The position numbers and the translations under genes were made by a program. The notes beneath the pieces are model-generated. The model did no database searches. It was given only the letters and a program-made list of their open reading frames with translations, and was not told the origin of the DNA. 64,000 nt of DNA, from NCBI RefSeq assembly GCF_000382325.1, contig NZ_KB908057.1, positions 302,783-366,782 of the forward strand, in the 5' to 3' direction. This document shows, piece after piece, positions 1 to 64,000 of this stretch. The DNA is from Woodsholea maritima DSM 17123. GTDB taxonomy: Bacteria; Pseudomonadota; Alphaproteobacteria; Caulobacterales; Maricaulaceae. Position 1 is the first letter of the stretch; each line of letters begins with the position of its first letter.

Positions 1-154
1 TGCCGCCCAGATCGTGGGCCAGGGTTTCACCCGCCTCGCTATCAATATCAGCAATGACGACTTTCAGGCCCTCTTCGATGAAGCGCCGTGCGCAGGCCGC
101 ACCAATGCCTTTGGCTCCACCGGTAACGATAGCGACGCGATCAGAAGCTGCCAT
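1..154 (-). CDS. SDR family oxidoreductase, N-terminal part
   Basis: This is the first 51 codons of a gene that runs off the left edge of the window. The start is the ATG at 152-154. The visible protein opens with a beta strand and the glycine-rich nucleotide-binding motif TGGAKGIG (residues 11-18). It continues to a second strand, VVIADID, whose acidic end would bind the NAD(P) ribose. That is the standard Rossmann N-terminus of a classical short-chain dehydrogenase/reductase. The catalytic Ser-Tyr-Lys part lies outside the window, so the substrate cannot be named. Confidence 0.85.
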   Translation of the reverse strand, partial: MAASDRVAIVTGGAKGIGAACARRFIEEGLKVVIADIDSEAGETLAHDLGG

Positions 155-235
155 GGAGTATGATCCTTTAACGCGAGGGGAGGAGGTGCCCAGGGGTCTC
201 ACAGACCCGAAGCGGCGAGGATGAGCGTTTTATCC

Positions 236-269
236 GTCAAAAACAAGGGCTCGTCGAAGCGAGCCCTTG
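236..269 (-). terminator. Rho-independent terminator
   Basis: A perfect 10-bp stem (244-253 with 260-269) closes a 6-nt loop. Read on the minus strand it is followed by a run of T. It lies about 30 bp after the stop codon of the TPR gene and would end that transcript before the SDR gene. Confidence 0.8.
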
Positions 270-297
270 TATAGATATCCCTTGTCCGCCGTCAAGC

Positions 298-1161
298 TTA
301 GAGGCCTTGGATCCGGCGATAGTCTTGCGAGATTTGAAGATCCTCTGGATCGGCTTCATAAGCCCGCGCATAGAGTTGGTGGGCTTCTTCGGTGCGCCCG
401 ATTTGTTCTAAGGCCGCCGCTTTGGAGTGAATAATAGCCGCTGACTGCGGATCGGCATCCAGCGCCGCATCGCAGATGGACAGCCCCTCAGAGGCGCGTT
501 GATCCTTCACTAGGGCCCAGCACAGCGCATTCAGGCTGTCGGCGGCATCGGGCTCAATCGCGACGGCTTCTTGGGCGTCAGTGACGGCGCGCCCGGTCAG
601 GCCCGCCTCAATCAGGGCGGCGGAGCGACCAATCCAGCCGGGCGCGTAATTCGGCTCCAAGCGCACAGCCTGATCAAAGGCGGCCACGGCTTCAGGGCCC
701 TCTTCCAGCTCCAGATGGGCAGAGCCCAGCATCAAATACAGGAAGGCATCATGGGGCACTTGGCGCGCGGCGATTTGCAAATCGCCCAGCGCATCTTCAT
801 AGCGGCCCAATTGCATATAGGCCGCGCCGCGATTGCGCCGCACCAGCACATTCTCGCTATTGCCATCATGATCGGCGATCAAGGCCAGAACCTGATTATA
901 AGCCATAAGCGCGTCTTGGGCATCACCCTTGACCAGATAGGCCGCGCCCAGGCGCGCGCGCAGCTCGGCTTCCTGCGTCCATTCATATTGGCGCTGGGTC
1001 AAGCAGGCGCGAAAAGCGGCAATCGCACCTTCGGCCTCTTCTTGCGACAAAGCCTCATAGCCTTGCGGGCACAGCTGGGCGCGGGTCTCAGCATTTTGCG
1101 CCCAGCCGGGGGCGGTTATCACAGCGCAGGCGAGGCCGAGCGCCGCTAAAAAACGTAACAT
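298..1161 (-). CDS. Secreted TPR-repeat protein
   Basis: The 287-residue protein starts with a hydrophobic signal peptide ending near AQN, which suggests export to the periplasm. The rest is made of tetratricopeptide repeats, recognisable from repeated patterns such as A-Y-N-Q-V-L-A and AFDQAVRLEPNYAPGW. TPR arrays normally hold protein partners, so the molecular role is open. The start at 1161 is preferred over an upstream in-frame ATG at 1230 because a GGAGG ribosome-binding site sits just before it and because it places the signal peptide at the N-terminus. The gene stands alone and has its own terminator. Confidence 0.85.
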   Translation of the reverse strand: MLRFLAALGLACAVITAPGWAQNAETRAQLCPQGYEALSQEEAEGAIAAFRACLTQRQYEWTQEAELRARLGAAYLVKGDAQDALMAYNQVLALIADHDGNSENVLVRRNRGAAYMQLGRYEDALGDLQIAARQVPHDAFLYLMLGSAHLELEEGPEAVAAFDQAVRLEPNYAPGWIGRSAALIEAGLTGRAVTDAQEAVAIEPDAADSLNALCWALVKDQRASEGLSICDAALDADPQSAAIIHSKAAALEQIGRTEEAHQLYARAYEADPEDLQISQDYRRIQGL

Positions 1162-1334
1162 AAGCACCCCCTCCTTCGAGGGTTTAAAGTTATTCAGGCA
1201 TAAGGTGGTATGAGATGGCGAAAAACTCAATGGGGATTTGATAAAAGGGTGTCAAAACTGTCATCAAACCTTTGTGTGGAGGGCGTGCCACTCGCAAAAC
1301 CGTCTTATATGCCCCTCTATAACGCATGAGGCAT

Positions 1335-1363
1335 TAAAAAAGGGGCCATCTGATGACAGCCCC
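1335..1363 (-). terminator. Rho-independent terminator
   Basis: On the minus strand a short GC stem (GGGGC with GCCCC, 1359-1363 and 1342-1346) is followed by six T. It sits 35 bp after the stop of the small DUF465 gene. Confidence 0.6.
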
Positions 1364-1397
1364 TCGTTGATTTTATGATGCTTGGTGGGAAGGATCG

Positions 1398-1568
1398 TCA
1401 GGCGCGATGTCGCAGAGCCTCGATCTCTTCCTTAATTCGCAATTTCTGTTTTTTGAGCTTCGAGAGTTGAAGGGTATCGGCAGCGGGGTGTTTGAGTTCT
1501 TCTGAGATCGCGGTTTCCAGACGGGCGTGCTTGGCATCGAGTTCACGAATACGCGCTTCAGCAGGCAT
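1398..1568 (-). CDS. DUF465 family small protein
   Basis: This 56-residue, highly charged helical protein begins MPAEARIRELDAKH and ends in a basic stretch (KLKKQKLRIKEEIEAL). It matches the pattern of the YdcH/DUF465 family, which has no settled function. The start at 1568 follows a GGGAG ribosome-binding site; an upstream in-frame ATG at 1631 would overlap the ubiX leader and is less likely. A second member of the same family lies at 2881-3090. Coiled-coil propensity is high throughout. Confidence 0.8.
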   Translation of the reverse strand: MPAEARIRELDAKHARLETAISEELKHPAADTLQLSKLKKQKLRIKEEIEALRHRA

Positions 1569-1661
1569 GTAATTCTCCCTTACTGCTATAACGACTACCT
1601 CATTGAACCATCCTATATAGGAATGGATCAACTCACTTTTAATGGCAAAGGTGTCCGAATT

Positions 1662-2279
1662 ATGAAAGAAGCGCAGCGTTTGATCATTGGGGTGTCCGGG
1701 GCGTCGGGGGTGGTCTATGGCCTACGCGCATTCGAGGCGCTGCGCGAAATTGGTGTGGAAACTCATGGGGTTGTTTCAAAGGCGGCGGAGATGACCCTGC
1801 GCTATGAGACCGGTCATTCACCCAGTGAATTTAGCAAGTATGCGGATTATTTATATAAAATGCCCGATGTGGGGGCGCCTATCGCATCGGGCTCATTTAA
1901 AACCCTCGGTATGCTGATTGCTCCATGTTCCGTACGCACCATGTCCGAGATCGCCAGCGGTGTGACGTCCTCCCTGCTGACGCGTGCAGCAGATGTGGTG
2001 CTGAAGGAACGTCGCCGCCTGGTGTTGATGGTGCGCGAAACCCCGTTTCATCTGGGTCATTTACGCACCATGGTGCAGTTGACGCAAATGGGCGCGATTA
2101 TTATGCCGCCTTTGCCCGCATTTTATGCGCACCCCCAGACGATTGAGGATATTGTTGACCAAAGCGTGGGCCGGGCTTTGGATATGTTCGGGCTGGATTG
2201 GGACCAAACCCGGCGCTGGGGTGAGGATTTGACTCAAGGTAAAAGGCCTGCTGCTCGCACCCAGCCTGATAAATCGTGA
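1662..2279 (+). CDS. ubiX: Flavin prenyltransferase UbiX
   Basis: UbiX attaches a dimethylallyl group to FMN to make the prenylated flavin used by the decarboxylase UbiD in ubiquinone synthesis. The 205-residue length is normal for the family. The N-terminus carries the diagnostic LIIGVSGASGVVYG flavin-binding strand and loop. Later come the APCSVRTMSEIASG segment and LVLMVRETPFHLGHLRTM, both family hallmarks. The start at 1662 was chosen because it places the flavin-binding strand at residue 7, as usual; an in-frame ATG at 1623 would add 13 residues. The next gene follows after 8 bp, so the two are probably cotranscribed. Confidence 0.95.
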   Translation: MKEAQRLIIGVSGASGVVYGLRAFEALREIGVETHGVVSKAAEMTLRYETGHSPSEFSKYADYLYKMPDVGAPIASGSFKTLGMLIAPCSVRTMSEIASGVTSSLLTRAADVVLKERRRLVLMVRETPFHLGHLRTMVQLTQMGAIIMPPLPAFYAHPQTIEDIVDQSVGRALDMFGLDWDQTRRWGEDLTQGKRPAARTQPDKS

Positions 2280-2287
2280 AATAAAAC

Positions 2288-2779
2288 GTGATGACGATGA
2301 CACCCCCGACCGGCCTCTGGGACTATGCGCTGGCGCTTTATGGCCGTGAGGGCGTTGCCGAAGCGGCCCTGGCTCTGCAAGACGCCCATGGTTTGGATGT
2401 CAATTGTTTGATCTGGCTGGTTTGGTGTGTCGATCAAGGGCGTGATCCGCGCTCTAAGCTGGATCAAGTCGATGATGTGTCGAGATTCTGGCAAGGTGAG
2501 ATTGTGGAGCCCTTACGCGCGGTTCGTCGGCGGCTAAAGGTGTTGGTCGCGCCCTTCGCGGGTGAGGATAGTCAGGCGCTGCGCCAAAATATCAGCGAGA
2601 TTGAGCTTCAGGCCGAACAGATCGAGCTGATGCGGCTAGAGGCGTTCAGCGCGGATTTGCCCGCGATCTGGGATGAAGATGATCGCCAAGCGCTTTTACG
2701 GCAAGTGCTTTTATCCTATGGGGCACGCTATGGGGCCAGCGTCGGGATTGAAGATTTTCTACAAACGGTTTCCTTATAG
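2288..2779 (+). CDS. TIGR02444/DUF2390 family protein
   Basis: The 163-residue protein has the arrangement LWDYALALYGREGVAEAALALQD followed by LIWLVWCVDQ, which resembles the uncharacterised TIGR02444 family. No catalytic motif is visible and no signal peptide or membrane helix is present. The predicted structure is all helical. The first codon used here is GTG at 2288; ATG codons at 2291 and 2297 are equally possible because the ribosome-binding site is weak. It follows ubiX by 8 bp and is probably in the same transcript. No function is assigned. Confidence 0.75.
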   Translation: MMTMTPPTGLWDYALALYGREGVAEAALALQDAHGLDVNCLIWLVWCVDQGRDPRSKLDQVDDVSRFWQGEIVEPLRAVRRRLKVLVAPFAGEDSQALRQNISEIELQAEQIELMRLEAFSADLPAIWDEDDRQALLRQVLLSYGARYGASVGIEDFLQTVSL

Positions 2780-2880
2780 TGTGAAATCATGTAGTGTGCG
2801 CGCTTACCTCAAGGGAATTGAGCTCCTTGAGGGCGATTTGGACATCCCAAAAGAAAACTAAAAAAGGCAGGTAGGCGCGG

Positions 2881-3090
2881 ATGTTTGGCGACCAAGGTCT
2901 AGATGAATTAAAGAAAAAGCTCGACATCTTGAAAAAGGAACACCGTGCCCTGGATTGTGAGGTTGAGGCCTTGCATGCCAATGGTGTGATGGACCAGCTC
3001 AAAGTCGTGCGCCTGAAAAAGCGCAAGCTCTATTTAAAAGACGAAATTATGCGTCTGGAAGACCAGCTCAACCCGGATATTATCGCCTAA
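2881..3090 (+). CDS. DUF465 family small protein, second copy
   Basis: This 69-residue protein resembles the one encoded at 1398-1568. It has a central acidic/hydrophobic heptad-like stretch (LDELKKKLDILKKEHRALD) and a basic segment VVRLKKRKLYLKDEI, the typical DUF465 end. An AGGTAGG ribosome-binding site sits upstream of the ATG. It faces the convergent diguanylate cyclase gene. Function unknown. Confidence 0.8.
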   Translation: MFGDQGLDELKKKLDILKKEHRALDCEVEALHANGVMDQLKVVRLKKRKLYLKDEIMRLEDQLNPDIIA

Positions 3091-3102
3091 AAAATCTTGA
3101 GA

Positions 3103-3834
3103 TTACGCGGCGGCTTGTTTGCGCGCATACATGGCCGCATCGGCCTGGGCCAGTGCGGCTTCTACCGTTGCGCCCTTTGTCAGGGCATGAACGCCCCACG
3201 CGGTTTTGAGGCTGAACTCAATCCCGTCGTGAGAAATCGTGGTGTTAGCGATGATATTGGCCAGCTCTTGGGCTTTGCGTTCGGCAGCGTTTTGAGGCGT
3301 CAGGGTCAGAACGACGGCAAACTCATCCCCGCCCAAACGCCCAACGGCGTCAGTTTCACGCAAATGCGCGGTTAGAACATCTGACACGGCATGCAGCGCC
3401 GCATCCCCGGCCGCATGGCCATGGGTGTCATTGATCGCTTTAAAGCCGTTTAAATCAAAATAGATGAGCGCTGAGGGCGCATCATGACGCTCTGCCAGGG
3501 ACAAAGCCTTGGAGACTTCGCGGATGAAGGCGCGCCGGTTCAACACGGGCAGCAGCACATCATGATCAGCCAGAGTTTCCAGATCGCGGATCCGTTGGCG
3601 CAAAGCCTCCGTTTCGCGGCGCATCTGGTCAACTTCCCCCATTAAGGAGAGAAGGGCGCGCTGGACATTGGGGGTCAATTCATGCTCGGGCACGCCCATA
3701 ATGCTGGCGGCATCCTGGCTAGAGGCGCTGGAAGACGCGGACGAGCTTCGCCCTTGGTCTTTGATCTTGCGCTCTTTTTGCGTTGAGGACACCGATTGGG
3801 TTCCCGCATAGGGATGACCTGAGCCGACCCGCAT
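3103..3834 (-). CDS. Diguanylate cyclase (GGDEF domain)
   Basis: The protein should make cyclic di-GMP from two GTP. The catalytic signature GGDEF is intact at residues 168-172, preceded by the metal/substrate segment YFDLNGFKAINDTHGH (125-140). An allosteric inhibitory I-site, RETD, sits at 159-162, five residues before GGDEF as in feedback-inhibited enzymes. Residues 60-90 form a likely coiled coil that could drive dimerisation. Residues 20-45 are a serine-rich low-complexity stretch. No receiver, PAS or membrane segment is present, so the input signal is unknown. A good AAAGGA ribosome-binding site supports the start at 3834. The gene is divergent from purE. Confidence 0.93.
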   Translation of the reverse strand: MRVGSGHPYAGTQSVSSTQKERKIKDQGRSSSASSSASSQDAASIMGVPEHELTPNVQRALLSLMGEVDQMRRETEALRQRIRDLETLADHDVLLPVLNRRAFIREVSKALSLAERHDAPSALIYFDLNGFKAINDTHGHAAGDAALHAVSDVLTAHLRETDAVGRLGGDEFAVVLTLTPQNAAERKAQELANIIANTTISHDGIEFSLKTAWGVHALTKGATVEAALAQADAAMYARKQAAA

Positions 3835-3887
3835 GACACCATCCTTTATAAAGCGTAGCCAATTGACCCTAGCATGCCTTTACCCGG

Positions 3888-3919
3888 TTAAGAAAGCGTC
3901 AAGCTTAATGAGATCTTAG
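3888..3919. promoter_or_regulatory. Possible tandem CtrA-like half-site pairs
   Basis: The spacer between the diguanylate cyclase and purE holds TTAA-N7-TCAA (3888-3902), then after two bases TTAA-N7-TTAG (3905-3919). Both are near matches to the TTAA-N7-TTAA pattern bound by the cell-cycle regulator CtrA in Caulobacterales. The match is imperfect and AT-rich spacers produce such patterns by chance. Confidence 0.3.
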
Positions 3920-3998
3920 CCTCATATTCGATTTGACTTGACCTTATAGCGTTGATGAGTAATCTCCCGCGCTTCCTTTTCTAGCGGAGTGAGCGGTT

Positions 3999-4502
3999 TT
4001 GACCTTTGATCTGACGCAAAAATCGGCCCCGATAGCCATTGTTATGGGCTCTCGTTCGGATTGGCCGACCCTGCAAGAGGCCGCAAAGGTGCTCGACCAG
4101 CTGGGTGCGGACTATGAGGCTATGGTCGTCTCCGCCCACCGTACGCCCAAGCGCATGTATGATTTCGCTGAAACCGCCAGGGCGCGCGGTGTGAAAGTGA
4201 TTATCGCCGGTGCTGGCGGCGCGGCGCACTTGCCCGGCATGATCGCTGCGCTGACCGTGTTACCGGTTTTGGGTGTGCCGGTGCAGTCCAAGACCCTGTC
4301 TGGACTTGATAGCCTGTTGTCGATTGCCCAAATGCCAGGCGGCGTGCCGGTGGGCACGTTGGCGATTGGCAATGCGGGCGCGAAGAATGCTGGCCTGATG
4401 GCGGCGTCTATCGTGGGCTTGTCTGATGAGGCCTTGATGGCGCGTCTGGAGGCCTATCGCGCGGCACAAACCGAGAGCGTTCAGCTCTCTGTAGAGGATT
4501 AG
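3999..4502 (+). CDS. purE: N5-carboxyaminoimidazole ribonucleotide mutase PurE
   Basis: PurE moves the carboxyl group of N5-CAIR to give CAIR in purine synthesis. The 167-residue protein shows the phosphate-binding motif VMGSRSDW, the [10 protein letters not shown] segment with the catalytic His, and [12 protein letters not shown], all conserved in class I PurE. The apparent start is TTG at 3999, with a GGAG ribosome-binding site about 10 bases upstream. The first ATG in frame (4044) lies inside the conserved MGSRSD motif and would remove the first beta strand, so TTG is preferred. purK follows after 10 bp, a standard pair. Confidence 0.96.
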
Positions 4503-4512
4503 AACACAAACG

Positions 4513-5613
4513 ATGAGCACATCTTCAAACGGGGCGCAATCGGTGCTGGCCCCGGGCGCATGTATTGGCATTTTGGGCGGTGGGCAATTGGGCCGCATGC
4601 TGGCCATAGCTGGCGCGCGTTTAGGGTTTGATGTGCACATCTATACGCCTGAGGATCACGCGCCCGCCTCGCGTGTAGCCGCGCATACCGTGAAGGGGGC
4701 TTATGATGATCTCGACGCAGTACGCGCTTTTGCGCGCGGCGTTGATGTCGTGACGTATGAGTTTGAAAATGTGCCGGTGGAAACTGCGGCGGCGGCGGCG
4801 GAATGCGCGCCCGTACGCCCCGGCGCACGCGCCCTGGAAGTCGCCCAAGATCGCCTGGTCGAGAAAAGCTTCTTAAACGAGGCTGGCATTGCCACCGTCC
4901 CGTTTCGCGCCGTGGAGTGTGTCAGCGATCTGGAGCGCGCGATGGCGGCGCTGGGTGTGCCCTCAATCCTTAAAACCCGCCGCTTTGGCTATGATGGTAA
5001 AGGTCAGGCCCGTCTGAAGGCGGGATCCAGCGCTGAGGCGGCCTTTGCGGAGATTGGCGCGCAGAGCGCGATCTTGGAAGGCTTCGCGGCCTTTGAACGC
5101 GAAGTGTCCATCGTGGCCGCGCGCGGCCTGGATGGCGCGGTTAAAGCCTATACCCTGGCGGAAAACGAGCATGAGGGCGGGATTTTGCGCCGCTCCATCG
5201 CGCCGACCCCGGCCCAAGCGCGTTTGGGCGCGAAAGCCGAAGCGATTGCCACCACTATTCTCACCCAGCTTGATTATGTCGGTGTGCTGGCCGTTGAGTT
5301 CTTCGTGCTGGCGGGCGATCAATTGCTGGTCAATGAAATTGCCCCGCGTGTGCATAATACCGGCCATTGGACGATGGATGCCTGCGCGTGCGATCAGTTT
5401 GAACAGCATATGCGCGCGGTCGCGGGCTGGCCGCTGGGCGATACCAGTGCGCATTCAGCCGCTGAGATGGTCAATCTGATCGGGGAAGACGCCGCCGATT
5501 GGCTCACCTTGGCGCAGGAGCCCCAAGCCGTCCTCCACCTTTATGGCAAGACTGAAATCCGTGCGGGCCGCAAAATGGGGCATTTAAACCGCTTAAAGCC
5601 GCTTCGCGATTAA
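4513..5613 (+). CDS. purK: N5-carboxyaminoimidazole ribonucleotide synthase PurK
   Basis: PurK uses ATP and bicarbonate to make N5-CAIR from AIR, the substrate of PurE encoded just upstream. The 366-residue protein has the N-terminal ILGGGQLGRML motif, an ATP-grasp core with LKTRRFGYDGKGQ, and the metal-binding VNEIAPRVHNTGHWT segment. The length is normal for the family. Its last four bases overlap the end of the convergent GNAT gene. Confidence 0.96.
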   Translation: MSTSSNGAQSVLAPGACIGILGGGQLGRMLAIAGARLGFDVHIYTPEDHAPASRVAAHTVKGAYDDLDAVRAFARGVDVVTYEFENVPVETAAAAAECAPVRPGARALEVAQDRLVEKSFLNEAGIATVPFRAVECVSDLERAMAALGVPSILKTRRFGYDGKGQARLKAGSSAEAAFAEIGAQSAILEGFAAFEREVSIVAARGLDGAVKAYTLAENEHEGGILRRSIAPTPAQARLGAKAEAIATTILTQLDYVGVLAVEFFVLAGDQLLVNEIAPRVHNTGHWTMDACACDQFEQHMRAVAGWPLGDTSAHSAAEMVNLIGEDAADWLTLAQEPQAVLHLYGKTEIRAGRKMGHLNRLKPLRD

Positions 5614-6086
5614 GCCGCGGTTTCGGTCTTGGGTTTGCGAATGAAGACCAGGCGGTCTTCATTCTCGCGGTAATAGCCCTTTTCCAGGCGATCTTCGTGA
5701 AAGCCAAAGCGCGCGATCAGATTATGCATCGGCATATTATTGGTGTCGGTTGTCAATTCGACCGTGATCGCCTTTTTATCAAACAGCATGCATACCGGCT
5801 CTAATAATGCCCCGCCTACGCCCTTGCCGCGACAGCCCTCAGCTAGCAGCAGTTTATGCAGGTAATAATAGCGCGGCTTGATGGTGGGAAACGTGATCAC
5901 AAAGCCCAAAAGCGCCCCGCCGGGTGCGCGTGCCACAAAAGTCAGGGCATAATCAACCCAATGGCGCCAGACATGTTCGCCATCGGCGACATAATCGGCA
6001 TTGCGGTTTTTCGCCCAACCGGTCCGGTCAAGCGCTGCAATCTCCAGAAAATCGCTGCGTTCGGCGCGAGTGACGACAACATCCAT
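5610..6086 (-). CDS. GNAT family N-acetyltransferase
   Basis: The 158-residue protein has the GNAT fold pattern. Motif A appears as CRGKGVGGALLEPVC, which holds the acetyl-CoA pyrophosphate. A later strand-helix segment NMPMHNLIARFGFHED matches the usual C-terminal part. The acceptor substrate cannot be told. It follows the COQ9 gene by 3 bp, so the two form an operon; its 3' end overlaps purK by 4 bp on the opposite strand. Confidence 0.88.
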   Translation of the reverse strand: MDVVVTRAERSDFLEIAALDRTGWAKNRNADYVADGEHVWRHWVDYALTFVARAPGGALLGFVITFPTIKPRYYYLHKLLLAEGCRGKGVGGALLEPVCMLFDKKAITVELTTDTNNMPMHNLIARFGFHEDRLEKGYYRENEDRLVFIRKPKTETAA

Positions 6087-6089
6087 GAT

Positions 6090-6758
6090 TTACGCCCGCC
6101 GTCCAAAACCATAGCGCAGCTTGGCCGCGAACGCAGGTAGGTCTGGAAGGCTCGCCTGAACCTTACGGATCTGGGCCTTGGTCTTTTCGATCTGCATGAC
6201 GTTTTCGATGCGTCGATCGAGATAGGCGCGGGTCTTGGGCTTGGCCGGGTCGCTTTCATTGAGCCATTGCGTCAAGGTAGAGAGATAGACCCCAGCCAAG
6301 GTCGCACGCTTGGAATAGAAATTCCCATCGGTGGAGGTATCGCCAATGGCCCGCCAAATCATGTCACAGGTCGCCCATGTCATGACGCTGGCCCGGCTGA
6401 GCCCATCAGGCAGAAGCAGGCGCGCACGCGCACGCTCGGCGGCTTCCTCCTCACCGGCCAGCTGATCCAGGCGGATCATGACCGCTGCAGCGATTTTATC
6501 GCGGATGCGGTTGGGAATCGGTCCGTCTTCGATCATCACGCGCGCGTCTTCGTCGGCAATGCGCGACCAGGTGTGGATCAGATCCAAAACGCCGTCAGGG
6601 CAATAAAGCTCGACTTCACCGTCGCTTAGCCCGGCTTCACGCGCCGCATGGGTCAGGGTTTTCGCGCTCCAGCCTTCGAAGGCGGCTTCGGGCAAAGCGG
6701 CTTCTAACAGGGATCTGCGAGCTTTTTCAGCGTGGGGGAAGCAATTTTCATTTTTCAT
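6090..6758 (-). CDS. COQ9 family protein
   Basis: COQ9 proteins bind isoprenoid lipids and help ubiquinone synthesis, in eukaryotes by working with COQ7. The 222-residue protein resembles alphaproteobacterial COQ9: a TetR-like N-terminal helical part (LLEAALPEAAFEGWSAKTL, AAREAGLS) followed by the typical TWATCDMIWRAIGDTSTDGNFYSKR segment in the middle. This latter segment with W-R-A-G-D-x-S-x-D-x-N-x-Y-x-K-R is diagnostic. A GGGAG site precedes the ATG. It is divergent from rpsU, an arrangement commonly seen in Alphaproteobacteria. Confidence 0.92.
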   Translation of the reverse strand: MKNENCFPHAEKARRSLLEAALPEAAFEGWSAKTLTHAAREAGLSDGEVELYCPDGVLDLIHTWSRIADEDARVMIEDGPIPNRIRDKIAAAVMIRLDQLAGEEEAAERARARLLLPDGLSRASVMTWATCDMIWRAIGDTSTDGNFYSKRATLAGVYLSTLTQWLNESDPAKPKTRAYLDRRIENVMQIEKTKAQIRKVQASLPDLPAFAAKLRYGFGRRA

Positions 6759-7026
6759 GGTATACTCCCTATAGGCGCTTTATCGTGAAACGTCATCTTT
6801 TGTGGGCGCGTCTGTGCGGTTGGGTCACACCCGAACGCCACAAGACGAGCCTAAAACACGTTTCGACTCCGTTACGATATAGACAAGTGTGTGACGGTCT
6901 GGTAAAGCGCGCGCCTTACTTAAGCGATCTCAAGCGCGGACCTCGGGAGCGAGTGGCTTCCAGTGACCGCACTGAAGTCTTTAACTCGCACCTCTTGGTG
7001 CATTGCAGAACTAGGGAGAGAGTACC
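6759..7026 (+). promoter_or_regulatory. rpsU/COQ9 divergent spacer with rpsU leader
   Basis: This 268-bp spacer separates the divergent COQ9 and rpsU genes. Just ahead of the rpsU ribosome-binding site (AGGGAGAG, 7013-7020) there is a perfect hairpin, GCACC-TCTT-GGTGC (6988-7001). The segment 6930-6987 is rich in local complementarity. Ribosomal protein leaders are often regulatory, but no known leader family was recognised here. No clear promoter hexamers were identified. Confidence 0.4.
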
Positions 7027-7263
7027 ATCGTTCAGATCGTCGTGCGCGATAACAACGTTGAGCAAGCGCTCAAAGCGTTGAAAAAGAAAATGCAGCGTGA
7101 AGGCACCTTCCGCGAGATGAAGCGCCGTAACCACTTCGAAAAGCCCTCTGAAAAACGCGCACGCCAAAAAGCTGAAGCGATCCGCCGTGCTCGCAAATTG
7201 GCCCGTAAGCGCGCTCAGCGCGAAGGCTTGATTCCCAAGCGTGCCAAGACTGGCCGCCGTTAA
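7027..7263 (+). CDS. rpsU: 30S ribosomal protein S21, apparent ATC start
   Basis: S21 is a small basic protein of the 30S subunit involved in initiation. The body is unmistakable: [21 protein letters not shown], then [20 protein letters not shown] and a basic tail. In relatives the protein begins M-V-Q-(I/V)-x-V-R-D-N-N. Here the codons are ATC GTT CAG ATC GTC GTG CGC GAT, so the position of the usual ATG is ATC (7027). A strong AGGGAGAG site ends 6 bases before it. The first ordinary start, GTG at 7042, would drop five conserved residues and put the ribosome-binding site 21 bases away. The coordinates assume ATC initiation (78 residues); a sequencing error is the main alternative. Confidence 0.85.
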
Positions 7264-7302
7264 GTCTAGCCGCGCTCTATAGCGGTCGCTTATGCTGGAA
7301 CT

Positions 7303-7340
7303 AAAAATACCGCGCTGAGAGAGCTCAGTGCGGTATTTTT
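7303..7340. terminator. Bidirectional Rho-independent terminator
   Basis: A 17-bp stem with one wobble pair and a 4-nt AGAG loop is flanked by A5 on the left and T5 on the right. It lies between the convergent ends of rpsU and the AhpD-like gene and can serve both. Confidence 0.9.
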
Positions 7341-7383
7341 CGTATCTGTATGTCGCTAACGCGCTGGGCGCAGAACGATCCGA

Positions 7384-7920
7384 TTACGCCGCGCTGACGC
7401 GCGGGAAGTCGATCTCAGTGTCTGCGACATGATTGAGATAATTGGTGAAGATATTGGCCACGACCTGGCCGATCACTTCAACGATCACGCCTTCATCTAA
7501 TCCCCCTTCGCGCGCGGCTTGAAGATCGCTATCACTGACCAGGCCGCGTTTTTGTGTGACGGCGCTGGCAAAGGCGAGAATTGCGCTCAAACGCGCATCG
7601 CTGGATCGGCCTTTGAGATGGGATTCGATCTCCGCCTCATCGATTTTCAACGACTTTGAAATCGCGCTATGGGCTGAGGCGCAATAATCACAGCCGTTAA
7701 CGCCCGCAACGGTGAGCGCGATAGCCTCGCGGGTGGGCGCATCCAAGCTGCCTTGGCCCAAATTCTCGCCCAGGGTCAGTAACGCCTTCAAGACGGCCGG
7801 CTGATTGGCCGTAACCCGGTAAAGGTTGGGCACCATGCCCACTTTGGATTTGATAGCTGAAAACAGCTCAGCGGCGGCCGGGTTTGCATTCTGGTCGGTT
7901 ATGGCAGTAAGACGGGACAT
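7384..7920 (-). CDS. Carboxymuconolactone decarboxylase/AhpD-like peroxidase-related protein
   Basis: The 178-residue protein belongs to the AhpD-like fold. It has a redox CxxC with the helper His downstream: C77-D-Y-C80 and H84 in GCDYCASAHSA. Such proteins reduce peroxides with the two cysteines or act as related thiol enzymes. The N-terminal VPNLYRVTANQPAVL stretch is typical of the peroxidase-related subgroup. AGGAG precedes the ATG. It is divergent from a TetR regulator with a palindromic operator between them, so it is probably the regulator's target and may answer to electrophile or oxidant stress. Confidence 0.88.
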   Translation of the reverse strand: MSRLTAITDQNANPAAAELFSAIKSKVGMVPNLYRVTANQPAVLKALLTLGENLGQGSLDAPTREAIALTVAGVNGCDYCASAHSAISKSLKIDEAEIESHLKGRSSDARLSAILAFASAVTQKRGLVSDSDLQAAREGGLDEGVIVEVIGQVVANIFTNYLNHVADTEIDFPRVSAA

Positions 7921-8008
7921 AAGGGATCTCCTGATCGAAGAGGGATGAAAGCCGTTTTCGTCGGGGTCATTGGACTTGCGCCCCGTCGATAAGGGTCATA
8001 TGTGTGTT

Positions 8009-8022
8009 ACGGACCGGTCCGT
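8009..8022. promoter_or_regulatory. Palindromic operator, probable TetR-family site
   Basis: ACGGACCGGTCCGT is a perfect 14-bp palindrome in the 137-bp spacer between the AhpD-like gene and the TetR gene. Dimeric TetR-family repressors bind such sites, often in their own divergent promoters. It lies 36 bp upstream of the regulator's start codon. Confidence 0.65.
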
Positions 8023-8057
8023 CAAGTATGGCGGCGTGAATTTTTCGGAGATGATTT

Positions 8058-8639
8058 ATGGCCCGACCTTTGACCTTTGATCGCGATGCGGCGTTAGACG
8101 CGATCAAGCAGACCTTTTGGGCGCGCGGTTATGAGGCAACCTCGATGCAGGATATTGAGGGCGCGACCGGCCTGAAGAAGCAGAGCCTTTATCGGCTCTA
8201 TGGCGATAAGCAGGGCATGTATCGCGCTGCCCTGATGCATTATGAATCTCACGAGGTCGCAGCGGCTGAAGCCTTTCTGCGCCAAGGGGCTGGAACGGGG
8301 GCGGGGCGGATCACTCAGGTGTTCACCAGTGTCGTGGATACGGCTCTCACTACGCAAGATCGCCGGGGCTGCTTTTTGTGCAATGCCTCGGTGGATGTGG
8401 CTTTGCTGGATCAAGATTCCCGGACCCAAGTGCGAATGATGATGGAGCGTGTACGCCAAGCTTTCCTGGGCGCGCTGATTGCGGACCAGGGTGGGGCGAG
8501 CGAGGCCCTAGAAGGGGCTGCAGACGGCCTGCTGGCGCTTTATAATGGCCTCAGGGTGCTGATTAAAGCTGAGAGCGCAGAGACTGTCTTGCGCCATGTG
8601 GTGCAACAGGCTGGCATCCTGGTCGCGCGGGCGCGCTGA
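8058..8639 (+). CDS. TetR/AcrR family transcriptional regulator
   Basis: The 193-residue protein opens with the TetR helix-turn-helix: FWARGYEATSMQDIEGATGLKKQSLYRLYGDKQGMYRAAL, at about residues 14-55. The C-terminal part is the variable ligand domain and contains CFLCNASVDVALLD, seen in a TetR subgroup that often controls oxidoreductases. It is divergently arranged with the AhpD-like gene and a palindromic site lies between. It therefore probably represses that gene and itself. The ligand is unknown. Confidence 0.9.
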   Translation: MARPLTFDRDAALDAIKQTFWARGYEATSMQDIEGATGLKKQSLYRLYGDKQGMYRAALMHYESHEVAAAEAFLRQGAGTGAGRITQVFTSVVDTALTTQDRRGCFLCNASVDVALLDQDSRTQVRMMMERVRQAFLGALIADQGGASEALEGAADGLLALYNGLRVLIKAESAETVLRHVVQQAGILVARAR

Positions 8640-8679
8640 TCAGCCCTTTGAGGGGGAGATCAACGCGCCGCATAAGGCG

Positions 8680-10167
8680 TTAGGATTTTGACCGCGAGAC
8701 CAGCGATTTGAAGAATAGCTTCACGCTTTCTGCATTCGCTTGGCCCAGCGTGCCCTGACGGAAGACGGCGCTTGCCCCCCACATCACCAGCACCAAAGTC
8801 ACAAGCATTACCGCTGTCGTGCCAATGATCTCCCATAAAGGGGGCTCATGGGGTAGGCGGCTCATCATGATGAAGGGCGTCCAGAACGGCACCCAAGAAG
8901 CGACGGAATAGACCATGCTGTCTGAAGCCGTAATGCTCATCGACATCAACAACATCGGAGCCATCAAGAAGAAAATGATCGGGGTCATCAAAGACTGGGC
9001 ATCGTGCAAGGTTTCACACAGCGAGCCCAGGGCCAGGAAGGTTGCGCCGAACATCAAATAGCCGACCAGGAAATAGCCCGCCGCCGGTAAAAGCAAGTTC
9101 ACCGTGAAGATTTCAGAGAACAAACCGGCAAGGTCGGGATCAAGCTGCATCAGGGCTTGATGCCCCAGTACCGAGGCCCCCAGGGCCAACACCATCCATG
9201 AGCCCATAAGGGTGAAGGAGGTGGCGGCCACGCCTAACAGCTTGCCGATGAGAATATCGCTATAGCGTGAGGTGGCAAGCATCAGCTCGATGACTTTGCC
9301 GCCCTTTTCCTCAATCATGCTGGTCAGCAGCATATTGGCGACCGAGAAAATGGCCATCCACAAGATAAAGGCCATGAAAATGGCGACCACGAAGGGTAGG
9401 CGATCTGCAGTGGTCACTTCTTCATCGGCGCTTGTGACCTCAGCGGGGTTATAGCTGCGGATCTCTGGACGTAAGTTATTGAGCGTATTTATGTCATTGG
9501 CGCTGAGGCCCGCATTGCGCAACATCTCATCTTCCAGATCATCTTCCAGGATAGAGCGGATTTTGCGTGATAAATCCACATCCGTAAGATTGGTCGAGTG
9601 ATAATCAAGAATAATTGGCGAGGGGTTTTCGTCCGTTCGCTCAAGATTGTCGCGAATGATGATCGCGGCGAACAAGGGTTTTTGCCCTTCAGGCGTTGCC
9701 AGCGTCGCTTCCCCGACCAGATAGGGCCGTAGCCCTGCCAGATCACGTGCCGGTGGGTCGACTTGAACTTCCTGGCTTTTGGGCAGGCTCAGCCCGGCTT
9801 GGCCGTCTTGAAGGTTCAGCGCGTCAAGTGCGCCCTGGCGGGCCGCCTCGAGATCGTCTTCGCGATCAAAGGCGGTTAAAGCCTCGGCCACACGCTCTTC
9901 ACCATAGAGGGCTTCAAGCGCTTTAAGCGTTTCGCGCACGCTTTCCCGGCTGGATTCTTCATAATCGCGCGCGATCATGTGATCATAGCCGCGCCCGGTT
10001 TCATCAATCACGGTGAAATAGCGCACGGGCTTGGAGTTTTCGATCAGGATCGGAACGCTGGCGCCGATGACCATGAAAACCGGTAGGGCCAGAAGCGAGA
10101 TCCAGAAGCCCCAGGTCGCCACATAAGACAGATATTCACGCCGGGCAATCAGATAGATAGCGCGCAT
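8680..10167 (-). CDS. ABC-2 type exporter permease (NatB-like)
   Basis: The 495-residue membrane protein has one N-terminal transmembrane helix (about 13-37), a large extracytoplasmic domain (about 40-255), then five or six helices to the C-terminus. This is the layout of NatB-type ABC-2 permeases. The segment FSVANMLLTSMIEEKGGKVIELMLAT is characteristic of the family, where it couples to the ATPase. It starts 2 bp after the ATPase gene. NatAB-like systems export sodium or other small solutes, but the substrate here is unknown. Confidence 0.9.
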   Translation of the reverse strand: MRAIYLIARREYLSYVATWGFWISLLALPVFMVIGASVPILIENSKPVRYFTVIDETGRGYDHMIARDYEESSRESVRETLKALEALYGEERVAEALTAFDREDDLEAARQGALDALNLQDGQAGLSLPKSQEVQVDPPARDLAGLRPYLVGEATLATPEGQKPLFAAIIIRDNLERTDENPSPIILDYHSTNLTDVDLSRKIRSILEDDLEDEMLRNAGLSANDINTLNNLRPEIRSYNPAEVTSADEEVTTADRLPFVVAIFMAFILWMAIFSVANMLLTSMIEEKGGKVIELMLATSRYSDILIGKLLGVAATSFTLMGSWMVLALGASVLGHQALMQLDPDLAGLFSEIFTVNLLLPAAGYFLVGYLMFGATFLALGSLCETLHDAQSLMTPIIFFLMAPMLLMSMSITASDSMVYSVASWVPFWTPFIMMSRLPHEPPLWEIIGTTAVMLVTLVLVMWGASAVFRQGTLGQANAESVKLFFKSLVSRSKS

Positions 10168-10169
10168 GA

Positions 10170-11135
10170 TTACACCTCCTCACGCTCGACGGGCTCAGCT
10201 GCGCTATTGGGCACAGGGCTGGCTTTGACCAATTGAACAAAGGCATCATGAAGATGGGGGCGGATCGGTTCAAACCGGATGAGATCGACCCCGGCACTGA
10301 CGCAAGCCTTTAAAACGTCTTGAACCTGGCTGGTGGCATTCAGCGTCACCCGCCACGCGTGATGGCCTTCTTGGGCGCAGTCCTGGGATTCTACCGTACC
10401 AAAGGGGCTTAAAAGCTGAGAGAGGTCATGGGCGCTGGCGCTTTCCAAAAGGATCTGGCGCGGTACCGTGCCCAAAGCTTCATCGACGCTGCCGTCGAAA
10501 ACCTTCTGGCCGCGGGCTAACAAGACGATACGATCGCATAACCGCTCAGCATGTTCCATGACATGGGTCGAGAATAACAGCGTGCGCCCGCCCTGGGCCT
10601 CTTCGCGGATAATGCTTTCCAACAAGGATTGATTGACCGGATCTAGGCCCGAAAACGGCTCATCCAGGATGATGAATTCCGGCTCATGGATCAGGGCGGC
10701 GATGATTTGGATTTTTTGCGCCATGCCTTTGGAGAGGGTTTTGACCTTTTTATAGGCGGCGTCAGAGAGTTCAAAGCGTTCAAGGTATTCAAGGGCTTTG
10801 GTCTTTGCCGCCTTGGCCTTCATGCCTTTTAGCCGGCCAAAGAAGACCAGCGCATCGAGCGCCGTCATTTTGCGATAAAGCCCGCGTTCCTCAGGTAGGA
10901 AACCCACCCGGTCGAGGGTTTTCATGGATAAGGGCTTGCCAAATAACAGGCTCTGGCCGCTATCAGGTTGGATAATCCCCAGTGCCATACGCAAGGTTGT
11001 GGTTTTTCCGGCTCCATTGGGGCCTAAAAAACCTGTGATTTGTCCACGCGGCGCTGTGAAGCTGACATCGCGCACCGCCGCCTTGCCTTTAAAGCTTTTG
11101 GTCAGATGACTGACCTCTAAGGCCATTTCACTCAC
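10170..11135 (-). CDS. ABC transporter ATP-binding protein (NatA-like)
   Basis: The 321-residue ATPase drives the permease encoded 2 bp downstream. Walker A is GPNGAGKT (38-45), the signature is LSKGMAQ (134-140), Walker B is FIILDEP (154-160) and the switch His is H191 in FSTH. A C-terminal extension of about 100 residues after the core resembles those of NatA/CcmA-type exporters. The start used is GTG at 11135, eight bases after GGGGAGG; an ATG three codons later is possible. The pair forms one operon. Confidence 0.93.
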   Translation of the reverse strand: MSEMALEVSHLTKSFKGKAAVRDVSFTAPRGQITGFLGPNGAGKTTTLRMALGIIQPDSGQSLLFGKPLSMKTLDRVGFLPEERGLYRKMTALDALVFFGRLKGMKAKAAKTKALEYLERFELSDAAYKKVKTLSKGMAQKIQIIAALIHEPEFIILDEPFSGLDPVNQSLLESIIREEAQGGRTLLFSTHVMEHAERLCDRIVLLARGQKVFDGSVDEALGTVPRQILLESASAHDLSQLLSPFGTVESQDCAQEGHHAWRVTLNATSQVQDVLKACVSAGVDLIRFEPIRPHLHDAFVQLVKASPVPNSAAEPVEREEV

Positions 11136-11203
11136 GGATCGAACCTCCCCATAATTTTTATGAGGAGGATAGACAAGTTTCCTTGACTTGGCTAGAGCGA
11201 TGC

Positions 11204-11701
11204 TCAGGCCGCGGGTAGAGCGAAATACAGAAGATCAAGGGCCGGGGGTTCAGCCACACCCAGCTGACGCAGAATATGGGTGGCCTGGCCGCGGTGATGG
11301 GTTTGATGATTGAAAAAATGGGTCAAAATGACATTCAAGGGCAGGCTATGGGGGTCGCCGCGGGTGTTTTTATACTGGAGCCCATCTTCAAGCTGATCCT
11401 CGCTCAAGCTGGCGATATATTCGATGATCCGGCGATCTTCGGCTTCGCGCGCTTCGCGTAGGGCCATGAAATCCTCGAACAAAGTCATGTCGAGACGCTC
11501 GGGCAGCATGCCTTCTTGGGTCATGCGAAACATCCAGATCCGGTCGGCGACCAGGATATGGTTCAGCGTGCCATGCAGGCTTTTGAAATAGGCTTTGACA
11601 TCGCGTTTGCGCTCAAAATCGCGCAAAGCCGTAGCGGCGTCATACAGGCGAGCATTCGCCCAAGCATTATAGGCGGCGAGGCGTTTGAAATGATCCAGCA
11701 T
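11204..11701 (-). CDS. DinB family protein
   Basis: This is a four-helix-bundle protein of the DinB/YfiT superfamily (165 residues). The metal-binding histidines are visible: H48 in LHGTLNHIL, and H132 and H136 in NHQTHHRGQ, a strong family match. Members include thiol-dependent transferases and many of unknown role. The start at 11701 gives the usual MLDHFKRLAAYNAWAN N-terminus; an in-frame GTG at 11719 would add six residues. Confidence 0.88.
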   Translation of the reverse strand: MLDHFKRLAAYNAWANARLYDAATALRDFERKRDVKAYFKSLHGTLNHILVADRIWMFRMTQEGMLPERLDMTLFEDFMALREAREAEDRRIIEYIASLSEDQLEDGLQYKNTRGDPHSLPLNVILTHFFNHQTHHRGQATHILRQLGVAEPPALDLLYFALPAA

Positions 11702-11801
11702 CAAGGCGAATAGTCCCACTCAAGCAAAATAAATCATAGCGTTAGACGGCACTTCTGCGAAGGGTCGTCACCCGAATACGACTATGATGTTCATGTCCCT
11801 C

Positions 11802-12782
11802 TTAGGTGTTAGGCGCTTGAGCGCGAAGACGCAAGGGGCCTTTTTCGCGCGGGCAGGCAGGATCGAGATAGCTCATTGGCCCGCTAAACCCGCTCGCGGC
11901 TTGGGCTTTGACGATGCCTTCTACAAAGAAGCGGATATGGTGGTTAAAGACCGCTTGGGTGTAAATACCAAAATGGTTTGCGCCTTTGACGAGGCCGGCA
12001 TATTTCGGTCCGCTGGCACCATCATAGAGCCGTCGGCCCCGGCTGAGGGGCACAATGCGGTCTTTATCGCCATGGAGCCAGAGCAGCGGTACGCTGACTT
12101 GCGCGATATAGGCGATGGAGTGCCAGCGCTCACGCAGAAACAGGCGCGGAAGGATGAAGGGCACGCGAATACGTGCCATATCCAGCACCGAATCATAGGG
12201 CGCATGCAGAATAAGTCCGCCGATCGGATGGCTGGCGGCGGCCTGCACAGCGGTGCCAGAGCCCATGGATTCGCCATAGAGCACAAAGCGCTGGGGATCG
12301 AACCCCTCGGCGGTTAAATAGTCTAAGAGTGTAATCGCATCGCGCACATTGCGTTTTTCGTTGGGCCAGCCGGTCGAGCCGCCAAAGCCGCGATGAGAGA
12401 GCGCCACAAAGCCCCAGCCCGCATTCAAAAACATACGGAAAAACCGGGCGCGATGGGCGAGATGGCGTTGATTGCCATGGAGATAGATCAGAAGGGGGCC
12501 GTCTTTTTGACGCGGCTTGGCGCGCCAGAGCAGCAGACGCTCCCCATCTGGGGTTTCCATCCAGTCTTCTTCGATCTGATCGAGGCCAACGCTTTTGGGA
12601 TCAATACGCTTGCGATAGGGGTGATAAAGCAGATGGGCCTGAAAAGCGATGGCCAGAAGGCTCAACCCCACCCAGATCACCATGACCCACAGCGCGATCG
12701 GCCAAGCCCATAGCATAAAGGCCCAGATACGCTGCAGGATGGGTAAGGCCTCTGCCCAGATCTGTAATATCCCCTCGACCAT
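11802..12782 (-). CDS. Membrane-anchored alpha/beta hydrolase
   Basis: The 326-residue protein has an N-terminal hydrophobic helix (about 20-50) that should anchor it in the membrane. A hydrolase domain follows, similar to the BEM46/ABHD13 type. The oxyanion region is YLHGNQRH, the nucleophile Ser172 lies in GESMGSG, the acid is probably the Asp in HGDKDRIVP and the His is in GANHFG. Substrate unknown. The start at 12782 has GAGGGG seven bases upstream; an ATG at 12797 would add five residues. Confidence 0.87.
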   Translation of the reverse strand: MVEGILQIWAEALPILQRIWAFMLWAWPIALWVMVIWVGLSLLAIAFQAHLLYHPYRKRIDPKSVGLDQIEEDWMETPDGERLLLWRAKPRQKDGPLLIYLHGNQRHLAHRARFFRMFLNAGWGFVALSHRGFGGSTGWPNEKRNVRDAITLLDYLTAEGFDPQRFVLYGESMGSGTAVQAAASHPIGGLILHAPYDSVLDMARIRVPFILPRLFLRERWHSIAYIAQVSVPLLWLHGDKDRIVPLSRGRRLYDGASGPKYAGLVKGANHFGIYTQAVFNHHIRFFVEGIVKAQAASGFSGPMSYLDPACPREKGPLRLRAQAPNT

Positions 12783-12843
12783 TATACGTCCCCTCATGGT
12801 CTATGTCCGGTGACATAAGCCCAAGCGAGGGGCGAGAGTCCAG

Positions 12844-12882
12844 AAAAAACCCCCACAGGGCGGAGCCTGCGGGGGTGTTTTT
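12844..12882 (-). terminator. Rho-independent terminator after pntB
   Basis: A 10-bp stem with one mismatch (12850-12859 with 12866-12875) is flanked by A6 and by TGTTTTT. It lies 16 bp past the pntB stop and can end transcription of the transhydrogenase operon. Confidence 0.85.
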
Positions 12883-12897
12883 CAAAGCGGTGAAGGC

Positions 12898-14304
12898 TTA
12901 GTGCATGGCTTTGACGATGCTTTCGGCCATTTTCTTCGCATCGCCCAGCAACATCATGGTGTTGTCGCGATAGAAGACGGGGTTTTCCACCCCAGCATAG
13001 CCAGAGCCCAGCGAGCGCTTGACGAACATTACCGTGCCCGCCTTCCAGACCTGAAGGACCGGCATGCCGTAAATCGGCGAAGAGGGATCATCCTCGGCGG
13101 CGGGATTGGTGACGTCATTGGCCCCGATGACGAAGGCGACATCGGCATTGGAGAAATCAGAATTGATGTCTTCCAACTCAAAGACTTCATCATAAGGCAC
13201 TTGGGCTTCGGCCAGCAGTACATTCATATGACCCGGCATCCGGCCCGCCACGGGGTGAATGGCATAGGCGACATCAACGCCTTCGGCTTTGAGAGCGTCC
13301 GCCATTTCCTTCAAGGCATGTTGAGCCTGGGCCACCGCCATGCCATAGCCGGGCACGATGATGACTTTACCGGCATTTTTCATGATGAAGGCGGCATCTT
13401 CGGCAGAGCCTTGCTTGACGGAGCGATCAAGGTCTGCGCCCGCCGCGGCCACTGAGGTATCAGCACCAAAGCCCCCTAAAAGCACCGAGATGAAGGACCG
13501 GTTCATCCCCTTACACATGATGTAGGAGAGGATGGCCCCTGAGGAGCCCACAAGGGCACCGGTGACCAAAAGGGCGGTATTTTCCAAGGTGAAGCCCAAG
13601 GCCGCAGCAGCCCAGCCCGAATAGGAATTGAGCATGGAGACCACAACCGGCATATCCGCGCCCCCAATGGGGATGATGAGGAGGACGCCGAGGAAAAGCG
13701 CAATCAAGGTGATCAGCCAGAAGGCGGTTTTGTTTTCTCCCCCTGAAGCCGTCAGGAAGACGATAAAGACAAAGACCGCAATGCCCAGACCCAAATTCAG
13801 CCAATGCTGACCCTTAAAGATGATCGGCGCGCCGCTCATCAGGCCTTGTAGCTTCATAAAGGCGATGACCGAGCCCGAGAAGGTGATCGCCCCGATGGCG
13901 ACGCCCAAGGAAAGCTCAATCAAAGACAAGGATTTAATCTTGTCGACGCCGATAGTGATGTGGAAGGCTTCAGGCTGGTACAGCGCCGCAATGGCGACCA
14001 AAACCGCTGACATCCCAACCAGGGAGTGGAAGGCGGCCACCAGCTGAGGCATGGCGGTCATGGGGATACGCTTGGCGATATAGGCCCCGACGCCGCCGCC
14101 GATGACGATGCCGCCCACGATCAGGGCAAAGCCCAGACCATCGGCCTTGACCAAGAGCAGCGAGGTGATGATGGCCACGGCCATCCCGGCCATGCCGAAA
14201 TAATTACCCTGGCGGGCGGTTTCCGGGCTGGATAGCCCGCGCAAAGCCAGAATGAACAAGATACCTGAGCCCAGATAGAGAAGGGCCGCGAGATTGACGC
14301 TCAT
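12898..14304 (-). CDS. pntB: NAD(P) transhydrogenase subunit beta
   Basis: PntB is the membrane and NADP-binding subunit of the proton-driven transhydrogenase, which makes NADPH from NADH. The 468-residue protein has eight or nine transmembrane helices up to about residue 270. The NADP(H) domain at the C-terminus contains VIIVPGYGMAVAQAQHAL and VIGANDVTNPAA, both diagnostic. It follows pntAB by 3 bp and is the last gene of the pntAA-pntAB-pntB operon. Confidence 0.97.
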   Translation of the reverse strand: MSVNLAALLYLGSGILFILALRGLSSPETARQGNYFGMAGMAVAIITSLLLVKADGLGFALIVGGIVIGGGVGAYIAKRIPMTAMPQLVAAFHSLVGMSAVLVAIAALYQPEAFHITIGVDKIKSLSLIELSLGVAIGAITFSGSVIAFMKLQGLMSGAPIIFKGQHWLNLGLGIAVFVFIVFLTASGGENKTAFWLITLIALFLGVLLIIPIGGADMPVVVSMLNSYSGWAAAALGFTLENTALLVTGALVGSSGAILSYIMCKGMNRSFISVLLGGFGADTSVAAAGADLDRSVKQGSAEDAAFIMKNAGKVIIVPGYGMAVAQAQHALKEMADALKAEGVDVAYAIHPVAGRMPGHMNVLLAEAQVPYDEVFELEDINSDFSNADVAFVIGANDVTNPAAEDDPSSPIYGMPVLQVWKAGTVMFVKRSLGSGYAGVENPVFYRDNTMMLLGDAKKMAESIVKAMH

Positions 14305-14307
14305 GGA

Positions 14308-14646
14308 TCAGCCCTCCGTCTTTGGGGTGTCCGCCTTGGCGGGTTTATCTTTTTTCTTATACATGGCGAGCATGCGCTGGGTGACCATAAAGCCGCCAAA
14401 GATATTCACACTGGCGAGAATAATGGCGAGCGCGCCTGCCCCTTTGGCAAATTGCCCGCCGGCATTGGTCGCCGCCGCAGCGGTCGCGAGCAGCGCGCCC
14501 ACGATAATGACCGATGAAATGGCGTTGGTGACACTCATCAAGGGCGTATGCAGCGCTGGGGTCACTGACCACACCACATAATAGCCCACAAAGATGGCCA
14601 GCACGAAGATGGCCAGGCGGAAGATAAAGGGATCTACGACTTCCAT
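14308..14646 (-). CDS. pntAB: NAD(P) transhydrogenase subunit alpha, membrane part
   Basis: In many Alphaproteobacteria the alpha subunit is split in two; this 112-residue protein is the membrane part (alpha-2). It has three hydrophobic helices, with the segment VGYYVVWSVTPALHTPLMSVTNAIS typical of the family and SVNIFGGFMVTQRMLAMYKKK near the C-terminus. It lies 9 bp after pntAA and 3 bp before pntB. A GGAG site precedes the ATG. Confidence 0.96.
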   Translation of the reverse strand: MEVVDPFIFRLAIFVLAIFVGYYVVWSVTPALHTPLMSVTNAISSVIIVGALLATAAAATNAGGQFAKGAGALAIILASVNIFGGFMVTQRMLAMYKKKDKPAKADTPKTEG

Positions 14647-14655
14647 GGGGGGCTC

Positions 14656-15780
14656 CTATGCGCGAAGGCTGTCATGAACGATCTGACCATCACGGGTCAG
14701 GGTCATGGCTTTGATGACATCATCGTCCCAATGGGGCGCGAAGGCCCCGCTCTGATCTTTCAAGAGCGCGGAAAGATTGACGAAGTTCTTGGCTAAAAGC
14801 TGCGAGGCATCTGCGCCCAGGCGCGCGGGCAGATTGGTGTAACCGGCAATGGTCACACCATTATGCTCAACAAGAGTATCGGGCTGGGTCAGCTCACAAT
14901 TGCCGCCCATGGCCGCGGCCAGGTCGATGATGACACTGCCGGGCTTCATGGTGTCGACCATCGCGGTCGAGATAAGGCGCGGGGCCGGGCGTCCGGGGAT
15001 CAGCGCGGTGGTGACGACCACATCCTGCTTGGCGATATGGCTGGCGACCAGCGCGGCCTGCTTGGCCTGATATTCGGGGCTCATCGCTTTGGCATAGCCC
15101 GCCGAGGTCTCTGCGGCTTTGAATTCTTCATCCTCAACGGCGATGAATTTCGCGCCCAGCGAGGCGACTTGCTCTTTGGCGGCGGGGCGCACATCGGTGG
15201 CGGTGACAACCGCGCCCAGACGGCGTGCGGTGGCGATGGCCTGAAGGCCGGCAACGCCTGCGCCCATGATGAAGGCCTTTGCCGGGGCAATCGTACCGGC
15301 CGCCGTCATCATCATCGGGAAGGCGCGCCCATAGATGTGCGCGGCTTCGATAATCGCGCGATAGCCTGAAAGGTTGGACTGAGACGACAGCGCATCCATG
15401 GATTGGGCGCGGGTGATGCGCGGGGTCAATTCCATGGCCAACACCGTCAGGCCTTTATCGGCGCAGGTTTTGGCAAAATCTTGCGCGCTATGGGGCTCCA
15501 TCAGGCCGATAATCATCGCGCCTTTGGGGATGGCGTCCAGATGAGCGTCATCCGGTCGGCGCACACATAGAACCAATTGAGTGTCGCCGGGAAGGGCGTT
15601 TAAGGCCCCGGTTTGGGCCCCTTCGCCTTCATACATCGCATCAGAGAAGCTCGCTTGTGCGCCCGCCCCTGATTCGACAAAGACCGTAGCCCCGGCCTTG
15701 ATAAAGGTTTTGACGGTATCTGGCGTAGCCCCCACACGGGTTTCACCAGGCCATGTCTCTTTTAGAACTGCAATTTTCAT
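14656..15780 (-). CDS. pntAA: NAD(P) transhydrogenase subunit alpha, NAD-binding part
   Basis: This is the soluble NAD(H)-binding part of the split alpha subunit. The 374-residue protein starts MKIAVLKETWPGETRVGATP, the standard alanine dehydrogenase/PNT N-terminus. The Rossmann motif GAGVAGLQAIATARRLGA with the following TDVRP lies near the centre. The loop CELTQPDTLVEHNGVTI is also conserved. It is the first gene of the operon. Together the three products pump protons inward to drive NADPH formation. Confidence 0.97.
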   Translation of the reverse strand: MKIAVLKETWPGETRVGATPDTVKTFIKAGATVFVESGAGAQASFSDAMYEGEGAQTGALNALPGDTQLVLCVRRPDDAHLDAIPKGAMIIGLMEPHSAQDFAKTCADKGLTVLAMELTPRITRAQSMDALSSQSNLSGYRAIIEAAHIYGRAFPMMMTAAGTIAPAKAFIMGAGVAGLQAIATARRLGAVVTATDVRPAAKEQVASLGAKFIAVEDEEFKAAETSAGYAKAMSPEYQAKQAALVASHIAKQDVVVTTALIPGRPAPRLISTAMVDTMKPGSVIIDLAAAMGGNCELTQPDTLVEHNGVTIAGYTNLPARLGADASQLLAKNFVNLSALLKDQSGAFAPHWDDDVIKAMTLTRDGQIVHDSLRA

Positions 15781-15851
15781 ACGGGCATTCCCCTCTTGCG
15801 GCGCGTGCCGTTGATCTCAAGATGGGGAAATATGCCGCAGGTGCAACCAAA

Positions 15852-15890
15852 AAAATAACCTCTGCCACTTTTGTGTGCAGAGGTTATTTT
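15852..15890. terminator. Bidirectional Rho-independent terminator
   Basis: A perfect 14-bp stem (15852-15865 with 15877-15890) with A-rich and T-rich ends lies 19 bp past the stop of the oxidase subunit IV gene. It separates that gene from the pnt operon. Confidence 0.88.
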
Positions 15891-15909
15891 ATACAATTGG
15901 TATTAAAGC

Positions 15910-16203
15910 TTACGCGCCGAACAGCGCCATGCCCCCGCCGATCACCAGGCCGATGAAGCCCGTGATGATGATCGTCGCCCAATAAGCAACGCCGCGTTTG
16001 AACATTAATCCACCAACCAGCGCCAAAGCTGCGCAGATGAAAAGATCGGTGAACCAAGCGACATGAGCACCAAAGTGCAGGACCGCGAACAAGATCACGA
16101 CGCCTGTCACCAGGGTAGAATAGATGGAAACATCAATAAAACCTTGGAAGGTTTTGCTGTGCTCGGAGATGTCCATCTCACCGTGATGGTAATCCGCTGC
16201 CAT
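15910..16203 (-). CDS. aa3-type cytochrome c oxidase subunit IV
   Basis: The 97-residue protein begins with the polar MAADYHHGEMDISEHSKTF segment and is followed by three hydrophobic stretches. The pattern H-G-x-M-D-x-x-x-H-x-x-T-F is the signature of the small bacterial aa3 oxidase subunit IV, an accessory subunit of the terminal oxidase. Genes of this family are often found near pnt genes in Alphaproteobacteria. AAGGAG precedes the ATG. The two flanking terminators suggest a single-gene transcript. Confidence 0.9.
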   Translation of the reverse strand: MAADYHHGEMDISEHSKTFQGFIDVSIYSTLVTGVVILFAVLHFGAHVAWFTDLFICAALALVGGLMFKRGVAYWATIIITGFIGLVIGGGMALFGA

Positions 16204-16300
16204 GGGGGACTCCTTAACTTCAAAAAGACACGATTATGACGCGAGGTATCACGCCGGATAGATTTGGCCAAGTCTCATTCACCCTTTAAAGGCGCTTTCT

Positions 16301-17236
16301 TCAGTCTTTTCTTGGCGTTTTCCACCCTTCGATAAGGGCGTTGAGTGCCGCGATGACCGCTAAAGGCTGATCCAGGATCAAGTGATGACGGGCCTCGGGC
16401 ACATCTATAAAGGGGCTATCTTTAAAAACCCCTTGCATATAGGTCCACAGTGGGTCGGGGACTAAATCAGATTGTGCCCCGCGTATAAAGGCCAAGGGCG
16501 CGCGTAAGGCCTTGGCGAGATCTTCCGGGGCCTGACGGGTCCAGGAGAGTTTCTGCCACAGCTGCGGGTCGAAATGCCACGTATAGCCGCCCTCGACAGG
16601 GTGCAGGGATCCGCGCGCGATATAATCGACCAGCCAGGTGTTCTCACACGCTTGTTCGGGCAGCAGGCGGAAGCGGGCCAAGGCCTCGTCGATGGTGGCA
16701 TAAACGCGCCCCCCGCGCCGGGGCGGGCTTTCACTGCGTTGTTCGGATAAGGGCCGAAAGGGACTGTCCAAGATAATCGCGCGTGATAGGCGTTTGCCGT
16801 GCTCAATCGCGGCCATCATCGTGACAAAGCCGCCAAAGGAATGACCGACCAAAACCGGGCGCTCTTCGCCAGCAAAGGCTCCGCCCGCTTCGGCTGCGAT
16901 CAGCGCGTCTTCGCCGTGTTGAGAGAGGTCATAGCCCTCGCGCCAGCCCGAATGCCCCATCCCGGCGAGGTCGATGGCGACCACCCTGCGTTCATTTTGC
17001 GCCAAAAAAGGACCCATCGCATCCCACCATCCCTTATGGGCTGTGCCGCCATGGATCAAAATAATGCAGTTTTTTTGTTTTTTTCCCCACGCCTTCCAGG
17101 CCAGATCAATGCCTTTATGGGTGACATGACCCGTTTCAAAGGGCGTTTTGAGCGCCTTTGTAAACCATTCAGGGGCCGCCATCCCTGAAGGTGATTCGTT
17201 AACGAGGGGCGGGTTTTGATCCTCTGGGACAGCCAT
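16301..17236 (-). CDS. Alpha/beta hydrolase
   Basis: The 311-residue protein shows the alpha/beta-hydrolase order: oxyanion motif ILIHGGTAHKGWW near residue 60, then AIDLAGMGHS, the nucleophile Ser133 in GHSFGG, an acid probably in IRGAQSDLVP, and the catalytic His in the ARHHLILDQP segment. No signal peptide is seen. The cap region is rich in arginine. The substrate cannot be assigned. The 267-bp spacer upstream separates it from the divergent sigma-54 regulator. Confidence 0.88.
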   Translation of the reverse strand: MAVPEDQNPPLVNESPSGMAAPEWFTKALKTPFETGHVTHKGIDLAWKAWGKKQKNCIILIHGGTAHKGWWDAMGPFLAQNERRVVAIDLAGMGHSGWREGYDLSQHGEDALIAAEAGGAFAGEERPVLVGHSFGGFVTMMAAIEHGKRLSRAIILDSPFRPLSEQRSESPPRRGGRVYATIDEALARFRLLPEQACENTWLVDYIARGSLHPVEGGYTWHFDPQLWQKLSWTRQAPEDLAKALRAPLAFIRGAQSDLVPDPLWTYMQGVFKDSPFIDVPEARHHLILDQPLAVIAALNALIEGWKTPRKD

Positions 17237-17506
17237 TTTCTGGCTCCTTCCTTAACGCGTTTAGCTTTTGTAAAAGTCTGCGCCTGCTTTACGTTCACGT
17301 CAATCCTTACCAATGTAAGCAATGCTAAGGCTTTGTTTACCCTAATAATTTCCTACCGGCGCATAAACGTCAATTTTACGACTCCTGTCCCATAACGGCT
17401 CACACAACAAGCGGATGTCGGGGGCGCTCACGTGGAAAACCATGGGGCAAGCTCTTCTTCTCAATACTGAGACCGATACCCGTTAGCGACCGAAAAGGCG
17501 TGGGTG

Positions 17507-18976
17507 ATGGCTAAAACAGTTCTGGTTGTCGATGACGACCCGACTCAACGCCGCTTAATGCAAGCGGTACTGGAAAAACAGGGACACCATCCCGAGACGG
17601 CTGACAGTGGGGAAGCCGCCTTGGATCGGGTCAAACGCGGTGGAGTGGACGTGGTTCTGCTCGATCTGGTTATGCCCGGCATGGATGGTATGGAGACGTT
17701 AGAGGCGCTCAATGCCCGCGAACCGGGCTTGCCGGTGATCGTTTTGACCGCCCATGGCGGTATTGAAACGGTGGTCAAGGCGATGCGTGCAGGCGCGGTG
17801 GATTTCTTCATCAAGCCCGCTAGCCCCGAACGCATTGCGGTCTCGATCCGCAACGCCTTTAAGGTGCGCGAGCTGACGGGGGAGGTCTCCCGGCTTAAGC
17901 GCATGCAAAGCGGCAAGTCGGACTTCAAAGACATGGTGGCAGGTGCTGCCGGGATGCGCCAGGTGGTGCGTTTGGGCGAACGCGCGGCAAAATCCAATAT
18001 TCCGATTTTAATCACCGGGGAATCCGGGGTTGGTAAGGAATTGGTCGCACGCTCCATTCAGGCCGCGTCTGATCGGGCGGGAAAACCCTTCATCACGGTG
18101 AACTGCGGCGCTATTCCAGAAAATCTGGTGGAATCAACCTTGTTTGGTCACGAAAAAGGCGCGTTCACTGGCGCTGTGGCCAAGCATATGGGTAAATTCC
18201 AAGAGGCTGATGGCGGCACGCTCTTCCTGGATGAAATCGGTGAACTGCCCCTGGACATGCAGGTCAAACTGCTGCGCGCCCTGCAAGAAGGTGAAGTGGA
18301 CCCGGTGGGCTCGAAAAAGCCCGTCAAGGTCGATGTGCGCATCATTTCGGCCACCAATCGCGATCTGGCCGAACAGGTCCGCGCCGGTCAATTCCGCGAA
18401 GATCTCTTCTACCGCTTGAACGTATTCCCGATTGAAGTGCCGGCCTTGCGTGAACGCAAGGATGATATGACCGCCCTGGTGCGTCACTTCATTGCGCGCT
18501 TCAACACGCAGGAAAACAAACAGATCATGGATGCCGACGCGGCCGCTATGGATCTGATGATGGCCTATGACTGGCCGGGCAATGTGCGCCAGCTGGAAAA
18601 TATGGTCTTCCGCGCGGTGGTCTTATGCGATGGCGACTACCTGACCCCGCAGGACTTTCCGCAAATCTCGGGCATGACGCCCAGCTTTGCCGACGAGCCT
18701 GCGCCCGCACCGGTGCATCATGAAGCCCTGCCGGTCTTGCATGAAGCCCTGGAGGATGAGGCCGGGGATGATTTGGCCAAGGTCGACATTGTGGATGCGG
18801 GGGGCCATTTACGCCCGCTGGAATCCATCGAGCGTGACCTGATCCAGTTTGCGATTGAAACCTATTCTGGGCGAATGGCCGAAGTGGCCCGGCGTCTGGG
18901 CGTAGGGCGCTCCACGCTTTATCGCAAAGTGCGCGAATACGAATTAGACGTCGATAATTTCCGCGAGGCGGGTTAA
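17507..18976 (+). CDS. Sigma-54-dependent response regulator, TacA-like
   Basis: The 489-residue protein is an NtrC-type activator. The receiver has the acidic pocket VVDDDP, phospho-acceptor D53, T81 and K103. The AAA+ domain has Walker A GESGVGKE (171-178), the sigma-54 contact loop GAFTGA (218-223) and Walker B LFLDEIGE (239-246). A Fis-type helix-turn-helix ends the protein (VARRLGVGRSTLYRKVREY). Length and receiver sequence resemble Caulobacter TacA, which controls stalk genes; this is a suggestion from memory. No histidine kinase lies nearby. ATG at 17507 is preferred over the GTG three bases earlier. Confidence 0.93.
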   Translation: MAKTVLVVDDDPTQRRLMQAVLEKQGHHPETADSGEAALDRVKRGGVDVVLLDLVMPGMDGMETLEALNAREPGLPVIVLTAHGGIETVVKAMRAGAVDFFIKPASPERIAVSIRNAFKVRELTGEVSRLKRMQSGKSDFKDMVAGAAGMRQVVRLGERAAKSNIPILITGESGVGKELVARSIQAASDRAGKPFITVNCGAIPENLVESTLFGHEKGAFTGAVAKHMGKFQEADGGTLFLDEIGELPLDMQVKLLRALQEGEVDPVGSKKPVKVDVRIISATNRDLAEQVRAGQFREDLFYRLNVFPIEVPALRERKDDMTALVRHFIARFNTQENKQIMDADAAAMDLMMAYDWPGNVRQLENMVFRAVVLCDGDYLTPQDFPQISGMTPSFADEPAPAPVHHEALPVLHEALEDEAGDDLAKVDIVDAGGHLRPLESIERDLIQFAIETYSGRMAEVARRLGVGRSTLYRKVREYELDVDNFREAG

Positions 18977-19012
18977 CCCCCCCCTGATCTGCCTTTCGAA
19001 CTATCGGTCGAT

Positions 19013-19046
19013 AAAAACGCGCTGGTCCCCCGCCAGCGCGTTTTTT
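19013..19046 (+). terminator. Rho-independent terminator
   Basis: A GC-rich stem (ACGCGCTGG with CCAGCGCGT) is followed by TTTTTT. It lies 37 bp past the stop of the sigma-54 activator. Confidence 0.9.
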
Positions 19047-19065
19047 GTTGGGGGGTGGCTAATTC

Positions 19066-19180
19066 CTGTCACCCCAAACTTGATTTGGGGTCCATGCCGT
19101 AAGAGTTGAGCTTGATTCTGATTGGTCAGAATAATCGTCAAAGTCACGGCCTGGATGCCAGATTAAATCTGGCATGACAG
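19066..19180. repeat. Intergenic palindromic repeat, copy 1
   Basis: A 115-bp element bounded by CTGTCA and its reverse complement TGACAG. Inside are two stem-loops, CCCCAAA-cttga-TTTGGGG and TGCCAGATT-AATCTGGCA, and an outer pair TCCATGCCGT with ACGGCCTGGA. The whole could fold as one nested structure. It resembles the dispersed intergenic palindromes of alphaproteobacterial genomes and shares its ends and the following TTCTTTTT with copy 2. Confidence 0.7.
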
Positions 19181-19242
19181 TTCTTTTTAATTCCTCGCTT
19201 AGCTTCGGGCGCGCGTTCGCGCTTGCGCCCCTTCGGGTCGAC

Positions 19243-19332
19243 CTGTCATCCCCGACTTGATCGGGGATCTATGCGCGTTATCGGCATACTCAATAGATCC
19301 CGGATGTGCGCTTCGCTTCTCCGGGATGACAG
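19243..19332. repeat. Intergenic palindromic repeat, copy 2
   Basis: A 90-bp element with the same CTGTCA/TGACAG ends as copy 1. It holds the stem CCCCGA-cttga-TCGGGG and the pair GGATCTATGCGCG/TAGATCC. The phrase ACTTGAT between the stem arms is shared with copy 1. Both copies are followed by TTCTTTTT. Confidence 0.7.
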
Positions 19333-19381
19333 TTCTTTTTTTTGCTGTCGTTGCGATGCGGGGATAGTTCACAAAAAGTCG

Positions 19382-19428
19382 CCCCCTCCGGTCCTATCGG
19401 ACCACCTCCCCCGCTTCGCAGGGGAGGA
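19382..19428. repeat. Short palindromic repeat-like element
   Basis: Two small stem-loops lie back to back: GGTCC-TATC-GGACC (19390-19403) and CCTCCCC-n9-GGGGAGG (19405-19427). Elements of this pattern are common in intergenic DNA of related bacteria, but only one copy is present in the window, so its status as a repeat is inferred. Confidence 0.45.
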
Positions 19429-19498
19429 CAGGTCTCACACTTCGTCACCCCAGGGTCCATCAGCAAAGACGGCCCATCAGAGGCTTGCCCGAGCAGGC

Positions 19499-20110
19499 TT
19501 AAGACGCCTTGGCGTCTAAGCCGCCCGCAATGATTTGGAAGCGCGCCCGCGGATCTGGCGTCGCTTGAGGCGCAGGGGAGGGGGGAGCCATGGGTTCAGG
19601 GGCCGCTGGCGGCGTTGGCGCATGGGGTGCGCTATCGCCGACCACCAAGCGCGGGGTGAAGCCCTTTTTGACGGCCTTCTTGGCACCTTGGGGCAGGGCG
19701 CTTTGTGCCTCGCTCAGAACTGGCGTCTCAACCGCTTCGATCACATCGTCATGGATGTCGCGGCCATAGCTGCGGCGTGGTTGCGATTTCGATGTAAAGC
19801 TGGAGGTTTTGGACTTGAACGAGGAATAGCGTGGGCGATCTATGCCTTTGGCTTTACCTTTGGCCTTCTTCTCGATCTCTTTGAGCTTCAACGCTTGGCG
19901 AGCAGACAATGGCTCATCCAAAGCGCCTTTCTCGGGGTCATTAAACGCCGAGCCAAAGGTTTCCAGGCGATCTTCTAAGGAGGTGACAAAGTCCTCCTCC
20001 CACTCGCTGAAGGCGCGCGTGGGATCGTCCCCGCTGGTTATCAGCGCTTTGGCCCGGCGCAATTTCGCCAGGGCCTTACGCTTTTTCTTATCGTCTATAT
20101 CGCGCGCCAT
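19499..20110 (-). CDS. Hypothetical basic, low-complexity protein
   Basis: I do not recognise this 203-residue protein. The first half is helical and highly charged (MARDIDDKKKRKALAKLRRAK; LSARQALKLKEIEKKAKGKAKG), followed by a serine- and lysine-rich linker. The C-terminal third is rich in proline and alanine, with repeated P-x-P. It ends ARFQIIAGGLDAKAS. The start at 20110 begins 25 bp after gapR; no clear ribosome-binding site is present. It may be cotranscribed with gapR. The charge pattern would fit a nucleic-acid-associated or scaffold protein, but this is only inference. Confidence 0.65.
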   Translation of the reverse strand: MARDIDDKKKRKALAKLRRAKALITSGDDPTRAFSEWEEDFVTSLEDRLETFGSAFNDPEKGALDEPLSARQALKLKEIEKKAKGKAKGIDRPRYSSFKSKTSSFTSKSQPRRSYGRDIHDDVIEAVETPVLSEAQSALPQGAKKAVKKGFTPRLVVGDSAPHAPTPPAAPEPMAPPSPAPQATPDPRARFQIIAGGLDAKAS

Positions 20111-20135
20111 GCGAACGAATATAGAACAAAATATC

Positions 20136-20420
20136 TTACTCGCCAAGAGCCCCGAGATATAATTCCAAGAGCGCTTCCATCTCCTGGCGCTCATGACGGT
20201 CTTGCTTGCGCAGGCGAATGACCTGGCGCAGGACCTTGACATCAAAGCCCATAGATTTGGCTTCGGCATAGACCTCTTTCATATCGGCCATGACGGCGGC
20301 TTTGTCTTCTTCCAGGCGCTCGATGCGGGCGACAAAGGCGCGGATCTGATCGCGCGCGCTGGCACCGATGGCATCAGAGACATCGCCTTCAGGGGCATAG
20401 GGGTCGGTTTCGGTCACCAT
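20136..20420 (-). CDS. gapR: GapR-like nucleoid-associated protein (DUF2312)
   Basis: GapR binds AT-rich, overtwisted DNA ahead of moving polymerases and is important in Caulobacter. This 94-residue protein has the family core: [17 protein letters not shown] followed by [29 protein letters not shown]. It ends in [10 protein letters not shown]. The N-terminal 20 residues are acidic and vary in the family. The start at 20420 follows GGAG with good spacing; the frame is open further upstream but that part lacks similarity to the family. Confidence 0.95.
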
Positions 20421-20529
20421 GGGCGTTCTCCAGTCTTGCGCGCCCAAGGGCTTGGTCGCGTGGGGATGGGGTGGGCGTGCGTCATACGCGCCCCGGCCCC
20501 CCTTTGGCAAGGCGCCTCTTCGCCCCGGA

Positions 20530-21303
20530 TCAGGAAAAGGGAAGGTCGCTGGCGGTTTTTAACGCCAGGCTGCGCGCTTCGCGGATCTGACTATCACTCA
20601 GATTTTCCGCGATAAATTCACGCTCATCACCGGGATGATCCACTAAAGACAGCGCCAGGCCCTGGGCCTGTCTTTGATCCAAAGATGTGTAAAGCGTATC
20701 TTGGCGCACCATGGAAAGGGCGACCGGCGCCCCTGACAGGCTCAACGCCCCATGGCGACTGACATAGGCCATCAAGGTTTCGGCCTGGCTGGGTAGGCCT
20801 TTGGCCGCATCGCGATCAAAGATCGGGCGGTCATAGGCCACGCCCAAAGTCTCCGTCACATCCATGATCGCCAATTGATCCTCATCGAGGAGATTCACAA
20901 AGACCTGGGCCTTTCCCATCGGATCGGGATGCAAGGTCGCGGGGATGGAGCCATAGGCCGCGATTTTCGCCGAATGGACCACGCTATAGCCCGATAGCGT
21001 GATGGCGAGCGTTGGTACGATCTGATCATCGCCAAATTTTTCGCGCAGGCGCCGGGGCGATGCATTCGATCCACAGGCGATCACCGCATGGCGCGGACGA
21101 TGAAGGGCCTCAATTTCGGCCTGGGTCAGAAGGGTGCGCGCCTTGGCCTCGCCTTCAAAGACGCTGTCCTCTACATGGCTGGCATTCCAATGGAGTAGCG
21201 CCAGGGCCTGGCCGCGGATAAAGACAAAGCTCTCGCGCGGGGGCTCAAAGGGATAGGCCAAAGCATGATCAATGCGTGCCTCCAGCGCGGCGTGCTCGCT
21301 CAT
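20530..21303 (-). CDS. Hypothetical protein with a YGSN-like motif
   Basis: The 257-residue protein is not firmly recognised. It contains [17 protein letters not shown], like the Y-G-S-N loop of gamma-glutamylcyclotransferase-fold proteins, and later [29 protein letters not shown]. That order (glycine-serine loop, then a strand carrying an acidic residue) is compatible with that fold. A catalytic Glu was not placed with confidence. It follows the alpha/beta hydrolase gene by 4 bp and belongs to an operon with it and a TPR protein. Confidence 0.6.
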
Positions 21304-21307
21304 CTCA

Positions 21308-22138
21308 TTACCCCTTTAGTCGGTTGAGGGCCTCGACAATCAGGCCTTGATGGCTGAAATGGAGGTTATGGCCCGCGCCGTCAATAAGGGTGAGGTGTAC
21401 CTGATCACTCACCGCATCGAGCGCGCCCGAATGGCGCGCCGTCCACAGGACTTGATCGTGCGGCGCGGCCAGGATCACCGTGGGCACACTCAATTCAGGG
21501 TAACGGGTTTCCTGGGCCGCCAGATGGGCATTGACATCGGCCATGTCGCGGGCATTGGCGCGAAAGCGACGCGGATGCAGGATCAGGGCGAGATCAGAGT
21601 CTTCAATATAGCTCGCGGGTACGGGCTCGGGGTGGAAGGCATGGGCCACGCCCTTACCCAGCATCAAGGGACCGAGCAGGGGCGCGACCACATGGCTGAT
21701 CAGCCAGCCGATCAGGGGCCAGTGGGTGGCTTTGTTATACCAGGCCGCTTCGCCTACGCCCGCGCGCAGGGCCGGAGCAATCAGGAGCTGACCTTTGAAG
21801 AGGTGAGGGTGATCGAGCGCACAGCGCATGGCAATCGCCCCGCCCCAGGAATGCCCCACGATCAGCACATCCTTTAGGCCCTTGGCCGCCATAAAGTCTG
21901 TGATCAATTGGGCCTCACGCTGGGGCGTCCAAGGCCCAGGGGGTCGTGTGGAATGGCCAAGGCCCGGGCGATCGAGATAGATGGCATGGAAATCATTTAA
22001 GTGACCGTTCAGTGCCAGATAAGGATCGCGCAGATTACTGATCGCGCCATGCAGGATCACAACGCTTTGCTGTTGGGGATCGCCTGTCTCGATATAATGA
22101 AGGCGTGCCTCCTGAAGTTCTAAGACGCGAGCTTCCAT
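21308..22138 (-). CDS. Alpha/beta hydrolase
   Basis: The 276-residue enzyme shows VVILHGAISN (oxyanion), YLDRPGLGHS, the nucleophile Ser97 in GHSWGG, an acid near ILAAPHDQVLW and the His in DGAGHNLHFSH. The cap region has a hydrophobic segment (HWPLIGWLISHVVAPLLG) that may contact membrane. The layout resembles hydrolases of the haloalkane dehalogenase/epoxide hydrolase type, but the substrate is unknown. It lies 6 bp downstream of the TPR gene. Confidence 0.88.
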   Translation of the reverse strand: MEARVLELQEARLHYIETGDPQQQSVVILHGAISNLRDPYLALNGHLNDFHAIYLDRPGLGHSTRPPGPWTPQREAQLITDFMAAKGLKDVLIVGHSWGGAIAMRCALDHPHLFKGQLLIAPALRAGVGEAAWYNKATHWPLIGWLISHVVAPLLGPLMLGKGVAHAFHPEPVPASYIEDSDLALILHPRRFRANARDMADVNAHLAAQETRYPELSVPTVILAAPHDQVLWTARHSGALDAVSDQVHLTLIDGAGHNLHFSHQGLIVEALNRLKG

Positions 22139-22144
22139 ATCCGC

Positions 22145-22735
22145 TTATAAGGCCCGCCCGGCGGCGGCGGACTCCAGACGCTCCACGCCGTTACGCGCCC
22201 GCGGATGGAGGGGGAAGATTTTTAAGGCCTCTTTATAGGCCTCCAGCGCGCCTTCCGGGCTCTCGGCGCGTTCCAGGACATTGCCTAGCATGACATAGGC
22301 ATCAAATCGGTTGGGTTCTAACACCAGGGCGCGTTCCAAGGCTTCCATGGCGAAGGTCCAATCGGCGCGCGCGGCGGCGGTTTCAGCGGTGCGGATCCAG
22401 CCTTCAGACAGCTCTGGTTCCAATTGGCGCACATAATGATATTGGCGCTCGGCCAGCGTCCATTCGCCGGCCTGGGCGGCCATGCGGCCGCGATCAAGCA
22501 TATACTGCGCGGTATCGCCGCCTTGTTGTTCCCACAGCGAGATGACCTCTGCGGCCAGCGCGTTGGCTTCATCTTCGTTGGTGCTGGCTTTGAGGGCCGC
22601 CAAGCGCTCGGCTAAACGCGCTTGCGGGCTAAGGCTCGATGTGCCTTGAGGGGGGCTCAGATCAATAGAGCGCTCCTGCCCCGGCGCTGCGGGGGCGGGC
22701 TGAACCATCAACAGAAGGGCACTGAACCAGATCAT
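22145..22735 (-). CDS. TPR-repeat protein with N-terminal signal
   Basis: The 196-residue protein begins with a short hydrophobic segment (MIWFSALLLMVQPAPAAPG), a likely signal peptide. Two or three TPR units follow in the second half, as in ALVLEPNRFDAYVMLGNVLERA and ALEAYKEALKIFPLHPRARNG. It probably acts as an exported scaffold. It heads a three-gene operon with the hydrolase and the YGSN-like protein, with spacings of 6 and 4 bp. Confidence 0.8.
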   Translation of the reverse strand: MIWFSALLLMVQPAPAAPGQERSIDLSPPQGTSSLSPQARLAERLAALKASTNEDEANALAAEVISLWEQQGGDTAQYMLDRGRMAAQAGEWTLAERQYHYVRQLEPELSEGWIRTAETAAARADWTFAMEALERALVLEPNRFDAYVMLGNVLERAESPEGALEAYKEALKIFPLHPRARNGVERLESAAAGRAL

Positions 22736-22813
22736 CGCCCCAGCTTACGGGGACATTTTAAAGAAACCAATGGGCAAAGGCGGTCGCGGATGAATTTTCA
22801 CGCGCGTTTGGGT

Positions 22814-23443
22814 CTAAACCGGCAGGCCGCGCTCTTGCATATCTTTGCGCAAGGTTTCGGCATCGACAAAGCGTACCGCCTGGAAGCCACAGCGGATGGC
22901 CGCATCGACATTATCTTGGCGATCATCGACGAACAGGGTCTCGCCGGGTTTGGAGGCGATTCGCTTCTTGGTCAGCTCATAGATTTTGGGATCGGGCTTA
23001 ACCAAGCCTTCTTCGCCGGAGACCACCGTATGGAGGAGCTTTTGCGTGAAGGGATAGATCCCCATCACGGCGGGCCATTTTTCCGCCGGCATATTGGTCA
23101 GGGCATATTGCGGCACGCCGGCTGCGTCCAGGGTTTCGAAAAGCTCCAAAACCCCAGGCATCGTTCCGTCAAACATCTCTAACCAGCGCACATCCCAGGC
23201 GCGGATCAAAGCTTCTTTATCCGGATGGCGTACAACCAAAGCGGCACGATTGTCGGCCATGGTGACACCGCGATCATGATAGGTGTGCCAGTCCATGGTA
23301 CAAACGCCGTTGAGAAAGTCCTCAACGGCGTTTGGGTCTTCAATCAGCGTTTTGTAAAGCCGTTTAGGATCCCAGCGCACAAGGGTGTTGCCGATATCCC
23401 AAAGCAGGGCTGTTGCACGCGGCAAGCTACGCGCCGCGCTCAT
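22814..23443 (-). CDS. HAD-IA family hydrolase
   Basis: The 209-residue protein is a haloacid-dehalogenase-type hydrolase. Motif I reads LLWDIGNTLV: the nucleophile Asp is present but the usual second acid (DxD) is Gly, as in the YihX/DxGN subgroup. Motif II is ALTNMP, motif III the Lys in GLVKPDPKIY, and motif IV LFVDDRQDN. Substrates of this subgroup are small phosphate esters; the one here is unknown. ATG at 23443 is used; a GTG one codon earlier is possible. It follows rpmJ by only 5 bp. Confidence 0.9.
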   Translation of the reverse strand: MSAARSLPRATALLWDIGNTLVRWDPKRLYKTLIEDPNAVEDFLNGVCTMDWHTYHDRGVTMADNRAALVVRHPDKEALIRAWDVRWLEMFDGTMPGVLELFETLDAAGVPQYALTNMPAEKWPAVMGIYPFTQKLLHTVVSGEEGLVKPDPKIYELTKKRIASKPGETLFVDDRQDNVDAAIRCGFQAVRFVDAETLRKDMQERGLPV

Positions 23444-23448
23444 CACAC

Positions 23449-23574
23449 CTAACCAGCGCGCGCTTTAAAGCGTGGGTCGGTTTTGTTGATCACGTATACG
23501 CGGCCACGGCGACGCACCACCTGGCAATCGCGGTGGCGGTTTTTCAAAGAACGAATAGAGCTGCGGACTTTCAT
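23449..23574 (-). CDS. rpmJ: 50S ribosomal protein L36
   Basis: Translating the minus strand from the ATG at 23572-23574 gives a 41-residue basic protein beginning [20 protein letters not shown] and ending [13 protein letters not shown]. This is the longer L36 form that lacks the four-Cys zinc site; only one Cys is present. It is a small protein of the 50S subunit. The HAD hydrolase gene follows at once, so the two share a transcript. Confidence 0.95.
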
Positions 23575-23878
23575 GGTTTCGCGCCTGTCTTGAGTAAATG
23601 TCTTCTTTGGCCTAGTGCCGTCTTTGGGTCGGGCCCAAATTTGAAGCGCGGTGATTACGCGATGGTGGGCGCAGAGTCAACACACCAGCACTGCAAACAA
23701 GGCAAATTTCATACGCGCAAAGGCGCGCGCGTCTAGGCGCTGTCGCTTTTTTGCATCGCGCGTGAAGCTTTATCGCGCCTGATGCGTTTTGCCCAGGGTC
23801 CACAACATTCTCAGCTTGGGTTCATATCGCCATGGCTTATACTTGGCCCAACGTCTTTAAACTTCGGGGAGATCGCCT
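23575..23878. other. 304-bp spacer between rpmJ and lytic transglycosylase
   Basis: This divergent spacer must hold promoters for rpmJ on the minus strand and the transglycosylase on the plus strand. No convincing promoter hexamers, hairpins or small genes were seen. A GGGGAG ribosome-binding site at its right end serves the transglycosylase. Confidence 0.6.
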
Positions 23879-25105
23879 ATGACGGCCAAACACCAAACTT
23901 TGCGTGCGCTTATGGTGGCTTTGGCCCTAGGCAGTGCCCTGACGGCCCCGGTCATGGCGCAGGATCAGCCCTTTGAAACCTGGTCGCGTGACTTTCAGGC
24001 GCGTCTGATTGATCGCGGGGTCGATCGCGCCATTGTCGCGTCTATGTTTGATGGGATCGAGCCTGATCCGCGCATTATTGAACGTGATCGCAGCCAGCCC
24101 GAATTCGTGCGCCCGATTTGGGAATATATCGCCGGGGCGGCCTCTGAAGATCGCGCCGCCAAGGGACGGCTCGCGCAAATCCGCGAGATTGAAGCGCTGA
24201 ATGCCATTGAAGCGCGCTATGAGGTGGATCGCCATATCCTAACGGCGATTTGGGGCCTGGAAAGCGCCTATGGTGAGATCCAGGGCACCAATGACATTGT
24301 ACGTGCATTGGCGACCTTGGCCTGGGAAGGGCGTCGTCGCCAATGGGCCGAAGATCAGCTCTATGCCGTGACGCGCATGCTGGATCGCGGCTGGGCCACG
24401 CGCGATCAGTTAAAAGGCTCATGGGCTGGGGCGATGGGCCAGACCCAATTTATCCCGACGACGTATCTAGAGCGCGCGCAAGATCTCGATAATGATGGCG
24501 ACCGTGATATCTGGGGGGATGCGGGCGATGCCCTGGCCTCGGCGGCGGCCTTGTTAAACCGGGGCGGTTGGCAGGCGAATGCGCCGGTGGTGATCGAAGT
24601 CACGCTGGGTGAGGATTTCAACTGGTCAGTGTGGAATGAAACCGGATGGAAGCCTGTTTCAGAGTGGGCCGCTTTAGGCGTTGCTCGCCAGGGAAGCTTG
24701 CCCTGGGATGAGTATTTGCTCAATCGCCGCGCCAAATTGAACGCCCCTGCGGGCGCGCGCGGTCCGGCCTTCTTGACCTTTGATAATTTTGAAGCGATCA
24801 AGCATTATAATAATTCCACCGCCTATGCGCTGGGTGTGGCGTATCTCGCCAGCAAGCTGGGCTCTGGCCCGGACATAGTTGGTGAATGGCCGCTGGATAA
24901 CCCCCCGCTCAACCGCGCGCAATCGCAAGCCATGCAAGAAGCGCTGGTTGATCTGGGCTATGATCCGGGCGGCGTGGACGGCATTGTCGGGCCGAATACT
25001 CGCCGGGCTATCCGCGCCTTTCAGGCCGCTGAGGGCATGACGCCGGATGGCTATGCGGGCGCAGAGGTACATGGGCGAATTTTGCGCAAGGCCGGACGTA
25101 CTTAA
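23879..25105 (+). CDS. Lytic murein transglycosylase, MltB family
   Basis: The 408-residue enzyme cleaves peptidoglycan glycan strands to 1,6-anhydro products. A signal peptide (residues 1-28, ending VMAQ) sends it out of the cytoplasm. The SLT_2 domain (about 30-325) has the catalytic Glu128 in WGLESAYG, the GAMGQTQFIPTTYL motif and AQDLDNDGDRDIW. A C-terminal peptidoglycan-binding domain follows, from about residue 340 (QEALVDLGYDPGGVDGIVG, TRRAIRAFQ). No lipobox Cys is present, so the protein is probably soluble in the periplasm. Confidence 0.94.
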   Translation: MTAKHQTLRALMVALALGSALTAPVMAQDQPFETWSRDFQARLIDRGVDRAIVASMFDGIEPDPRIIERDRSQPEFVRPIWEYIAGAASEDRAAKGRLAQIREIEALNAIEARYEVDRHILTAIWGLESAYGEIQGTNDIVRALATLAWEGRRRQWAEDQLYAVTRMLDRGWATRDQLKGSWAGAMGQTQFIPTTYLERAQDLDNDGDRDIWGDAGDALASAAALLNRGGWQANAPVVIEVTLGEDFNWSVWNETGWKPVSEWAALGVARQGSLPWDEYLLNRRAKLNAPAGARGPAFLTFDNFEAIKHYNNSTAYALGVAYLASKLGSGPDIVGEWPLDNPPLNRAQSQAMQEALVDLGYDPGGVDGIVGPNTRRAIRAFQAAEGMTPDGYAGAEVHGRILRKAGRT

Positions 25106-25110
25106 AGCGT

Positions 25111-26397
25111 TTAGGCGCGGGTGCGGCGCACCGCCGGGTGAAGGAAGGCCAGCGCCAAGGCCCCCAGGGCTAAAGCCATGTTCAGCTCAAACGGGGTGGA
25201 GGGGCCAAAGCTTTGATAGAGCCAAAGCCCGAAGATCGGCGCCAGCATAAAGCCGAGCCCGGCTGTGGCGGTGGTGATCCCGGCCGCGCGCCCCTGCTCT
25301 TCAGGGTTCACCGCCAATGAAGCCCCGCCGGTAAAGCCAGACCGCGCCAGACCAAAGCCCAAGCTTAAAATCATATAGCCGACAATGATCAAAGGATAAT
25401 GGTTGGCCAGCGCGATGACGCCATTGCCGATCAGGGTGAAGGCTGCGCCCGCGCTCATCAAAATTCGCGGCGACAGATTAAGCGTTGGGATCAGCACCAA
25501 TTGCGCAAAGATCAAGGCCGCCGCGCCGCTGGTCAACGCAATCCCGCCCATGCGTAGTCCCTCGGCGGTGTCAAACTGCAGCCGGTCCATAATGTAGAAG
25601 GTGAGGGTCTGTAGACTGCTCGCCTGGGTCAGCCACAACGCACAGCCATAGATGACAAAGGCTGTCAGGCGCGGATCCAGCGCGAATTTAAACTGCTCAA
25701 TCGGATTGATCGGGCGGCTTTGAACTTTGGGCGGTGATTTTTCGGGCAAAAAGGTATGAACGGCAAAGGCCCCGCCCGCCACGATGATCGCAGCCGCCAA
25801 CATAAAGGGGGCAATGCCGATCCTTTCCGCTAAGGCAGCGGCCAGGGCTGGGCCGATAACGCCGCCCAAACCAAAAGCCGCCGTCAGGCTGGCCAGCTCT
25901 TTGGTGCGTTCCTGGGCGCTGGTACGATCAGCAACATAGGCCTGGGCCGAAGGATTTGTGGCCGATCCCATACCCCCAAAGATCGAGCGCGCCAGAGCCA
26001 TAATGGCAATGGCCCCTAAGGGCGCGACCAGATGGGCTTGGCCCAAATAGGCCCCCAGCGCGAAGACTAAAGTGGATCCAGAAAATGAGGTCAGGCCCAG
26101 CACGATAAGGGGGCGACGCCCATAGCGGTCAGAGAGTGCGCCCCAAATCGGGCTCATCAATAAAAAAAGTAACGCAGAGATTGTGTAGATCGCCCCGACG
26201 AAAACTTTCGCCACGCCCAGCTCATTGGCCAGGGGCGGCAGAATGGCGAACAACATGGAATTGCCGATGCCGGTAATCATCAAGCAGATGAAAAGCAAAC
26301 GGAATGCACGTTTTCTGATGTGTGGGGCCGAGGGGTTGGCCGGGTCATAAACGGGGGTCATGGCGAGGATGTAAGGGGTGCGCGTGCCTTTGTCCAT
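25111..26397 (-). CDS. MFS transporter, TCR/Tet family
   Basis: The protein (428 residues from 26397) has about 12 hydrophobic helices. The loop between helices 2 and 3 carries the MFS signature GALSDRYGRRPLIVLG. A later FGLGGVIGPALAA segment resembles motif C of drug/H+ antiporters. This suggests a proton-coupled efflux pump, possibly of drugs or metabolites. The start is uncertain: in-frame ATG codons lie at 26460, 26397 and 26361. 26397 was chosen because AGGGG lies 11 bases upstream. The 3' end faces the transglycosylase gene. Confidence 0.87.
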   Translation of the reverse strand: MDKGTRTPYILAMTPVYDPANPSAPHIRKRAFRLLFICLMITGIGNSMLFAILPPLANELGVAKVFVGAIYTISALLFLLMSPIWGALSDRYGRRPLIVLGLTSFSGSTLVFALGAYLGQAHLVAPLGAIAIMALARSIFGGMGSATNPSAQAYVADRTSAQERTKELASLTAAFGLGGVIGPALAAALAERIGIAPFMLAAAIIVAGGAFAVHTFLPEKSPPKVQSRPINPIEQFKFALDPRLTAFVIYGCALWLTQASSLQTLTFYIMDRLQFDTAEGLRMGGIALTSGAAALIFAQLVLIPTLNLSPRILMSAGAAFTLIGNGVIALANHYPLIIVGYMILSLGFGLARSGFTGGASLAVNPEEQGRAAGITTATAGLGFMLAPIFGLWLYQSFGPSTPFELNMALALGALALAFLHPAVRRTRA

Positions 26398-26556
26398 CAC
26401 CGGAAAAACCCCTGAAGTGTAAATGCTTTGTGAAGGGGCGATCAACCTCACCTTAAGCATCCTGGGCTATGGTGCGTCTCGAAACGGGACGTGTGGGTGA
26501 TAAGAGCCAGAAGGCCAGCCTGTTGTGGTGCGTCCAAGAAGTGGAGTGGTGGTTCG

Positions 26557-27426
26557 ATGTTTCAGATCATCGGCATCGTCGTGGTGTTCGTTATGGTCTT
26601 CGGGGGGTATGTGCTCGCCGGGGGTAAGTTCGGTGTGATCCTCAAGGCGTTGCCCTTTGAGTTGATGATGATCGGCGGCTCCGCTGTGGGTGCGTTCTTG
26701 ATTGGTAATCCGCCCTCTACGATTGGCGCGACGGCTGGGGGCTTTGGTAAGATCTTTGCCGGGGCCAAGTGGAAGAAGAAGGATTATGAAGACCTTCTCT
26801 GCCTTTTATTCCAGCTGACCAAAACCATGAAGACCAAGGGTGTGATCGCGCTGGAAGCGCATATCGAAAATCCGCATGAAAGCTCGATCTTTTCCAAATA
26901 TCCCAAGATTGAGAAGGATCACTTCGCAATTGATCTGATCTGCGACACCTTGCGCATGATGACGATGAATTTGGAAGATCCCCATCAGGTTGAAGATCAC
27001 ATCGAAAAACAGATTGAAAAACACCACCATGAAGCCGGTGCTGGGGCCCATGCCATTCAGCAGATGGCCGATGGTTTGCCTGCGCTGGGGATTGTGGCGG
27101 CGGTGTTGGGCGTTGTGAAAACCATGTCGGCGATCTCTGAACCGCCCACCGTTTTGGGGGGTATGATCGGGGGTGCCCTGGTGGGAACTTTCCTGGGCGT
27201 GTTCTTAGCCTATGGTTTTGTGGGTCCGTTCTCGGCCGTTTTGACGGCCATCGTCGATGAAGAAGGTGAATATTATAAAGTGATCAAGGCGGTCTTGGTC
27301 GCACACCTTCATGGCAACGCACCGCAGATCTCTGTTGAGATTGGCCGCGGTCTGGTGCCCAGCAAGATGCAGCCTAGCTTTGCGACACTTGAAGAAACGC
27401 TCAATAATCTCACCATGGAAGCCTAA
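26557..27426 (+). CDS. motA: Flagellar motor stator protein MotA
   Basis: MotA forms the proton channel of the flagellar stator with MotB. The 289-residue protein has the N-terminal helix pair (IIGIVVVFVMVFGGYVLAGG), the cytoplasmic loop with KTKGVIALEAHIENP, and the C-terminal helices including QMADGLPALGIVAAVLGVV, which holds the conserved Pro. Length is normal. GGAG lies upstream of ATG 26557. motB does not follow; a terminator and unrelated genes do, so motB must be elsewhere, as in Caulobacter where the two are separate. Confidence 0.95.
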   Translation: MFQIIGIVVVFVMVFGGYVLAGGKFGVILKALPFELMMIGGSAVGAFLIGNPPSTIGATAGGFGKIFAGAKWKKKDYEDLLCLLFQLTKTMKTKGVIALEAHIENPHESSIFSKYPKIEKDHFAIDLICDTLRMMTMNLEDPHQVEDHIEKQIEKHHHEAGAGAHAIQQMADGLPALGIVAAVLGVVKTMSAISEPPTVLGGMIGGALVGTFLGVFLAYGFVGPFSAVLTAIVDEEGEYYKVIKAVLVAHLHGNAPQISVEIGRGLVPSKMQPSFATLEETLNNLTMEA

Positions 27427-27482
27427 GATAAAAGATTCGGGGAGACGGGAGAGAGAGGTGAAGACACCCTTCTCGTCATCGC

Positions 27483-27527
27483 AAAAACAACGCCTCATGC
27501 ACAGCCTGCATGAGGCGTTGTTTTTTT
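27483..27527 (+). terminator. Rho-independent terminator after motA
   Basis: A 19-bp perfect stem with a 5-nt loop (CAGCC) ends in seven T. It lies 56 bp past the motA stop. Confidence 0.92.
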
Positions 27528-27602
27528 AGACGTATCGCGTTGCTGTTACCAAGGATTCACCCTAGTCTTGCTTTATTGCACCAATCGGTAGAGCTGTGAG
27601 AC

Positions 27603-27809
27603 ATGACGATGGGTCTGGACTTTTTTTTGGGGCCGATTGGCCTGATGGCTCTGATCTTTGATGTGTGGGCTATCCTTAGTATCGGTGAGAGCCGCGCACC
27701 GCGCGGTTTAAAAGCCTTCTGGATTACCATTATTCTGATTTTCCCTATTATAGGCTTTCTCGCCTGGCTGATTTTAGGCCCGCGCGCGGCCGATCGCCCG
27801 ATTTTTTAG
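27603..27809 (+). CDS. Small membrane protein, PLDc_N type
   Basis: The 68-residue protein has two transmembrane helices separated by a short loop with SRAPRGLKAFWI, then the ending FLAWLILGPR. This matches the small membrane domain often found ahead of phospholipase D proteins (PLDc_N), here on its own. Its function is unknown. The ribosome-binding site is weak. The next gene starts 61 bp on. Confidence 0.8.
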   Translation: MTMGLDFFLGPIGLMALIFDVWAILSIGESRAPRGLKAFWITIILIFPIIGFLAWLILGPRAADRPIF

Positions 27810-27870
27810 CTCTGCGCAGAGATGCCTCTATGCTCTTGTCGGATCGACAGAGCAAAACTAGGTAAGACGC

Positions 27871-28425
27871 ATGAAAATCGCAGACGTAGATATCTTCTTT
27901 TTACCGGGTCTTGGCGGATCAAGCCAAGACCATTGGCAAAGCCGCTGGGCGGCCAAAATGGCCAATGGCCAGATCATCGCCCAAGATGATTGGCATAAAC
28001 CCCAAAAGGACCGTTGGGTCGACACGGTTGTGCGTGCCGTCGAAGAGGCTCAACGCCCTGTGGTCCTGGTGGGGCATTCTGTGGGTGTGCTGACAGCGGT
28101 CCATGCCGCACCACATTTTAGGCCCGGTCAGGTCGTGGGTGCCTTTCTGGTGGGGGTTTCCGATTGGGAGCGTCCCAAACTGGCAGAGATTGCCGGCGAT
28201 CATGGCTTTGCGCCCATTCCGCGCACGCGCCTACCTTTCCCTTCTCATCTGATGGCCAGCCGTAATGACCCGACCTGTGACTTTGACAAGTCTGAAGACC
28301 TAGCAGCCGCCTGGGGGGCGAGCCTGGGTGATGCCCAAGACGCTGGGCATTTCGAGGTGGAAAGCGGCCATGGCCCTTGGCCGGAAGGCTTGATGTCCTT
28401 TGCCAGCTTTATGCGTTCGCTTTAA
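27871..28425 (+). CDS. RBBP9/YdeN-type alpha/beta hydrolase
   Basis: The 184-residue protein belongs to the compact serine hydrolases of the RBBP9/YdeN type. It shows FLPGLGGSSQDHWQ, the nucleophile Ser70 in GHSVG, the acid in SRNDPTCDF and the His in GHFEVESGHGPWPEG, in the family order. Substrate unknown. An AGGTAAG site precedes the ATG. mnmC follows after only 3 bp, so they are cotranscribed. Confidence 0.9.
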   Translation: MKIADVDIFFLPGLGGSSQDHWQSRWAAKMANGQIIAQDDWHKPQKDRWVDTVVRAVEEAQRPVVLVGHSVGVLTAVHAAPHFRPGQVVGAFLVGVSDWERPKLAEIAGDHGFAPIPRTRLPFPSHLMASRNDPTCDFDKSEDLAAAWGASLGDAQDAGHFEVESGHGPWPEGLMSFASFMRSL

Positions 28426-28428
28426 GCG

Positions 28429-30360
28429 ATGGGCGCGCCCAATGAGCCCCTTTCCGGTGAGACCCTTTATTGTCCGGCCCCGGATCTAGATTGGTCTCAG
28501 CCCGGCGGGCCGCGCGCGCGCGATTATGGCGACATTTATTTCTCGGTTGACAATGGCCTAGAAGAAACCCAACAGGTGTTCTTGAAGGGCTGTGGCCTGC
28601 CCGAGCGCTGGCATGATCGCGATCAGTTCACCGTTGCGGAGCTGGGCTTTGGCACGGGGCTCAACTTTCTTTCGCTCTGGGATCTCTGGCGTAAAACCCG
28701 TAAACCTCATCAGCGCCTGCATTTTGTCAGCCTGGAGGGCCGCCCGCTTACAAAGGCGCAGATTGAACGCGCCTGGCAGGATTGGCCGCAGATCGCCCCT
28801 CTGGCTGACAGCCTCCTCCCGCTCTGGCCCAGTGCCCATAAAGGCCCGCACCGCATCCGTTTGGATGAAGATAATTTGACGCTCACCGTGTTTCATGACG
28901 AAGCCAGCGAAGCGCTGAGGGATATGAATTTCAAAGCGGATGCTTGGTTCCTCGATGGTTTCGCACCGGCGAAAAATCCTGCGATGTGGAATGAGACGGT
29001 CTTGGGTCATATGGCGCGCTTAAGCGCGCCAGGGGCGATGGTCGCAACCTTTACCGTTGCGGGCAGTGTGCGCCGGGGCCTCAGCGATGTGGGCTTTAAC
29101 GTCTCCAAACAGCCCGGCTTTGGGCGCAAGCGCGAACGCTTGGAAGCGATTTATGAAGGCGAGGCGCGTGTTCGCCCACAAACGCCCTTTCCTGTCATCG
29201 CGCCGCGATCTGGCCGCGTTACGATTATCGGCGGCGGCATTGCCGCGGCCAGCCTGGTTCATGCGGCCCGCACGCGCGGGCGAGAGCTGAGTGTGATCGC
29301 CGAAGGCGGCTGGGCGGCCGGGGCCTCAGGCGCGCCCTTGGGGCTTTTCACCCCGCGCTTAGAGGCCGGGGATCGCCCTCATCAACGCTTTGCACTCTCC
29401 GCGTTTTATTTTGCCCGTCGGCTCTATCAATCCTTTCCTGAGGCCTTTTTCGCCACGGGCGTGGCGCGCATGGCCAAGGATGATGCGGGTTTTAAGCGCT
29501 TGGCCCGCCTGGCCGAACTGATGGGGCCGGGCTATGAAGCCCTGTCGGCGCAAGATCTCAGCGCCAAGACCGGGCTCGCTTGTGAGTATCCTGGCCTGTG
29601 GATGGCCGATTCGGGATATTTCAAACCGCGAGCGCTGGTGCAGGCTGTGGCCGGAGATGTGGCACCTATAGATGCACGCGCAGCGCGTGTAGAGCGCAAG
29701 GGCGATCTTTGGCAGGTTTTTGACCCCCAGGGCACGATGTTGAGTGAAGCTGAAACGGTGATTCTCGCCGGCGGTGGCTATCTGCAAGACCTTGCCGAGC
29801 CCCATGTGGAGCCCTCGCGCGGTCAGGCCTTTGTCTATCGCACATCTCAGCGTGATCGTGCGCCCGTGACCTGGGGCGGATATGGCATCGGTCATGATGG
29901 GGCGCTGCTATTGGGCTCCACCCATGAAAAGGGCGAAGACTTTTTATCTCTTGAAGAGGCTCGCCATTCAATTGAAGCTGATATTGAAGCGCATTGTCCG
30001 GCATTGATGGCTTTGACGTCGGGCCAAGCCCCCGATCAGGCTTGGCGCGCGATTCGGGCTGCGACGCCTGATCATCTACCCCTTTTGGGGCCGGTCGTCG
30101 GCGAGGGGTATAACGAGGCTTGGCGCGCGTTCGCGCAAGGCCAAGCTATCCATAAGGCTCAAAGCTCCCATGACGAGGGTATGTGTCAGGGCCTGATCCA
30201 GCTGGGGGCTTTAGGCTCGCGCGGCTTTGCCCATGCGCCTTTGATGGCCGAAGCGATTCTCGCCTATCTTTGTGATGAACCCGATGTGCTCTCGCCCTCA
30301 TCCGCGATCAGCATCCATACCGCACGGTTTTCCTGGCGCGCCCTCAAGCGCGGGGCTTGA
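28429..30360 (+). CDS. mnmC: Bifunctional tRNA modification enzyme MnmC
   Basis: MnmC finishes the mnm5(s2)U wobble modification of tRNA. Its FAD-dependent oxidase part removes the carboxymethyl group and its methyltransferase part adds the final methyl. The 643-residue protein has the methyltransferase (MnmD) domain first, with the SAM motif ELGFGTGLNFL near residue 75 and WFLDGFAPAKNPAMW. The FAD domain starts near residue 263 (VTIIGGGIAAASLVHAA) and ends with GALGSRGFAHAPLMAE. Length is normal for the fused form. Confidence 0.95.
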   Translation: MGAPNEPLSGETLYCPAPDLDWSQPGGPRARDYGDIYFSVDNGLEETQQVFLKGCGLPERWHDRDQFTVAELGFGTGLNFLSLWDLWRKTRKPHQRLHFVSLEGRPLTKAQIERAWQDWPQIAPLADSLLPLWPSAHKGPHRIRLDEDNLTLTVFHDEASEALRDMNFKADAWFLDGFAPAKNPAMWNETVLGHMARLSAPGAMVATFTVAGSVRRGLSDVGFNVSKQPGFGRKRERLEAIYEGEARVRPQTPFPVIAPRSGRVTIIGGGIAAASLVHAARTRGRELSVIAEGGWAAGASGAPLGLFTPRLEAGDRPHQRFALSAFYFARRLYQSFPEAFFATGVARMAKDDAGFKRLARLAELMGPGYEALSAQDLSAKTGLACEYPGLWMADSGYFKPRALVQAVAGDVAPIDARAARVERKGDLWQVFDPQGTMLSEAETVILAGGGYLQDLAEPHVEPSRGQAFVYRTSQRDRAPVTWGGYGIGHDGALLLGSTHEKGEDFLSLEEARHSIEADIEAHCPALMALTSGQAPDQAWRAIRAATPDHLPLLGPVVGEGYNEAWRAFAQGQAIHKAQSSHDEGMCQGLIQLGALGSRGFAHAPLMAEAILAYLCDEPDVLSPSSAISIHTARFSWRALKRGA

Positions 30361-30569
30361 TCAAAATTCAGTCTCAGAACGGGACAACGATCCAAACCGC
30401 AATCAATATGAGTCTCAAGGCGGGGCGCATCATAGAGGCTGATATGAAGCTCTAGGGGGCCCATTTGCACGCCAATGCTGTGCGCGGGCCAGCTTAAATG
30501 TATCGCAAGTGCGCTGATTATACATACACATAAAAGGCTTAGCGAGAGTGTGGTTCTATAGTGTGCCAT
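30264..30569 (-). CDS. Possible small secreted or membrane protein
   Basis: An open frame of 101 residues on the minus strand has an AGGGG site seven bases before its ATG, better than chance placement. The N-terminus is a hydrophobic segment (TLSLSLLCVCIISALAIHL), a likely signal or anchor. The rest has strand-like segments and two Cys (DCGLDRCPVL), with no recognised family. The last 97 bp overlap the 3' end of mnmC on the opposite strand, which argues some caution. Nothing is known of its role. Confidence 0.4.
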   Translation of the reverse strand: MAHYRTTLSLSLLCVCIISALAIHLSWPAHSIGVQMGPLELHISLYDAPRLETHIDCGLDRCPVLRLNFDQAPRLRARQENRAVWMLIADEGESTSGSSQR

Positions 30570-30689
30570 CAAAGAGCCCCTGCTTGACCGCGGACATCCA
30601 TAAGATGCGCGAAGCTTCGGCTTTAGATGCAGCTTGGCGTTAATTTTGCAGCGTGTGGCCTAAACCAAAAAAGATAGGTGGACCACGTT

Positions 30690-31553
30690 ATGACTCTTCG
30701 CGTTAACCTCACGGCTGAACTTCAAGCGCTTTCGCAAGAGGTGGATTTGCCGCGTGACGGTGATCGCCGCCAGCAGCGCCGTCATATCTGGTTTCTCAAT
30801 TCGGCCTTTGATCGCATTGACTTGACGACGGCCCTGACCCGCATTGGTGAGCGCGCGCCCGATGCCCCCTTTGCCTTTGTGAACACGCCCAATGTCGATC
30901 ATCTGGTGCGTCTGCGCAAAGATCCCTCTTACGCGCCTTTATATGCCCAGGCGTGGCTGACGATTTGTGACAGCCGGGTTTTGGAACTGATTGCGAAATT
31001 ATCTGATGAGCCTGTGGATGTGGCACCGGGTTCGGATTTGACCGAGCGCTTGTTTGAGAGCGTTATTGATCCAAACGAAGCCTTGACGGTCATCGGCGGA
31101 GATGAGGCGACCATAGAAGCCTTGCGCCTACGCTATGGCTTGACCCAAATTCAATGGCATCAGCCGCCGATGGGGCTTCGTCATAACCCAGAAGCCATCG
31201 CACAGTGTGCGCAATTTGTGGCCGATCACCCTGCGCGCTTTGTCTTTATCTGTGTGGGATCACCACAACAGGAAATGGTCGCGGCAGCGTGTTTGGAGCG
31301 CGGCGATTGTAGCGGGATCGGATTATGTGTCGGCGCGTCCTTAGATTTTCTTGCCGGAAAAGTCGTTCGTGCGCCAAAATGGATGCAAAAAGCGCGTTTG
31401 GAATGGGTCCATCGCTTGCTGAGTGAGCCCAAGCGGATGTGGAAACGCTATCTCGTCGATGGGCCTAAAGTCATCTTCTTATATATGGAATGGCGCAGAG
31501 CGCGGGGCAAGTTGCGTGCATTTGAGCGCCAATTGGCTAAGAAGTTTGCATAG
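30690..31553 (+). CDS. WecG/TagA/CpsF family glycosyltransferase
   Basis: The 287-residue protein resembles transferases that move N-acetylmannosamine-type sugars to a lipid carrier in polysaccharide synthesis. Features are FVNTPNVDHLVRLRKDP near residue 60, the central VIGGDEATIEAL, FVFICVGSPQQEMVA, and the C-terminal IGLCVGASLDFLAGK followed by RAPKWMQ and EWVHRLLSEP. This order is diagnostic. The sugar donor is not known. The ATG at 30690 lies 8 bases after AGGTGG; an in-frame GTG at 30678 is less likely. Confidence 0.92.
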   Translation: MTLRVNLTAELQALSQEVDLPRDGDRRQQRRHIWFLNSAFDRIDLTTALTRIGERAPDAPFAFVNTPNVDHLVRLRKDPSYAPLYAQAWLTICDSRVLELIAKLSDEPVDVAPGSDLTERLFESVIDPNEALTVIGGDEATIEALRLRYGLTQIQWHQPPMGLRHNPEAIAQCAQFVADHPARFVFICVGSPQQEMVAAACLERGDCSGIGLCVGASLDFLAGKVVRAPKWMQKARLEWVHRLLSEPKRMWKRYLVDGPKVIFLYMEWRRARGKLRAFERQLAKKFA

Positions 31554-31557
31554 ATAT

Positions 31558-31589
31558 AAAAAAACGCGCCTTAGGGCGCGTTTTTTTTT
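31558..31589 (+). terminator. Rho-independent terminator
   Basis: CGCGCC-TTAG-GGCGCG with A7 before and T9 after. It lies 4 bp past the glycosyltransferase stop and may also stop transcription arriving from the tRNA side. Confidence 0.9.
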
Positions 31590-31595
31590 GCGTAA

Positions 31596-31672
31596 TGGTG
31601 GGCGTAACAAGATTCGAACTTGTGACCTCTACGATGTCAACGTAACGCTCTAACCAACTGAGCTATACGCCC
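31596..31672 (-). tRNA. tRNA-Val (anticodon GAC)
   Basis: The minus strand folds as a full cloverleaf. The acceptor stem is GGGCGTA/TACGCCC, the D arm GCTC-AGTTGGTTA-GAGC, the anticodon stem TTACG/CGTAG with loop TTGACAT, and the T arm ACAAG-TTCGAAT-CTTGT. The anticodon is GAC (complement of 31636-31638), which reads GUC valine codons. The CCA end is encoded (31596-31598). No attachment-site duplicate of its 3' end was noticed in the window. Confidence 0.96.
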
Positions 31673-31848
31673 CTGCCAAAACGAGAGCGGTGATATAACG
31701 GCTCCCATCTGTGATGGCAAGCTTTGGGCTGCAGATACTTAGGCTGGTTTCGCATCCAGAGGAAACTTGGGCAATCTTGCGCTTAAATTATGACTTTTTT
31801 GCCACATATTACCGTCTTTTCATGTTCCTATGATTTCTTGGGGTGGAC

Positions 31849-31857
31849 GTGACAAAA
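31849..31857 (+). promoter_or_regulatory. GTGACAAAA motif upstream of TonB receptor 1
   Basis: The sequence GTGACAAAA occurs 85 bases before the start codon of the first TonB receptor, followed by an AT-rich stretch. The same nine bases sit 88 bases before the second receptor gene (37464-37472). Equal position suggests a shared promoter or operator element. Confidence 0.5.
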
Positions 31858-31941
31858 CTATTACATTTTTATTACTTATAAGCGGAATACGCTTAATAAG
31901 AGAAGCTGTAAAAATACAGTCTCATTCAAAAGGGGAATTCA

Positions 31942-34900
31942 ATGAGTTATTTGGGCAAAGGGCGCTATTTGCGCTCTACGGTTTTGGCTGGCTTAGCGCT
32001 GACAGGCCTGGCTGCTCTACCTGCATGGGCTCAAGAGCCTATTCAAACTGAAAACCAACAAACCGAAGACGAAGCCTCTCAAGAAACCATCGTCATTACG
32101 GGGTCACGTATTCGTCGGAATGAATTCACGAGTGTGCGTCCTGTACAAATTCTTTCAGGCGAAGTGTCTCGCGATATTGGTTTGTTTGATGCGGGCTCAA
32201 TCCTTCAAGAAAGCACGGTGTCAACGGGGCTTCAGTTTGACACAACATTCAACGGTTTTGTTCTGGATAACGGTCCTGGCTCAACTACCGCTGACCTTCG
32301 CGGTTTGGGTGCGTCTCGTACCCTGGTTTTGCTAAACGGCCGCCGTATGGGCGCTGCCGGTGTTGAAGGTGCGCCGGGGGTGGCTGATCTAAGCTTGATC
32401 CCAAATACCTTGATTGAGCGTTATGATGTCCTGTTGGACGGTGCATCCTCTATTTACGGCTCTGACGCTGTTGCGGGTGTTGTTAACGGTATCTTGCGTA
32501 AGAACTTTGATGGGTTTGAGGTCGAGGCTGGATATACTGTACCTGAGCATGGTGCAGGTCAGGCTATGACGCTGTCAGCACGTTGGGGCGTGAACGCAGA
32601 CCGTGGGTTCATGGGCTTTGGTGCTGAATGGAGCCGCCAAACGAATATTCGTTTGCGTGACCGTGAAGACATCTTCTTAGGTTGTAATCGCAACGTTGAA
32701 TATACGTCAGACGGTAAAGTGCGTTATGGCAATGCAGAGATTCTGCGGACCTTGCCTGCAAACTCAACCGCAACAAATTGTACGACGGCTTATGGTATCA
32801 ACCGCCTTTTTGCTGATCCTCTTGGCGCAGATGCCAATGCTGGTCGCGCACGTGATGAAACCTTTTTCTTCGGAAGCCTTTATTATACCCCAGGCAAGTC
32901 GAACGTTGGGATTCCAAACTTCTCAGAACTGAATTTTGGCTTCTTGAGCTATGACTTTGTCACGAATGGTCAGCCAGATGTAGATGCATCTTCGCAATTC
33001 TATCAGGCAACAGGCTATCCGCAGCAGCGTGAAGCTGATGTTTTGGCTCAGACTGAAACGTTCAAAAGCTATACATATGGTGAGTACAATATCGGTGGCG
33101 ATTTCAACATCGATGTGTTCTTCGAAGCTGGCCTTGCTAACCGCCAAACCGTTGCCCATGGTAATGGATCGCAAGCTTTGCAAGCAATCTTACCTGCGGC
33201 CAACCCCTTCAACGTTTGTAATCCAAATGCCACGGGTGTTGCTGGTGTAGATTGTGGTGCTGCTTTTAATGCTGAAATGGTTCGTCTTTTAGGTGTTCCT
33301 GTTTCGGCTTATGGCTATCAGGATGCTTATCTTGGTGCGCGCCAAATTCAGATGCAGGTTCGCTTTAACCTAGCTGAAGAAGACAAGACTCTAGAAACTG
33401 AAATCACGCAGATGCGCTTTGTCGGTGGTCTTCGCGGCGATGTTCCCGTTTCTGCCGATTTCCCGATCAAAAACATTTCTTGGGAAGTGTCTGCTAGCTA
33501 TGATCGTTCAATCGGTCAATCAACGCGCACTGTGATCGATGACAATGCTTTGGCGCTCTCTCTGGCGACGACCATTGAGAATCCAAATGCACCAGGTGAG
33601 TTCATCTGTGGTTTGGACCCAGATGGCGATGGTATCCCGAATCCAGATCAACCTTTCTACGGTAATGGCGTTAACCAGTCACCGCCTTGTGTTGCTGTGA
33701 ATCTGGGCGCACCTAGCTTGTTTGCGATTGGTGGTGGTAGCTTTGCCACTCAAGAAGAATATGACTTCCTGATCACACGCCGTACATTTGATACGGTTGT
33801 TGAGCAAAGCGTCCTGACTGGGTTTGTAAACGCGGACCTTTTCCAACTGCCGGCTGGTACTGTTGCAGGCGTTATTGGTTTCGAATACCGCCAGGATAGC
33901 ATTGCGTCTGACCCAGATGCTGTTGCGCGTAATGGTCAAGGTTATGGTTTCTTCTCCGATGTCGGGGCCAATGGTACTCGCGATCTTTATGAGGGCTTTG
34001 CAGAGATCGAGGTCCCACTCGTCGCGAATAAGCCTTTGATCGAAGAATTAACTTTGAATGCGTCTGCACGCTTCACAAGTGAATCAAACTTTGGTTCGGC
34101 CTGGACATATGGTCTGAGCGGTATTTACCGTCCAACCAACTACCTGACTTTCCGTGGTGGTTACGGGACATCTTTCCGTGCACCAAACTTACGTGAGCAG
34201 TTCTTGTTAGGTCAGTCTGGGTTTAACTCTTACGTTGACCCTTGTATTGTTCCTGAGAGTGCTGTTGGTGATTTTAACGCTTATGATCCAAGTGGTGAAA
34301 CGCGTGACCAAATCACCCTCGATAACTGTGTCGCAGCTGGTTTGGATCCAACGACCTTGAATGCGGGTTCGCCAAACTCTGTCAGCGTTGAGGTCTTTAA
34401 AGTTCAAGGTGCTGACCTGAAAGAAGAGACATCGCGTTCTTGGAATGCGGGGTTTGTGGTCGAACAACCGTGGTTTGATGCTTTTGAGCTAAGCTTTGCG
34501 GCGACCTACTATGACATCCGTGTTGAGGACACTCTGGTTGAAACGGGTGCTTCGCAAATCATTGATGATTGCTACAATGTTCAGCCTAATCTCGGCAGTG
34601 CATATTGCGGTCTGATCACGCGGGACTCACGCGGCTTAATTAGCGAAATCCGTACGCCATTTGTGAACCAAGACGAAGAAACAGCAAAAGGCATCGATTT
34701 CAATATTCTCTTTGGTTCTGATTTCGTTCTGTTCGAACGCAATGTGGACTGGGGTATTGATCTGCGTTTGAACAATACTATCGAGCGTGACTCGATTGTT
34801 CGCGCACCGGGTGCTGATCCTGTGACCTTTGAAACTGCGGGTGAGCCATATAATCAACACTGGAATGGTCGCTCTCGGATCTTTGCTGATTACGGTGACT

Positions 34901-35223
34901 TCCGTGTGACTTGGAACACGCGTTGGATCGGAAGCAGCAAAACTGACTTCCCTGATGCATTGGGGATCGAAGATACCTGTGATGGTGCCGCGAATGGTGA
35001 TGTGGATTGTGCAGACATCGATTGGATCGATGATTACTACACCCACGATGCCTCACTTCGTTGGAGCCGTGATACTTGGAGTCTCCTCGTTGGCGTCCAA
35101 AACGTCTTTGATGAGAAGCCTCAGCTGGTCGATGAAATCTTCACTGTTAATGGGACCAATGTGCCATTCAACCAAGACTTCATCGGGCGTCGTTTCTTCG
35201 TCAACATTCAAAAATCCTTCTAA
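31942..35223 (+). CDS. TonB-dependent outer-membrane receptor 1
   Basis: The 1093-residue protein has a signal peptide cleaved after AWA (residue 30). A TonB-box-like IVITGSRIRR lies near residue 50. The plug domain (about 50-200) contains LRGLGASRTLVLLNGRRM and VLLDGASSIYGSDAVAGVVNGIL, both family hallmarks. The remainder is a beta-barrel ending in Phe. Such receptors import large substrates with TonB energy. The first 30 residues are close to those of the second receptor (KGRxxRSTxLAG). The gene's codon use (many T-ending codons) differs from the flanking genes. A secreted peptidase gene follows, so peptides are a likely substrate by inference. Confidence 0.95.
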   Translation: MSYLGKGRYLRSTVLAGLALTGLAALPAWAQEPIQTENQQTEDEASQETIVITGSRIRRNEFTSVRPVQILSGEVSRDIGLFDAGSILQESTVSTGLQFDTTFNGFVLDNGPGSTTADLRGLGASRTLVLLNGRRMGAAGVEGAPGVADLSLIPNTLIERYDVLLDGASSIYGSDAVAGVVNGILRKNFDGFEVEAGYTVPEHGAGQAMTLSARWGVNADRGFMGFGAEWSRQTNIRLRDREDIFLGCNRNVEYTSDGKVRYGNAEILRTLPANSTATNCTTAYGINRLFADPLGADANAGRARDETFFFGSLYYTPGKSNVGIPNFSELNFGFLSYDFVTNGQPDVDASSQFYQATGYPQQREADVLAQTETFKSYTYGEYNIGGDFNIDVFFEAGLANRQTVAHGNGSQALQAILPAANPFNVCNPNATGVAGVDCGAAFNAEMVRLLGVPVSAYGYQDAYLGARQIQMQVRFNLAEEDKTLETEITQMRFVGGLRGDVPVSADFPIKNISWEVSASYDRSIGQSTRTVIDDNALALSLATTIENPNAPGEFICGLDPDGDGIPNPDQPFYGNGVNQSPPCVAVNLGAPSLFAIGGGSFATQEEYDFLITRRTFDTVVEQSVLTGFVNADLFQLPAGTVAGVIGFEYRQDSIASDPDAVARNGQGYGFFSDVGANGTRDLYEGFAEIEVPLVANKPLIEELTLNASARFTSESNFGSAWTYGLSGIYRPTNYLTFRGGYGTSFRAPNLREQFLLGQSGFNSYVDPCIVPESAVGDFNAYDPSGETRDQITLDNCVAAGLDPTTLNAGSPNSVSVEVFKVQGADLKEETSRSWNAGFVVEQPWFDAFELSFAATYYDIRVEDTLVETGASQIIDDCYNVQPNLGSAYCGLITRDSRGLISEIRTPFVNQDEETAKGIDFNILFGSDFVLFERNVDWGIDLRLNNTIERDSIVRAPGADPVTFETAGEPYNQHWNGRSRIFADYGDFRVTWNTRWIGSSKTDFPDALGIEDTCDGAANGDVDCADIDWIDDYYTHDASLRWSRDTWSLLVGVQNVFDEKPQLVDEIFTVNGTNVPFNQDFIGRRFFVNIQKSF

Positions 35224-35242
35224 TATAGACGGTTGACTGTTG

Positions 35243-35282
35243 AAAGGGCGGTGCGTGAGGAAACTCGCCGCCGCCCTTTTTC
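35243..35282 (+). terminator. Rho-independent terminator between receptor and peptidase
   Basis: AAAGGGCGG (35243-35251) pairs with CCGCCCTTT (35271-35279) and is followed by T residues. It lies 20 bp past the receptor stop. The peptidase ribosome-binding site begins within a few bases, so the peptidase must rely on readthrough or a promoter inside this area. Confidence 0.8.
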
Positions 35283-35295
35283 TAAGGGGACGATC

Positions 35296-37251
35296 ATGAA
35301 AAGCTTAAAGATATGGGCGTCGGCAATTGCTGTCGCGCTTGCAGGGACTGCAAGTGCGATGGGGCAGGGCGACCTAATTCCACTGGACTATTTTGCTGTG
35401 CGAGAAGCAATGCAGCAGGCGCAGGTCTCGCCTGACGGTAAGTACCTTGCCTTAATGCGAATTGCCTCAAAAGAGGGTGATCCGTATATAGAAATCTATG
35501 AAACCAATAATCTACAAAGTGACCCAATCCGTTTGAATGCGGATCCAATGGAATACACCAGCCTTGCTTGGGTTAGTGATGACCGGTTGTTGATTTCTGC
35601 TCGCCAACGAATGGGCCGTAGAATTGAAGGGTTTAATCGCGGTGTATTTCGTTCGCGTATTACCGGCTATGACATCTCAGAAGGTGAGTTTGTTGAGTTT
35701 GGTGATAATGTAGGCATCGCGAATATTTTGCCGCATGAGCCCGATACAATTCTTATATCTGTGCCTTTGACAACTGGATCGGCGACTGAAGATGATCCTT
35801 TTGCGGCGTTTCGCCCGCGCGCTTATTATCGGTTGAATCTTGAAACAGGCCAGCGTCGTTTGGTTTTACGTGGAAATGAGCGCATTGCCACGGCGAGCTT
35901 TGATGACGAGGGTAATCCACGTGCCGCGCGTGGATATGATGCTGCAACCCGTGAGTCTGTATATTATTATCGCAAGCCTGGTGACGAGCAATGGCAAGAA
36001 GCCCATCGCCAAGATACGTTTGACTATCGGACATTCGATTTCGCAGCCTTTGATACTCAAGACGAGAATCTGGCTTATGTGATTGCCAATAATAGTGCCG
36101 ATCTAGCGGGCTTGTGGGAGTTTGATTTACAAAGCGGTGAGATTGGTGAGCTCATTTTCCGTCCACAGCGTAGTGATGTTTCGAGACTTTTATTTCACCA
36201 TAATCAGTGGGCTGGTCTGGGCGATGAGATCGCCGGGGTGCAATATTTTGGCCGTAAGGACCTAACGGCTTGGATTGATCCGAATGAGCAGGCTTTATAT
36301 CAGGCGTTAGAACAAGCCATCCCGAATAGCCATGATTTGAGAATTACCTCAGCATCGCGCGATGATACGAAGCTGGTCGTTTTCAATCAGGGACCGCGTG
36401 ATCCAGGGTCTTTCTATTTATTCTTCGACGGGCAGCTTCAATATCTCGGTGGGCATTATCCTCAGTTGCAACCGGAAAGCCTGGCTGATGTAGAGTATAT
36501 TAGTTGGCCATCACGCGATGGTACGCGAACAATTCCTGGATATTTGACAGTTCCCCATGGTGAAGGCCCTTTCCCTTTGATCGTCTTGCCGCATGGTGGA
36601 CCGTTTGTTTCAGAGGTTGTGACCTATGACGAATGGGCGCAAATGCTGGCCAGTCGGGGTTATATGGTATTGCAGCCGCAATACCGTGGGTCCTTAGGGT
36701 ATGGATATGAGCATTATATCTCTGCCTTGGGTCAAGCTGGCCTAGCCATGCAGGATGATAAGGATGATGGTGCGCTCTATTTGGTTGAGCAGGGGCGTGT
36801 TGATCGCGACCGTATTGCAATGTTTGGCTGGTCTTATGGGGGATATGCGGCATTGGTAGCTGCATCCCGTACGCCTAATATTTATCAGTGTGTCATCGCG
36901 GGCGCTGCGGTTGCAGATCCGAATCTCCAACTCAATTATTATCGCGACCAACTGATTCCAGCTCAAGAGGCGTTTGAACTGAGTCGTCGAGAGGGAATCC
37001 AACCTATTGACGAGGTTTCAAATATTAATGTGCCTATGTTGATTGTTCATGGCAGCGTTGACCAGCGTGTTCCAATAGAGCATATGCGTCATTATATTCC
37101 TGAGCTTGACAGGAATGGTGTTAATTACCAGTATTTAGAGCTGGAGGGTGCTGATCATTTCTACAATACATTGTTCTATGAACATCAAATTGCTTTGTAT
37201 GAAAAAATGACCGCCTATATAGAAAGTGAATGTGGACCAGGCGGTTTGTAA
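35296..37251 (+). CDS. Secreted S9 family peptidase (prolyl oligopeptidase type)
   Basis: The 651-residue protein has a signal peptide of about 23 residues (MKSLKIWASAIAVALAGTAS and on). The first half should be a beta-propeller; the C-terminal half is an alpha/beta-hydrolase. The triad is Ser513 in GWSYGG, Asp589 in HGSVDQRVP and His621 in ADHFY. S9 enzymes cut short peptides, often after proline or as di/tripeptide releasers. Export to the periplasm or beyond fits peptide scavenging together with the flanking TonB receptors. The start at 35296 has AAGGGGA just upstream; an in-frame ATG at 35233 lies before the terminator and is rejected. Confidence 0.94.
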   Translation: MKSLKIWASAIAVALAGTASAMGQGDLIPLDYFAVREAMQQAQVSPDGKYLALMRIASKEGDPYIEIYETNNLQSDPIRLNADPMEYTSLAWVSDDRLLISARQRMGRRIEGFNRGVFRSRITGYDISEGEFVEFGDNVGIANILPHEPDTILISVPLTTGSATEDDPFAAFRPRAYYRLNLETGQRRLVLRGNERIATASFDDEGNPRAARGYDAATRESVYYYRKPGDEQWQEAHRQDTFDYRTFDFAAFDTQDENLAYVIANNSADLAGLWEFDLQSGEIGELIFRPQRSDVSRLLFHHNQWAGLGDEIAGVQYFGRKDLTAWIDPNEQALYQALEQAIPNSHDLRITSASRDDTKLVVFNQGPRDPGSFYLFFDGQLQYLGGHYPQLQPESLADVEYISWPSRDGTRTIPGYLTVPHGEGPFPLIVLPHGGPFVSEVVTYDEWAQMLASRGYMVLQPQYRGSLGYGYEHYISALGQAGLAMQDDKDDGALYLVEQGRVDRDRIAMFGWSYGGYAALVAASRTPNIYQCVIAGAAVADPNLQLNYYRDQLIPAQEAFELSRREGIQPIDEVSNINVPMLIVHGSVDQRVPIEHMRHYIPELDRNGVNYQYLELEGADHFYNTLFYEHQIALYEKMTAYIESECGPGGL

Positions 37252-37559
37252 ATCAGCTTAGAGTTTGAAAATTTGAGGGGGGTGTTTATGGCCTTCCTCA
37301 ATTTTCTTCCAACTCATTGTATGTATATATTTTATTTGAATCTATATTTAACAATATCGATGGACTGTGGGACTCATTCAGCCCGCAAATGACAGGGTGT
37401 TTGCTTTTTTGCAACATTTTTGCGGGAAAACACCGATCGCAGCATCACACTCTAGACGGCACTGTGACAAAAAATTCATATTAGATCATAGAGGGGGCAA
37501 ACTCCTCATAATAAGGCCCGCCAAAGGGCCAATAACGATCAAAACAAAGGGGAACGATC
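37252..37559 (+). promoter_or_regulatory. Leader and promoter region of TonB receptor 2
   Basis: This 308-bp spacer has no gene. It contains the GTGACAAAA motif (37464-37472) also found at the same distance before the first receptor, a small hairpin GGCCC-GCCAAA-GGGCC (37515-37530), and a direct repeat AACGATC (37533-37539 and 37553-37559) that brackets the AAAGGGG ribosome-binding site. Confidence 0.5.
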
Positions 37560-40538
37560 GTGAGCAATTGGGATAAAGGGCGCTTTATGCGTTCGACAAT
37601 GCTGGCTGGCTTTGCTGTGGCTGCTGTATCTTCTGGTGCGGCTTTGGCACAACAAAGTGGCGATGACGTGATTACCGTTACGGGTTCTCGCATCCAGCAG
37701 CCAAACATGATATCGCCAACCAACGTCAACGTTTACAACTCTGAGCAAATTCAGCTCTCAGGGGCCGTGAACGTTTCAGAAATTCTGCGTACGCTTCCAG
37801 CTGCCGGTGTGTCTGGTTTGACGTCTTCAAACTCAAACTTCACCACAACCGCCTCAGGTATCAACACCGTCGAGCTTCGTGAATTAGGTGAAGACCGTAC
37901 CTTGGTTCTGGTAAATGGCCGTCGCTTTGTTTCCGGTGTTCCAGGCAGCCAAAACGTTGACTTCAACTCTATTCCTACCGACATCATCGAGCGCGTTGAC
38001 GTTGTGACGGGTGGTGCGTCAGCTGTTTATGGTTCTGATGCCTTGGCCGGTGTTATTAACATCATCTTGCAAGACGACTTCGAAGGCGTGAAAACAGCCT
38101 TCCAAGCCGGGATTACTGAAGCAGGTGATGATGAAACCTATAAGGCGACTGTAACCATCGGTTCGAACTTTGCTGATGGCCGTGGTAACGCTGTTTTCTC
38201 AACCACTTGGGAACGCGAAAACGGTGTATATGCACGTGACCGTGATGGTCTGGAATATGATGGTTTCTACTCATTACCGGGTCGGAATTTCTTCTCAAGC
38301 TATTCTGAGAAGGGTAACATCAAAGTTCCACGTCCAGGCCAGTCTTCGCTGAGCTATGTTGTCGATGGTGGGACTGTTCGTCCATTCCAGAGCGCGAACG
38401 CAGATGGCACACCACTTGATGGTTTCAACCGTCAAGCTTACCGTGCTTTGTCTGTTCCTACTGAGCGTACTCAAGTTTCTTCAATCATTAAATATGATTT
38501 GAACGCAAACCATCGCCTGTTTGCTGAAGCGATCTATGCGTCAACTGAAACACGTTCGTCTCTTGAGCCATTCGCTATGGCTAGTGATAACGTCTATGGC
38601 GAAAATGCTGCTCAGTTCGTTGATGATGACAATGATGGGGTTGTTGACCGCTCTACTTATGGTGTTTCGATCCTGAATCCATTCGTTCCAGAAGCCTTGC
38701 GCAATATCGTGCGCACAAACGCAGATCTGGATAACGATGGTATTCAAGATATTGCTGACGAGAATCTTGTTGTTGGCTTTACGCGCCGTATGACGGAGCT
38801 CGATCAACGTGCCGCTGATAACCTGCGTCAAACATTCCGTATCGTTGGTGGTTTGGAAGGCACATTGAAAGATCGCTTCAATTATGAAGTGAGCTTGAAC
38901 TATGGCCGCACGACCCAGGCCCAGCAATACTCAGGTCAGGTCAATGTTCTGAACTTCCGTAAGTCTTTGGAAGTTGAAGAAATTACGGGCTCTCCTGGTC
39001 AGTATCAGTGTGTGGACGAAATCGCACGCGCTCAGGGTTGTTTGCCAGTGGACATTTTTGGCCAAGGCTCTATCGGCGCTGGCTTGGATGAAACCACACG
39101 CAATAATTTGCTGACATGGTTGAAAGCGCCGTCTTCAACGAATGCGAAACTGGAACAGCTCGTTGTTTCTGGTTATATTTCTGGCCCTGCGTTCAACTTG
39201 CCTGCTGGTCCTGCAATGTTTGTGGTCGGTGGCGAATATCGTGATGAAAATTCTGAATCTATTCCTGATGCCTTGACGCAATCTGGTCAAAATGCCAGTA
39301 ACAAAACTCCAATTTCTCGTGGTCAATTTGACGTAACTGAAGGTTTCTTCGAATTAGATCTGCCTTTGATCTCTGATGTAGCTTTTGCTGAAGCCATCGA
39401 TCTGAAATTGGCGGGGCGTTTCTCTGACTACTCAACTATTGGCAGCACCCAAGCTTACTCTGTTGACTTAAGCTGGATCTTTAATGACAATTTCCGCGCT
39501 CGTGGTCAGTATTCTCGCGCTGTTCGTGCTCCAAACATTGGTGAACAATTTGGGCCTCTGTCTCAAACCTTCCCAAGGGTTGATGATCCTTGTGAAGGCG
39601 TAACTGCGGCATCTACGGGTCAAACGGCAACGAACTGCTTGGCTGATCCAGCCGTTGCAGCGCGTGTGGCGCGTGATGGGGTTTACACGCCAACTCAACC
39701 TGAGCGTCAGGGTGTTTCTGGGTTCACTGGTGGTGCACAATCTGGCGGCTTTAGCTTGAAAGAAGAAACTGCAAATACCGTTTCATTCGGTGTGGTCTTC
39801 TCACCTGCTTTCACGTCTTGGTTGGAGCCTCTAAATATTTCAATCGATTACTTCGACATTGAAATTCAAGATGCGATTACAACGATTGCTCGTACCGATT
39901 CTTTGGACGGCTGCTACAAGCTGGCTAATGGGTATGATTCAAGTTCTGATTTCTGTAAGAACATCATTCGTTTCGGCTCTGGTCCAAACGTGGGTGCTCT
40001 GCGCTACTTGAATGCTTACCAGCAAAACGTTGCATCTATTGAAACTTCAGGGATTGATGTTCAAGCAAGCTATCTGTTTGACTTCAATAATATTTTCTCT
40101 GGCTCAAGTGCTGACCTGGGGACATTGAATGCATCTGTCATTTATGGTCACCTGATTAAATTTGATCAAACTGCTTATGCTGGTGCTGACGTAACTGACT
40201 ATAAGAATACCTATGGTCTGTCAGAGCATGAAGCCCAGATCTCCTTTGTTTATAATCGTGGTCCAATCACATTCGCTTGGGACACCAATTATATGAGCAA
40301 AGCGGTCTTCTCTCAGGTTGGCCAAGAAGGTCCAGTTGGGGCGAAGGCTTTTCACGATCTGCAAGTGCGTTATTCTTTAGACCAAACCGAGCTTTTCTTT
40401 GGTGTTGATAACATCTTCAACACTCATGTTACGCTTGGTCAAGGCGCACCTGGTACTTACCCTGGTTGGGATACCCCGTCTGATGTGTACGAGCCTCTGG
40501 GTCGTGCCTTCTACGGCGGTGTTCGTCACACATTCTAA
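37560..40538 (+). CDS. TonB-dependent outer-membrane receptor 2
   Basis: The 992-residue receptor starts with GTG, seven bases after AAAGGGG. Its signal peptide is cleaved after ALA (residue 30). The plug has ITVTGSRIQQ, LRELGEDRTLVLVNGRRFVSG and VVTGGASAVYGSDALAGVINII. A long barrel follows and ends in HTF, with the terminal Phe used for outer-membrane insertion. It shares the N-terminal pattern KGRxxRSTxLAG with receptor 1, but the barrels differ. Codon use is like that of receptor 1. Paired with the peptidase it probably imports peptides, by inference. Confidence 0.95.
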   Translation: MSNWDKGRFMRSTMLAGFAVAAVSSGAALAQQSGDDVITVTGSRIQQPNMISPTNVNVYNSEQIQLSGAVNVSEILRTLPAAGVSGLTSSNSNFTTTASGINTVELRELGEDRTLVLVNGRRFVSGVPGSQNVDFNSIPTDIIERVDVVTGGASAVYGSDALAGVINIILQDDFEGVKTAFQAGITEAGDDETYKATVTIGSNFADGRGNAVFSTTWERENGVYARDRDGLEYDGFYSLPGRNFFSSYSEKGNIKVPRPGQSSLSYVVDGGTVRPFQSANADGTPLDGFNRQAYRALSVPTERTQVSSIIKYDLNANHRLFAEAIYASTETRSSLEPFAMASDNVYGENAAQFVDDDNDGVVDRSTYGVSILNPFVPEALRNIVRTNADLDNDGIQDIADENLVVGFTRRMTELDQRAADNLRQTFRIVGGLEGTLKDRFNYEVSLNYGRTTQAQQYSGQVNVLNFRKSLEVEEITGSPGQYQCVDEIARAQGCLPVDIFGQGSIGAGLDETTRNNLLTWLKAPSSTNAKLEQLVVSGYISGPAFNLPAGPAMFVVGGEYRDENSESIPDALTQSGQNASNKTPISRGQFDVTEGFFELDLPLISDVAFAEAIDLKLAGRFSDYSTIGSTQAYSVDLSWIFNDNFRARGQYSRAVRAPNIGEQFGPLSQTFPRVDDPCEGVTAASTGQTATNCLADPAVAARVARDGVYTPTQPERQGVSGFTGGAQSGGFSLKEETANTVSFGVVFSPAFTSWLEPLNISIDYFDIEIQDAITTIARTDSLDGCYKLANGYDSSSDFCKNIIRFGSGPNVGALRYLNAYQQNVASIETSGIDVQASYLFDFNNIFSGSSADLGTLNASVIYGHLIKFDQTAYAGADVTDYKNTYGLSEHEAQISFVYNRGPITFAWDTNYMSKAVFSQVGQEGPVGAKAFHDLQVRYSLDQTELFFGVDNIFNTHVTLGQGAPGTYPGWDTPSDVYEPLGRAFYGGVRHTF

Positions 40539-40580
40539 GATTGAGAAGACCTTCGGGTTTTCAAAGTCTGAACTTAAGAA

Positions 40581-40608
40581 CAGGCGGCCCTTGGGCCGCC
40601 TGTTTCTT
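40581..40608 (+). terminator. Rho-independent terminator after receptor 2
   Basis: CAGGCGGCC pairs with GGCCGCCTG across a short loop and is followed by TTTCTTT. It lies 42 bp past the stop of the second receptor. Confidence 0.88.
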
Positions 40609-40633
40609 TATGGCAGATCTAAACATTGAGCAT

Positions 40634-40666
40634 AAAAAAAACCGCGTCTAAGACGCGGTTTTTTTT
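40634..40666 (-). terminator. Rho-independent terminator after cpdR
   Basis: ACCGCGTC pairs with GACGCGGT, flanked by A8 and T8, so it can act in both directions. On the minus strand it lies about 30 bp past the cpdR stop. Confidence 0.9.
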
Positions 40667-40694
40667 GATTTGATTTGAAGTGGAAGCGCTAAGT

Positions 40695-41063
40695 TTACGC
40701 GGCTTCCATCACTCGCGCGACTTCATCAACGAGATCGCGAAGATGGAAAGGTTTAGACAAGACTTTGGCGTCTTTTGGTGCGCTATTGCCGGAGTTTAGT
40801 GCGACCGCAGCAAAGCCCGTGATGAACATGATTTTTAGGCGTGGATCAATTTCCGCGGCGCGGCGCGCCAGCTCAATCCCGTCAATGCCGGGCATGACAA
40901 TATCGGTCAGCAACAGATCGTAGAGCCCGGCATCTTCGCCCAGCTGATCCATGCCCTCTTCACCGTCGGCAACGACATCAACCTCATGACCTGCGCGTTT
41001 GAGAGCTTTCGCCAAAAAGTCGCGCATAGAATCATCATCTTCAGCCAATAAAATTCTGGCCAT
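40695..41063 (-). CDS. cpdR: Response regulator CpdR
   Basis: CpdR is a single-domain receiver. In Caulobacter its unphosphorylated form primes ClpXP to degrade cell-cycle proteins and its phosphorylation by the CckA-ChpT relay blocks this. The 122-residue protein has the acidic pocket LLAEDDD, phospho-acceptor D54 in LLTDIVMPG, T82 and K104. The segments IKIMFITGFAAVALN-like and APKDAKVLSKPFHLRDLV match CpdR specifically. The start at 41063 has GGGAG upstream. The divergent N-formylglutamate amidohydrolase gene is a common neighbour. Confidence 0.94.
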   Translation of the reverse strand: MARILLAEDDDSMRDFLAKALKRAGHEVDVVADGEEGMDQLGEDAGLYDLLLTDIVMPGIDGIELARRAAEIDPRLKIMFITGFAAVALNSGNSAPKDAKVLSKPFHLRDLVDEVARVMEAA

Positions 41064-41215
41064 GGACTTCTCCCACAAATGACACCCAGTAGGCACTATA
41101 GGATAATCGGGTAAAGGGGGGCTGAACGCGCTGCGATCATTGCACCCTTTTGACACAAAGCTCAGCACGGCCCACAATGGATGTAAACTGATTTCAGATC
41201 ATAGGGTCAATCTTT

Positions 41216-42091
41216 GTGGGTCATACGCGTGTTTATGAATGTCCGCAGCAGGTCTATCGCCTGACGCCCCCGAAAGAGCGAACGAATAATTTTGTTTTTG
41301 CATCACCCCATTCGGGCGCGCAGTATTCGCAGGCTTTTCTTAAGCTTAGTCAGGTGCCGCGTCAGATGCTACGCCGCAGTGAAGATGCCTTTGTACAAGA
41401 TCTTTTTGGTGATGCGCCGGATTTAGGCGCTAGCCTTCTGCAAGCGTTATTCGCGCGGGCCTATGTGGATGTGAACCGGTCCGAAGGCGAATGGGATCCA
41501 CATCTGTTTCAAAATATGCCTGGGCCAGACACGGGAATAGAGCTGGATTTGACAACGCGCACCCAACAGGGCCTTGGGGTTATGGCTCGCCTGGGCGCAG
41601 AAGGGCGCAGTTTATATGCGCGCAGACTGAGTATGAGTGAGGGATTGTTCCGGATAACTCACTTTTATCGCCCTTATCACAAAGCTTTGATGAGCGAGCT
41701 TGAGCGGGTGCGCCAGGACTGGGGCAGAGTGGTTCTAGTGGATTGTCATTCCATGCCCAATTCCAGCTCAGGTGGGTATGATATTATTCTCGGCGATCGC
41801 TTTGGAACTTCATGCAGGCCTGAATTAATGTCTCTGGTCGAGAACAAATTTCGCACTTTAGGCTTTACAACGAAGCGTAATTCCCCGTATGCAGGCGGCT
41901 TCACGACTGCGCATTATGGGTGCCCTGAGGCTGGTATTGACGCGCTTCAAATTGAGATAAACCGTGGGTTGTACATGAGCGAAGTGTCGGTGACGCCAAG
42001 TTCACGATTTGAAAACGTTAAAAAGAGCTTGCGCGTATTTATGGAAGATCTGACTCTCGCGTCAGACGCGTGCAATAAAGCCGCCGAGTAA
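41216..42091 (+). CDS. N-formylglutamate amidohydrolase
   Basis: The 291-residue protein belongs to the zinc-dependent N-formylglutamate amidohydrolase family, which releases formate and glutamate, as in histidine breakdown. Visible motifs are FASPHSGAQY, AYVDVNRSEGEWDP, VVLVDCHSMPNSSSGG and ALQIEINRGLYM. The His and Glu of these segments are probable metal ligands. The first codon used is GTG at 41216. No other hut gene is near, so the role in histidine use is uncertain. It is divergent from cpdR. Confidence 0.9.
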   Translation: MGHTRVYECPQQVYRLTPPKERTNNFVFASPHSGAQYSQAFLKLSQVPRQMLRRSEDAFVQDLFGDAPDLGASLLQALFARAYVDVNRSEGEWDPHLFQNMPGPDTGIELDLTTRTQQGLGVMARLGAEGRSLYARRLSMSEGLFRITHFYRPYHKALMSELERVRQDWGRVVLVDCHSMPNSSSGGYDIILGDRFGTSCRPELMSLVENKFRTLGFTTKRNSPYAGGFTTAHYGCPEAGIDALQIEINRGLYMSEVSVTPSSRFENVKKSLRVFMEDLTLASDACNKAAE

Positions 42092-42246
42092 TGAAGTTTT
42101 CGCGCTTGTTAACACTATAACTGCGAAATTATATTACTTGTACGAGCATTAGGGATTATACTTTCACCAAGTGCGTTCAGTCAGAGATTCGGGTCTTGGT
42201 TGAACTGGCGCGCGCCGGGGATACATACGATTAAAGGAAAATACCG

Positions 42247-42651
42247 GTGACAAACGAAATTGATCATCATGTGGGTAAGCGCTTGCGTCGTCGTCGGCGT
42301 TTACTTGGACTGACACAGCAACAATTGGCCGAAGCTGTTGGAATTCGCTTCCAGCAAGTTCAAAAATATGAATGCGGCGCGAACCGCGTCAGCGCGAGCC
42401 GTTTGTTTGAACTGGCTGAGGCTTTGGACGTGCCTGTACAGTATTTCTACGAAGGTCTAACGACCCGTGGCGATTCTGTATTGTCTGAAGAAAACCAGAT
42501 TGCACCAGACATTCTGTCTCAGAAAGAAACCGTGGATTTAATCCGGGCTTACTACAAGCTGGGCGAGCGTCCACGTAAACGCCTTCTGGAACTGGCCAAA
42601 TCACTTGATCCTTCTGAGCGAGGGTCTACAGAAGCCTCTGACGCTGCATAA
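42247..42651 (+). CDS. XRE family transcriptional regulator
   Basis: The 134-residue protein has a Cro/C1-type helix-turn-helix at about 10-65: RLRRRRRLLGLTQQQLAEAV, then GIRFQQVQKYECGANRVSAS. The C-terminal half has a helical segment ending LIRAYYKLGERPRKRLLELA. This two-part layout is common for chromosomal regulators in Alphaproteobacteria. Its targets are unknown. The start is GTG at 42247, with AAGGA eight bases upstream. Confidence 0.9.
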   Translation: MTNEIDHHVGKRLRRRRRLLGLTQQQLAEAVGIRFQQVQKYECGANRVSASRLFELAEALDVPVQYFYEGLTTRGDSVLSEENQIAPDILSQKETVDLIRAYYKLGERPRKRLLELAKSLDPSERGSTEASDAA

Positions 42652-42701
42652 GAGTGTGCAGCGCTTAGGTGCTGCACACTGACACGCGAAAGAGGGTAGA
42701 G

Positions 42702-43499
42702 ATGTCACTGATTAATCCAGACGATGATCTCGCCCTCTTGCGTCGGCTTGGCGATCGTGCGCGTGAAGTGGCTTTGCCGTTTTTTCGCGCTGCGCCCGAC
42801 GTTCTCAACAAAGATGCTGAAGGCTTTGACCCTGTTACGGAAGCTGACAAGCTGACCGAGCAGTGCCTGCGCGCCCTGATTGGTGAGCATTGCCCGGATG
42901 ATAGTATTCTGGGTGAAGAGCAGGCACCAAAAGTGGGCACGTCTGGGCGGACCTGGATTTTAGATCCTATTGACGGCACGCGCGCCTTTATTGCCGGTTT
43001 GCCCAGCTGGTGTGTGCTGATCGCGCTGTGTGATGAAACCGGCCCGATCCTTTCCTTGATTGATCAACCTTTCACGGCAGAGCGGTTTATCGGCATTGCG
43101 GGCTATGGCCAGCAGGCGTGCTGGTATGAAAGACAGGGTGTGGAACGTCAGATCCGTGTGCGCGGTGTTGATACGCTGTCTCAAGCGATTGGAACCACCA
43201 CTGATCCTTACTTGTTTCGCGGGGCGGAATATGCGCAATTTGAAGCTATTCGCGCCGCTGCGCGCCTGATCCGTTATGGTTTGGATGCCTATGGCTATGC
43301 GGCCATGGCTTTGGGCGGGATTGATTTTGTGGTTGAAACCGGGCTCAGCCCTTGGGATCATGCCGCACTGGCTCCGATTGTGCGCGGTGCGGGCGGGGTA
43401 TTTACCGATTGGCAGGGCCGCGATCTGGTTCAAGATGGCCGGGTGATCGCGGCGGCGAGCCCTGCGCTCCATCGCGCTTTGATGGCTCATCTGCAATAA
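42702..43499 (+). CDS. hisN: Histidinol-phosphatase, inositol monophosphatase-like
   Basis: The 265-residue protein has the metal-dependent phosphatase fold of the inositol monophosphatase family. Metal ligands are visible in DPVTEADK, Glu72/Glu73 in LGEEQ, DPIDGTR (88-94) and the C-terminal WDHAA. The SWCVLIAL and FVVETGLSPWDH segments match HisN-type histidinol-phosphatases of Alphaproteobacteria, which dephosphorylate histidinol phosphate. Another phosphate ester remains possible. The ATG at 42702 follows GAGGG; it lies 50 bp after the XRE gene. Confidence 0.87.
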   Translation: MSLINPDDDLALLRRLGDRAREVALPFFRAAPDVLNKDAEGFDPVTEADKLTEQCLRALIGEHCPDDSILGEEQAPKVGTSGRTWILDPIDGTRAFIAGLPSWCVLIALCDETGPILSLIDQPFTAERFIGIAGYGQQACWYERQGVERQIRVRGVDTLSQAIGTTTDPYLFRGAEYAQFEAIRAAARLIRYGLDAYGYAAMALGGIDFVVETGLSPWDHAALAPIVRGAGGVFTDWQGRDLVQDGRVIAAASPALHRALMAHLQ

Positions 43500-43527
43500 A
43501 AAAAGCCGGCTCAGTCAGCCGGCTTTT
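43500..43527. terminator. Bidirectional Rho-independent terminator
   Basis: AAGCCGGCT pairs with AGCCGGCTT and is flanked by A and T runs. It starts right at the hisN stop codon and also serves the convergent lipoprotein gene. Confidence 0.9.
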
Positions 43528-43545
43528 CTCTTGATGGCCTAGGGA

Positions 43546-44487
43546 TTATTCCGCGATGGCTTCACTGATGGGCTTTACAAAGCGCAAGGTCATGCGATCA
43601 GACTCGCCGATGGCGTCATAGGCCTCACGATCAAAGTCAGCGGCTTGTTCTTCACCGCGTGCAGCGCTGCGGCGAACCGGTGCCAAGGTCCAAACACCAA
43701 AGGGGTGATCGGCGGTATCGGCCGGATTGGCGTTCACTTCGCTGGCTTCAACGAATTCAAACCCGGCTTCTTGGGCGAGGGCGATGATATAATCCTGCTG
43801 GACATAGCCGCTGGCCGCGGTGGGGTCTTGCTCACGCGTGGCGGGTAAGCGGTGATCGACAACGCCTAAAATGCCGCCCGGCTTCAAGGCCGCATAGAAA
43901 TCGGCAAAGGCTTTTTCAGCATAGCCATCGCCCATCCAGTTGTGCGCATTGCGAAAGGTCAAAATCGCATCCACGCTACCGGCTTCAGCCAGCGCGCCGC
44001 TTTCAGCGCCCAGCGTGGTGTAGGCAACCTCGCCATAGTGTGGGGCGGAGAAGCGTTCTTTGAAGCCGTTCAAAAATTCAACGTGACGCTCATTATTCAT
44101 GTCGAAGGGATAAAGCGCAGCGACATAATGTCCGCCATTGGCGTGCACCCAAGGGGCCAGGATATGGGTGTACCAGCCGCTGCCCGGCCAGATTTCAATC
44201 ACCGTGCCGGACGGGTCAATGTCAAAGAAATCTAGGGTTTGTTGAGGGTGGCGCCACACATCGCGTTCGCGATCTTCATTGCGCCAATCCGCGGCGATGA
44301 CGGCGTCCAGCTGGCCATAATCAACGCCGTCCTGCATGGCGACAGGTGCGTTTTCTGGAGAGGCTTCGGTGCTCATACCGACTTCACCCATATCGCCGTC
44401 TGGGGCAGGGGTGGCCGGATCTTCTGGATTATTGCCACAGGCAGCCAGCACAAGGCTCAAAGCAGACATTGCGATCAGACGGTTCAT
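43546..44487 (-). CDS. Lipoprotein with methyltransferase fold
   Basis: The 313-residue protein starts with a lipoprotein signal peptide, MNRLIAMSALSLVLAAC, whose Cys would be lipidated. An acidic, proline-rich linker follows. The rest has a class I methyltransferase pattern: VIEIWPGSGWYTHILAPW as motif I, DAILTFRNAHNW and FYAALKPGGILGVVDHR. This resembles the COG4798-like exported methyltransferase family. SAM is not known in the periplasm, so the activity is unclear. The start at 44487 fits the lipobox and has GGGGG upstream; an ATG at 44535 would bury it. Confidence 0.85.
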   Translation of the reverse strand: MNRLIAMSALSLVLAACGNNPEDPATPAPDGDMGEVGMSTEASPENAPVAMQDGVDYGQLDAVIAADWRNEDRERDVWRHPQQTLDFFDIDPSGTVIEIWPGSGWYTHILAPWVHANGGHYVAALYPFDMNNERHVEFLNGFKERFSAPHYGEVAYTTLGAESGALAEAGSVDAILTFRNAHNWMGDGYAEKAFADFYAALKPGGILGVVDHRLPATREQDPTAASGYVQQDYIIALAQEAGFEFVEASEVNANPADTADHPFGVWTLAPVRRSAARGEEQAADFDREAYDAIGESDRMTLRFVKPISEAIAE

Positions 44488-44602
44488 AATTCCCCCACGG
44501 GTTTGGTACTTTAAAAAACAAGTGCGTGTTCGCACACGGCGCTAAGCTAGCAAATTTTATCACGATATCGAAACACATCTTGATCAGAAAAAATTGATCA
44601 CA

Positions 44603-44636
44603 CCCCCTTGCAAGCTCGGATTGCGCTTCCCAAGTA
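44603..44636 (+). promoter_or_regulatory. Heat-shock (RpoH-type) promoter
   Basis: CCCCCTTGCAA (44603-44613) resembles the -35 element CNCCCTTGAA, and CCCAAGTA (44629-44636), 15 bases later, resembles the -10 element CCCCATNTA. It lies about 130 bases before the small heat-shock gene. Confidence 0.55.
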
Positions 44637-44642
44637 AAACTC

Positions 44643-44764
44643 ACGAGGCCGCCAAATGGGGTCTCATCGCCGACGGGGCGCTGTGAATGCAGGCCTCGTC
44701 ATGTTAAACATAGGCATTGGTGTTGCCCAATGCTGTTTGATCGCTTCTAGGAAGGATTAGACGA
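44643..44764 (+). promoter_or_regulatory. Putative RNA thermometer in the 5' UTR
   Basis: The leader of the small heat-shock gene can fold into three hairpins. The first pairs ACGAGGCC (44643-44650) with GGCCTCGT (44692-44699). The second is GCATTGG-TGTTGC-CCAATGC (44714-44733). The third pairs ATC-g-CTTC (44740-44747, with a bulged G) with GAAGGAT (44751-44757), which hides the ribosome-binding site AGGAAGGA. This resembles ROSE-type thermometers of alphaproteobacterial heat-shock genes. Confidence 0.55.
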
Positions 44765-45238
44765 ATGCGTACTGTAGACTTTACCCCGCTCTATCGCACC
44801 ATTGTAGGCTTTGACCGTTTAGCCGATATGATGGACAGCGCCGCTAAGCAGGAAGCGGGATCAGGTTATCCCCCCTATAATATCGAGCAACTTGGTGAGC
44901 ATGAATACCAGATCGAACTGGCGGTAGCCGGTTTCGGTGAGGACGATCTCGTCGTTGAGGTTCAGGCCAATGTGCTCAGCGTCACTGGCAAAAAAGGCGG
45001 TGAAGAGCGCACTGAAGGGCGCAATTTCATTCATCGCGGTATTGCCGAGCGTTCGTTTGAGCGCCGCTATCACTTGGCTGACCATGTCCAGGTGCGTGAG
45101 GCATCCTTGAAAAACGGGCTTTTGCAGATCCGTTTGCAGCGCGAAATCCCTGAAGCCAAGAAGCCGCGCCAGATCACGATTAATTCCACTAAAGCCAAAG
45201 CCACTTTGATTGAGGGTGGAAAAGCCAGTGCAGCCTAA
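44765..45238 (+). CDS. Small heat-shock protein, Hsp20/IbpA family
   Basis: The 157-residue chaperone holds unfolded proteins until refolding. The N-terminus MRTVDFTPLYRTIVGFDRLA is IbpA-like. The alpha-crystallin domain spans about 38-130: YNIEQLGEHEYQIELAVAGF, VLSVTGKK and ASLKNGLLQIRLQREIPE. The conserved G-x-L motif is the LKNGLLQI segment. The ribosome-binding site AGGAAGGA sits in a hairpin, and a heat-shock promoter pattern is upstream, in line with heat control. Confidence 0.94.
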   Translation: MRTVDFTPLYRTIVGFDRLADMMDSAAKQEAGSGYPPYNIEQLGEHEYQIELAVAGFGEDDLVVEVQANVLSVTGKKGGEERTEGRNFIHRGIAERSFERRYHLADHVQVREASLKNGLLQIRLQREIPEAKKPRQITINSTKAKATLIEGGKASAA

Positions 45239-45360
45239 TCTTTAGCTCCCCCCTTAGAGATCTTGTAAGAGCTCTTGCGAGCGCATGTGCGGGTCTGCCC
45301 TATTCCCTCCCCTTGTAGGGTTTGACCGGCACGTGACGACAATTTCCCTCGATCGAACGT

Positions 45361-45402
45361 CAAATGCGATGAGTTTCCCCGGCTCATCGTATTTGGTGTT
45401 TT
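45361..45402 (+). terminator. Possible terminator after the Hsp20 gene
   Basis: CAAATGCGATGAG (45361-45373) pairs with CTCATCGTATTTG (45383-45395), 13 bp with one wobble, followed by GTGTTTT. It lies 122 bp past the Hsp20 stop and just beyond the convergent nadE end. The T run is short. Confidence 0.45.
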
Positions 45403-45406
45403 GCGA

Positions 45407-47464
45407 TTATAGCCCCAGCTCCGCTTTGAGGGCTTTCAATTCCTCCATCCAGATCCGAGAGGAGCTGTCGGAGGGCGCGCGCCAATCCCCGCGCGGGCTG
45501 AGGGCACCTGCCGCGCTGACCTTTGGGCCATTGGGCACGCAGGTCCGTTTAAACTGGCTGGTCTGATAGAAGCGCCAGATGAAAACCTCTAACCATTTCA
45601 ATAGCGTTTCAAGATCATAGGCGATCTTGTCGGCGTCCTTCATATGGGGAGGCCAGTGGCCGCGCTGGCGTTCGCCCCAGGCCTGATGGGCCAGGAAGGC
45701 GATCTTCTGCGGCCCAAACCCGGTGCGCACGGCATAGTGCAGATTGAAATCCTGCAAAGGATAAGGCCCGATTTTATCCTGAGTGCTTTGTAAAGGCGCG
45801 CCCTCTTCGACGGGCACTAGCTCGGGCGAGATTTCCGTCTCTAAAATCGCGAGCAAGGTCTGGGAGACCGCTTCGCCATAGAGGTTTTTATGGGCGCACC
45901 AGCGGATTAGATGCTGGATCAAAGTTTTCGCCACCCCGCTATTGACCGTGTAATGGGACATGTGATCGCCCACGCCATAGGTGCACCAGCCCAGCGCCAG
46001 TTCGGATAAATCCCCCGTGCCAATGACCAGACCATTGAGGTGATTAGCGAGGCGGAAGAGATAATCGGTGCGTAGGCCCGCCTGCACATTCTCAAAGGTG
46101 ATGTCATACTGCGCATGCCCCTCACTATAGGGATGGTCCAAATCGTCGAGCATTTGGCGTGCGGCGGGGCGGATATCAATCTCTTTAAAAGTAACGCCCA
46201 GACCTTCGATCAGGGCGATGGCTTGGGCCTTGGTTTGCGCGGATGTCGCAAAGCCAGGCAGGGTGACGGCGATAATGTCTTTACGCTCAAGGCCCAGCCG
46301 ATCAAAGGCTTGGGTCGTCACCAACAGCGCTTGGGTGGAATCAAGCCCGCCCGATACGCCGATGACGGCGCGTTTGATGCCGCTCATCTTCAGGCGCTGA
46401 GCCAGGGCCTGAACCTGAATATTATAAGCCTCATAGCAATCACTATCGAGCTTGGTGAGGTCATTGGGCACGAAGGGGAAGCGATCAATATCGCGCTTTA
46501 AAGGGATCTCAATCTCGCGCGGCGGGTTCAGCGTGAAGTTGATCCGGCGGAAACCTTTGAGGCGGTCATGCTCGCGCGCCGCATTATCTTTGAAGGAAGA
46601 TAGGCGCAGGCGCTCCTGCGTGATGCGTTCAAGATCGATATCAACGACGACATGGGTCGGCTCGATCTGAAAGCGTTCGCTTTCGCCCAGCTTGGTGCCG
46701 ATTTCATAGGCGCACAGCTGACCATCCCAGGCGACATCATTACTGCTCTCACCAAAGCCAGAGGCCGAATAGAGATAGGCGGCCATGGCTTTGCGCGATT
46801 GGGCATCAACCAGCAAATGCCGCTCATCCGACTTGCCGATGATAATGTTCGAGGCTGAAGGATTGGCAATGATGCTGGCCCCGGCGAGCGCGCCATAGAG
46901 GCTGGGTGAAATCGGGCTCCACAAATCTTCGCAAATCTCCACGAACAGGCGCAAATCTGGAATATCCTCGGCCTGGAAGATCAGATCGGCCCCGATCGCT
47001 ACGGTTTGGCCCGCAAAGCGGATCTCGCGCGCGCGCAAATGGCTGATATCGCTGAACCAGCGCTTTTCATAATATTCGCGGTAATTGGGCAGATAGGATT
47101 TGACGCACAGGCCCAGCAAAGTGCCGCGATGAATGACGGCCGCACAATTGAAGACCTGATCTTCGACCCGTACCGGCAGGCCGACGATTATGACGGGCAG
47201 GCGCGTGCGGCTATCCTCAATCAGGATTTTTAACTCAGCCTCGGCCCGATCAAGCAGGGTGCGTTGATGATGAAGATCATCCAGCGCATAGCCGGTGAGG
47301 GAAAGCTCGGGAAAGAGCGCCAGCGCGCAATGGTTATTATGAGCCTGATCGAGGAGGGCGAGGATCGCCTCACGATTGGCTTTGGGATCTGCGCTAGTCA
47401 GCACGGGCGCGTAAATGCCTGCGCGCGCAAAGCCATGGCGATAGAGATTGGAAAAGGCTGGCAT
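45407..47464 (-). CDS. nadE: Glutamine-dependent NAD+ synthase
   Basis: NadE makes NAD+ from deamido-NAD, ATP and glutamine. The 685-residue protein has an N-terminal amidase (CN-hydrolase) domain with the triad E53 (FPELSLTGY), K122 (KSYLPNYREYYEKRW) and C178 (EICEDLW). The C-terminal synthetase has the P-loop SGGLDST (371-377) and GTGDLSELALGWCTYG. It is the long form. The start at 47464 follows GGGAG with seven bases between; an earlier ATG at 47497 lacks such a site. Confidence 0.96.
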   Translation of the reverse strand: MPAFSNLYRHGFARAGIYAPVLTSADPKANREAILALLDQAHNNHCALALFPELSLTGYALDDLHHQRTLLDRAEAELKILIEDSRTRLPVIIVGLPVRVEDQVFNCAAVIHRGTLLGLCVKSYLPNYREYYEKRWFSDISHLRAREIRFAGQTVAIGADLIFQAEDIPDLRLFVEICEDLWSPISPSLYGALAGASIIANPSASNIIIGKSDERHLLVDAQSRKAMAAYLYSASGFGESSNDVAWDGQLCAYEIGTKLGESERFQIEPTHVVVDIDLERITQERLRLSSFKDNAAREHDRLKGFRRINFTLNPPREIEIPLKRDIDRFPFVPNDLTKLDSDCYEAYNIQVQALAQRLKMSGIKRAVIGVSGGLDSTQALLVTTQAFDRLGLERKDIIAVTLPGFATSAQTKAQAIALIEGLGVTFKEIDIRPAARQMLDDLDHPYSEGHAQYDITFENVQAGLRTDYLFRLANHLNGLVIGTGDLSELALGWCTYGVGDHMSHYTVNSGVAKTLIQHLIRWCAHKNLYGEAVSQTLLAILETEISPELVPVEEGAPLQSTQDKIGPYPLQDFNLHYAVRTGFGPQKIAFLAHQAWGERQRGHWPPHMKDADKIAYDLETLLKWLEVFIWRFYQTSQFKRTCVPNGPKVSAAGALSPRGDWRAPSDSSSRIWMEELKALKAELGL

Positions 47465-47554
47465 GGCGGTGCTCCCGCAAAACTGTCTTATGCTCAAGAG
47501 GAGTATATATAGGGCCTGCAGGTCAGATGCAATTGGGCAGAGCTGAAGGCGCGT

Positions 47555-48865
47555 TTAGCCGACGCGTGCCAAGGGGACATCCACCGCGCCGGCCAGGCTG
47601 GCGACTTGCAGGCTGAAACCTTCAGGCAGTGTCGCACCGGTAAAGCACGAGCCATTGAAATTGGCGCGCCGCACATCGGCCTTTTCTAGATTGATGTAGG
47701 AAAGATCCGCGCCCGAGGCGACGACATCGCGCAAATCGGCTTCGCTTAAATCGGCATAGCGTAGGCTTGCCGCGGCAAGGCTGACCGCCAGGCGCCGGTC
47801 ATTGGGTAGGATCAGCGCGCTGAGTTTTGCCCCGCGTAGATCGGCATTGTTGAGCTTGGCCCCAGACAGATCCGCGCCGCGTAGATCCGCCCCGCGCAGG
47901 CACGCCATGCGAAGATCGGCGCGCGCCAGCTTGGCCGCTTGCAAATGCGCGCCTTCCAAATCCAGGCCATAAAGCGTTGCGCCATTGGCGCTGAGCCCGG
48001 TGAGGTTGCGATTGGCCAGCGAGGAGAGGGCGCGTAGATCGCGGCGATCAAAATTCGCCAGCGCGCCGTTCTGGCCATGGGTTTCGCAAAAAGCGGCATG
48101 ATCGGAAATCATTGACCAGGCTTTGGCGATATTGGTGCCCCAGGGCTCGCCCACGGGCGCATCGGTCAGTGCGCCTTCGGTAATGACCCCTTGCAGGCGC
48201 GCGCGCTCCATCTTCACGCCCACCAGAACGGCATCGCTCATATCGGCATCAGAAAGATCGGCATCGCATAAATCCGCCCCTTCCAGATTGGCACCAGAAA
48301 AGCGCGAGCCGCGCAAATTGGCCCGCGTCAGGCGCGCCCCGATCAGAATGGCATCGGAGAAATCAGCTTGTTGGGCCATGACGCCCGCCATTTTGGTCTG
48401 GGTCAGGTTCGCGCCTTTAAAAGTGGTTTCGCCCAAATCCCCGGCGCGGTCTTCATGCTTGATCATGGCCAGGCCGCGATCACGATCGACTTGGGCAATG
48501 GCCCCTTCGCGCAGATCCGCCTGGGTGAGGTCAGCCCCTGTAAGGTTTGAGCCGCGTAAGAGGCAGCCGCGCATATCCGCGCGCCGCAAATCCGCGCCCG
48601 AGAGCTGAACCCGGCGCATATCGCAGGCGAACATGATGGCATTGGTTAAGATGGCCATCGCGAAATTGGCCCCGCCTAAAGACGCGCCTGAAAAGTTCGC
48701 ATCGGCGAGATTGCGGTTGGATAGGCTGAGCCCATCGAGAATTTTATAGGAAAAATTGGCGCGTCCACCGCCGGGCCGACCGGTTAAAAAGCGCTCATGG
48801 CGATCACAGATATGATCGACCTCAGCCTGGTTCAAGCGCTCATAAACTACTGTGCCGCCAATCAT
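47555..48865 (-). CDS. Pentapeptide-repeat protein
   Basis: The 436-residue protein is mostly A(D/N)LXX repeats, which build a right-handed beta-helix with square cross-section. Three repeat blocks are visible: about 40-125, 145-235 and 285-425. They are separated by two linkers without repeats, QVDRDRGLAMIKHEDRAGD and a longer one containing GEPWGTNIAKAWSMISDHAA. The C-terminus lacks the helices of gyrase-protecting pentapeptide proteins such as Qnr. No signal peptide. The role is unknown; repeat proteins of this type often act as scaffolds. Confidence 0.88.
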   Translation of the reverse strand: MIGGTVVYERLNQAEVDHICDRHERFLTGRPGGGRANFSYKILDGLSLSNRNLADANFSGASLGGANFAMAILTNAIMFACDMRRVQLSGADLRRADMRGCLLRGSNLTGADLTQADLREGAIAQVDRDRGLAMIKHEDRAGDLGETTFKGANLTQTKMAGVMAQQADFSDAILIGARLTRANLRGSRFSGANLEGADLCDADLSDADMSDAVLVGVKMERARLQGVITEGALTDAPVGEPWGTNIAKAWSMISDHAAFCETHGQNGALANFDRRDLRALSSLANRNLTGLSANGATLYGLDLEGAHLQAAKLARADLRMACLRGADLRGADLSGAKLNNADLRGAKLSALILPNDRRLAVSLAAASLRYADLSEADLRDVVASGADLSYINLEKADVRRANFNGSCFTGATLPEGFSLQVASLAGAVDVPLARVG

Positions 48866-48949
48866 TAAACGCTCAAACCTTCCACCCTCAACCGCGTATC
48901 GGGCCCCATAAGCGCTTTACGGTAAGGAAAGGGGCTTAACAGGGCGTTT

Positions 48950-49567
48950 CTAGGGCTGTTTTTCCCGTTTAGACCCTACGGTTCCTTGGGGATGGACCTG
49001 AAGGCGTGAAATGCCCTTCTGGCCCAGCTGCACGAGATGCGCGTCGAGATCCTCATGACTATGGGGCTTTAGGCACGCTTCGTAAAGATGGGCGCGTTCG
49101 TCTTCATAGACAAGCGGTTTGCCGGTTCTGACCCGATGAAAAAAACCTGCATTCAAGTCTAAAGCGTCACGTTCTCGCACGCCTGTGGTGAGCGCGATCC
49201 CAGCGGCTTGCAGCTTGGCGAGGCCGCGTCCATCCACTTGGGGGAAGGGGTCCAGGCAGGCAATGACCACGCGCGCCACTTTGGCACGGATCAGATGATC
49301 GGCGCAGGGCGGGGTTTTACCATGATGGGCACAAGGTTCTAGGCTGACATAGGCCGTTGCGCCCTGCGCCGCGTCTCCGGCCGCGTCTAGTGCGCGCGCT
49401 TCGCCATGGGGGCGCCCGCCAGGGCCGGTGACCCCAGTAGCGATGATCACCCCGTCTTTGACGAGCACACAGCCGACCGCCGGGTTAGGGGCGGTGGAGC
49501 CCAGCGCCTGATAGGCCAGCGCCAGGCTTAGATCCATAAATCGCTTATCGCTAAGCGCTTGCGTCAT
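48950..49567 (-). CDS. ribD: RibD-type deaminase with deleted reductase domain
   Basis: RibD normally joins a pyrimidine deaminase to a reductase in riboflavin synthesis (about 360 residues). This protein has only 205. The deaminase domain is complete: zinc motifs HGEARAL and PCAHHGKTPPC are present. After TGKPLVYEDERA the large reductase core is missing and the protein resumes with DLDAHLVQLGQKGISRLQV, which resembles the end region of a reductase. So an internal deletion is likely. Whether riboflavin reduction is done elsewhere is unknown. The gene overlaps the end of gpmA by 4 bp (ATGA). Confidence 0.8.
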   Translation of the reverse strand: MTQALSDKRFMDLSLALAYQALGSTAPNPAVGCVLVKDGVIIATGVTGPGGRPHGEARALDAAGDAAQGATAYVSLEPCAHHGKTPPCADHLIRAKVARVVIACLDPFPQVDGRGLAKLQAAGIALTTGVRERDALDLNAGFFHRVRTGKPLVYEDERAHLYEACLKPHSHEDLDAHLVQLGQKGISRLQVHPQGTVGSKREKQP

Positions 49568-50292
49568 ACGGCAGCGGGAATGGGCGGAAGACCGGTGGCG
49601 CGGTCTTCATCCAGATACCGCACATCCACGGGGCGCAGCCCCTCCATCTCGATCAGCAAGGGATTGCCGGTTGGGGCCTCAATCTCCATGATCTGGTTTT
49701 GATCCAGCTGGAACAGCATTTTCACCAGGGCGCGCAGCGAATTGCCGTGGGCCGCAATGATCACGTCTTCACCGGCCAGAATTTTCGGCGCAATGGCGTT
49801 TTCCCAATAAGGCGCTACACGCTCCAGGGTGGTTTTCAGGCTCTCGCTTAGCGGCAGATCTTTGACATCAACATGACTATAGCGCGGATCAAAGCGCGCA
49901 TGACGCTCATCATCCAGCGGCAGGGCGGGCGGAGGCGTGTCATAAGAACGACGCCAGATATGAACCATATCCTCGCCATGTTGCTGGGCCGTCTCAGATT
50001 TATTGAGCCCGGTCAGAAGTCCGTAATGACGCTCATTCAAACGCCAATGCTTTTCAACCGGGATCCAGACGCGATCCAGCTCTTCCAAAGACAGCCAGCA
50101 GGTGCGAATGGCGCGTTTAAGATAGCTGGCAAACGCATAGGTCGGGGCAAAGCCCGCATCCTTCATCAACTGGCCCGATTGGCGGGCCTGAGCTTCGCCT
50201 TCGGCGGTCAGATTAACATCGACCCAGCCGGTAAAGCGATTTTCCAGATTCCATTCACTTTGGCCGTGGCGCAATAAAACAAGACGGGTCAT
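49564..50292 (-). CDS. gpmA: 2,3-bisphosphoglycerate-dependent phosphoglycerate mutase
   Basis: GpmA interconverts 3- and 2-phosphoglycerate in glycolysis. The 242-residue protein has the phosphohistidine motif LLRHGQSEWN at the N-terminus, LNERHYGLLTGLNKSE with the active-site Glu, and IAAHGNSLRALVK with the second His. The length matches the family. The start at 50292 follows GAGG. It is the first gene of an operon with the shortened ribD. Confidence 0.95.
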   Translation of the reverse strand: MTRLVLLRHGQSEWNLENRFTGWVDVNLTAEGEAQARQSGQLMKDAGFAPTYAFASYLKRAIRTCWLSLEELDRVWIPVEKHWRLNERHYGLLTGLNKSETAQQHGEDMVHIWRRSYDTPPPALPLDDERHARFDPRYSHVDVKDLPLSESLKTTLERVAPYWENAIAPKILAGEDVIIAAHGNSLRALVKMLFQLDQNQIMEIEAPTGNPLLIEMEGLRPVDVRYLDEDRATGLPPIPAAV

Positions 50293-50451
50293 GATCCAGC
50301 CTCTTATGATCAAATCTTCAAGGTTTACCTGCGTCCATACTCGGTTTTGGGCCTCAGCGCGAGCCCCGGACTGCGCGAATGTGGCTTTTGCTAGAAAGCC
50401 TGGCCCTCACCTGCTAGAGCCTAATAAGATACAGACTTAAGGGAGGCCTAT

Positions 50452-51420
50452 ATGGATCAGGACCGCTTATTGAGCGCCATGCGCCGGACTTTGGCCATTG
50501 AAGCTGAAGGCTTGAAGGTTCTTGAAGACAGCCTCAATGGCGATGCGGTTAAGGTCGTCGAGTTGATTGCGGGCCTGAAGGGGCGCCTTATCTGTGCCGG
50601 GGTCGGCAAATCCGGCCATGTCGCGCGCAAGATCGCGGCCACCTTGGCCTCGACCGGCACGCCTGCACAATATGTCCACCCTTCTGAAGCTTCCCATGGC
50701 GATATGGGGATGATCACCCAGCATGATGGCGTGCTGGCCCTCTCCAAGTCTGGTGAAACCAAGGAATTGGGCGATATGATCGCCTATTGTCGGCGCTTTG
50801 GCGTGCCTTTGATCGCGATGACGACGGGGGCGCAATCGAGCCTCGCCAAGGGCGCTGATCACCTCTTGCTTTTACCCAATGTTCCCGAAGCGTGTGGGGA
50901 GACCCGCGCACCGACCACCTCAACCACTTTGCAGATCGCGCTGGGGGATGCTTTGGCGGTGGCTTTGATTGAAGCCAAAGGCTTTACCGCGCAAGACTTT
51001 GGCGTTTTCCATCCGGGTGGTGCTTTGGGCGCGGCCTTGCTGAGCGTGGAAAACTTGATGCATCGCGGTGATGTCTTACCTCTGGTGTCCGAAGACGCCT
51101 TGATGAGTGAAGTGTTGTTGGTGATGAGCCAAAAGGGCTTTGGCTGCGTGGGTGTGCTGCATGCGGATAAAACCCTCGGTGGGATTATCACCGATGGGGA
51201 TTTGCGCCGGCATATGGGGAGCGATCTTTTAGGCTTACCGGCTAAGGCCGTGATGACGGCCAATCCCACGACGGTGCATCCCGATATTCTCGCTGCATCT
51301 GCGCTTCGCTTGATGACAGCCGGGACGCGCAAAATTTTACAGATCTTTGTTGTCGATGACGCAAACCGTCCGCAGGGTCTGATCCATATTCACGATCTGT
51401 TGCGGGCTGGAATTTCGTAA
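50452..51420 (+). CDS. kdsD: Arabinose-5-phosphate isomerase, KpsF/GutQ family
   Basis: KdsD converts ribulose 5-phosphate to arabinose 5-phosphate, the first step of Kdo synthesis for lipopolysaccharide. The 322-residue protein has an N-terminal SIS domain (GVGKSGHVARKIAATLAST, HPSEASHGDMGM) and a C-terminal pair of CBS domains (about 205-320), including GIITDGDLRRHM. The HPGGALG segment between them is typical. AGGGAGG precedes the ATG. It is the first gene of the surface-sugar block. Confidence 0.94.
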   Translation: MDQDRLLSAMRRTLAIEAEGLKVLEDSLNGDAVKVVELIAGLKGRLICAGVGKSGHVARKIAATLASTGTPAQYVHPSEASHGDMGMITQHDGVLALSKSGETKELGDMIAYCRRFGVPLIAMTTGAQSSLAKGADHLLLLPNVPEACGETRAPTTSTTLQIALGDALAVALIEAKGFTAQDFGVFHPGGALGAALLSVENLMHRGDVLPLVSEDALMSEVLLVMSQKGFGCVGVLHADKTLGGIITDGDLRRHMGSDLLGLPAKAVMTANPTTVHPDILAASALRLMTAGTRKILQIFVVDDANRPQGLIHIHDLLRAGIS

Positions 51421-51524
51421 GGTGCAGGCGGGTTTTTTGGAGCTTTGAAGAAAGTCTTGACCCGCGAAGCGGTAAATGCTGATTGCCATCTCACAGTTAA
51501 CTTCACTACCTAAGGGGGGTCTCC

Positions 51525-53033
51525 ATGCATCACGATCTAAAACCCAATACGTGGGAGTTTGAAACCTCCGCCTTAGTGAAGCCAACGGGGTTTCGTGAAT
51601 ATGATGCGCGCTGGTGGGTGGGTCATCCGGGCTCTGATAAAGCGCCGGAGCTGAACCTTTATGGCGTGCAGGCTTTAGGCATGGGGCTCGGCACGCTCAT
51701 TCATGAGTTGGGCCGCCCGGCCAAGATCGTCACAGGTCATGATTTCCGCAGTTATTCGCTGTCGATCAAGCAGGCCCTAGAAGTGGGCTTGATGGCCGCG
51801 GGGATTGAGGTTCATGACATTGGCCTGGCCGTCTCGCCCATGGCCTATTTTGCCCAATTTGATCTGGATATTGCTTGCGTTGCGATGTGTACGGCCAGCC
51901 ATAATGAAAATGGGTGGACCGGGGTCAAGATGGGGGTTGAGCCGCCTTTGACCTTTGGTCCCGAAGAGATGGAACGCTTAAAAGACATCGTCTTGAACGA
52001 AGCGTTCAAAACCAAGGCGGGCGGGGGGTATGTGCGCCAAACTAGTGTTGCACAAAATTATCTCGATGATTTGTCTGACGGTGTTTCGATCAAGCGCAAG
52101 CTGAAAGTTGTGGCGGCGTGTGGCAATGGCACGGCCGGGGCTTTCGCGCCGAAGGCTTTGGCTGCGATGGGCGTTGAGGTTATTCCGCTCGATTGCGAGC
52201 TCGATCACACCTTCCCGCGCTATAATCCGAACCCGGAAGATATGGACATGCTGCATGCGCTGCGCGATGCGGTTTTGGAGCATAAAGCCGATGTCGGCCT
52301 GGCCTTTGATGGCGATGGCGACCGTTGCGGTGTTGTGGACAATGAAGGCGACGAGATCTTTGCCGATAAGGTCGGCTTGATGATTGCGCGCGACCTTTCT
52401 GCCCAGTATGCCAATGCCAAATTTGTGGTCGATGTGAAGTCCACGGGCCTGTTCGCGATCGACCCGGTGTTAAAAGCCAATGGGGCGACCACGGATTATT
52501 GGAAGACCGGTCACTCCTATATCAAGCGTTATGCGAGCCAGAATAAGTGCTTGGCGGGTTTTGAAAAATCGGGTCACTATTTCATGCAGCCTCCAGTGGG
52601 GCGTGGTTATGATGACGGCTTGGTGGCCGCGCGGTGTATCCTGGAGATGCTGGACCGCGCACCAGATAAGACCATGGCCGATTTGAAGCGTGATTTGCCG
52701 GTCAGCTATGGTTCTCCGACCATGTCGCCCTATTGCGCGGACGAAATTAAGTATGATGTCGTAGACCGGATCGTCGCGCAGATTGAAAGCTTGAAGGTCG
52801 AAGCGCGCGCCTTTGCGGGGCGTAAAATCATTGACGTCAATACCGTCAATGGCATCCGCTTCACGTTGGAGGATGGGGCCTGGGGCTTGGTACGAGCCTC
52901 GTCCAATAAGCCCAACCTGGTTGTGGTCGTGGAAAGCCCCAATTCCCATGACGATGTTAAGGCTGTATTCCTAGCGATCAAAGACATCCTCAATCAATAT
53001 TCCGAGGTCGGAGCATTCGACCAAGAAGTCTAA
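51525..53033 (+). CDS. Phosphomannomutase/phosphoglucomutase
   Basis: This enzyme moves phosphate between C6 and C1 of glucose or mannose, supplying sugar 1-phosphates. The 502-residue protein has the catalytic serine loop CTASHNENGWTGVKMG, the metal loop FDGDGDRCGVVD, the sugar-binding GFEKSGHYF and a phosphate-binding C-terminus (EDGAWGLVRASSNKPNLVV). This order is that of the alpha-D-phosphohexomutase family, AlgC/ManB-like. GalU encoded downstream would use its glucose 1-phosphate. Confidence 0.94.
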   Translation: MHHDLKPNTWEFETSALVKPTGFREYDARWWVGHPGSDKAPELNLYGVQALGMGLGTLIHELGRPAKIVTGHDFRSYSLSIKQALEVGLMAAGIEVHDIGLAVSPMAYFAQFDLDIACVAMCTASHNENGWTGVKMGVEPPLTFGPEEMERLKDIVLNEAFKTKAGGGYVRQTSVAQNYLDDLSDGVSIKRKLKVVAACGNGTAGAFAPKALAAMGVEVIPLDCELDHTFPRYNPNPEDMDMLHALRDAVLEHKADVGLAFDGDGDRCGVVDNEGDEIFADKVGLMIARDLSAQYANAKFVVDVKSTGLFAIDPVLKANGATTDYWKTGHSYIKRYASQNKCLAGFEKSGHYFMQPPVGRGYDDGLVAARCILEMLDRAPDKTMADLKRDLPVSYGSPTMSPYCADEIKYDVVDRIVAQIESLKVEARAFAGRKIIDVNTVNGIRFTLEDGAWGLVRASSNKPNLVVVVESPNSHDDVKAVFLAIKDILNQYSEVGAFDQEV

Positions 53034-53062
53034 GCTAAAAGACGTCAGTATTAAGGTGCGTA

Positions 53063-53938
53063 ATGAAGAAAATTCGTAAAGCGGTGCTTCCTGTTGCCGG
53101 ACTTGGCACGCGTGTTCTGCCCGCTACGAAGTGCCTGCCGAAGGAAATGTTGCCGGTATTTGACCGCCCTGCGATCCAATATGTGGTGGATGAAGCGCGT
53201 GCGGCGGGGATTGAGCATTTTATCTTTGTCACGGGGCGCAACAAAACCGCGATTGAAGACTATTTCGATAGTGCGTATGAGCTTGAAAAAACTCTAGAGT
53301 ATAAAAATAAAATTGGAGTTCTTGATCAGTTGCGTGATCTGTTGCCAGATCCGGGCGCGTGTAGTTTTGTACGCCAGCAATTGCCCAAAGGTTTGGGTCA
53401 TGCCGTTTGGTGCGCGCGCGATGTGGTGGGTGATGAGCCGTTTGCCGTTCTGTTGCCCGACATGATTATGCGTGATGACGTGCCTTGCCTTGCGCAAATG
53501 GTTGAGGCGTATGAGCGTGTCGGAGGTAATGTTATTTCCGTTGAAGAAGTGCCCCAAGAAGACGTTTCTAAATACGGCATTGTCGATCCGGATGGTGAGC
53601 AGCACGGTCTGATCAAGATGAAGGGCATGGTGGAGAAACCCGCCCGCGAAGACGCGCCGTCGAATTACATGATTTCTGGGCGTTATATTCTTCAGCCTGA
53701 GATTTTTGACCTTTTGGAGAATCAAACTCCCGGTGCTGGCGGTGAGATTCAGCTGACCGATTCTATGTTGAGCTTAATGGGTAACAGCTCGTTTTTTGCG
53801 ATGCCGTTTAAAGGCAAGACTTATGATACGGGCTCGAAGCTGGGTTATTTAGAAGCGTTTGTCGCTTTAGCGCTTGCGCATTCTGAACATGGCGATGAAA
53901 GCCGAGATCTTCTAAAAAAGATGATGAAAGACCTTTAG
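53063..53938 (+). CDS. galU: UTP-glucose-1-phosphate uridylyltransferase
   Basis: GalU makes UDP-glucose. The 291-residue protein starts MKKIRKAVLPVAGLGTRVLP with the nucleotide-binding GLGTR, followed by ATKCLPKEMLPVFDRPAIQY. Further motifs are QQLPKGLGHAVWCARD, VEKPAREDAPSNY and GKTYDTGSKLGYL. Length is normal. It starts 29 bp after the phosphohexomutase, so they are cotranscribed. Confidence 0.96.
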   Translation: MKKIRKAVLPVAGLGTRVLPATKCLPKEMLPVFDRPAIQYVVDEARAAGIEHFIFVTGRNKTAIEDYFDSAYELEKTLEYKNKIGVLDQLRDLLPDPGACSFVRQQLPKGLGHAVWCARDVVGDEPFAVLLPDMIMRDDVPCLAQMVEAYERVGGNVISVEEVPQEDVSKYGIVDPDGEQHGLIKMKGMVEKPAREDAPSNYMISGRYILQPEIFDLLENQTPGAGGEIQLTDSMLSLMGNSSFFAMPFKGKTYDTGSKLGYLEAFVALALAHSEHGDESRDLLKKMMKDL

Positions 53939-53984
53939 TTTGAAGAGGGTGCTCAGACACACTCTGAAATAAAAGATGTGATTG

Positions 53985-54015
53985 ACCCCGCTCTGATCAA
54001 TGCTATGGGCGGGGT
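53985..54015 (+). promoter_or_regulatory. Hairpin upstream of glmS
   Basis: ACCCCGC (53985-53991) pairs with GCGGGGT (54009-54015) in the 104-bp galU-glmS spacer. No T run follows, so a terminator is unlikely. It ends 27 bases before the glmS start and could affect processing or translation. Confidence 0.35.
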
Positions 54016-54042
54016 TAATCATGAAACATAGGGCCAGAGAAA

Positions 54043-55863
54043 ATGTGCGGAATTGTTGCTGTAGTTGGGTGTGAAAATGCGGCAGAGGACCTGTTAGAGG
54101 GGCTGCGCCGGTTGGAGTATCGTGGTTATGATTCTGCTGGCCTCGCGCTTGTCAGCGCGCAAGGGGTTCAGCGCTGGCGGGCCAAGGGCAAGGTGGCAGA
54201 CCTTGAGGCCGTCATGGCCTCAGGTGATGTGCAGGGCGTGACGGGGATTGCCCATACCCGTTGGGCGACCCATGGCGTGCCGAATGAGGCCAATGCCCAC
54301 CCCCATCAAGCCGGTCAGGTTTCGATCGTTCATAATGGGATTATCGAGAATTTTAAGGCGCTTCGCCAAGAGGTTACCGCCAAAGGTCGCGTCTTAACCA
54401 GTGATACGGATACCGAGGTCATCGCGCATTTGCTGGATCTGGCCTTAGAGGCCGGTGCAGCCCCTCAAGACGCCTTTATGGATGTGGTGGCGCGTCTACA
54501 CGGTGCGTTTGCGCTGGCGGTTTTGATGCAAAGCGCCCCTGAAGCCATCTTTGGTGCGCGCAAAGGCGCGCCCTTGGTCGTGGGACTGTCAGAGGCGGGC
54601 CATATTCTGGCCTCGGATACGTTGGCCTTTGCGGGCAAAGCTCATTCGGTCATTTATCTGGATGAAGGTGATCGGGTGCGGGTTGAGGCCGATCAAGTCA
54701 CAATCCTGGATGCGGCGGGAAGACCTGTGAACCGGGCGGTGCATGGCGCGGTCTTCTCAGCGGCATTGGCGGAAAAAGGGCCCTATCGCCATTTTATGGA
54801 GAAGGAAATTCACGAGCAACCCGAAGTGGTGGGCCGCACGCTTACGCATTATCTTGATGCGGTGGAAAGTGAAGTGCGCGCCTTTGAGGGGCTGGACTTC
54901 AAAGGCGTGTCCCGCTTGCTGATCGTGGGATGCGGTACAGCCTCTTATGCTGGACGTGTGGCTGAGTACTGGTTTGAAAAACTTGCAAATTTGCCTGTCG
55001 AGGTGGATATCGCCTCGGAGTTTCGCTATCGCGCCCCGGCCTTTTTGAAAGATGATGTTGCTCTTTTCATCTCTCAATCGGGTGAGACGGCGGACACTTT
55101 AGAGGCGATGCGCTTGTGCCAAGCCAAAGGGGTCAAGACGATCGTTCTGGTCAACGCGCCGCATTCAACCATGGCCCGTGAAGCCGATTTGGTCGTTCCT
55201 ATTTTGGCGGGACCAGAGATTGGTGTGGCTTCCACGAAAGCTTTCACGTGTCAGATTTCAGCATTGGCGGCGCTTGCTGTCATGGCTGCAACCCAGCGTG
55301 GAACCATGGCGAAGGCCGATGAGCGCGCCCATGTGAGCCACTTGATTGGCTCACCCGGTTTGATGGCCACAGCGCTGGAGTTGGAAGATCAGATTATTGC
55401 CCTGGCTCATGAGATCGCGCAAACCCGCACCGTGCTCTATCTGGGGCGTGATCAGTTCTATCCGATGGCTCTTGAAGGGGCGCTGAAGCTGAAAGAAATC
55501 AGCTACATCCATGCTGAAGGCTATGCGGCGGGTGAGCTGAAACATGGTCCCATCGCACTGATTGAAGAGGGGGTCGATGTCATCGTCATTGCCCCTCACG
55601 ATGAGCTCTTTGATAAAACACGTTCGTCCATCGAACAGGTGAAGAGCCGGGGTGCGCGCGTCATCGTTTTAACGGACCAGGAAGGCAGCGCAGCCCTGGC
55701 CGATGATAGTCTGATCAAGATCGTCTTGCCGGAAGCCTCATATCTCACATCGTCACTCGTGATGTCGGTGGGGATTCAATTGCTGGCTTATCACGTGGCC
55801 GTCCATAAAGGGACCGATGTGGATCAACCGCGTAATCTCGCGAAATCTGTGACTGTGGAGTAG
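54043..55863 (+). CDS. glmS: Glutamine-fructose-6-phosphate aminotransferase
   Basis: GlmS makes glucosamine 6-phosphate, the entry to UDP-GlcNAc, peptidoglycan and lipid A. The 606-residue protein starts MCGIVAVVG; Cys2 becomes the glutaminase nucleophile. It has HTRWATHGVPNEANAHPH, then two SIS domains, with GTASYAGRVAEYWFE, SQSGETADTLEAM and GRDQFYPMALEGALKLKEI. The C-terminus DQPRNLAKSVTVE is the classic end. No glmS ribozyme is seen, as expected outside Gram-positives. Confidence 0.97.
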   Translation: MCGIVAVVGCENAAEDLLEGLRRLEYRGYDSAGLALVSAQGVQRWRAKGKVADLEAVMASGDVQGVTGIAHTRWATHGVPNEANAHPHQAGQVSIVHNGIIENFKALRQEVTAKGRVLTSDTDTEVIAHLLDLALEAGAAPQDAFMDVVARLHGAFALAVLMQSAPEAIFGARKGAPLVVGLSEAGHILASDTLAFAGKAHSVIYLDEGDRVRVEADQVTILDAAGRPVNRAVHGAVFSAALAEKGPYRHFMEKEIHEQPEVVGRTLTHYLDAVESEVRAFEGLDFKGVSRLLIVGCGTASYAGRVAEYWFEKLANLPVEVDIASEFRYRAPAFLKDDVALFISQSGETADTLEAMRLCQAKGVKTIVLVNAPHSTMAREADLVVPILAGPEIGVASTKAFTCQISALAALAVMAATQRGTMAKADERAHVSHLIGSPGLMATALELEDQIIALAHEIAQTRTVLYLGRDQFYPMALEGALKLKEISYIHAEGYAAGELKHGPIALIEEGVDVIVIAPHDELFDKTRSSIEQVKSRGARVIVLTDQEGSAALADDSLIKIVLPEASYLTSSLVMSVGIQLLAYHVAVHKGTDVDQPRNLAKSVTVE

Positions 55864-55872
55864 GGGCCGGTG

Positions 55873-56811
55873 TTAATTATGCGCTTGGGTTAGAAATTCA
55901 GCGATTACCGGACCAGCATGCGAAGGGCGCTCCTCGTGGGCAGCATGTTCGGCAAACGCAATATTAGAAAATTCAAAGTTGAGCATGCTCTTAAGCGCCA
56001 AGACTTCCTCGAGAGAAAGTAGGAAGTCATGATCGCCTCGTATTATTAATGTTGGACATTGTATGTCTGCCATGCGTGATGCTGGATAGCCAGCTTCGGA
56101 TTGGTCAAGCCAGCAAGCCCTTACCTGGTCGACAAGTTTTGAAAAATCAGCTTCTGGGTTTAACGCATTATAATATTCAACATTTTCAGGGAATAACGAA
56201 CGCCACAAGTCGGGGGTCACACTGTTGAGTATGTCACGCGCTGGATCGACGGAGGTTAAGCGCCATTGAGCCCCAATTGTCACCAAGCATTTCACTGAAT
56301 CAGGGTGATGTGCAGCCAAGCGGTAGCCTACAATACCGCCATCGCTAAATCCTAGCAGCGCGTAGCGCGTAATGCCCAAATGTCTTAAGACGTGTTCTAC
56401 ATCGCTTTGGTGTTGTGCATAGCTGAGAGAGGAGCTGCCTAGGGTTGATGCCCCATGGCCGCGAAAATCAATAAGAATTAATTTAAACCTTTCTGAGACA
56501 TAGTCTAAAATGGCATCAAAATCGTGGTGGTTTCCCAAGCCGCCATGTAACAAAACAAGGGGTGGTCCTTCTTGGGCTCCTTCAATTTTATAATTTATAT
56601 AAGCGCCATCGATAGTGAGGAGATTAGCGATATTTTCCACGGTAGACTCATTTTTAATAAGAAGCTCAATCGCAGAGGACGACGATAGGTTAGTCTTAAT
56701 GATCCATTCATCTCTTGAAAAAAGAAGCTTGTAAACGGATTTTCTATATAAAGTTTCGAAACCTTTCGTGACTTCCCATACCGCGCTAAGCTCGCTATGC
56801 GTTGGCTCCAT
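55873..56811 (-). CDS. Alpha/beta hydrolase in an AT-richer insert
   Basis: The C-terminal 250 residues form an alpha/beta hydrolase: VLLHGGLGNHHDF, LIDFRGHGAS, nucleophile Ser156 in GFSDGG, acid in RGDHDFL and His in AEHAAHEERPSH. Substrate unknown. The first 60 residues (from ATG 56811) match no family I know; a GTG at 56640 would give a normal-length hydrolase. DNA here is visibly richer in A and T than neighbouring genes and the strand is opposite to the operon around it, which suggests a later insertion. The start is therefore uncertain. Confidence 0.82.
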   Translation of the reverse strand: MEPTHSELSAVWEVTKGFETLYRKSVYKLLFSRDEWIIKTNLSSSSAIELLIKNESTVENIANLLTIDGAYINYKIEGAQEGPPLVLLHGGLGNHHDFDAILDYVSERFKLILIDFRGHGASTLGSSSLSYAQHQSDVEHVLRHLGITRYALLGFSDGGIVGYRLAAHHPDSVKCLVTIGAQWRLTSVDPARDILNSVTPDLWRSLFPENVEYYNALNPEADFSKLVDQVRACWLDQSEAGYPASRMADIQCPTLIIRGDHDFLLSLEEVLALKSMLNFEFSNIAFAEHAAHEERPSHAGPVIAEFLTQAHN

Positions 56812-56838
56812 TCATTTGACAAGAATAGAGAAAATTCA

Positions 56839-57966
56839 ATGTCCTCTATGATCCCTTTCATCGATCTTGATACCCAACGCCAACACCTTCAACCCGGCCT
56901 TGATCAGGCGATTGCCAAGGTGATTGCTGAAGGGCGTTATATTCTGGGGCCAGAGGTTCAAGAGCTGGAAAAGCAATTGTGTAGCTTTGGTGAGGCGCCG
57001 CAGGCTTTGGCCTGCGCCAATGGTACGGACGCCTTGGTTCTGCCTTTAGAGGCATGGGGCATAAAGGCCGGTGATGCGGTCTTCGTGCCCAGCTTCACCT
57101 TTGCCTCGACGGCGGAGGTTCTGCCTTGGGTGGGCGCGAGTGCGGTTTTTGTCGATATCGATCCAGAAACCTATTGCATGGATCCGCAAAAACTCGCCGA
57201 AGCGGTCAAAGCCATCAAAGACCAAGGTGAGCTGACCCCCAAATGCGTGATTGCGGTCGATTTGTTTGGTCAGCCTGCCGATTATCCCGCGATCAAGGCG
57301 ATCTGTGATGAATATGGCCTGAAGCTCATTTCAGACTCAGCGCAAGGTTTTGGCTGCACGCTCAACGGTCATCATCCGATCCATTGGGCCGATGCGACCA
57401 CGATCAGTTTCTATCCAGCCAAGCCTTTGGGCTGTTATGGGGATGGCGGCGCGGTTTTGTGCCGCGATGCTGAAACGCGCGCGCTGATGCGTTCTTATGC
57501 CATTCATGGTGAGGGCACAGAGCGTTATGAATATGCGCGTATCGGGCGCAATTCACGCTTGGATACGATCCAGGCTGCTGTTCTGTTGGAAAAGCTTAAA
57601 ATCTTTGCCAAGGAAATCGACGGCCGCAATCAAGCCGCGCAGCGGTATGCTGAGGGCTTTGGCGATCTGGTTCGCCCGCATAAAGTCATTGAAGGCGGTG
57701 TTTCGGTCTGGGCACAATATACCATCGAGGTTGATGACCGCGATGGTTTCCGCGCCAAGTTGGCTGAGGCGGGTGTGCCGAGCGCGGTATATTATCCAAT
57801 TCCATTGCATAAACAGGCCCCTTATGCTGTTTATCCGCAAGGTGCGGGCGGCCTGCCAGTAACTGAAGCGGCTGCGGAACGTGTTGTGTCGTTACCAATG
57901 GATGGCTATCTGGGTGGGGAACGTCAGGCCCGTGTGATTGACGCGGTCCGCGCCGCGTTGAGCTAG
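56839..57966 (+). CDS. DegT/DnrJ/EryC1/StrS sugar aminotransferase, WbpE-like
   Basis: The 375-residue PLP enzyme transfers an amino group to a keto sugar nucleotide for surface glycans. Motifs include PFIDLDTQRQ, EGRYILGPEVQELE, CANGTDALVLPL, DSAQGFGCTLNG, and SFYPAKPLGCYGDGGAVLCR with the PLP Lys, and NSRLDTIQAAVLLEKL. The sequence pattern is close to WbpE, which aminates UDP-3-keto-GlcNAcA. Partner enzymes for that path are not in the window. ATG 56839 is preferred; 56848 also fits. The glycosyltransferase follows after 2 bp. Confidence 0.93.
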   Translation: MSSMIPFIDLDTQRQHLQPGLDQAIAKVIAEGRYILGPEVQELEKQLCSFGEAPQALACANGTDALVLPLEAWGIKAGDAVFVPSFTFASTAEVLPWVGASAVFVDIDPETYCMDPQKLAEAVKAIKDQGELTPKCVIAVDLFGQPADYPAIKAICDEYGLKLISDSAQGFGCTLNGHHPIHWADATTISFYPAKPLGCYGDGGAVLCRDAETRALMRSYAIHGEGTERYEYARIGRNSRLDTIQAAVLLEKLKIFAKEIDGRNQAAQRYAEGFGDLVRPHKVIEGGVSVWAQYTIEVDDRDGFRAKLAEAGVPSAVYYPIPLHKQAPYAVYPQGAGGLPVTEAAAERVVSLPMDGYLGGERQARVIDAVRAALS

Positions 57967-57968
57967 GC

Positions 57969-58994
57969 GTGGTAAATCCTGCGCGCTCAGATGTGCACGC
58001 CGATGTCGCGATCTTAATCGTCGCGTTTAACTCTGCCCATACTTTACCTCGGGTTAGTGAGGCTTTGCGTCAGCAAAGCCTTACACCTAAAGAGGTCTGG
58101 GTGCTGGAAAATGGTTCCCCGAATGCCCCTGTAACTCAGGATTTGTGCCCGGATGGCGCGCATTTGATTGTCAGTGAGACCAATTTAGGCTTTGCCGGTG
58201 GCAATAATCTCCTTGCCGCCAAAGTCTCCGCTAAGTGGCTTATTCTACTCAATCCCGATGCGTTTCCCGAGCCCGATTGGCTGGAGGCGATGATGGCCGG
58301 CGTGGCGCGCTATCCCGATTGCCCACTGTTTGGCTGTACCCAGAAAGTGGCTGATGATGATCAACGGCGTCTCGATGGTATCGGGGATGTCTATCACTTC
58401 ACCGGTCTTCCCTACCGTGCGGGTTATGGCAAGGTCCTTGAGCCGCCCCAGGAGGGGTATGTTTTTGGGCCGTGCGGGGCCATGACGATGGTTGATCGCG
58501 CGTTGTTTTTAGCGCTGGGCGGGTTTGACGAAGATTTATTTTGTTATTGTGAAGACGTCGATCTGGCTTATCGGATCAATTTATTAGGTTTTCGCGCGAT
58601 TCAAACAAACCATGCGGCTGTCCATCACTTGGGGTATGCCTCATCGGGGCGGCGCTCGGCCTTTGCGACCTATTATGGCGCGCGCAATAGGTTCTGGGTC
58701 TTCTTCAAGAACACGCCGGGCTGGTTGTTATGGGTTCTGAGTCCAATCCATATCGCGGTGACGCTTTTATTGTGGGTGTCTGCGGCGCGTTTTGGCCAAT
58801 TCACCCTGTTTGCTAAGGCCTTAAGCGATGCGCTTAAAGGCTGGCCGCATGTGATGGCCAAGCGCCGTGACATTCAAAAAGCGCGTAAAATCTCCACTTG
58901 GGACATGGCCAAGCGGATTAATTGGAATCCGCTCAACCTCTTGACGCGCGGGGGCGATGTGCGACCCATAGGGCCGGATCGGACCAAGCGTTAG
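57969..58994 (+). CDS. Glycosyltransferase family 2
   Basis: The 341-residue enzyme has the GT-A fold of family 2: VAILIVAFNSAHTLPRVSEAL at the N-terminus, ETNLGFAGGNNL, the metal-binding ILLNPDAFPEPDWL and FGPCGAMTMVDRALFLALGGFDEDLFCYCEDVD-type segment with the catalytic acids. This resembles WbbL-type rhamnosyltransferases in layout. It ends in a basic region with a hydrophobic stretch near 255-275 that may sit at the membrane. It starts with GTG 2 bp after the aminotransferase stop. Confidence 0.92.
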   Translation: MVNPARSDVHADVAILIVAFNSAHTLPRVSEALRQQSLTPKEVWVLENGSPNAPVTQDLCPDGAHLIVSETNLGFAGGNNLLAAKVSAKWLILLNPDAFPEPDWLEAMMAGVARYPDCPLFGCTQKVADDDQRRLDGIGDVYHFTGLPYRAGYGKVLEPPQEGYVFGPCGAMTMVDRALFLALGGFDEDLFCYCEDVDLAYRINLLGFRAIQTNHAAVHHLGYASSGRRSAFATYYGARNRFWVFFKNTPGWLLWVLSPIHIAVTLLLWVSAARFGQFTLFAKALSDALKGWPHVMAKRRDIQKARKISTWDMAKRINWNPLNLLTRGGDVRPIGPDRTKR

Positions 58995-59101
58995 AAATTC
59001 TCTTCCTTCGGGGCAGGAATTCTGGTTTGCGCCATTCTTTTCTAAAGTATAGACCGGTATGCAATCCTCAACGCTTATAAATCCCTCGGGGGGATAGATG
59101 A

Positions 59102-60073
59102 ATGCCTGATATTGCCCACCATCTTGCTGCGTATGCAGAGCGTTTCAAAGCTGAGCGTCCCCAGCGCACACGCCGTTTATCGGCGCATTTGCGCGCGCTT
59201 GAAGCCGAAGCGATCCATATCATGCGCGAAGTGGCGGCTGAGTTTGAGCGCCCTGTGATGTTGTATTCGATCGGCAAGGATTCCTCGGTCATGCTGCATC
59301 TGGCGATGAAGGCGTTTTATCCTTCACGCCCGCCTTTCCCGTTCCTCCACGTGGATACGACGTGGAAATTCCGCGAGATGATCACCTTCCGCGATACCAT
59401 GGCGCGCGAATTGGGCCTGGATCTTCATGTTCATATCAACGCCGAAGGTGTTGAGCGTGGGATTAATCCCTTTGATCATGGCTCCTCTGTGCACACTCAG
59501 GTGATGAAGACCGAAAGCTTGCGCCAGGCGCTCAATGAAGGTCGTTTTGATGCGGCCTTTGGCGGGGCGCGCCGCGATGAAGAGAAATCGCGCGCGAAAG
59601 AGCGCATCTTCTCTTTCCGTGATGGTCATCATGGCTGGGATCCGCGCAATCAACGCCCGGAGCTATGGCGCAATTATAATACCAAGATCCGTCAAGGCGA
59701 ATCGATCCGCGTCTTTCCGCTGTCCAACTGGACCGAGCTGGATATTTGGCAATATATCTTGGAAGAGGATATTCCGATTGTCCCGCTGTATTTCGCCGCA
59801 GAACGCCCCAGCGTAGAGCGTGATGGCCAGCTGTTGATGGTCGATGATGAGCGGTTCAAGTTTAACGACGGTGAGGTGGCGCAAAACCGCTCGATCCGGT
59901 TTAGGACTTTGGGCTGTTATCCGCTGACGGCCGCGATTGAATCGCGCGCGGACACTTTAGAAGACATTGTGATGGAGATGCTGGTCGCACGCACGTCAGA
60001 GCGCTCAGGGCGTTTGATTGACCATGATGAAAGCGGCTCCATGGAGAAGAAAAAGCGCGAGGGGTATTTCTAA
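59102..60073 (+). CDS. cysD: Sulfate adenylyltransferase subunit 2
   Basis: CysD, with CysN, makes adenosine 5'-phosphosulfate from ATP and sulfate. The 323-residue protein has the PP-loop [12 protein letters not shown], the substrate segment [34 protein letters not shown], and [16 protein letters not shown] 25-residue N-terminal extension is present compared with the E. coli protein, judged from memory. The next gene follows after 1 bp. Confidence 0.96.
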
Positions 60074-60074
60074 G

Positions 60075-61970
60075 ATGACCACACTCTCAACACGCGCCGA
60101 AGTGATTGAACGTCTATCGCGCTCTGGCCAGCGCGGGGTTTTGCGCTGCTTGACCTGTGGGTCGGTGGATGATGGCAAATCGACCTTGATCGGGCGCTTG
60201 CTGTATGATTCTAAACTGTTGTTTGAAGATCAGATCTACAGCCTGCAACGCGATTCCAGAAAACATGGCACGACCGGCGAAGAAATGGATTTCGCCCTGT
60301 TGCTCGATGGGTTGGAAGCCGAGCGGGAGCAAGGCATCACCATTGATGTGGCTTATCGCTTCTTCAACACCGAAAAGCGTAAATTCGTCATCGCCGATAC
60401 GCCGGGCCATGAACAATATACCCGCAATATGGCGACGGGGGCTTCAACGGCTGATCTCGCGATCATTTTGATTGATGCGCGTAAAGGCGTTTTGGTTCAG
60501 ACGCTTCGCCATACTTATATCGCCAAAATGATGGGCATTCGTCACATCGTGCTGGCCGTCAACAAGATGGATCTGGTGGAGTATTCGCGCGCGCGTTTCC
60601 ATGAGATTGTCTGCGAGTATCTCAAAACCGCTGAAGGCTTGGGCTTTGAGAGCATCACCCCGATCCCGATGTCGGCGCGCTATGGCCACAATGTCTCTGA
60701 GACTTCAGCTGAGATGCCTTGGCACAAAGGCCCCACCTTGTTGGAGCATTTGGAGAGCATTGATATCGAAGGCGAAAATGCTCAAGACGCGTTTCGTTTT
60801 CCGGTGCAATGGGTCAACCGGCCCAATCTGGATTTCCGTGGCTTTTCCGGGACGATTGCGGGCGGTCAGGTCAGTGTCGGTGATGACATCACCGTCGCGC
60901 AAAGTGGTAAAACCGCCAAGATTGCCCGGATTGTGACCGCCGATGGCGATTGGGCGACGGCGGCCAAGGGTGATGCGGTGACTTTGGTGTTAGATCGTGA
61001 GATCGACATTGCGCGCGGCGATGTCATCACCTCCAGCGCGCAGCGCAGCGAGGTCTCCGATCAATTTGCGGCTGAAGTGCTGTGGATGCATGAAGATGCG
61101 CTGCTGCCCGGTCGCTCTTATCTTTTGAAAATTGGCGGCCAAGTTGTGCCCGCCAGCGTGACTGCGCTGAAACACCGCGTGGATGTGAACACCTATGATC
61201 AATTGCCCGCACGCAAGCTGGGCCTGAATGAGATCGGGGTGTGTAATGTCTCCACAGCGCGCGCCATTGCTTTTGATCCTTATAAGGATAACCGCGAAAC
61301 TGGCTCTTTCATTCTGATCGACCGCTTCACCCATCAAACGGTGGGGGCGGGCATGATCGAATTTGGTCTGCGCCGGGCCAGTAATATTCACACCCATGCC
61401 ATGGATGTGACCAAGGATCGCCGCGCCGCTATGAAGGGTCAAAAGCCGGTCCTGTTGTGGTTCACAGGTCTATCGGGCGCGGGTAAGTCCACGATTGCTA
61501 ATCTGGTGGAGCGTAAGCTGGCCGATGCGGGCGCGCATACCTACAGCCTGGATGGCGACAATGTACGCCATGGCCTCAATAAAGATCTGGGCTTTACCGA
61601 TGTCGACCGGGTGGAAAATATCCGCCGGATTGGGGAAGTGGCCAAATTGATGCTGGATGCTGGTCTGATCGTGACCTCGTCCTTCATCTCCCCCTTCCGC
61701 TCAGAACGCTCCATGGTGCGTGATCTGATGGGCGATCAGGAATTTGTTGAGATCTTCATCGACGCCCCGATCAGCGTGTGTGAACAACGTGATCCCAAGG
61801 GGCTTTATAAAAAGGCCAAGGCGGGCGAGATCAAAAACTTCACCGGTTTTGATAGCCCTTATGAAAGCCCTGAAGCGCCGGAAGTGCACATTGATACCTC
61901 GCTGGTCAGTGCCGAAGATGGCGCCAATCAGATCATTGCGTATCTGAATGCGACAGGTCGCTTTGGTTAG
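60075..61970 (+). CDS. cysNC: Sulfate adenylyltransferase subunit 1/APS kinase fusion
   Basis: The 631-residue fusion has a CysN GTPase at residues 1-440 and a CysC kinase from about 440 to the end. The GTPase shows GSVDDGKS (29-36), DTPGHEQ (108-114) and NKMD. The kinase shows the P-loop GLSGAGKS (465-472) and the segment [15 protein letters not shown]. It makes APS with CysD, then PAPS. PAPS is used for sulfation of surface molecules or for sulfate reduction; no PAPS reductase or sulfotransferase lies in the window. It starts 1 bp after cysD. Confidence 0.96.
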
Positions 61971-62220
61971 TCGCGTTTAAGGTGTTAGGGCCAGGACGGG
62001 CCTGAAGAAGGCGCAAAAATTCAGTGCGTTCTTCGCATACGGACAGCTTCTTCTCGGCGAGGAGAAGCTGTTCTTTTGTCGTGAACAGGATATCGCGTAA
62101 ATCCTTGATATATTGAGTGTGATCGTCAATTTCCTTGGCCTTGCGCCCGCCAATCCATAATAGTCCCCCTAAGGTGGACAAGATCCCAAACCATTGAAGC
62201 ATATCGCTGATCCAGTGCAT
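61933..62220 (-). CDS. Membrane-anchored coiled-coil protein
   Basis: The 95-residue protein has one hydrophobic helix at the N-terminus ([19 protein letters not shown]) and then a charged coiled-coil region ([34 protein letters not shown]). No family recognised. The ATG is preceded by AAGGAA at the end of the upstream gene, 3 bp away, so it is the last gene of the cluster at the right edge. Its last 38 bases overlap the end of cysNC on the other strand. Confidence 0.65.
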
Positions 62221-62223
62221 GGC

Positions 62224-62562
62224 CTATTCCTTATGAGGTGCGGCCTGGGTCATCGCCCCCTGGGCGGTGATGGTGATGGAAAACCCGCCCAGGCTCGCCG
62301 GGATCAAAAGCTGATGGTGGCGATCATACTCCCACTCACCAATATGAAGGCAGAGGCCAGCTTTGCCCTCAGGTGTTTCGATGATGCCCAAACCTTGTGC
62401 GATCGCACTCATCCCCAATTGGGCATTGGTCTCGGTTGAAAAGCGCAGCTGGGGGAGAAGGACCAGAACATGAAGCGCCTCATGTGCGGTAACCAGGCGG
62501 GCAAAGGCGCGCTCATCATCCAGCAAATGATCTAGCTGCGCATAGTCGAGATCGGGGGCCAT
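62224..62562 (-). CDS. Small protein homologous to the protease N-terminal domain
   Basis: The 112-residue protein aligns along its length with residues 1-110 of the protease encoded upstream. Shared positions include M-x-PDL-x-x-x-Q-x-x-HLL-x-D at the start, GL-x-I near residue 60, then a strand pattern L-x-L-x-x-x-E-x (LCLHIGEWEY against LSLRVREYTN) and a later I-x-I/V-x-I strand. No catalytic residues of the protease are present. It may regulate or fold the protease, or be a domain shed by duplication. AAAGGAA precedes the ATG. Confidence 0.75.
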   Translation of the reverse strand: MAPDLDYAQLDHLLDDERAFARLVTAHEALHVLVLLPQLRFSTETNAQLGMSAIAQGLGIIETPEGKAGLCLHIGEWEYDRHHQLLIPASLGGFSITITAQGAMTQAAPHKE

Positions 62563-62587
62563 GGCGGTTCCTTTAGACGTAAAGGCT

Positions 62588-62613
62588 GGCCCAGAGAGGT
62601 AAGGCTCTGGGCC
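62588..62613 (-). promoter_or_regulatory. Intergenic hairpin
   Basis: GGCCCAGAG (62588-62596) pairs with CTCTGGGCC (62605-62613) in the 65-bp spacer after the protease gene. On the minus strand it is followed by few T, so it may be a processing site or a weak terminator. Confidence 0.45.
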
Positions 62614-62627
62614 AAAGGCAATGTGAT

Positions 62628-63671
62628 TTAGATTTCAATCGTGACGGCGTGACCGGCCGCGGTGGTCAGCTCGGTCAACACTGTGGTGATTGGATTGGCA
62701 AAGGATACCCCAGCCGCCGCATTGTCAGCAAAATAAAGTCCGACAGGTTGGTTTTTAACCTGATCGGTGACGAGTGAACCGGAATCGCCTGCCGCACCGA
62801 AGGCCCCGCTCGTGCCGGTGATCTCAATCTGGTTGATGAAATGGGCGATGCGCGGCGCGGCCGCTGTGCCGTAATTGACGTTTTGCACAACCGCTGCGGC
62901 AGAGATGGATCCGCGTGTGGTGCCGGTGGTGCGCCCGGATTTTTGTACGCTTTGTTTCAGGCGCGGGGCCAGATTGGGCGTGCCGATTTTCTTGGGATCT
63001 TTACCGCCGCGGGTGACACCAGGAATGGCATTGGCGGCATTGCCTAAATTGCCGATGGCGGCGTCAACCTGGTTATTGGCCCCGGCTCCGAAATTGATGG
63101 CAACAACGGGGCCGACAGTGGCGATATTGTCGGCGGGCACTGCCCCGCCATCCAAACGTCCCGGCTGGCAGATATTCACATTGACGCCGGCGGGATCGAC
63201 GAAGACGTGATTATTGCTGAGAAGCGCGCGATTGCCGTTATATTTGATGGTGCAAGCCAAAGTTCCTGCTGCGTTGGCTCCGCTATTATGGATGGAAAAT
63301 CCGCCCGGCACGGGCCGTTGACGGGTGCGATAGCCCGCCCCGGCACGCACATCGCCAATCACGCGGATATGAACCGGGATGCTGCTGATTTCGCTGGGAA
63401 AGCTAGGCCGCCCCGTGATTTCATTGGTGTATTCGCGCACGCGCAGGCTGAGGGCTGGGCGATTAACTTCGCTGCCATTGATATTATGGTGGGTGATGGC
63501 CAGGCCCGTGACATTTTGCGGGTGGGTGATGTCATCAAAGGCATCATAATCATGAACTTGATCGAGGAAATACATCTCGTAAAGCTCATGATAGGCGGCC
63601 ATCAGCGTGTCGAACTCTGTATCATCTTGCAGCAGGTGATGGATTTGATCGATCTCTAGATCGGGGCGCAT
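62628..63671 (-). CDS. Trypsin-like serine protease with N-terminal extra domain
   Basis: The 347-residue protein has a chymotrypsin-like triad in order: His155 in LLSNNHVFVD, Asp203 in NQVDAAIG, and Ser297 in AAGDSGSL. The lead-in RQRPVPGGFSIHNSGANAAGTLA is typical of a bacterial trypsin-like group. About 110 residues at the N-terminus form a separate domain, MRPDLEIDQIHHLLQDDTEF and on, repeated as a stand-alone protein in the gene at 62224-62562. No signal peptide is visible. AGGAGA precedes the ATG. It may act in the cytoplasm or be exported by a route not visible. Confidence 0.85.
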   Translation of the reverse strand: MRPDLEIDQIHHLLQDDTEFDTLMAAYHELYEMYFLDQVHDYDAFDDITHPQNVTGLAITHHNINGSEVNRPALSLRVREYTNEITGRPSFPSEISSIPVHIRVIGDVRAGAGYRTRQRPVPGGFSIHNSGANAAGTLACTIKYNGNRALLSNNHVFVDPAGVNVNICQPGRLDGGAVPADNIATVGPVVAINFGAGANNQVDAAIGNLGNAANAIPGVTRGGKDPKKIGTPNLAPRLKQSVQKSGRTTGTTRGSISAAAVVQNVNYGTAAAPRIAHFINQIEITGTSGAFGAAGDSGSLVTDQVKNQPVGLYFADNAAAGVSFANPITTVLTELTTAAGHAVTIEI

Positions 63672-63689
63672 ATCGCTCTCCTATATCCG

Positions 63690-63719
63690 AAAAAAAGGGC
63701 TGATGACGTGCATCAGCCC
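63690..63719 (-). terminator. Rho-independent terminator
   Basis: On the minus strand GGGCTGATG pairs with CATCAGCCC, followed by seven T. It lies between the partial upstream gene and the protease, so those are probably separate transcripts or joined only by readthrough. Confidence 0.85.
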
Positions 63720-63730
63720 CGAAGTGTGAT

Positions 63731-64000
63731 TTAGTCGGCGACAGTGCCGGAGCCGTCGAAGACCATTTTCTCGCTGATAACGCCTAAGAGCAGCGGCAGC
63801 GTGCTCTTAACAGGGCCGATGACGATCGTGTTGCTATCGTCATGGAACTGAACATCGGTTTTATTGGCGTAGTAAGAATGGTGGGCGCTGCCAATGGAGA
63901 AGGGACCAATATTGATGGAGGTCGTGGTCTCTGACTTGAAGACCGAATTCATATACTGATAGTCAGAATGGCTGAGCGTCAGGGTGATCTTTGGTTCAAA
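63731..64000 (-). CDS. C-terminal part of an unknown protein
   Basis: The frame is open to the right edge of the window, so this is the last 89 residues of a larger protein. An ATG at 63952 lies inside this frame but is probably not the start. The visible part has alternating strands (TTTSINIGPFSIGSAHHSYY; NTIVIGPVKSTLPLLLG) and ends MVFDGSGTVAD. I do not recognise it. It is followed by a terminator and then the protease gene. Confidence 0.65.
   Translation of the reverse strand, partial: FEPKITLTLSHSDYQYMNSVFKSETTTSINIGPFSIGSAHHSYYANKTDVQFHDDSNTIVIGPVKSTLPLLLGVISEKMVFDGSGTVAD

Follow-up and report, generated by a model that had tools for sequence, protein, structure and literature searches.

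A conserved near-cognate start codon on rpsU of Woodsholea maritima and its relatives suggests a ribosomal protein held back at initiation

Genes for ribosomal proteins are generally regarded as efficient AUG starters, and ribosomal protein S21 (bS21, encoded by rpsU) itself takes part in initiation. Here, we ask why rpsU of Woodsholea maritima seems to open with AUC, i.e. whether translation begins at this codon at all and, if it does, what such a start could mean for the supply of the protein. The gene lies in a stretch of 64,000 nucleotides (the window, to which all positions refer), and its features are as follows:

7012–7014, forward strand: in-frame TAG that closes the rpsU frame upstream; no ATG, GTG or TTG from this TAG to codon 6
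7013–7020, forward strand: Shine-Dalgarno-like AGGGAGAG, with the GGAG core at 7015–7018 and 8 nt between core and start codon
7027–7029, forward strand: putative AUC start codon of rpsU; the aligned codon is ATC in 65, ATA in 3, CTG in 1 and ATG in 41 of 110 same-family genomes
7027–7263, forward strand: rpsU coding region (ribosomal protein bS21), 78 codons plus the stop TAA (7261–7263)
7042–7044, forward strand: GTG, codon 6, the first standard start downstream; rejected as start
7303–7340, forward strand: inverted repeat AAAAATACCGCGCTGAG-AGAG-CTCAGTGCGGTATTTTT, a probable terminator, read by eye

The preliminary description of this locus had recognised, behind a ribosome-binding site, the S21 N-terminus with ATC in place of ATG. 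The sequence reads as claimed (ATC 7027 is followed by GTT CAG ATC GTC GTG CGC GAT AAC) and the product matched two S21 models above their family cut-offs (PF01165, 72.7 bits, cut-off 27; TIGR00030, 65.7 bits, cut-off 28.95), with scores that dropped to 65.6 and 61.1, respectively, when the protein was read from GTG 7042. A genome-wide search returned a single S21 match, the gene at 7027–7263. The flanking genes, encoding a COQ9-family and a CMD-family protein, both lie on the opposite strand, and since the inverted repeat follows at 7303–7340, rpsU is probably transcribed alone. This repeat was absent from the output of the terminator scan, the promoter scan found nothing at rpsU, and Rfam gave no matches. 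Folding of the rpsU start region yielded z-scores of 1.10 (71 nt) and -1.84 (131 nt), and the 39 structure matches, as judged by name and score, included no S21 solved in a close relative.

We followed the start codon through the host's family (137 genomes, 121 matching, 110 of those read) and through its order, for which 79 genomes from four further families (f2-f5) were added to the 110 (189 genomes; the loci of the order, like those of the class below, are mostly best-scoring or hand-picked and form a non-random sample). Within the family, the non-ATG genes came from 69 genomes and ten genera, among them Robiginitomaculum (recognised by matching rpsU start regions; Maricaulales, Alphaproteobacteria, in the NCBI taxonomy), and the ATG genes from 41 genomes and eight genera, with proteins that begin MVEIYVRQNNV or MIEIYVRQNNV. 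The further families gave ATC 21, ATA 7 and ATT 3 (f2); CTG 11 and ATC 2 (f3, n = 13, which we infer to be Caulobacteraceae); CTG 12, ATC 7 and TTG 1 (f4, some genomes of which are Aquidulcibacter); and ATC 8, TTG 4 and CTG 3 (f5, some of which are Marinicaulis; both names come from identical rpsU start regions). Near-cognate codons, which the preliminary description had proposed to look for at this position in relatives, were thus found: 148 of the 189 order genomes are non-ATG (ATC 103, CTG 27, ATA 10, TTG 5, ATT 3, GTG 0), representing 48 genera, against 8 ATG genera (all from the host's family), and no genus is mixed. Put differently, a start other than AUG, GUG or UUG (i.e., ATC, ATA, ATT or CTG) is conserved in 143/189.

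A sequencing error at 7027, another concern raised at the outset, is ruled out, since 103 genomes of the order (counting that of the window) have ATC there. Closely related genes with ATG at this codon had been named beforehand as evidence against an AUC start, and such genes do exist (41 of 110 family members); yet none of the 41 has GGAG within 20 nt upstream of rpsU, as compared with all 69 non-ATG members. Because the ATG genes are devoid of this core, a rebuilt start site in these relatives fits better than an error here, and as their ATG stands at the very same codon it confirms the position of the start.

Could translation really begin at another codon, be it GTG 7042 (codon 6) or a standard codon upstream? 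In the frame of the window's rpsU, no standard codon precedes GTG 7042, and some in-frame ATG, GTG or TTG occurs upstream of codon 1 in 78 of the 143 order genomes that start with ATC, ATA, ATT or CTG. These upstream codons, however, sit at varying distances, and 63 of the 143 have an in-frame stop and no standard start before codon 1 (in the remaining 2, no stop was encountered in the DNA read). In the window, an upstream start is excluded by the TAG at 7012. As had been stated at the outset, a start at GTG 7042 would lie 21 nt after AGGGAGAG and cost five residues, and codon 6 is GTG in just 83 of the 148 non-ATG order genomes. Twenty of the 143 (16 genera) lack any standard start between the upstream stop and the end of codon 6 (the earliest appears at codons 11-22), so that, given also the patchy occurrence of GTG at codon 6, no standard codon can be the general start of rpsU. 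We therefore give initiation elsewhere next to no credence, the more so since the ATG of the 41 relatives stands at codon 1. On comparative sequence grounds, AUC at 7027 is almost certainly the real start.

Additional evidence came from the wider class, in which 139 genomes matched and 70 further alphaproteobacterial loci were taken, 69 of them readable (L314, in which the rpsU motif was not found, was left out, and L275, read by eye, was entered as GTG). Their starts were GTG 39, TTG 10, ATG 9, ATC 6, ATA 3 and CTG 2; thus, GTG or TTG accounts for 49/69, and ATC, ATA and CTG recur in 11/69. The GTG starts of the class, and most of the TTG and ATG starts, fall on the Val codon, which is the next one inwards. 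Among 80 named loci, largely from Bradyrhizobium and its kin, the starts were GTG 66, TTG 8, CTG 3, ATC 2 and ATG 1 (some named loci duplicate unnamed ones: L033 = L136, L041 = L140). Where the Val codon is other than a standard start, the preceding codon is start-like in 212/212 loci, as opposed to 8/125 where the Val codon is a standard one, and the contrast persists if collapsed by family, genus and codons (85/85 vs. 2/48). To us, no other evidence speaks as strongly for ATC, ATA, ATT and CTG as start codons in these genomes. Four Bartonella loci, together with L045, L281, L282 and L330, have a GTG preceded by a start-like codon and were entered under GTG; in the Bartonella loci (L065, L094, L100 and L103) rpsU reads ATC GTG or ATA GTG right after TAA or TAG, which leaves two adjoining start candidates.

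As a control, rpsT (another small 30S gene) begins with ATG in all 30 class loci read (40 of 41 genomes matched) and in all 28 read from the host's family (30 genomes searched). For rpsU outside the class, we took the 30 genomes of the phylum with the best matches (probably beta- and gammaproteobacteria); ATG starts the gene in 29 of them and, as it appears, TTG in one (L430). The feature is thus neither general to rpsU nor shared by the other ribosomal gene of these genomes. The second codon of rpsU is never GTG in the order (0 of 145 Val codons in non-ATG genomes), which proves nothing, since the same holds in the ATG genera (0/34).

The start codon travels together with its ribosome-binding site. 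The contrast in GGAG described above (69/69 vs. 0/41) is peculiar to rpsU in so far as, upstream of rpsT, GGAG occurs in 3/14 genomes with a non-ATG rpsU and in 0/14 with an ATG rpsU. The mean estimated Shine-Dalgarno pairing energy in the host's family is -9.2 kcal/mol for the 69 non-ATG members vs. -6.3 kcal/mol for the ATG ones (the rows are related, so that a test value computed from them is not a probability), and -8.3 kcal/mol was obtained for the genus of this genome; all energies were computed by RNAduplex against a 12-nt 16S tail, i.e. with another program than that used in PMC9976891. A weak rpsU start is not universal, for ATG genes with a strong Shine-Dalgarno exist in the class (nine rows in which the Val position is itself the ATG start, averaging -13.1 kcal/mol). 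In the ATG genera (L149-L190), many genomes carry an AGAAA..GAGTTGA-like stretch upstream of rpsU in place of GGAG, perhaps a pairing partner for the very 3' end of 16S rRNA, or else something different.

The same architecture recurs at infC, which in this genome (L231, G000:C2:82552-83052, outside the window) starts with ATA behind GGGAGAAG. Among 30 infC loci of the order, 24 were readable and had ATA (19) or ATC (5). In eight genomes of ATG-rpsU genera (rpsU was read in seven of them) infC keeps GGAG with ATA or ATC. Hence, the start sites of infC and rpsU are of one type (GGAG plus AUH), and GGAG is missing at rpsU in the group that has AUG there.

To see how the codon has changed, we used a quick and rough tree of 257 rpsU sequences with the first codons removed (rough because the gene is short). 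At least 48 changes of start-codon identity were counted over the whole tree, and at least 22 within the order, as compared with 36 at codon 2 and 27 at codon 4. A single branch (SH-aLRT 99) sets apart 39 of the 41 ATG rows on one side, which makes them, as far as this gene can tell, essentially one group, whose ATG may have arisen by change or by transfer. The codon therefore turns over in the order, but it does so within the weak set. One could argue that a good Shine-Dalgarno makes AUG dispensable and that the codon merely wanders, as the variety of start codons and the GGAG of all 69 non-ATG family members would allow. Against such drift, the at least 22 changes in the order led, in the genomes read, to ATG about once and never to GTG, and the ATG group has no GGAG at rpsU although infC in eight genomes there kept GGAG with ATA or ATC. 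We consider drift very improbable and the weak codon, judging by these comparisons, probably kept by selection.

What would be selected can be framed through IF3, which is thought to accept GTG and TTG starts, and ATC, ATA, ATT and CTG make up the class of start codons that it rejects. In the mechanism that we propose, translation of rpsU would begin at AUC 7027, which the GGAG element would set in the P site and the initiator tRNA would read by two of three base pairs; S21 would begin with fMet-Val-Gln-Ile. Initiation would be inefficient, and the weak codon would be conserved because S21 synthesis thereby stays low. Since the codons of rpsU belong to the class rejected by IF3, S21 output would probably fall when IF3 is plentiful and rise when it is scarce, as for infC. 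By this analogy, which the preliminary description had already drawn, the action of IF3 through the weak start codon of rpsU is a serious candidate to which we give slightly less than even weight, and the entire chain (an AUC start, weakness conserved for low S21, a response to IF3) is placed at about the same level, marginally on the doubtful side. It would in any case not be general: GTG or TTG starts prevail in the other alphaproteobacteria (49/69), TTG is found in 5/148 order genomes, and the ATG rpsU genes with a strong Shine-Dalgarno likewise speak against a general rule. The published side of the argument is that IF3 raises the dissociation of non-canonical initiation complexes (PMC8266586) and that AUU and AUA starts of Staphylococcus aureus yield about 10% of AUG, and up to 30% for one of them in rich medium (PMC13009471).

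Nearly as likely as an S21 output that is both limited and following IF3 is a static tuning, in which the weak start fixes a low output irrespective of IF3 or S21 levels; taken by itself, we hold it as a tentative reading. It is favoured by the turnover of the codon among different IF3 classes (GTG, TTG, CTG, ATC, ATA, ATT), as if only the level mattered, and by pcnB, which is described as simply limited by its AUU (PMC13009471, PMC1780047). It accounts less readily for the fact that 143 of the 148 non-ATG starts in the order belong to the class rejected by IF3, and that infC, the second gene in which such a start was seen, is the known IF3-controlled gene.

A further possibility is that S21 controls itself, i.e. 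that 30S subunits devoid of it are less strict, or make better use of GGAG, and so initiate more often on rpsU. S21 is described as joining the 30S subunit late and binding loosely (PMC10931766), and S21-free ribosomes of Flavobacterium as favouring rpsU (PMC9976891). The Flavobacterium device, however, is an exceptionally strong Shine-Dalgarno (below -13 kcal/mol) against an estimated -8.3 here, and S21 of Escherichia coli is said to aid Shine-Dalgarno pairing, which would give the opposite sign (PMC10931766); we deem self-control unlikely. More broadly, the order might couple S21 supply to start-codon fidelity, output being set via the near-cognate start either by IF3 or by the fraction of 30S subunits devoid of S21, a conjecture that we advance with some reserve. 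If it is true, the cell would sense the composition of its 30S subunits through the stringency of start-codon selection, and S21 would be a ribosomal protein kept limiting on purpose, which gives rise to mixed ribosome populations.

Returning to the proposed IF3-responsive start, its closest counterpart is infC, with a near-cognate codon (AUU, AUA or AUC) behind a GGAG-type Shine-Dalgarno, and with IF3 autocontrol demonstrated for the E. coli gene (as cited in PMC1780047 and PMC13009471); there the regulated protein is the regulator, whereas S21 would not be. Conserved near-cognate starts that lower output are also described for pcnB (AUU) and the S. aureus genes ccpN (AUA) and cvfC1 (AUU; PMC13009471, PMC1780047), none of them a ribosomal protein gene, and extended Shine-Dalgarno sequences are described for the S. 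aureus sites (PMC13009471), unlike the moderate one found here. Flavobacterium johnsoniae shares the gene and the control of S21 synthesis at initiation (PMC9976891), proposed in our case; there, S21-free ribosomes are described as reading the exceptionally strong Shine-Dalgarno, and here a weak start codon is combined with a moderate one. At -8.3 kcal/mol for the genus, and -9.2 kcal/mol on average for the 69 non-ATG family members, rpsU falls short of the Bacteroidota-type value. In Caulobacter crescentus, mapped starts include 0.7% CTG and 0.25% other near-cognates (PMC4117421), which recalls the CTG of 11/13 f3 genomes; neither rpsU nor S21 occurs in the main text of that paper, and its gene list (Dataset S1) may include rpsU. 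No report of a near-cognate rpsU start was found in the literature searched, a body to which most subscription papers do not belong.

These comparisons suggest that synthesis of S21 begins at a weak, conserved start site of the same build as the one at infC, and that the cell holds back, and perhaps regulates, the amount of the protein. Thus, rpsU would extend the short list of conserved cases (infC, pcnB, ccpN, cvfC1), with nearly a whole order, including by inference the relatives of Caulobacter, keeping AUC, AUA, AUU or CUG on one ribosomal protein gene. Whether S21 is deliberately limiting becomes accessible to a one-codon experiment, and we predict that gene finders restricted to ATG, GTG and TTG truncate or miss rpsU in these genomes.

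As a minor observation, the nucleotide immediately before the start codon (the 7025-7026 region in the window) is C in 129 of the 148 non-ATG order genomes, and C also precedes most infC starts in the order loci inspected.
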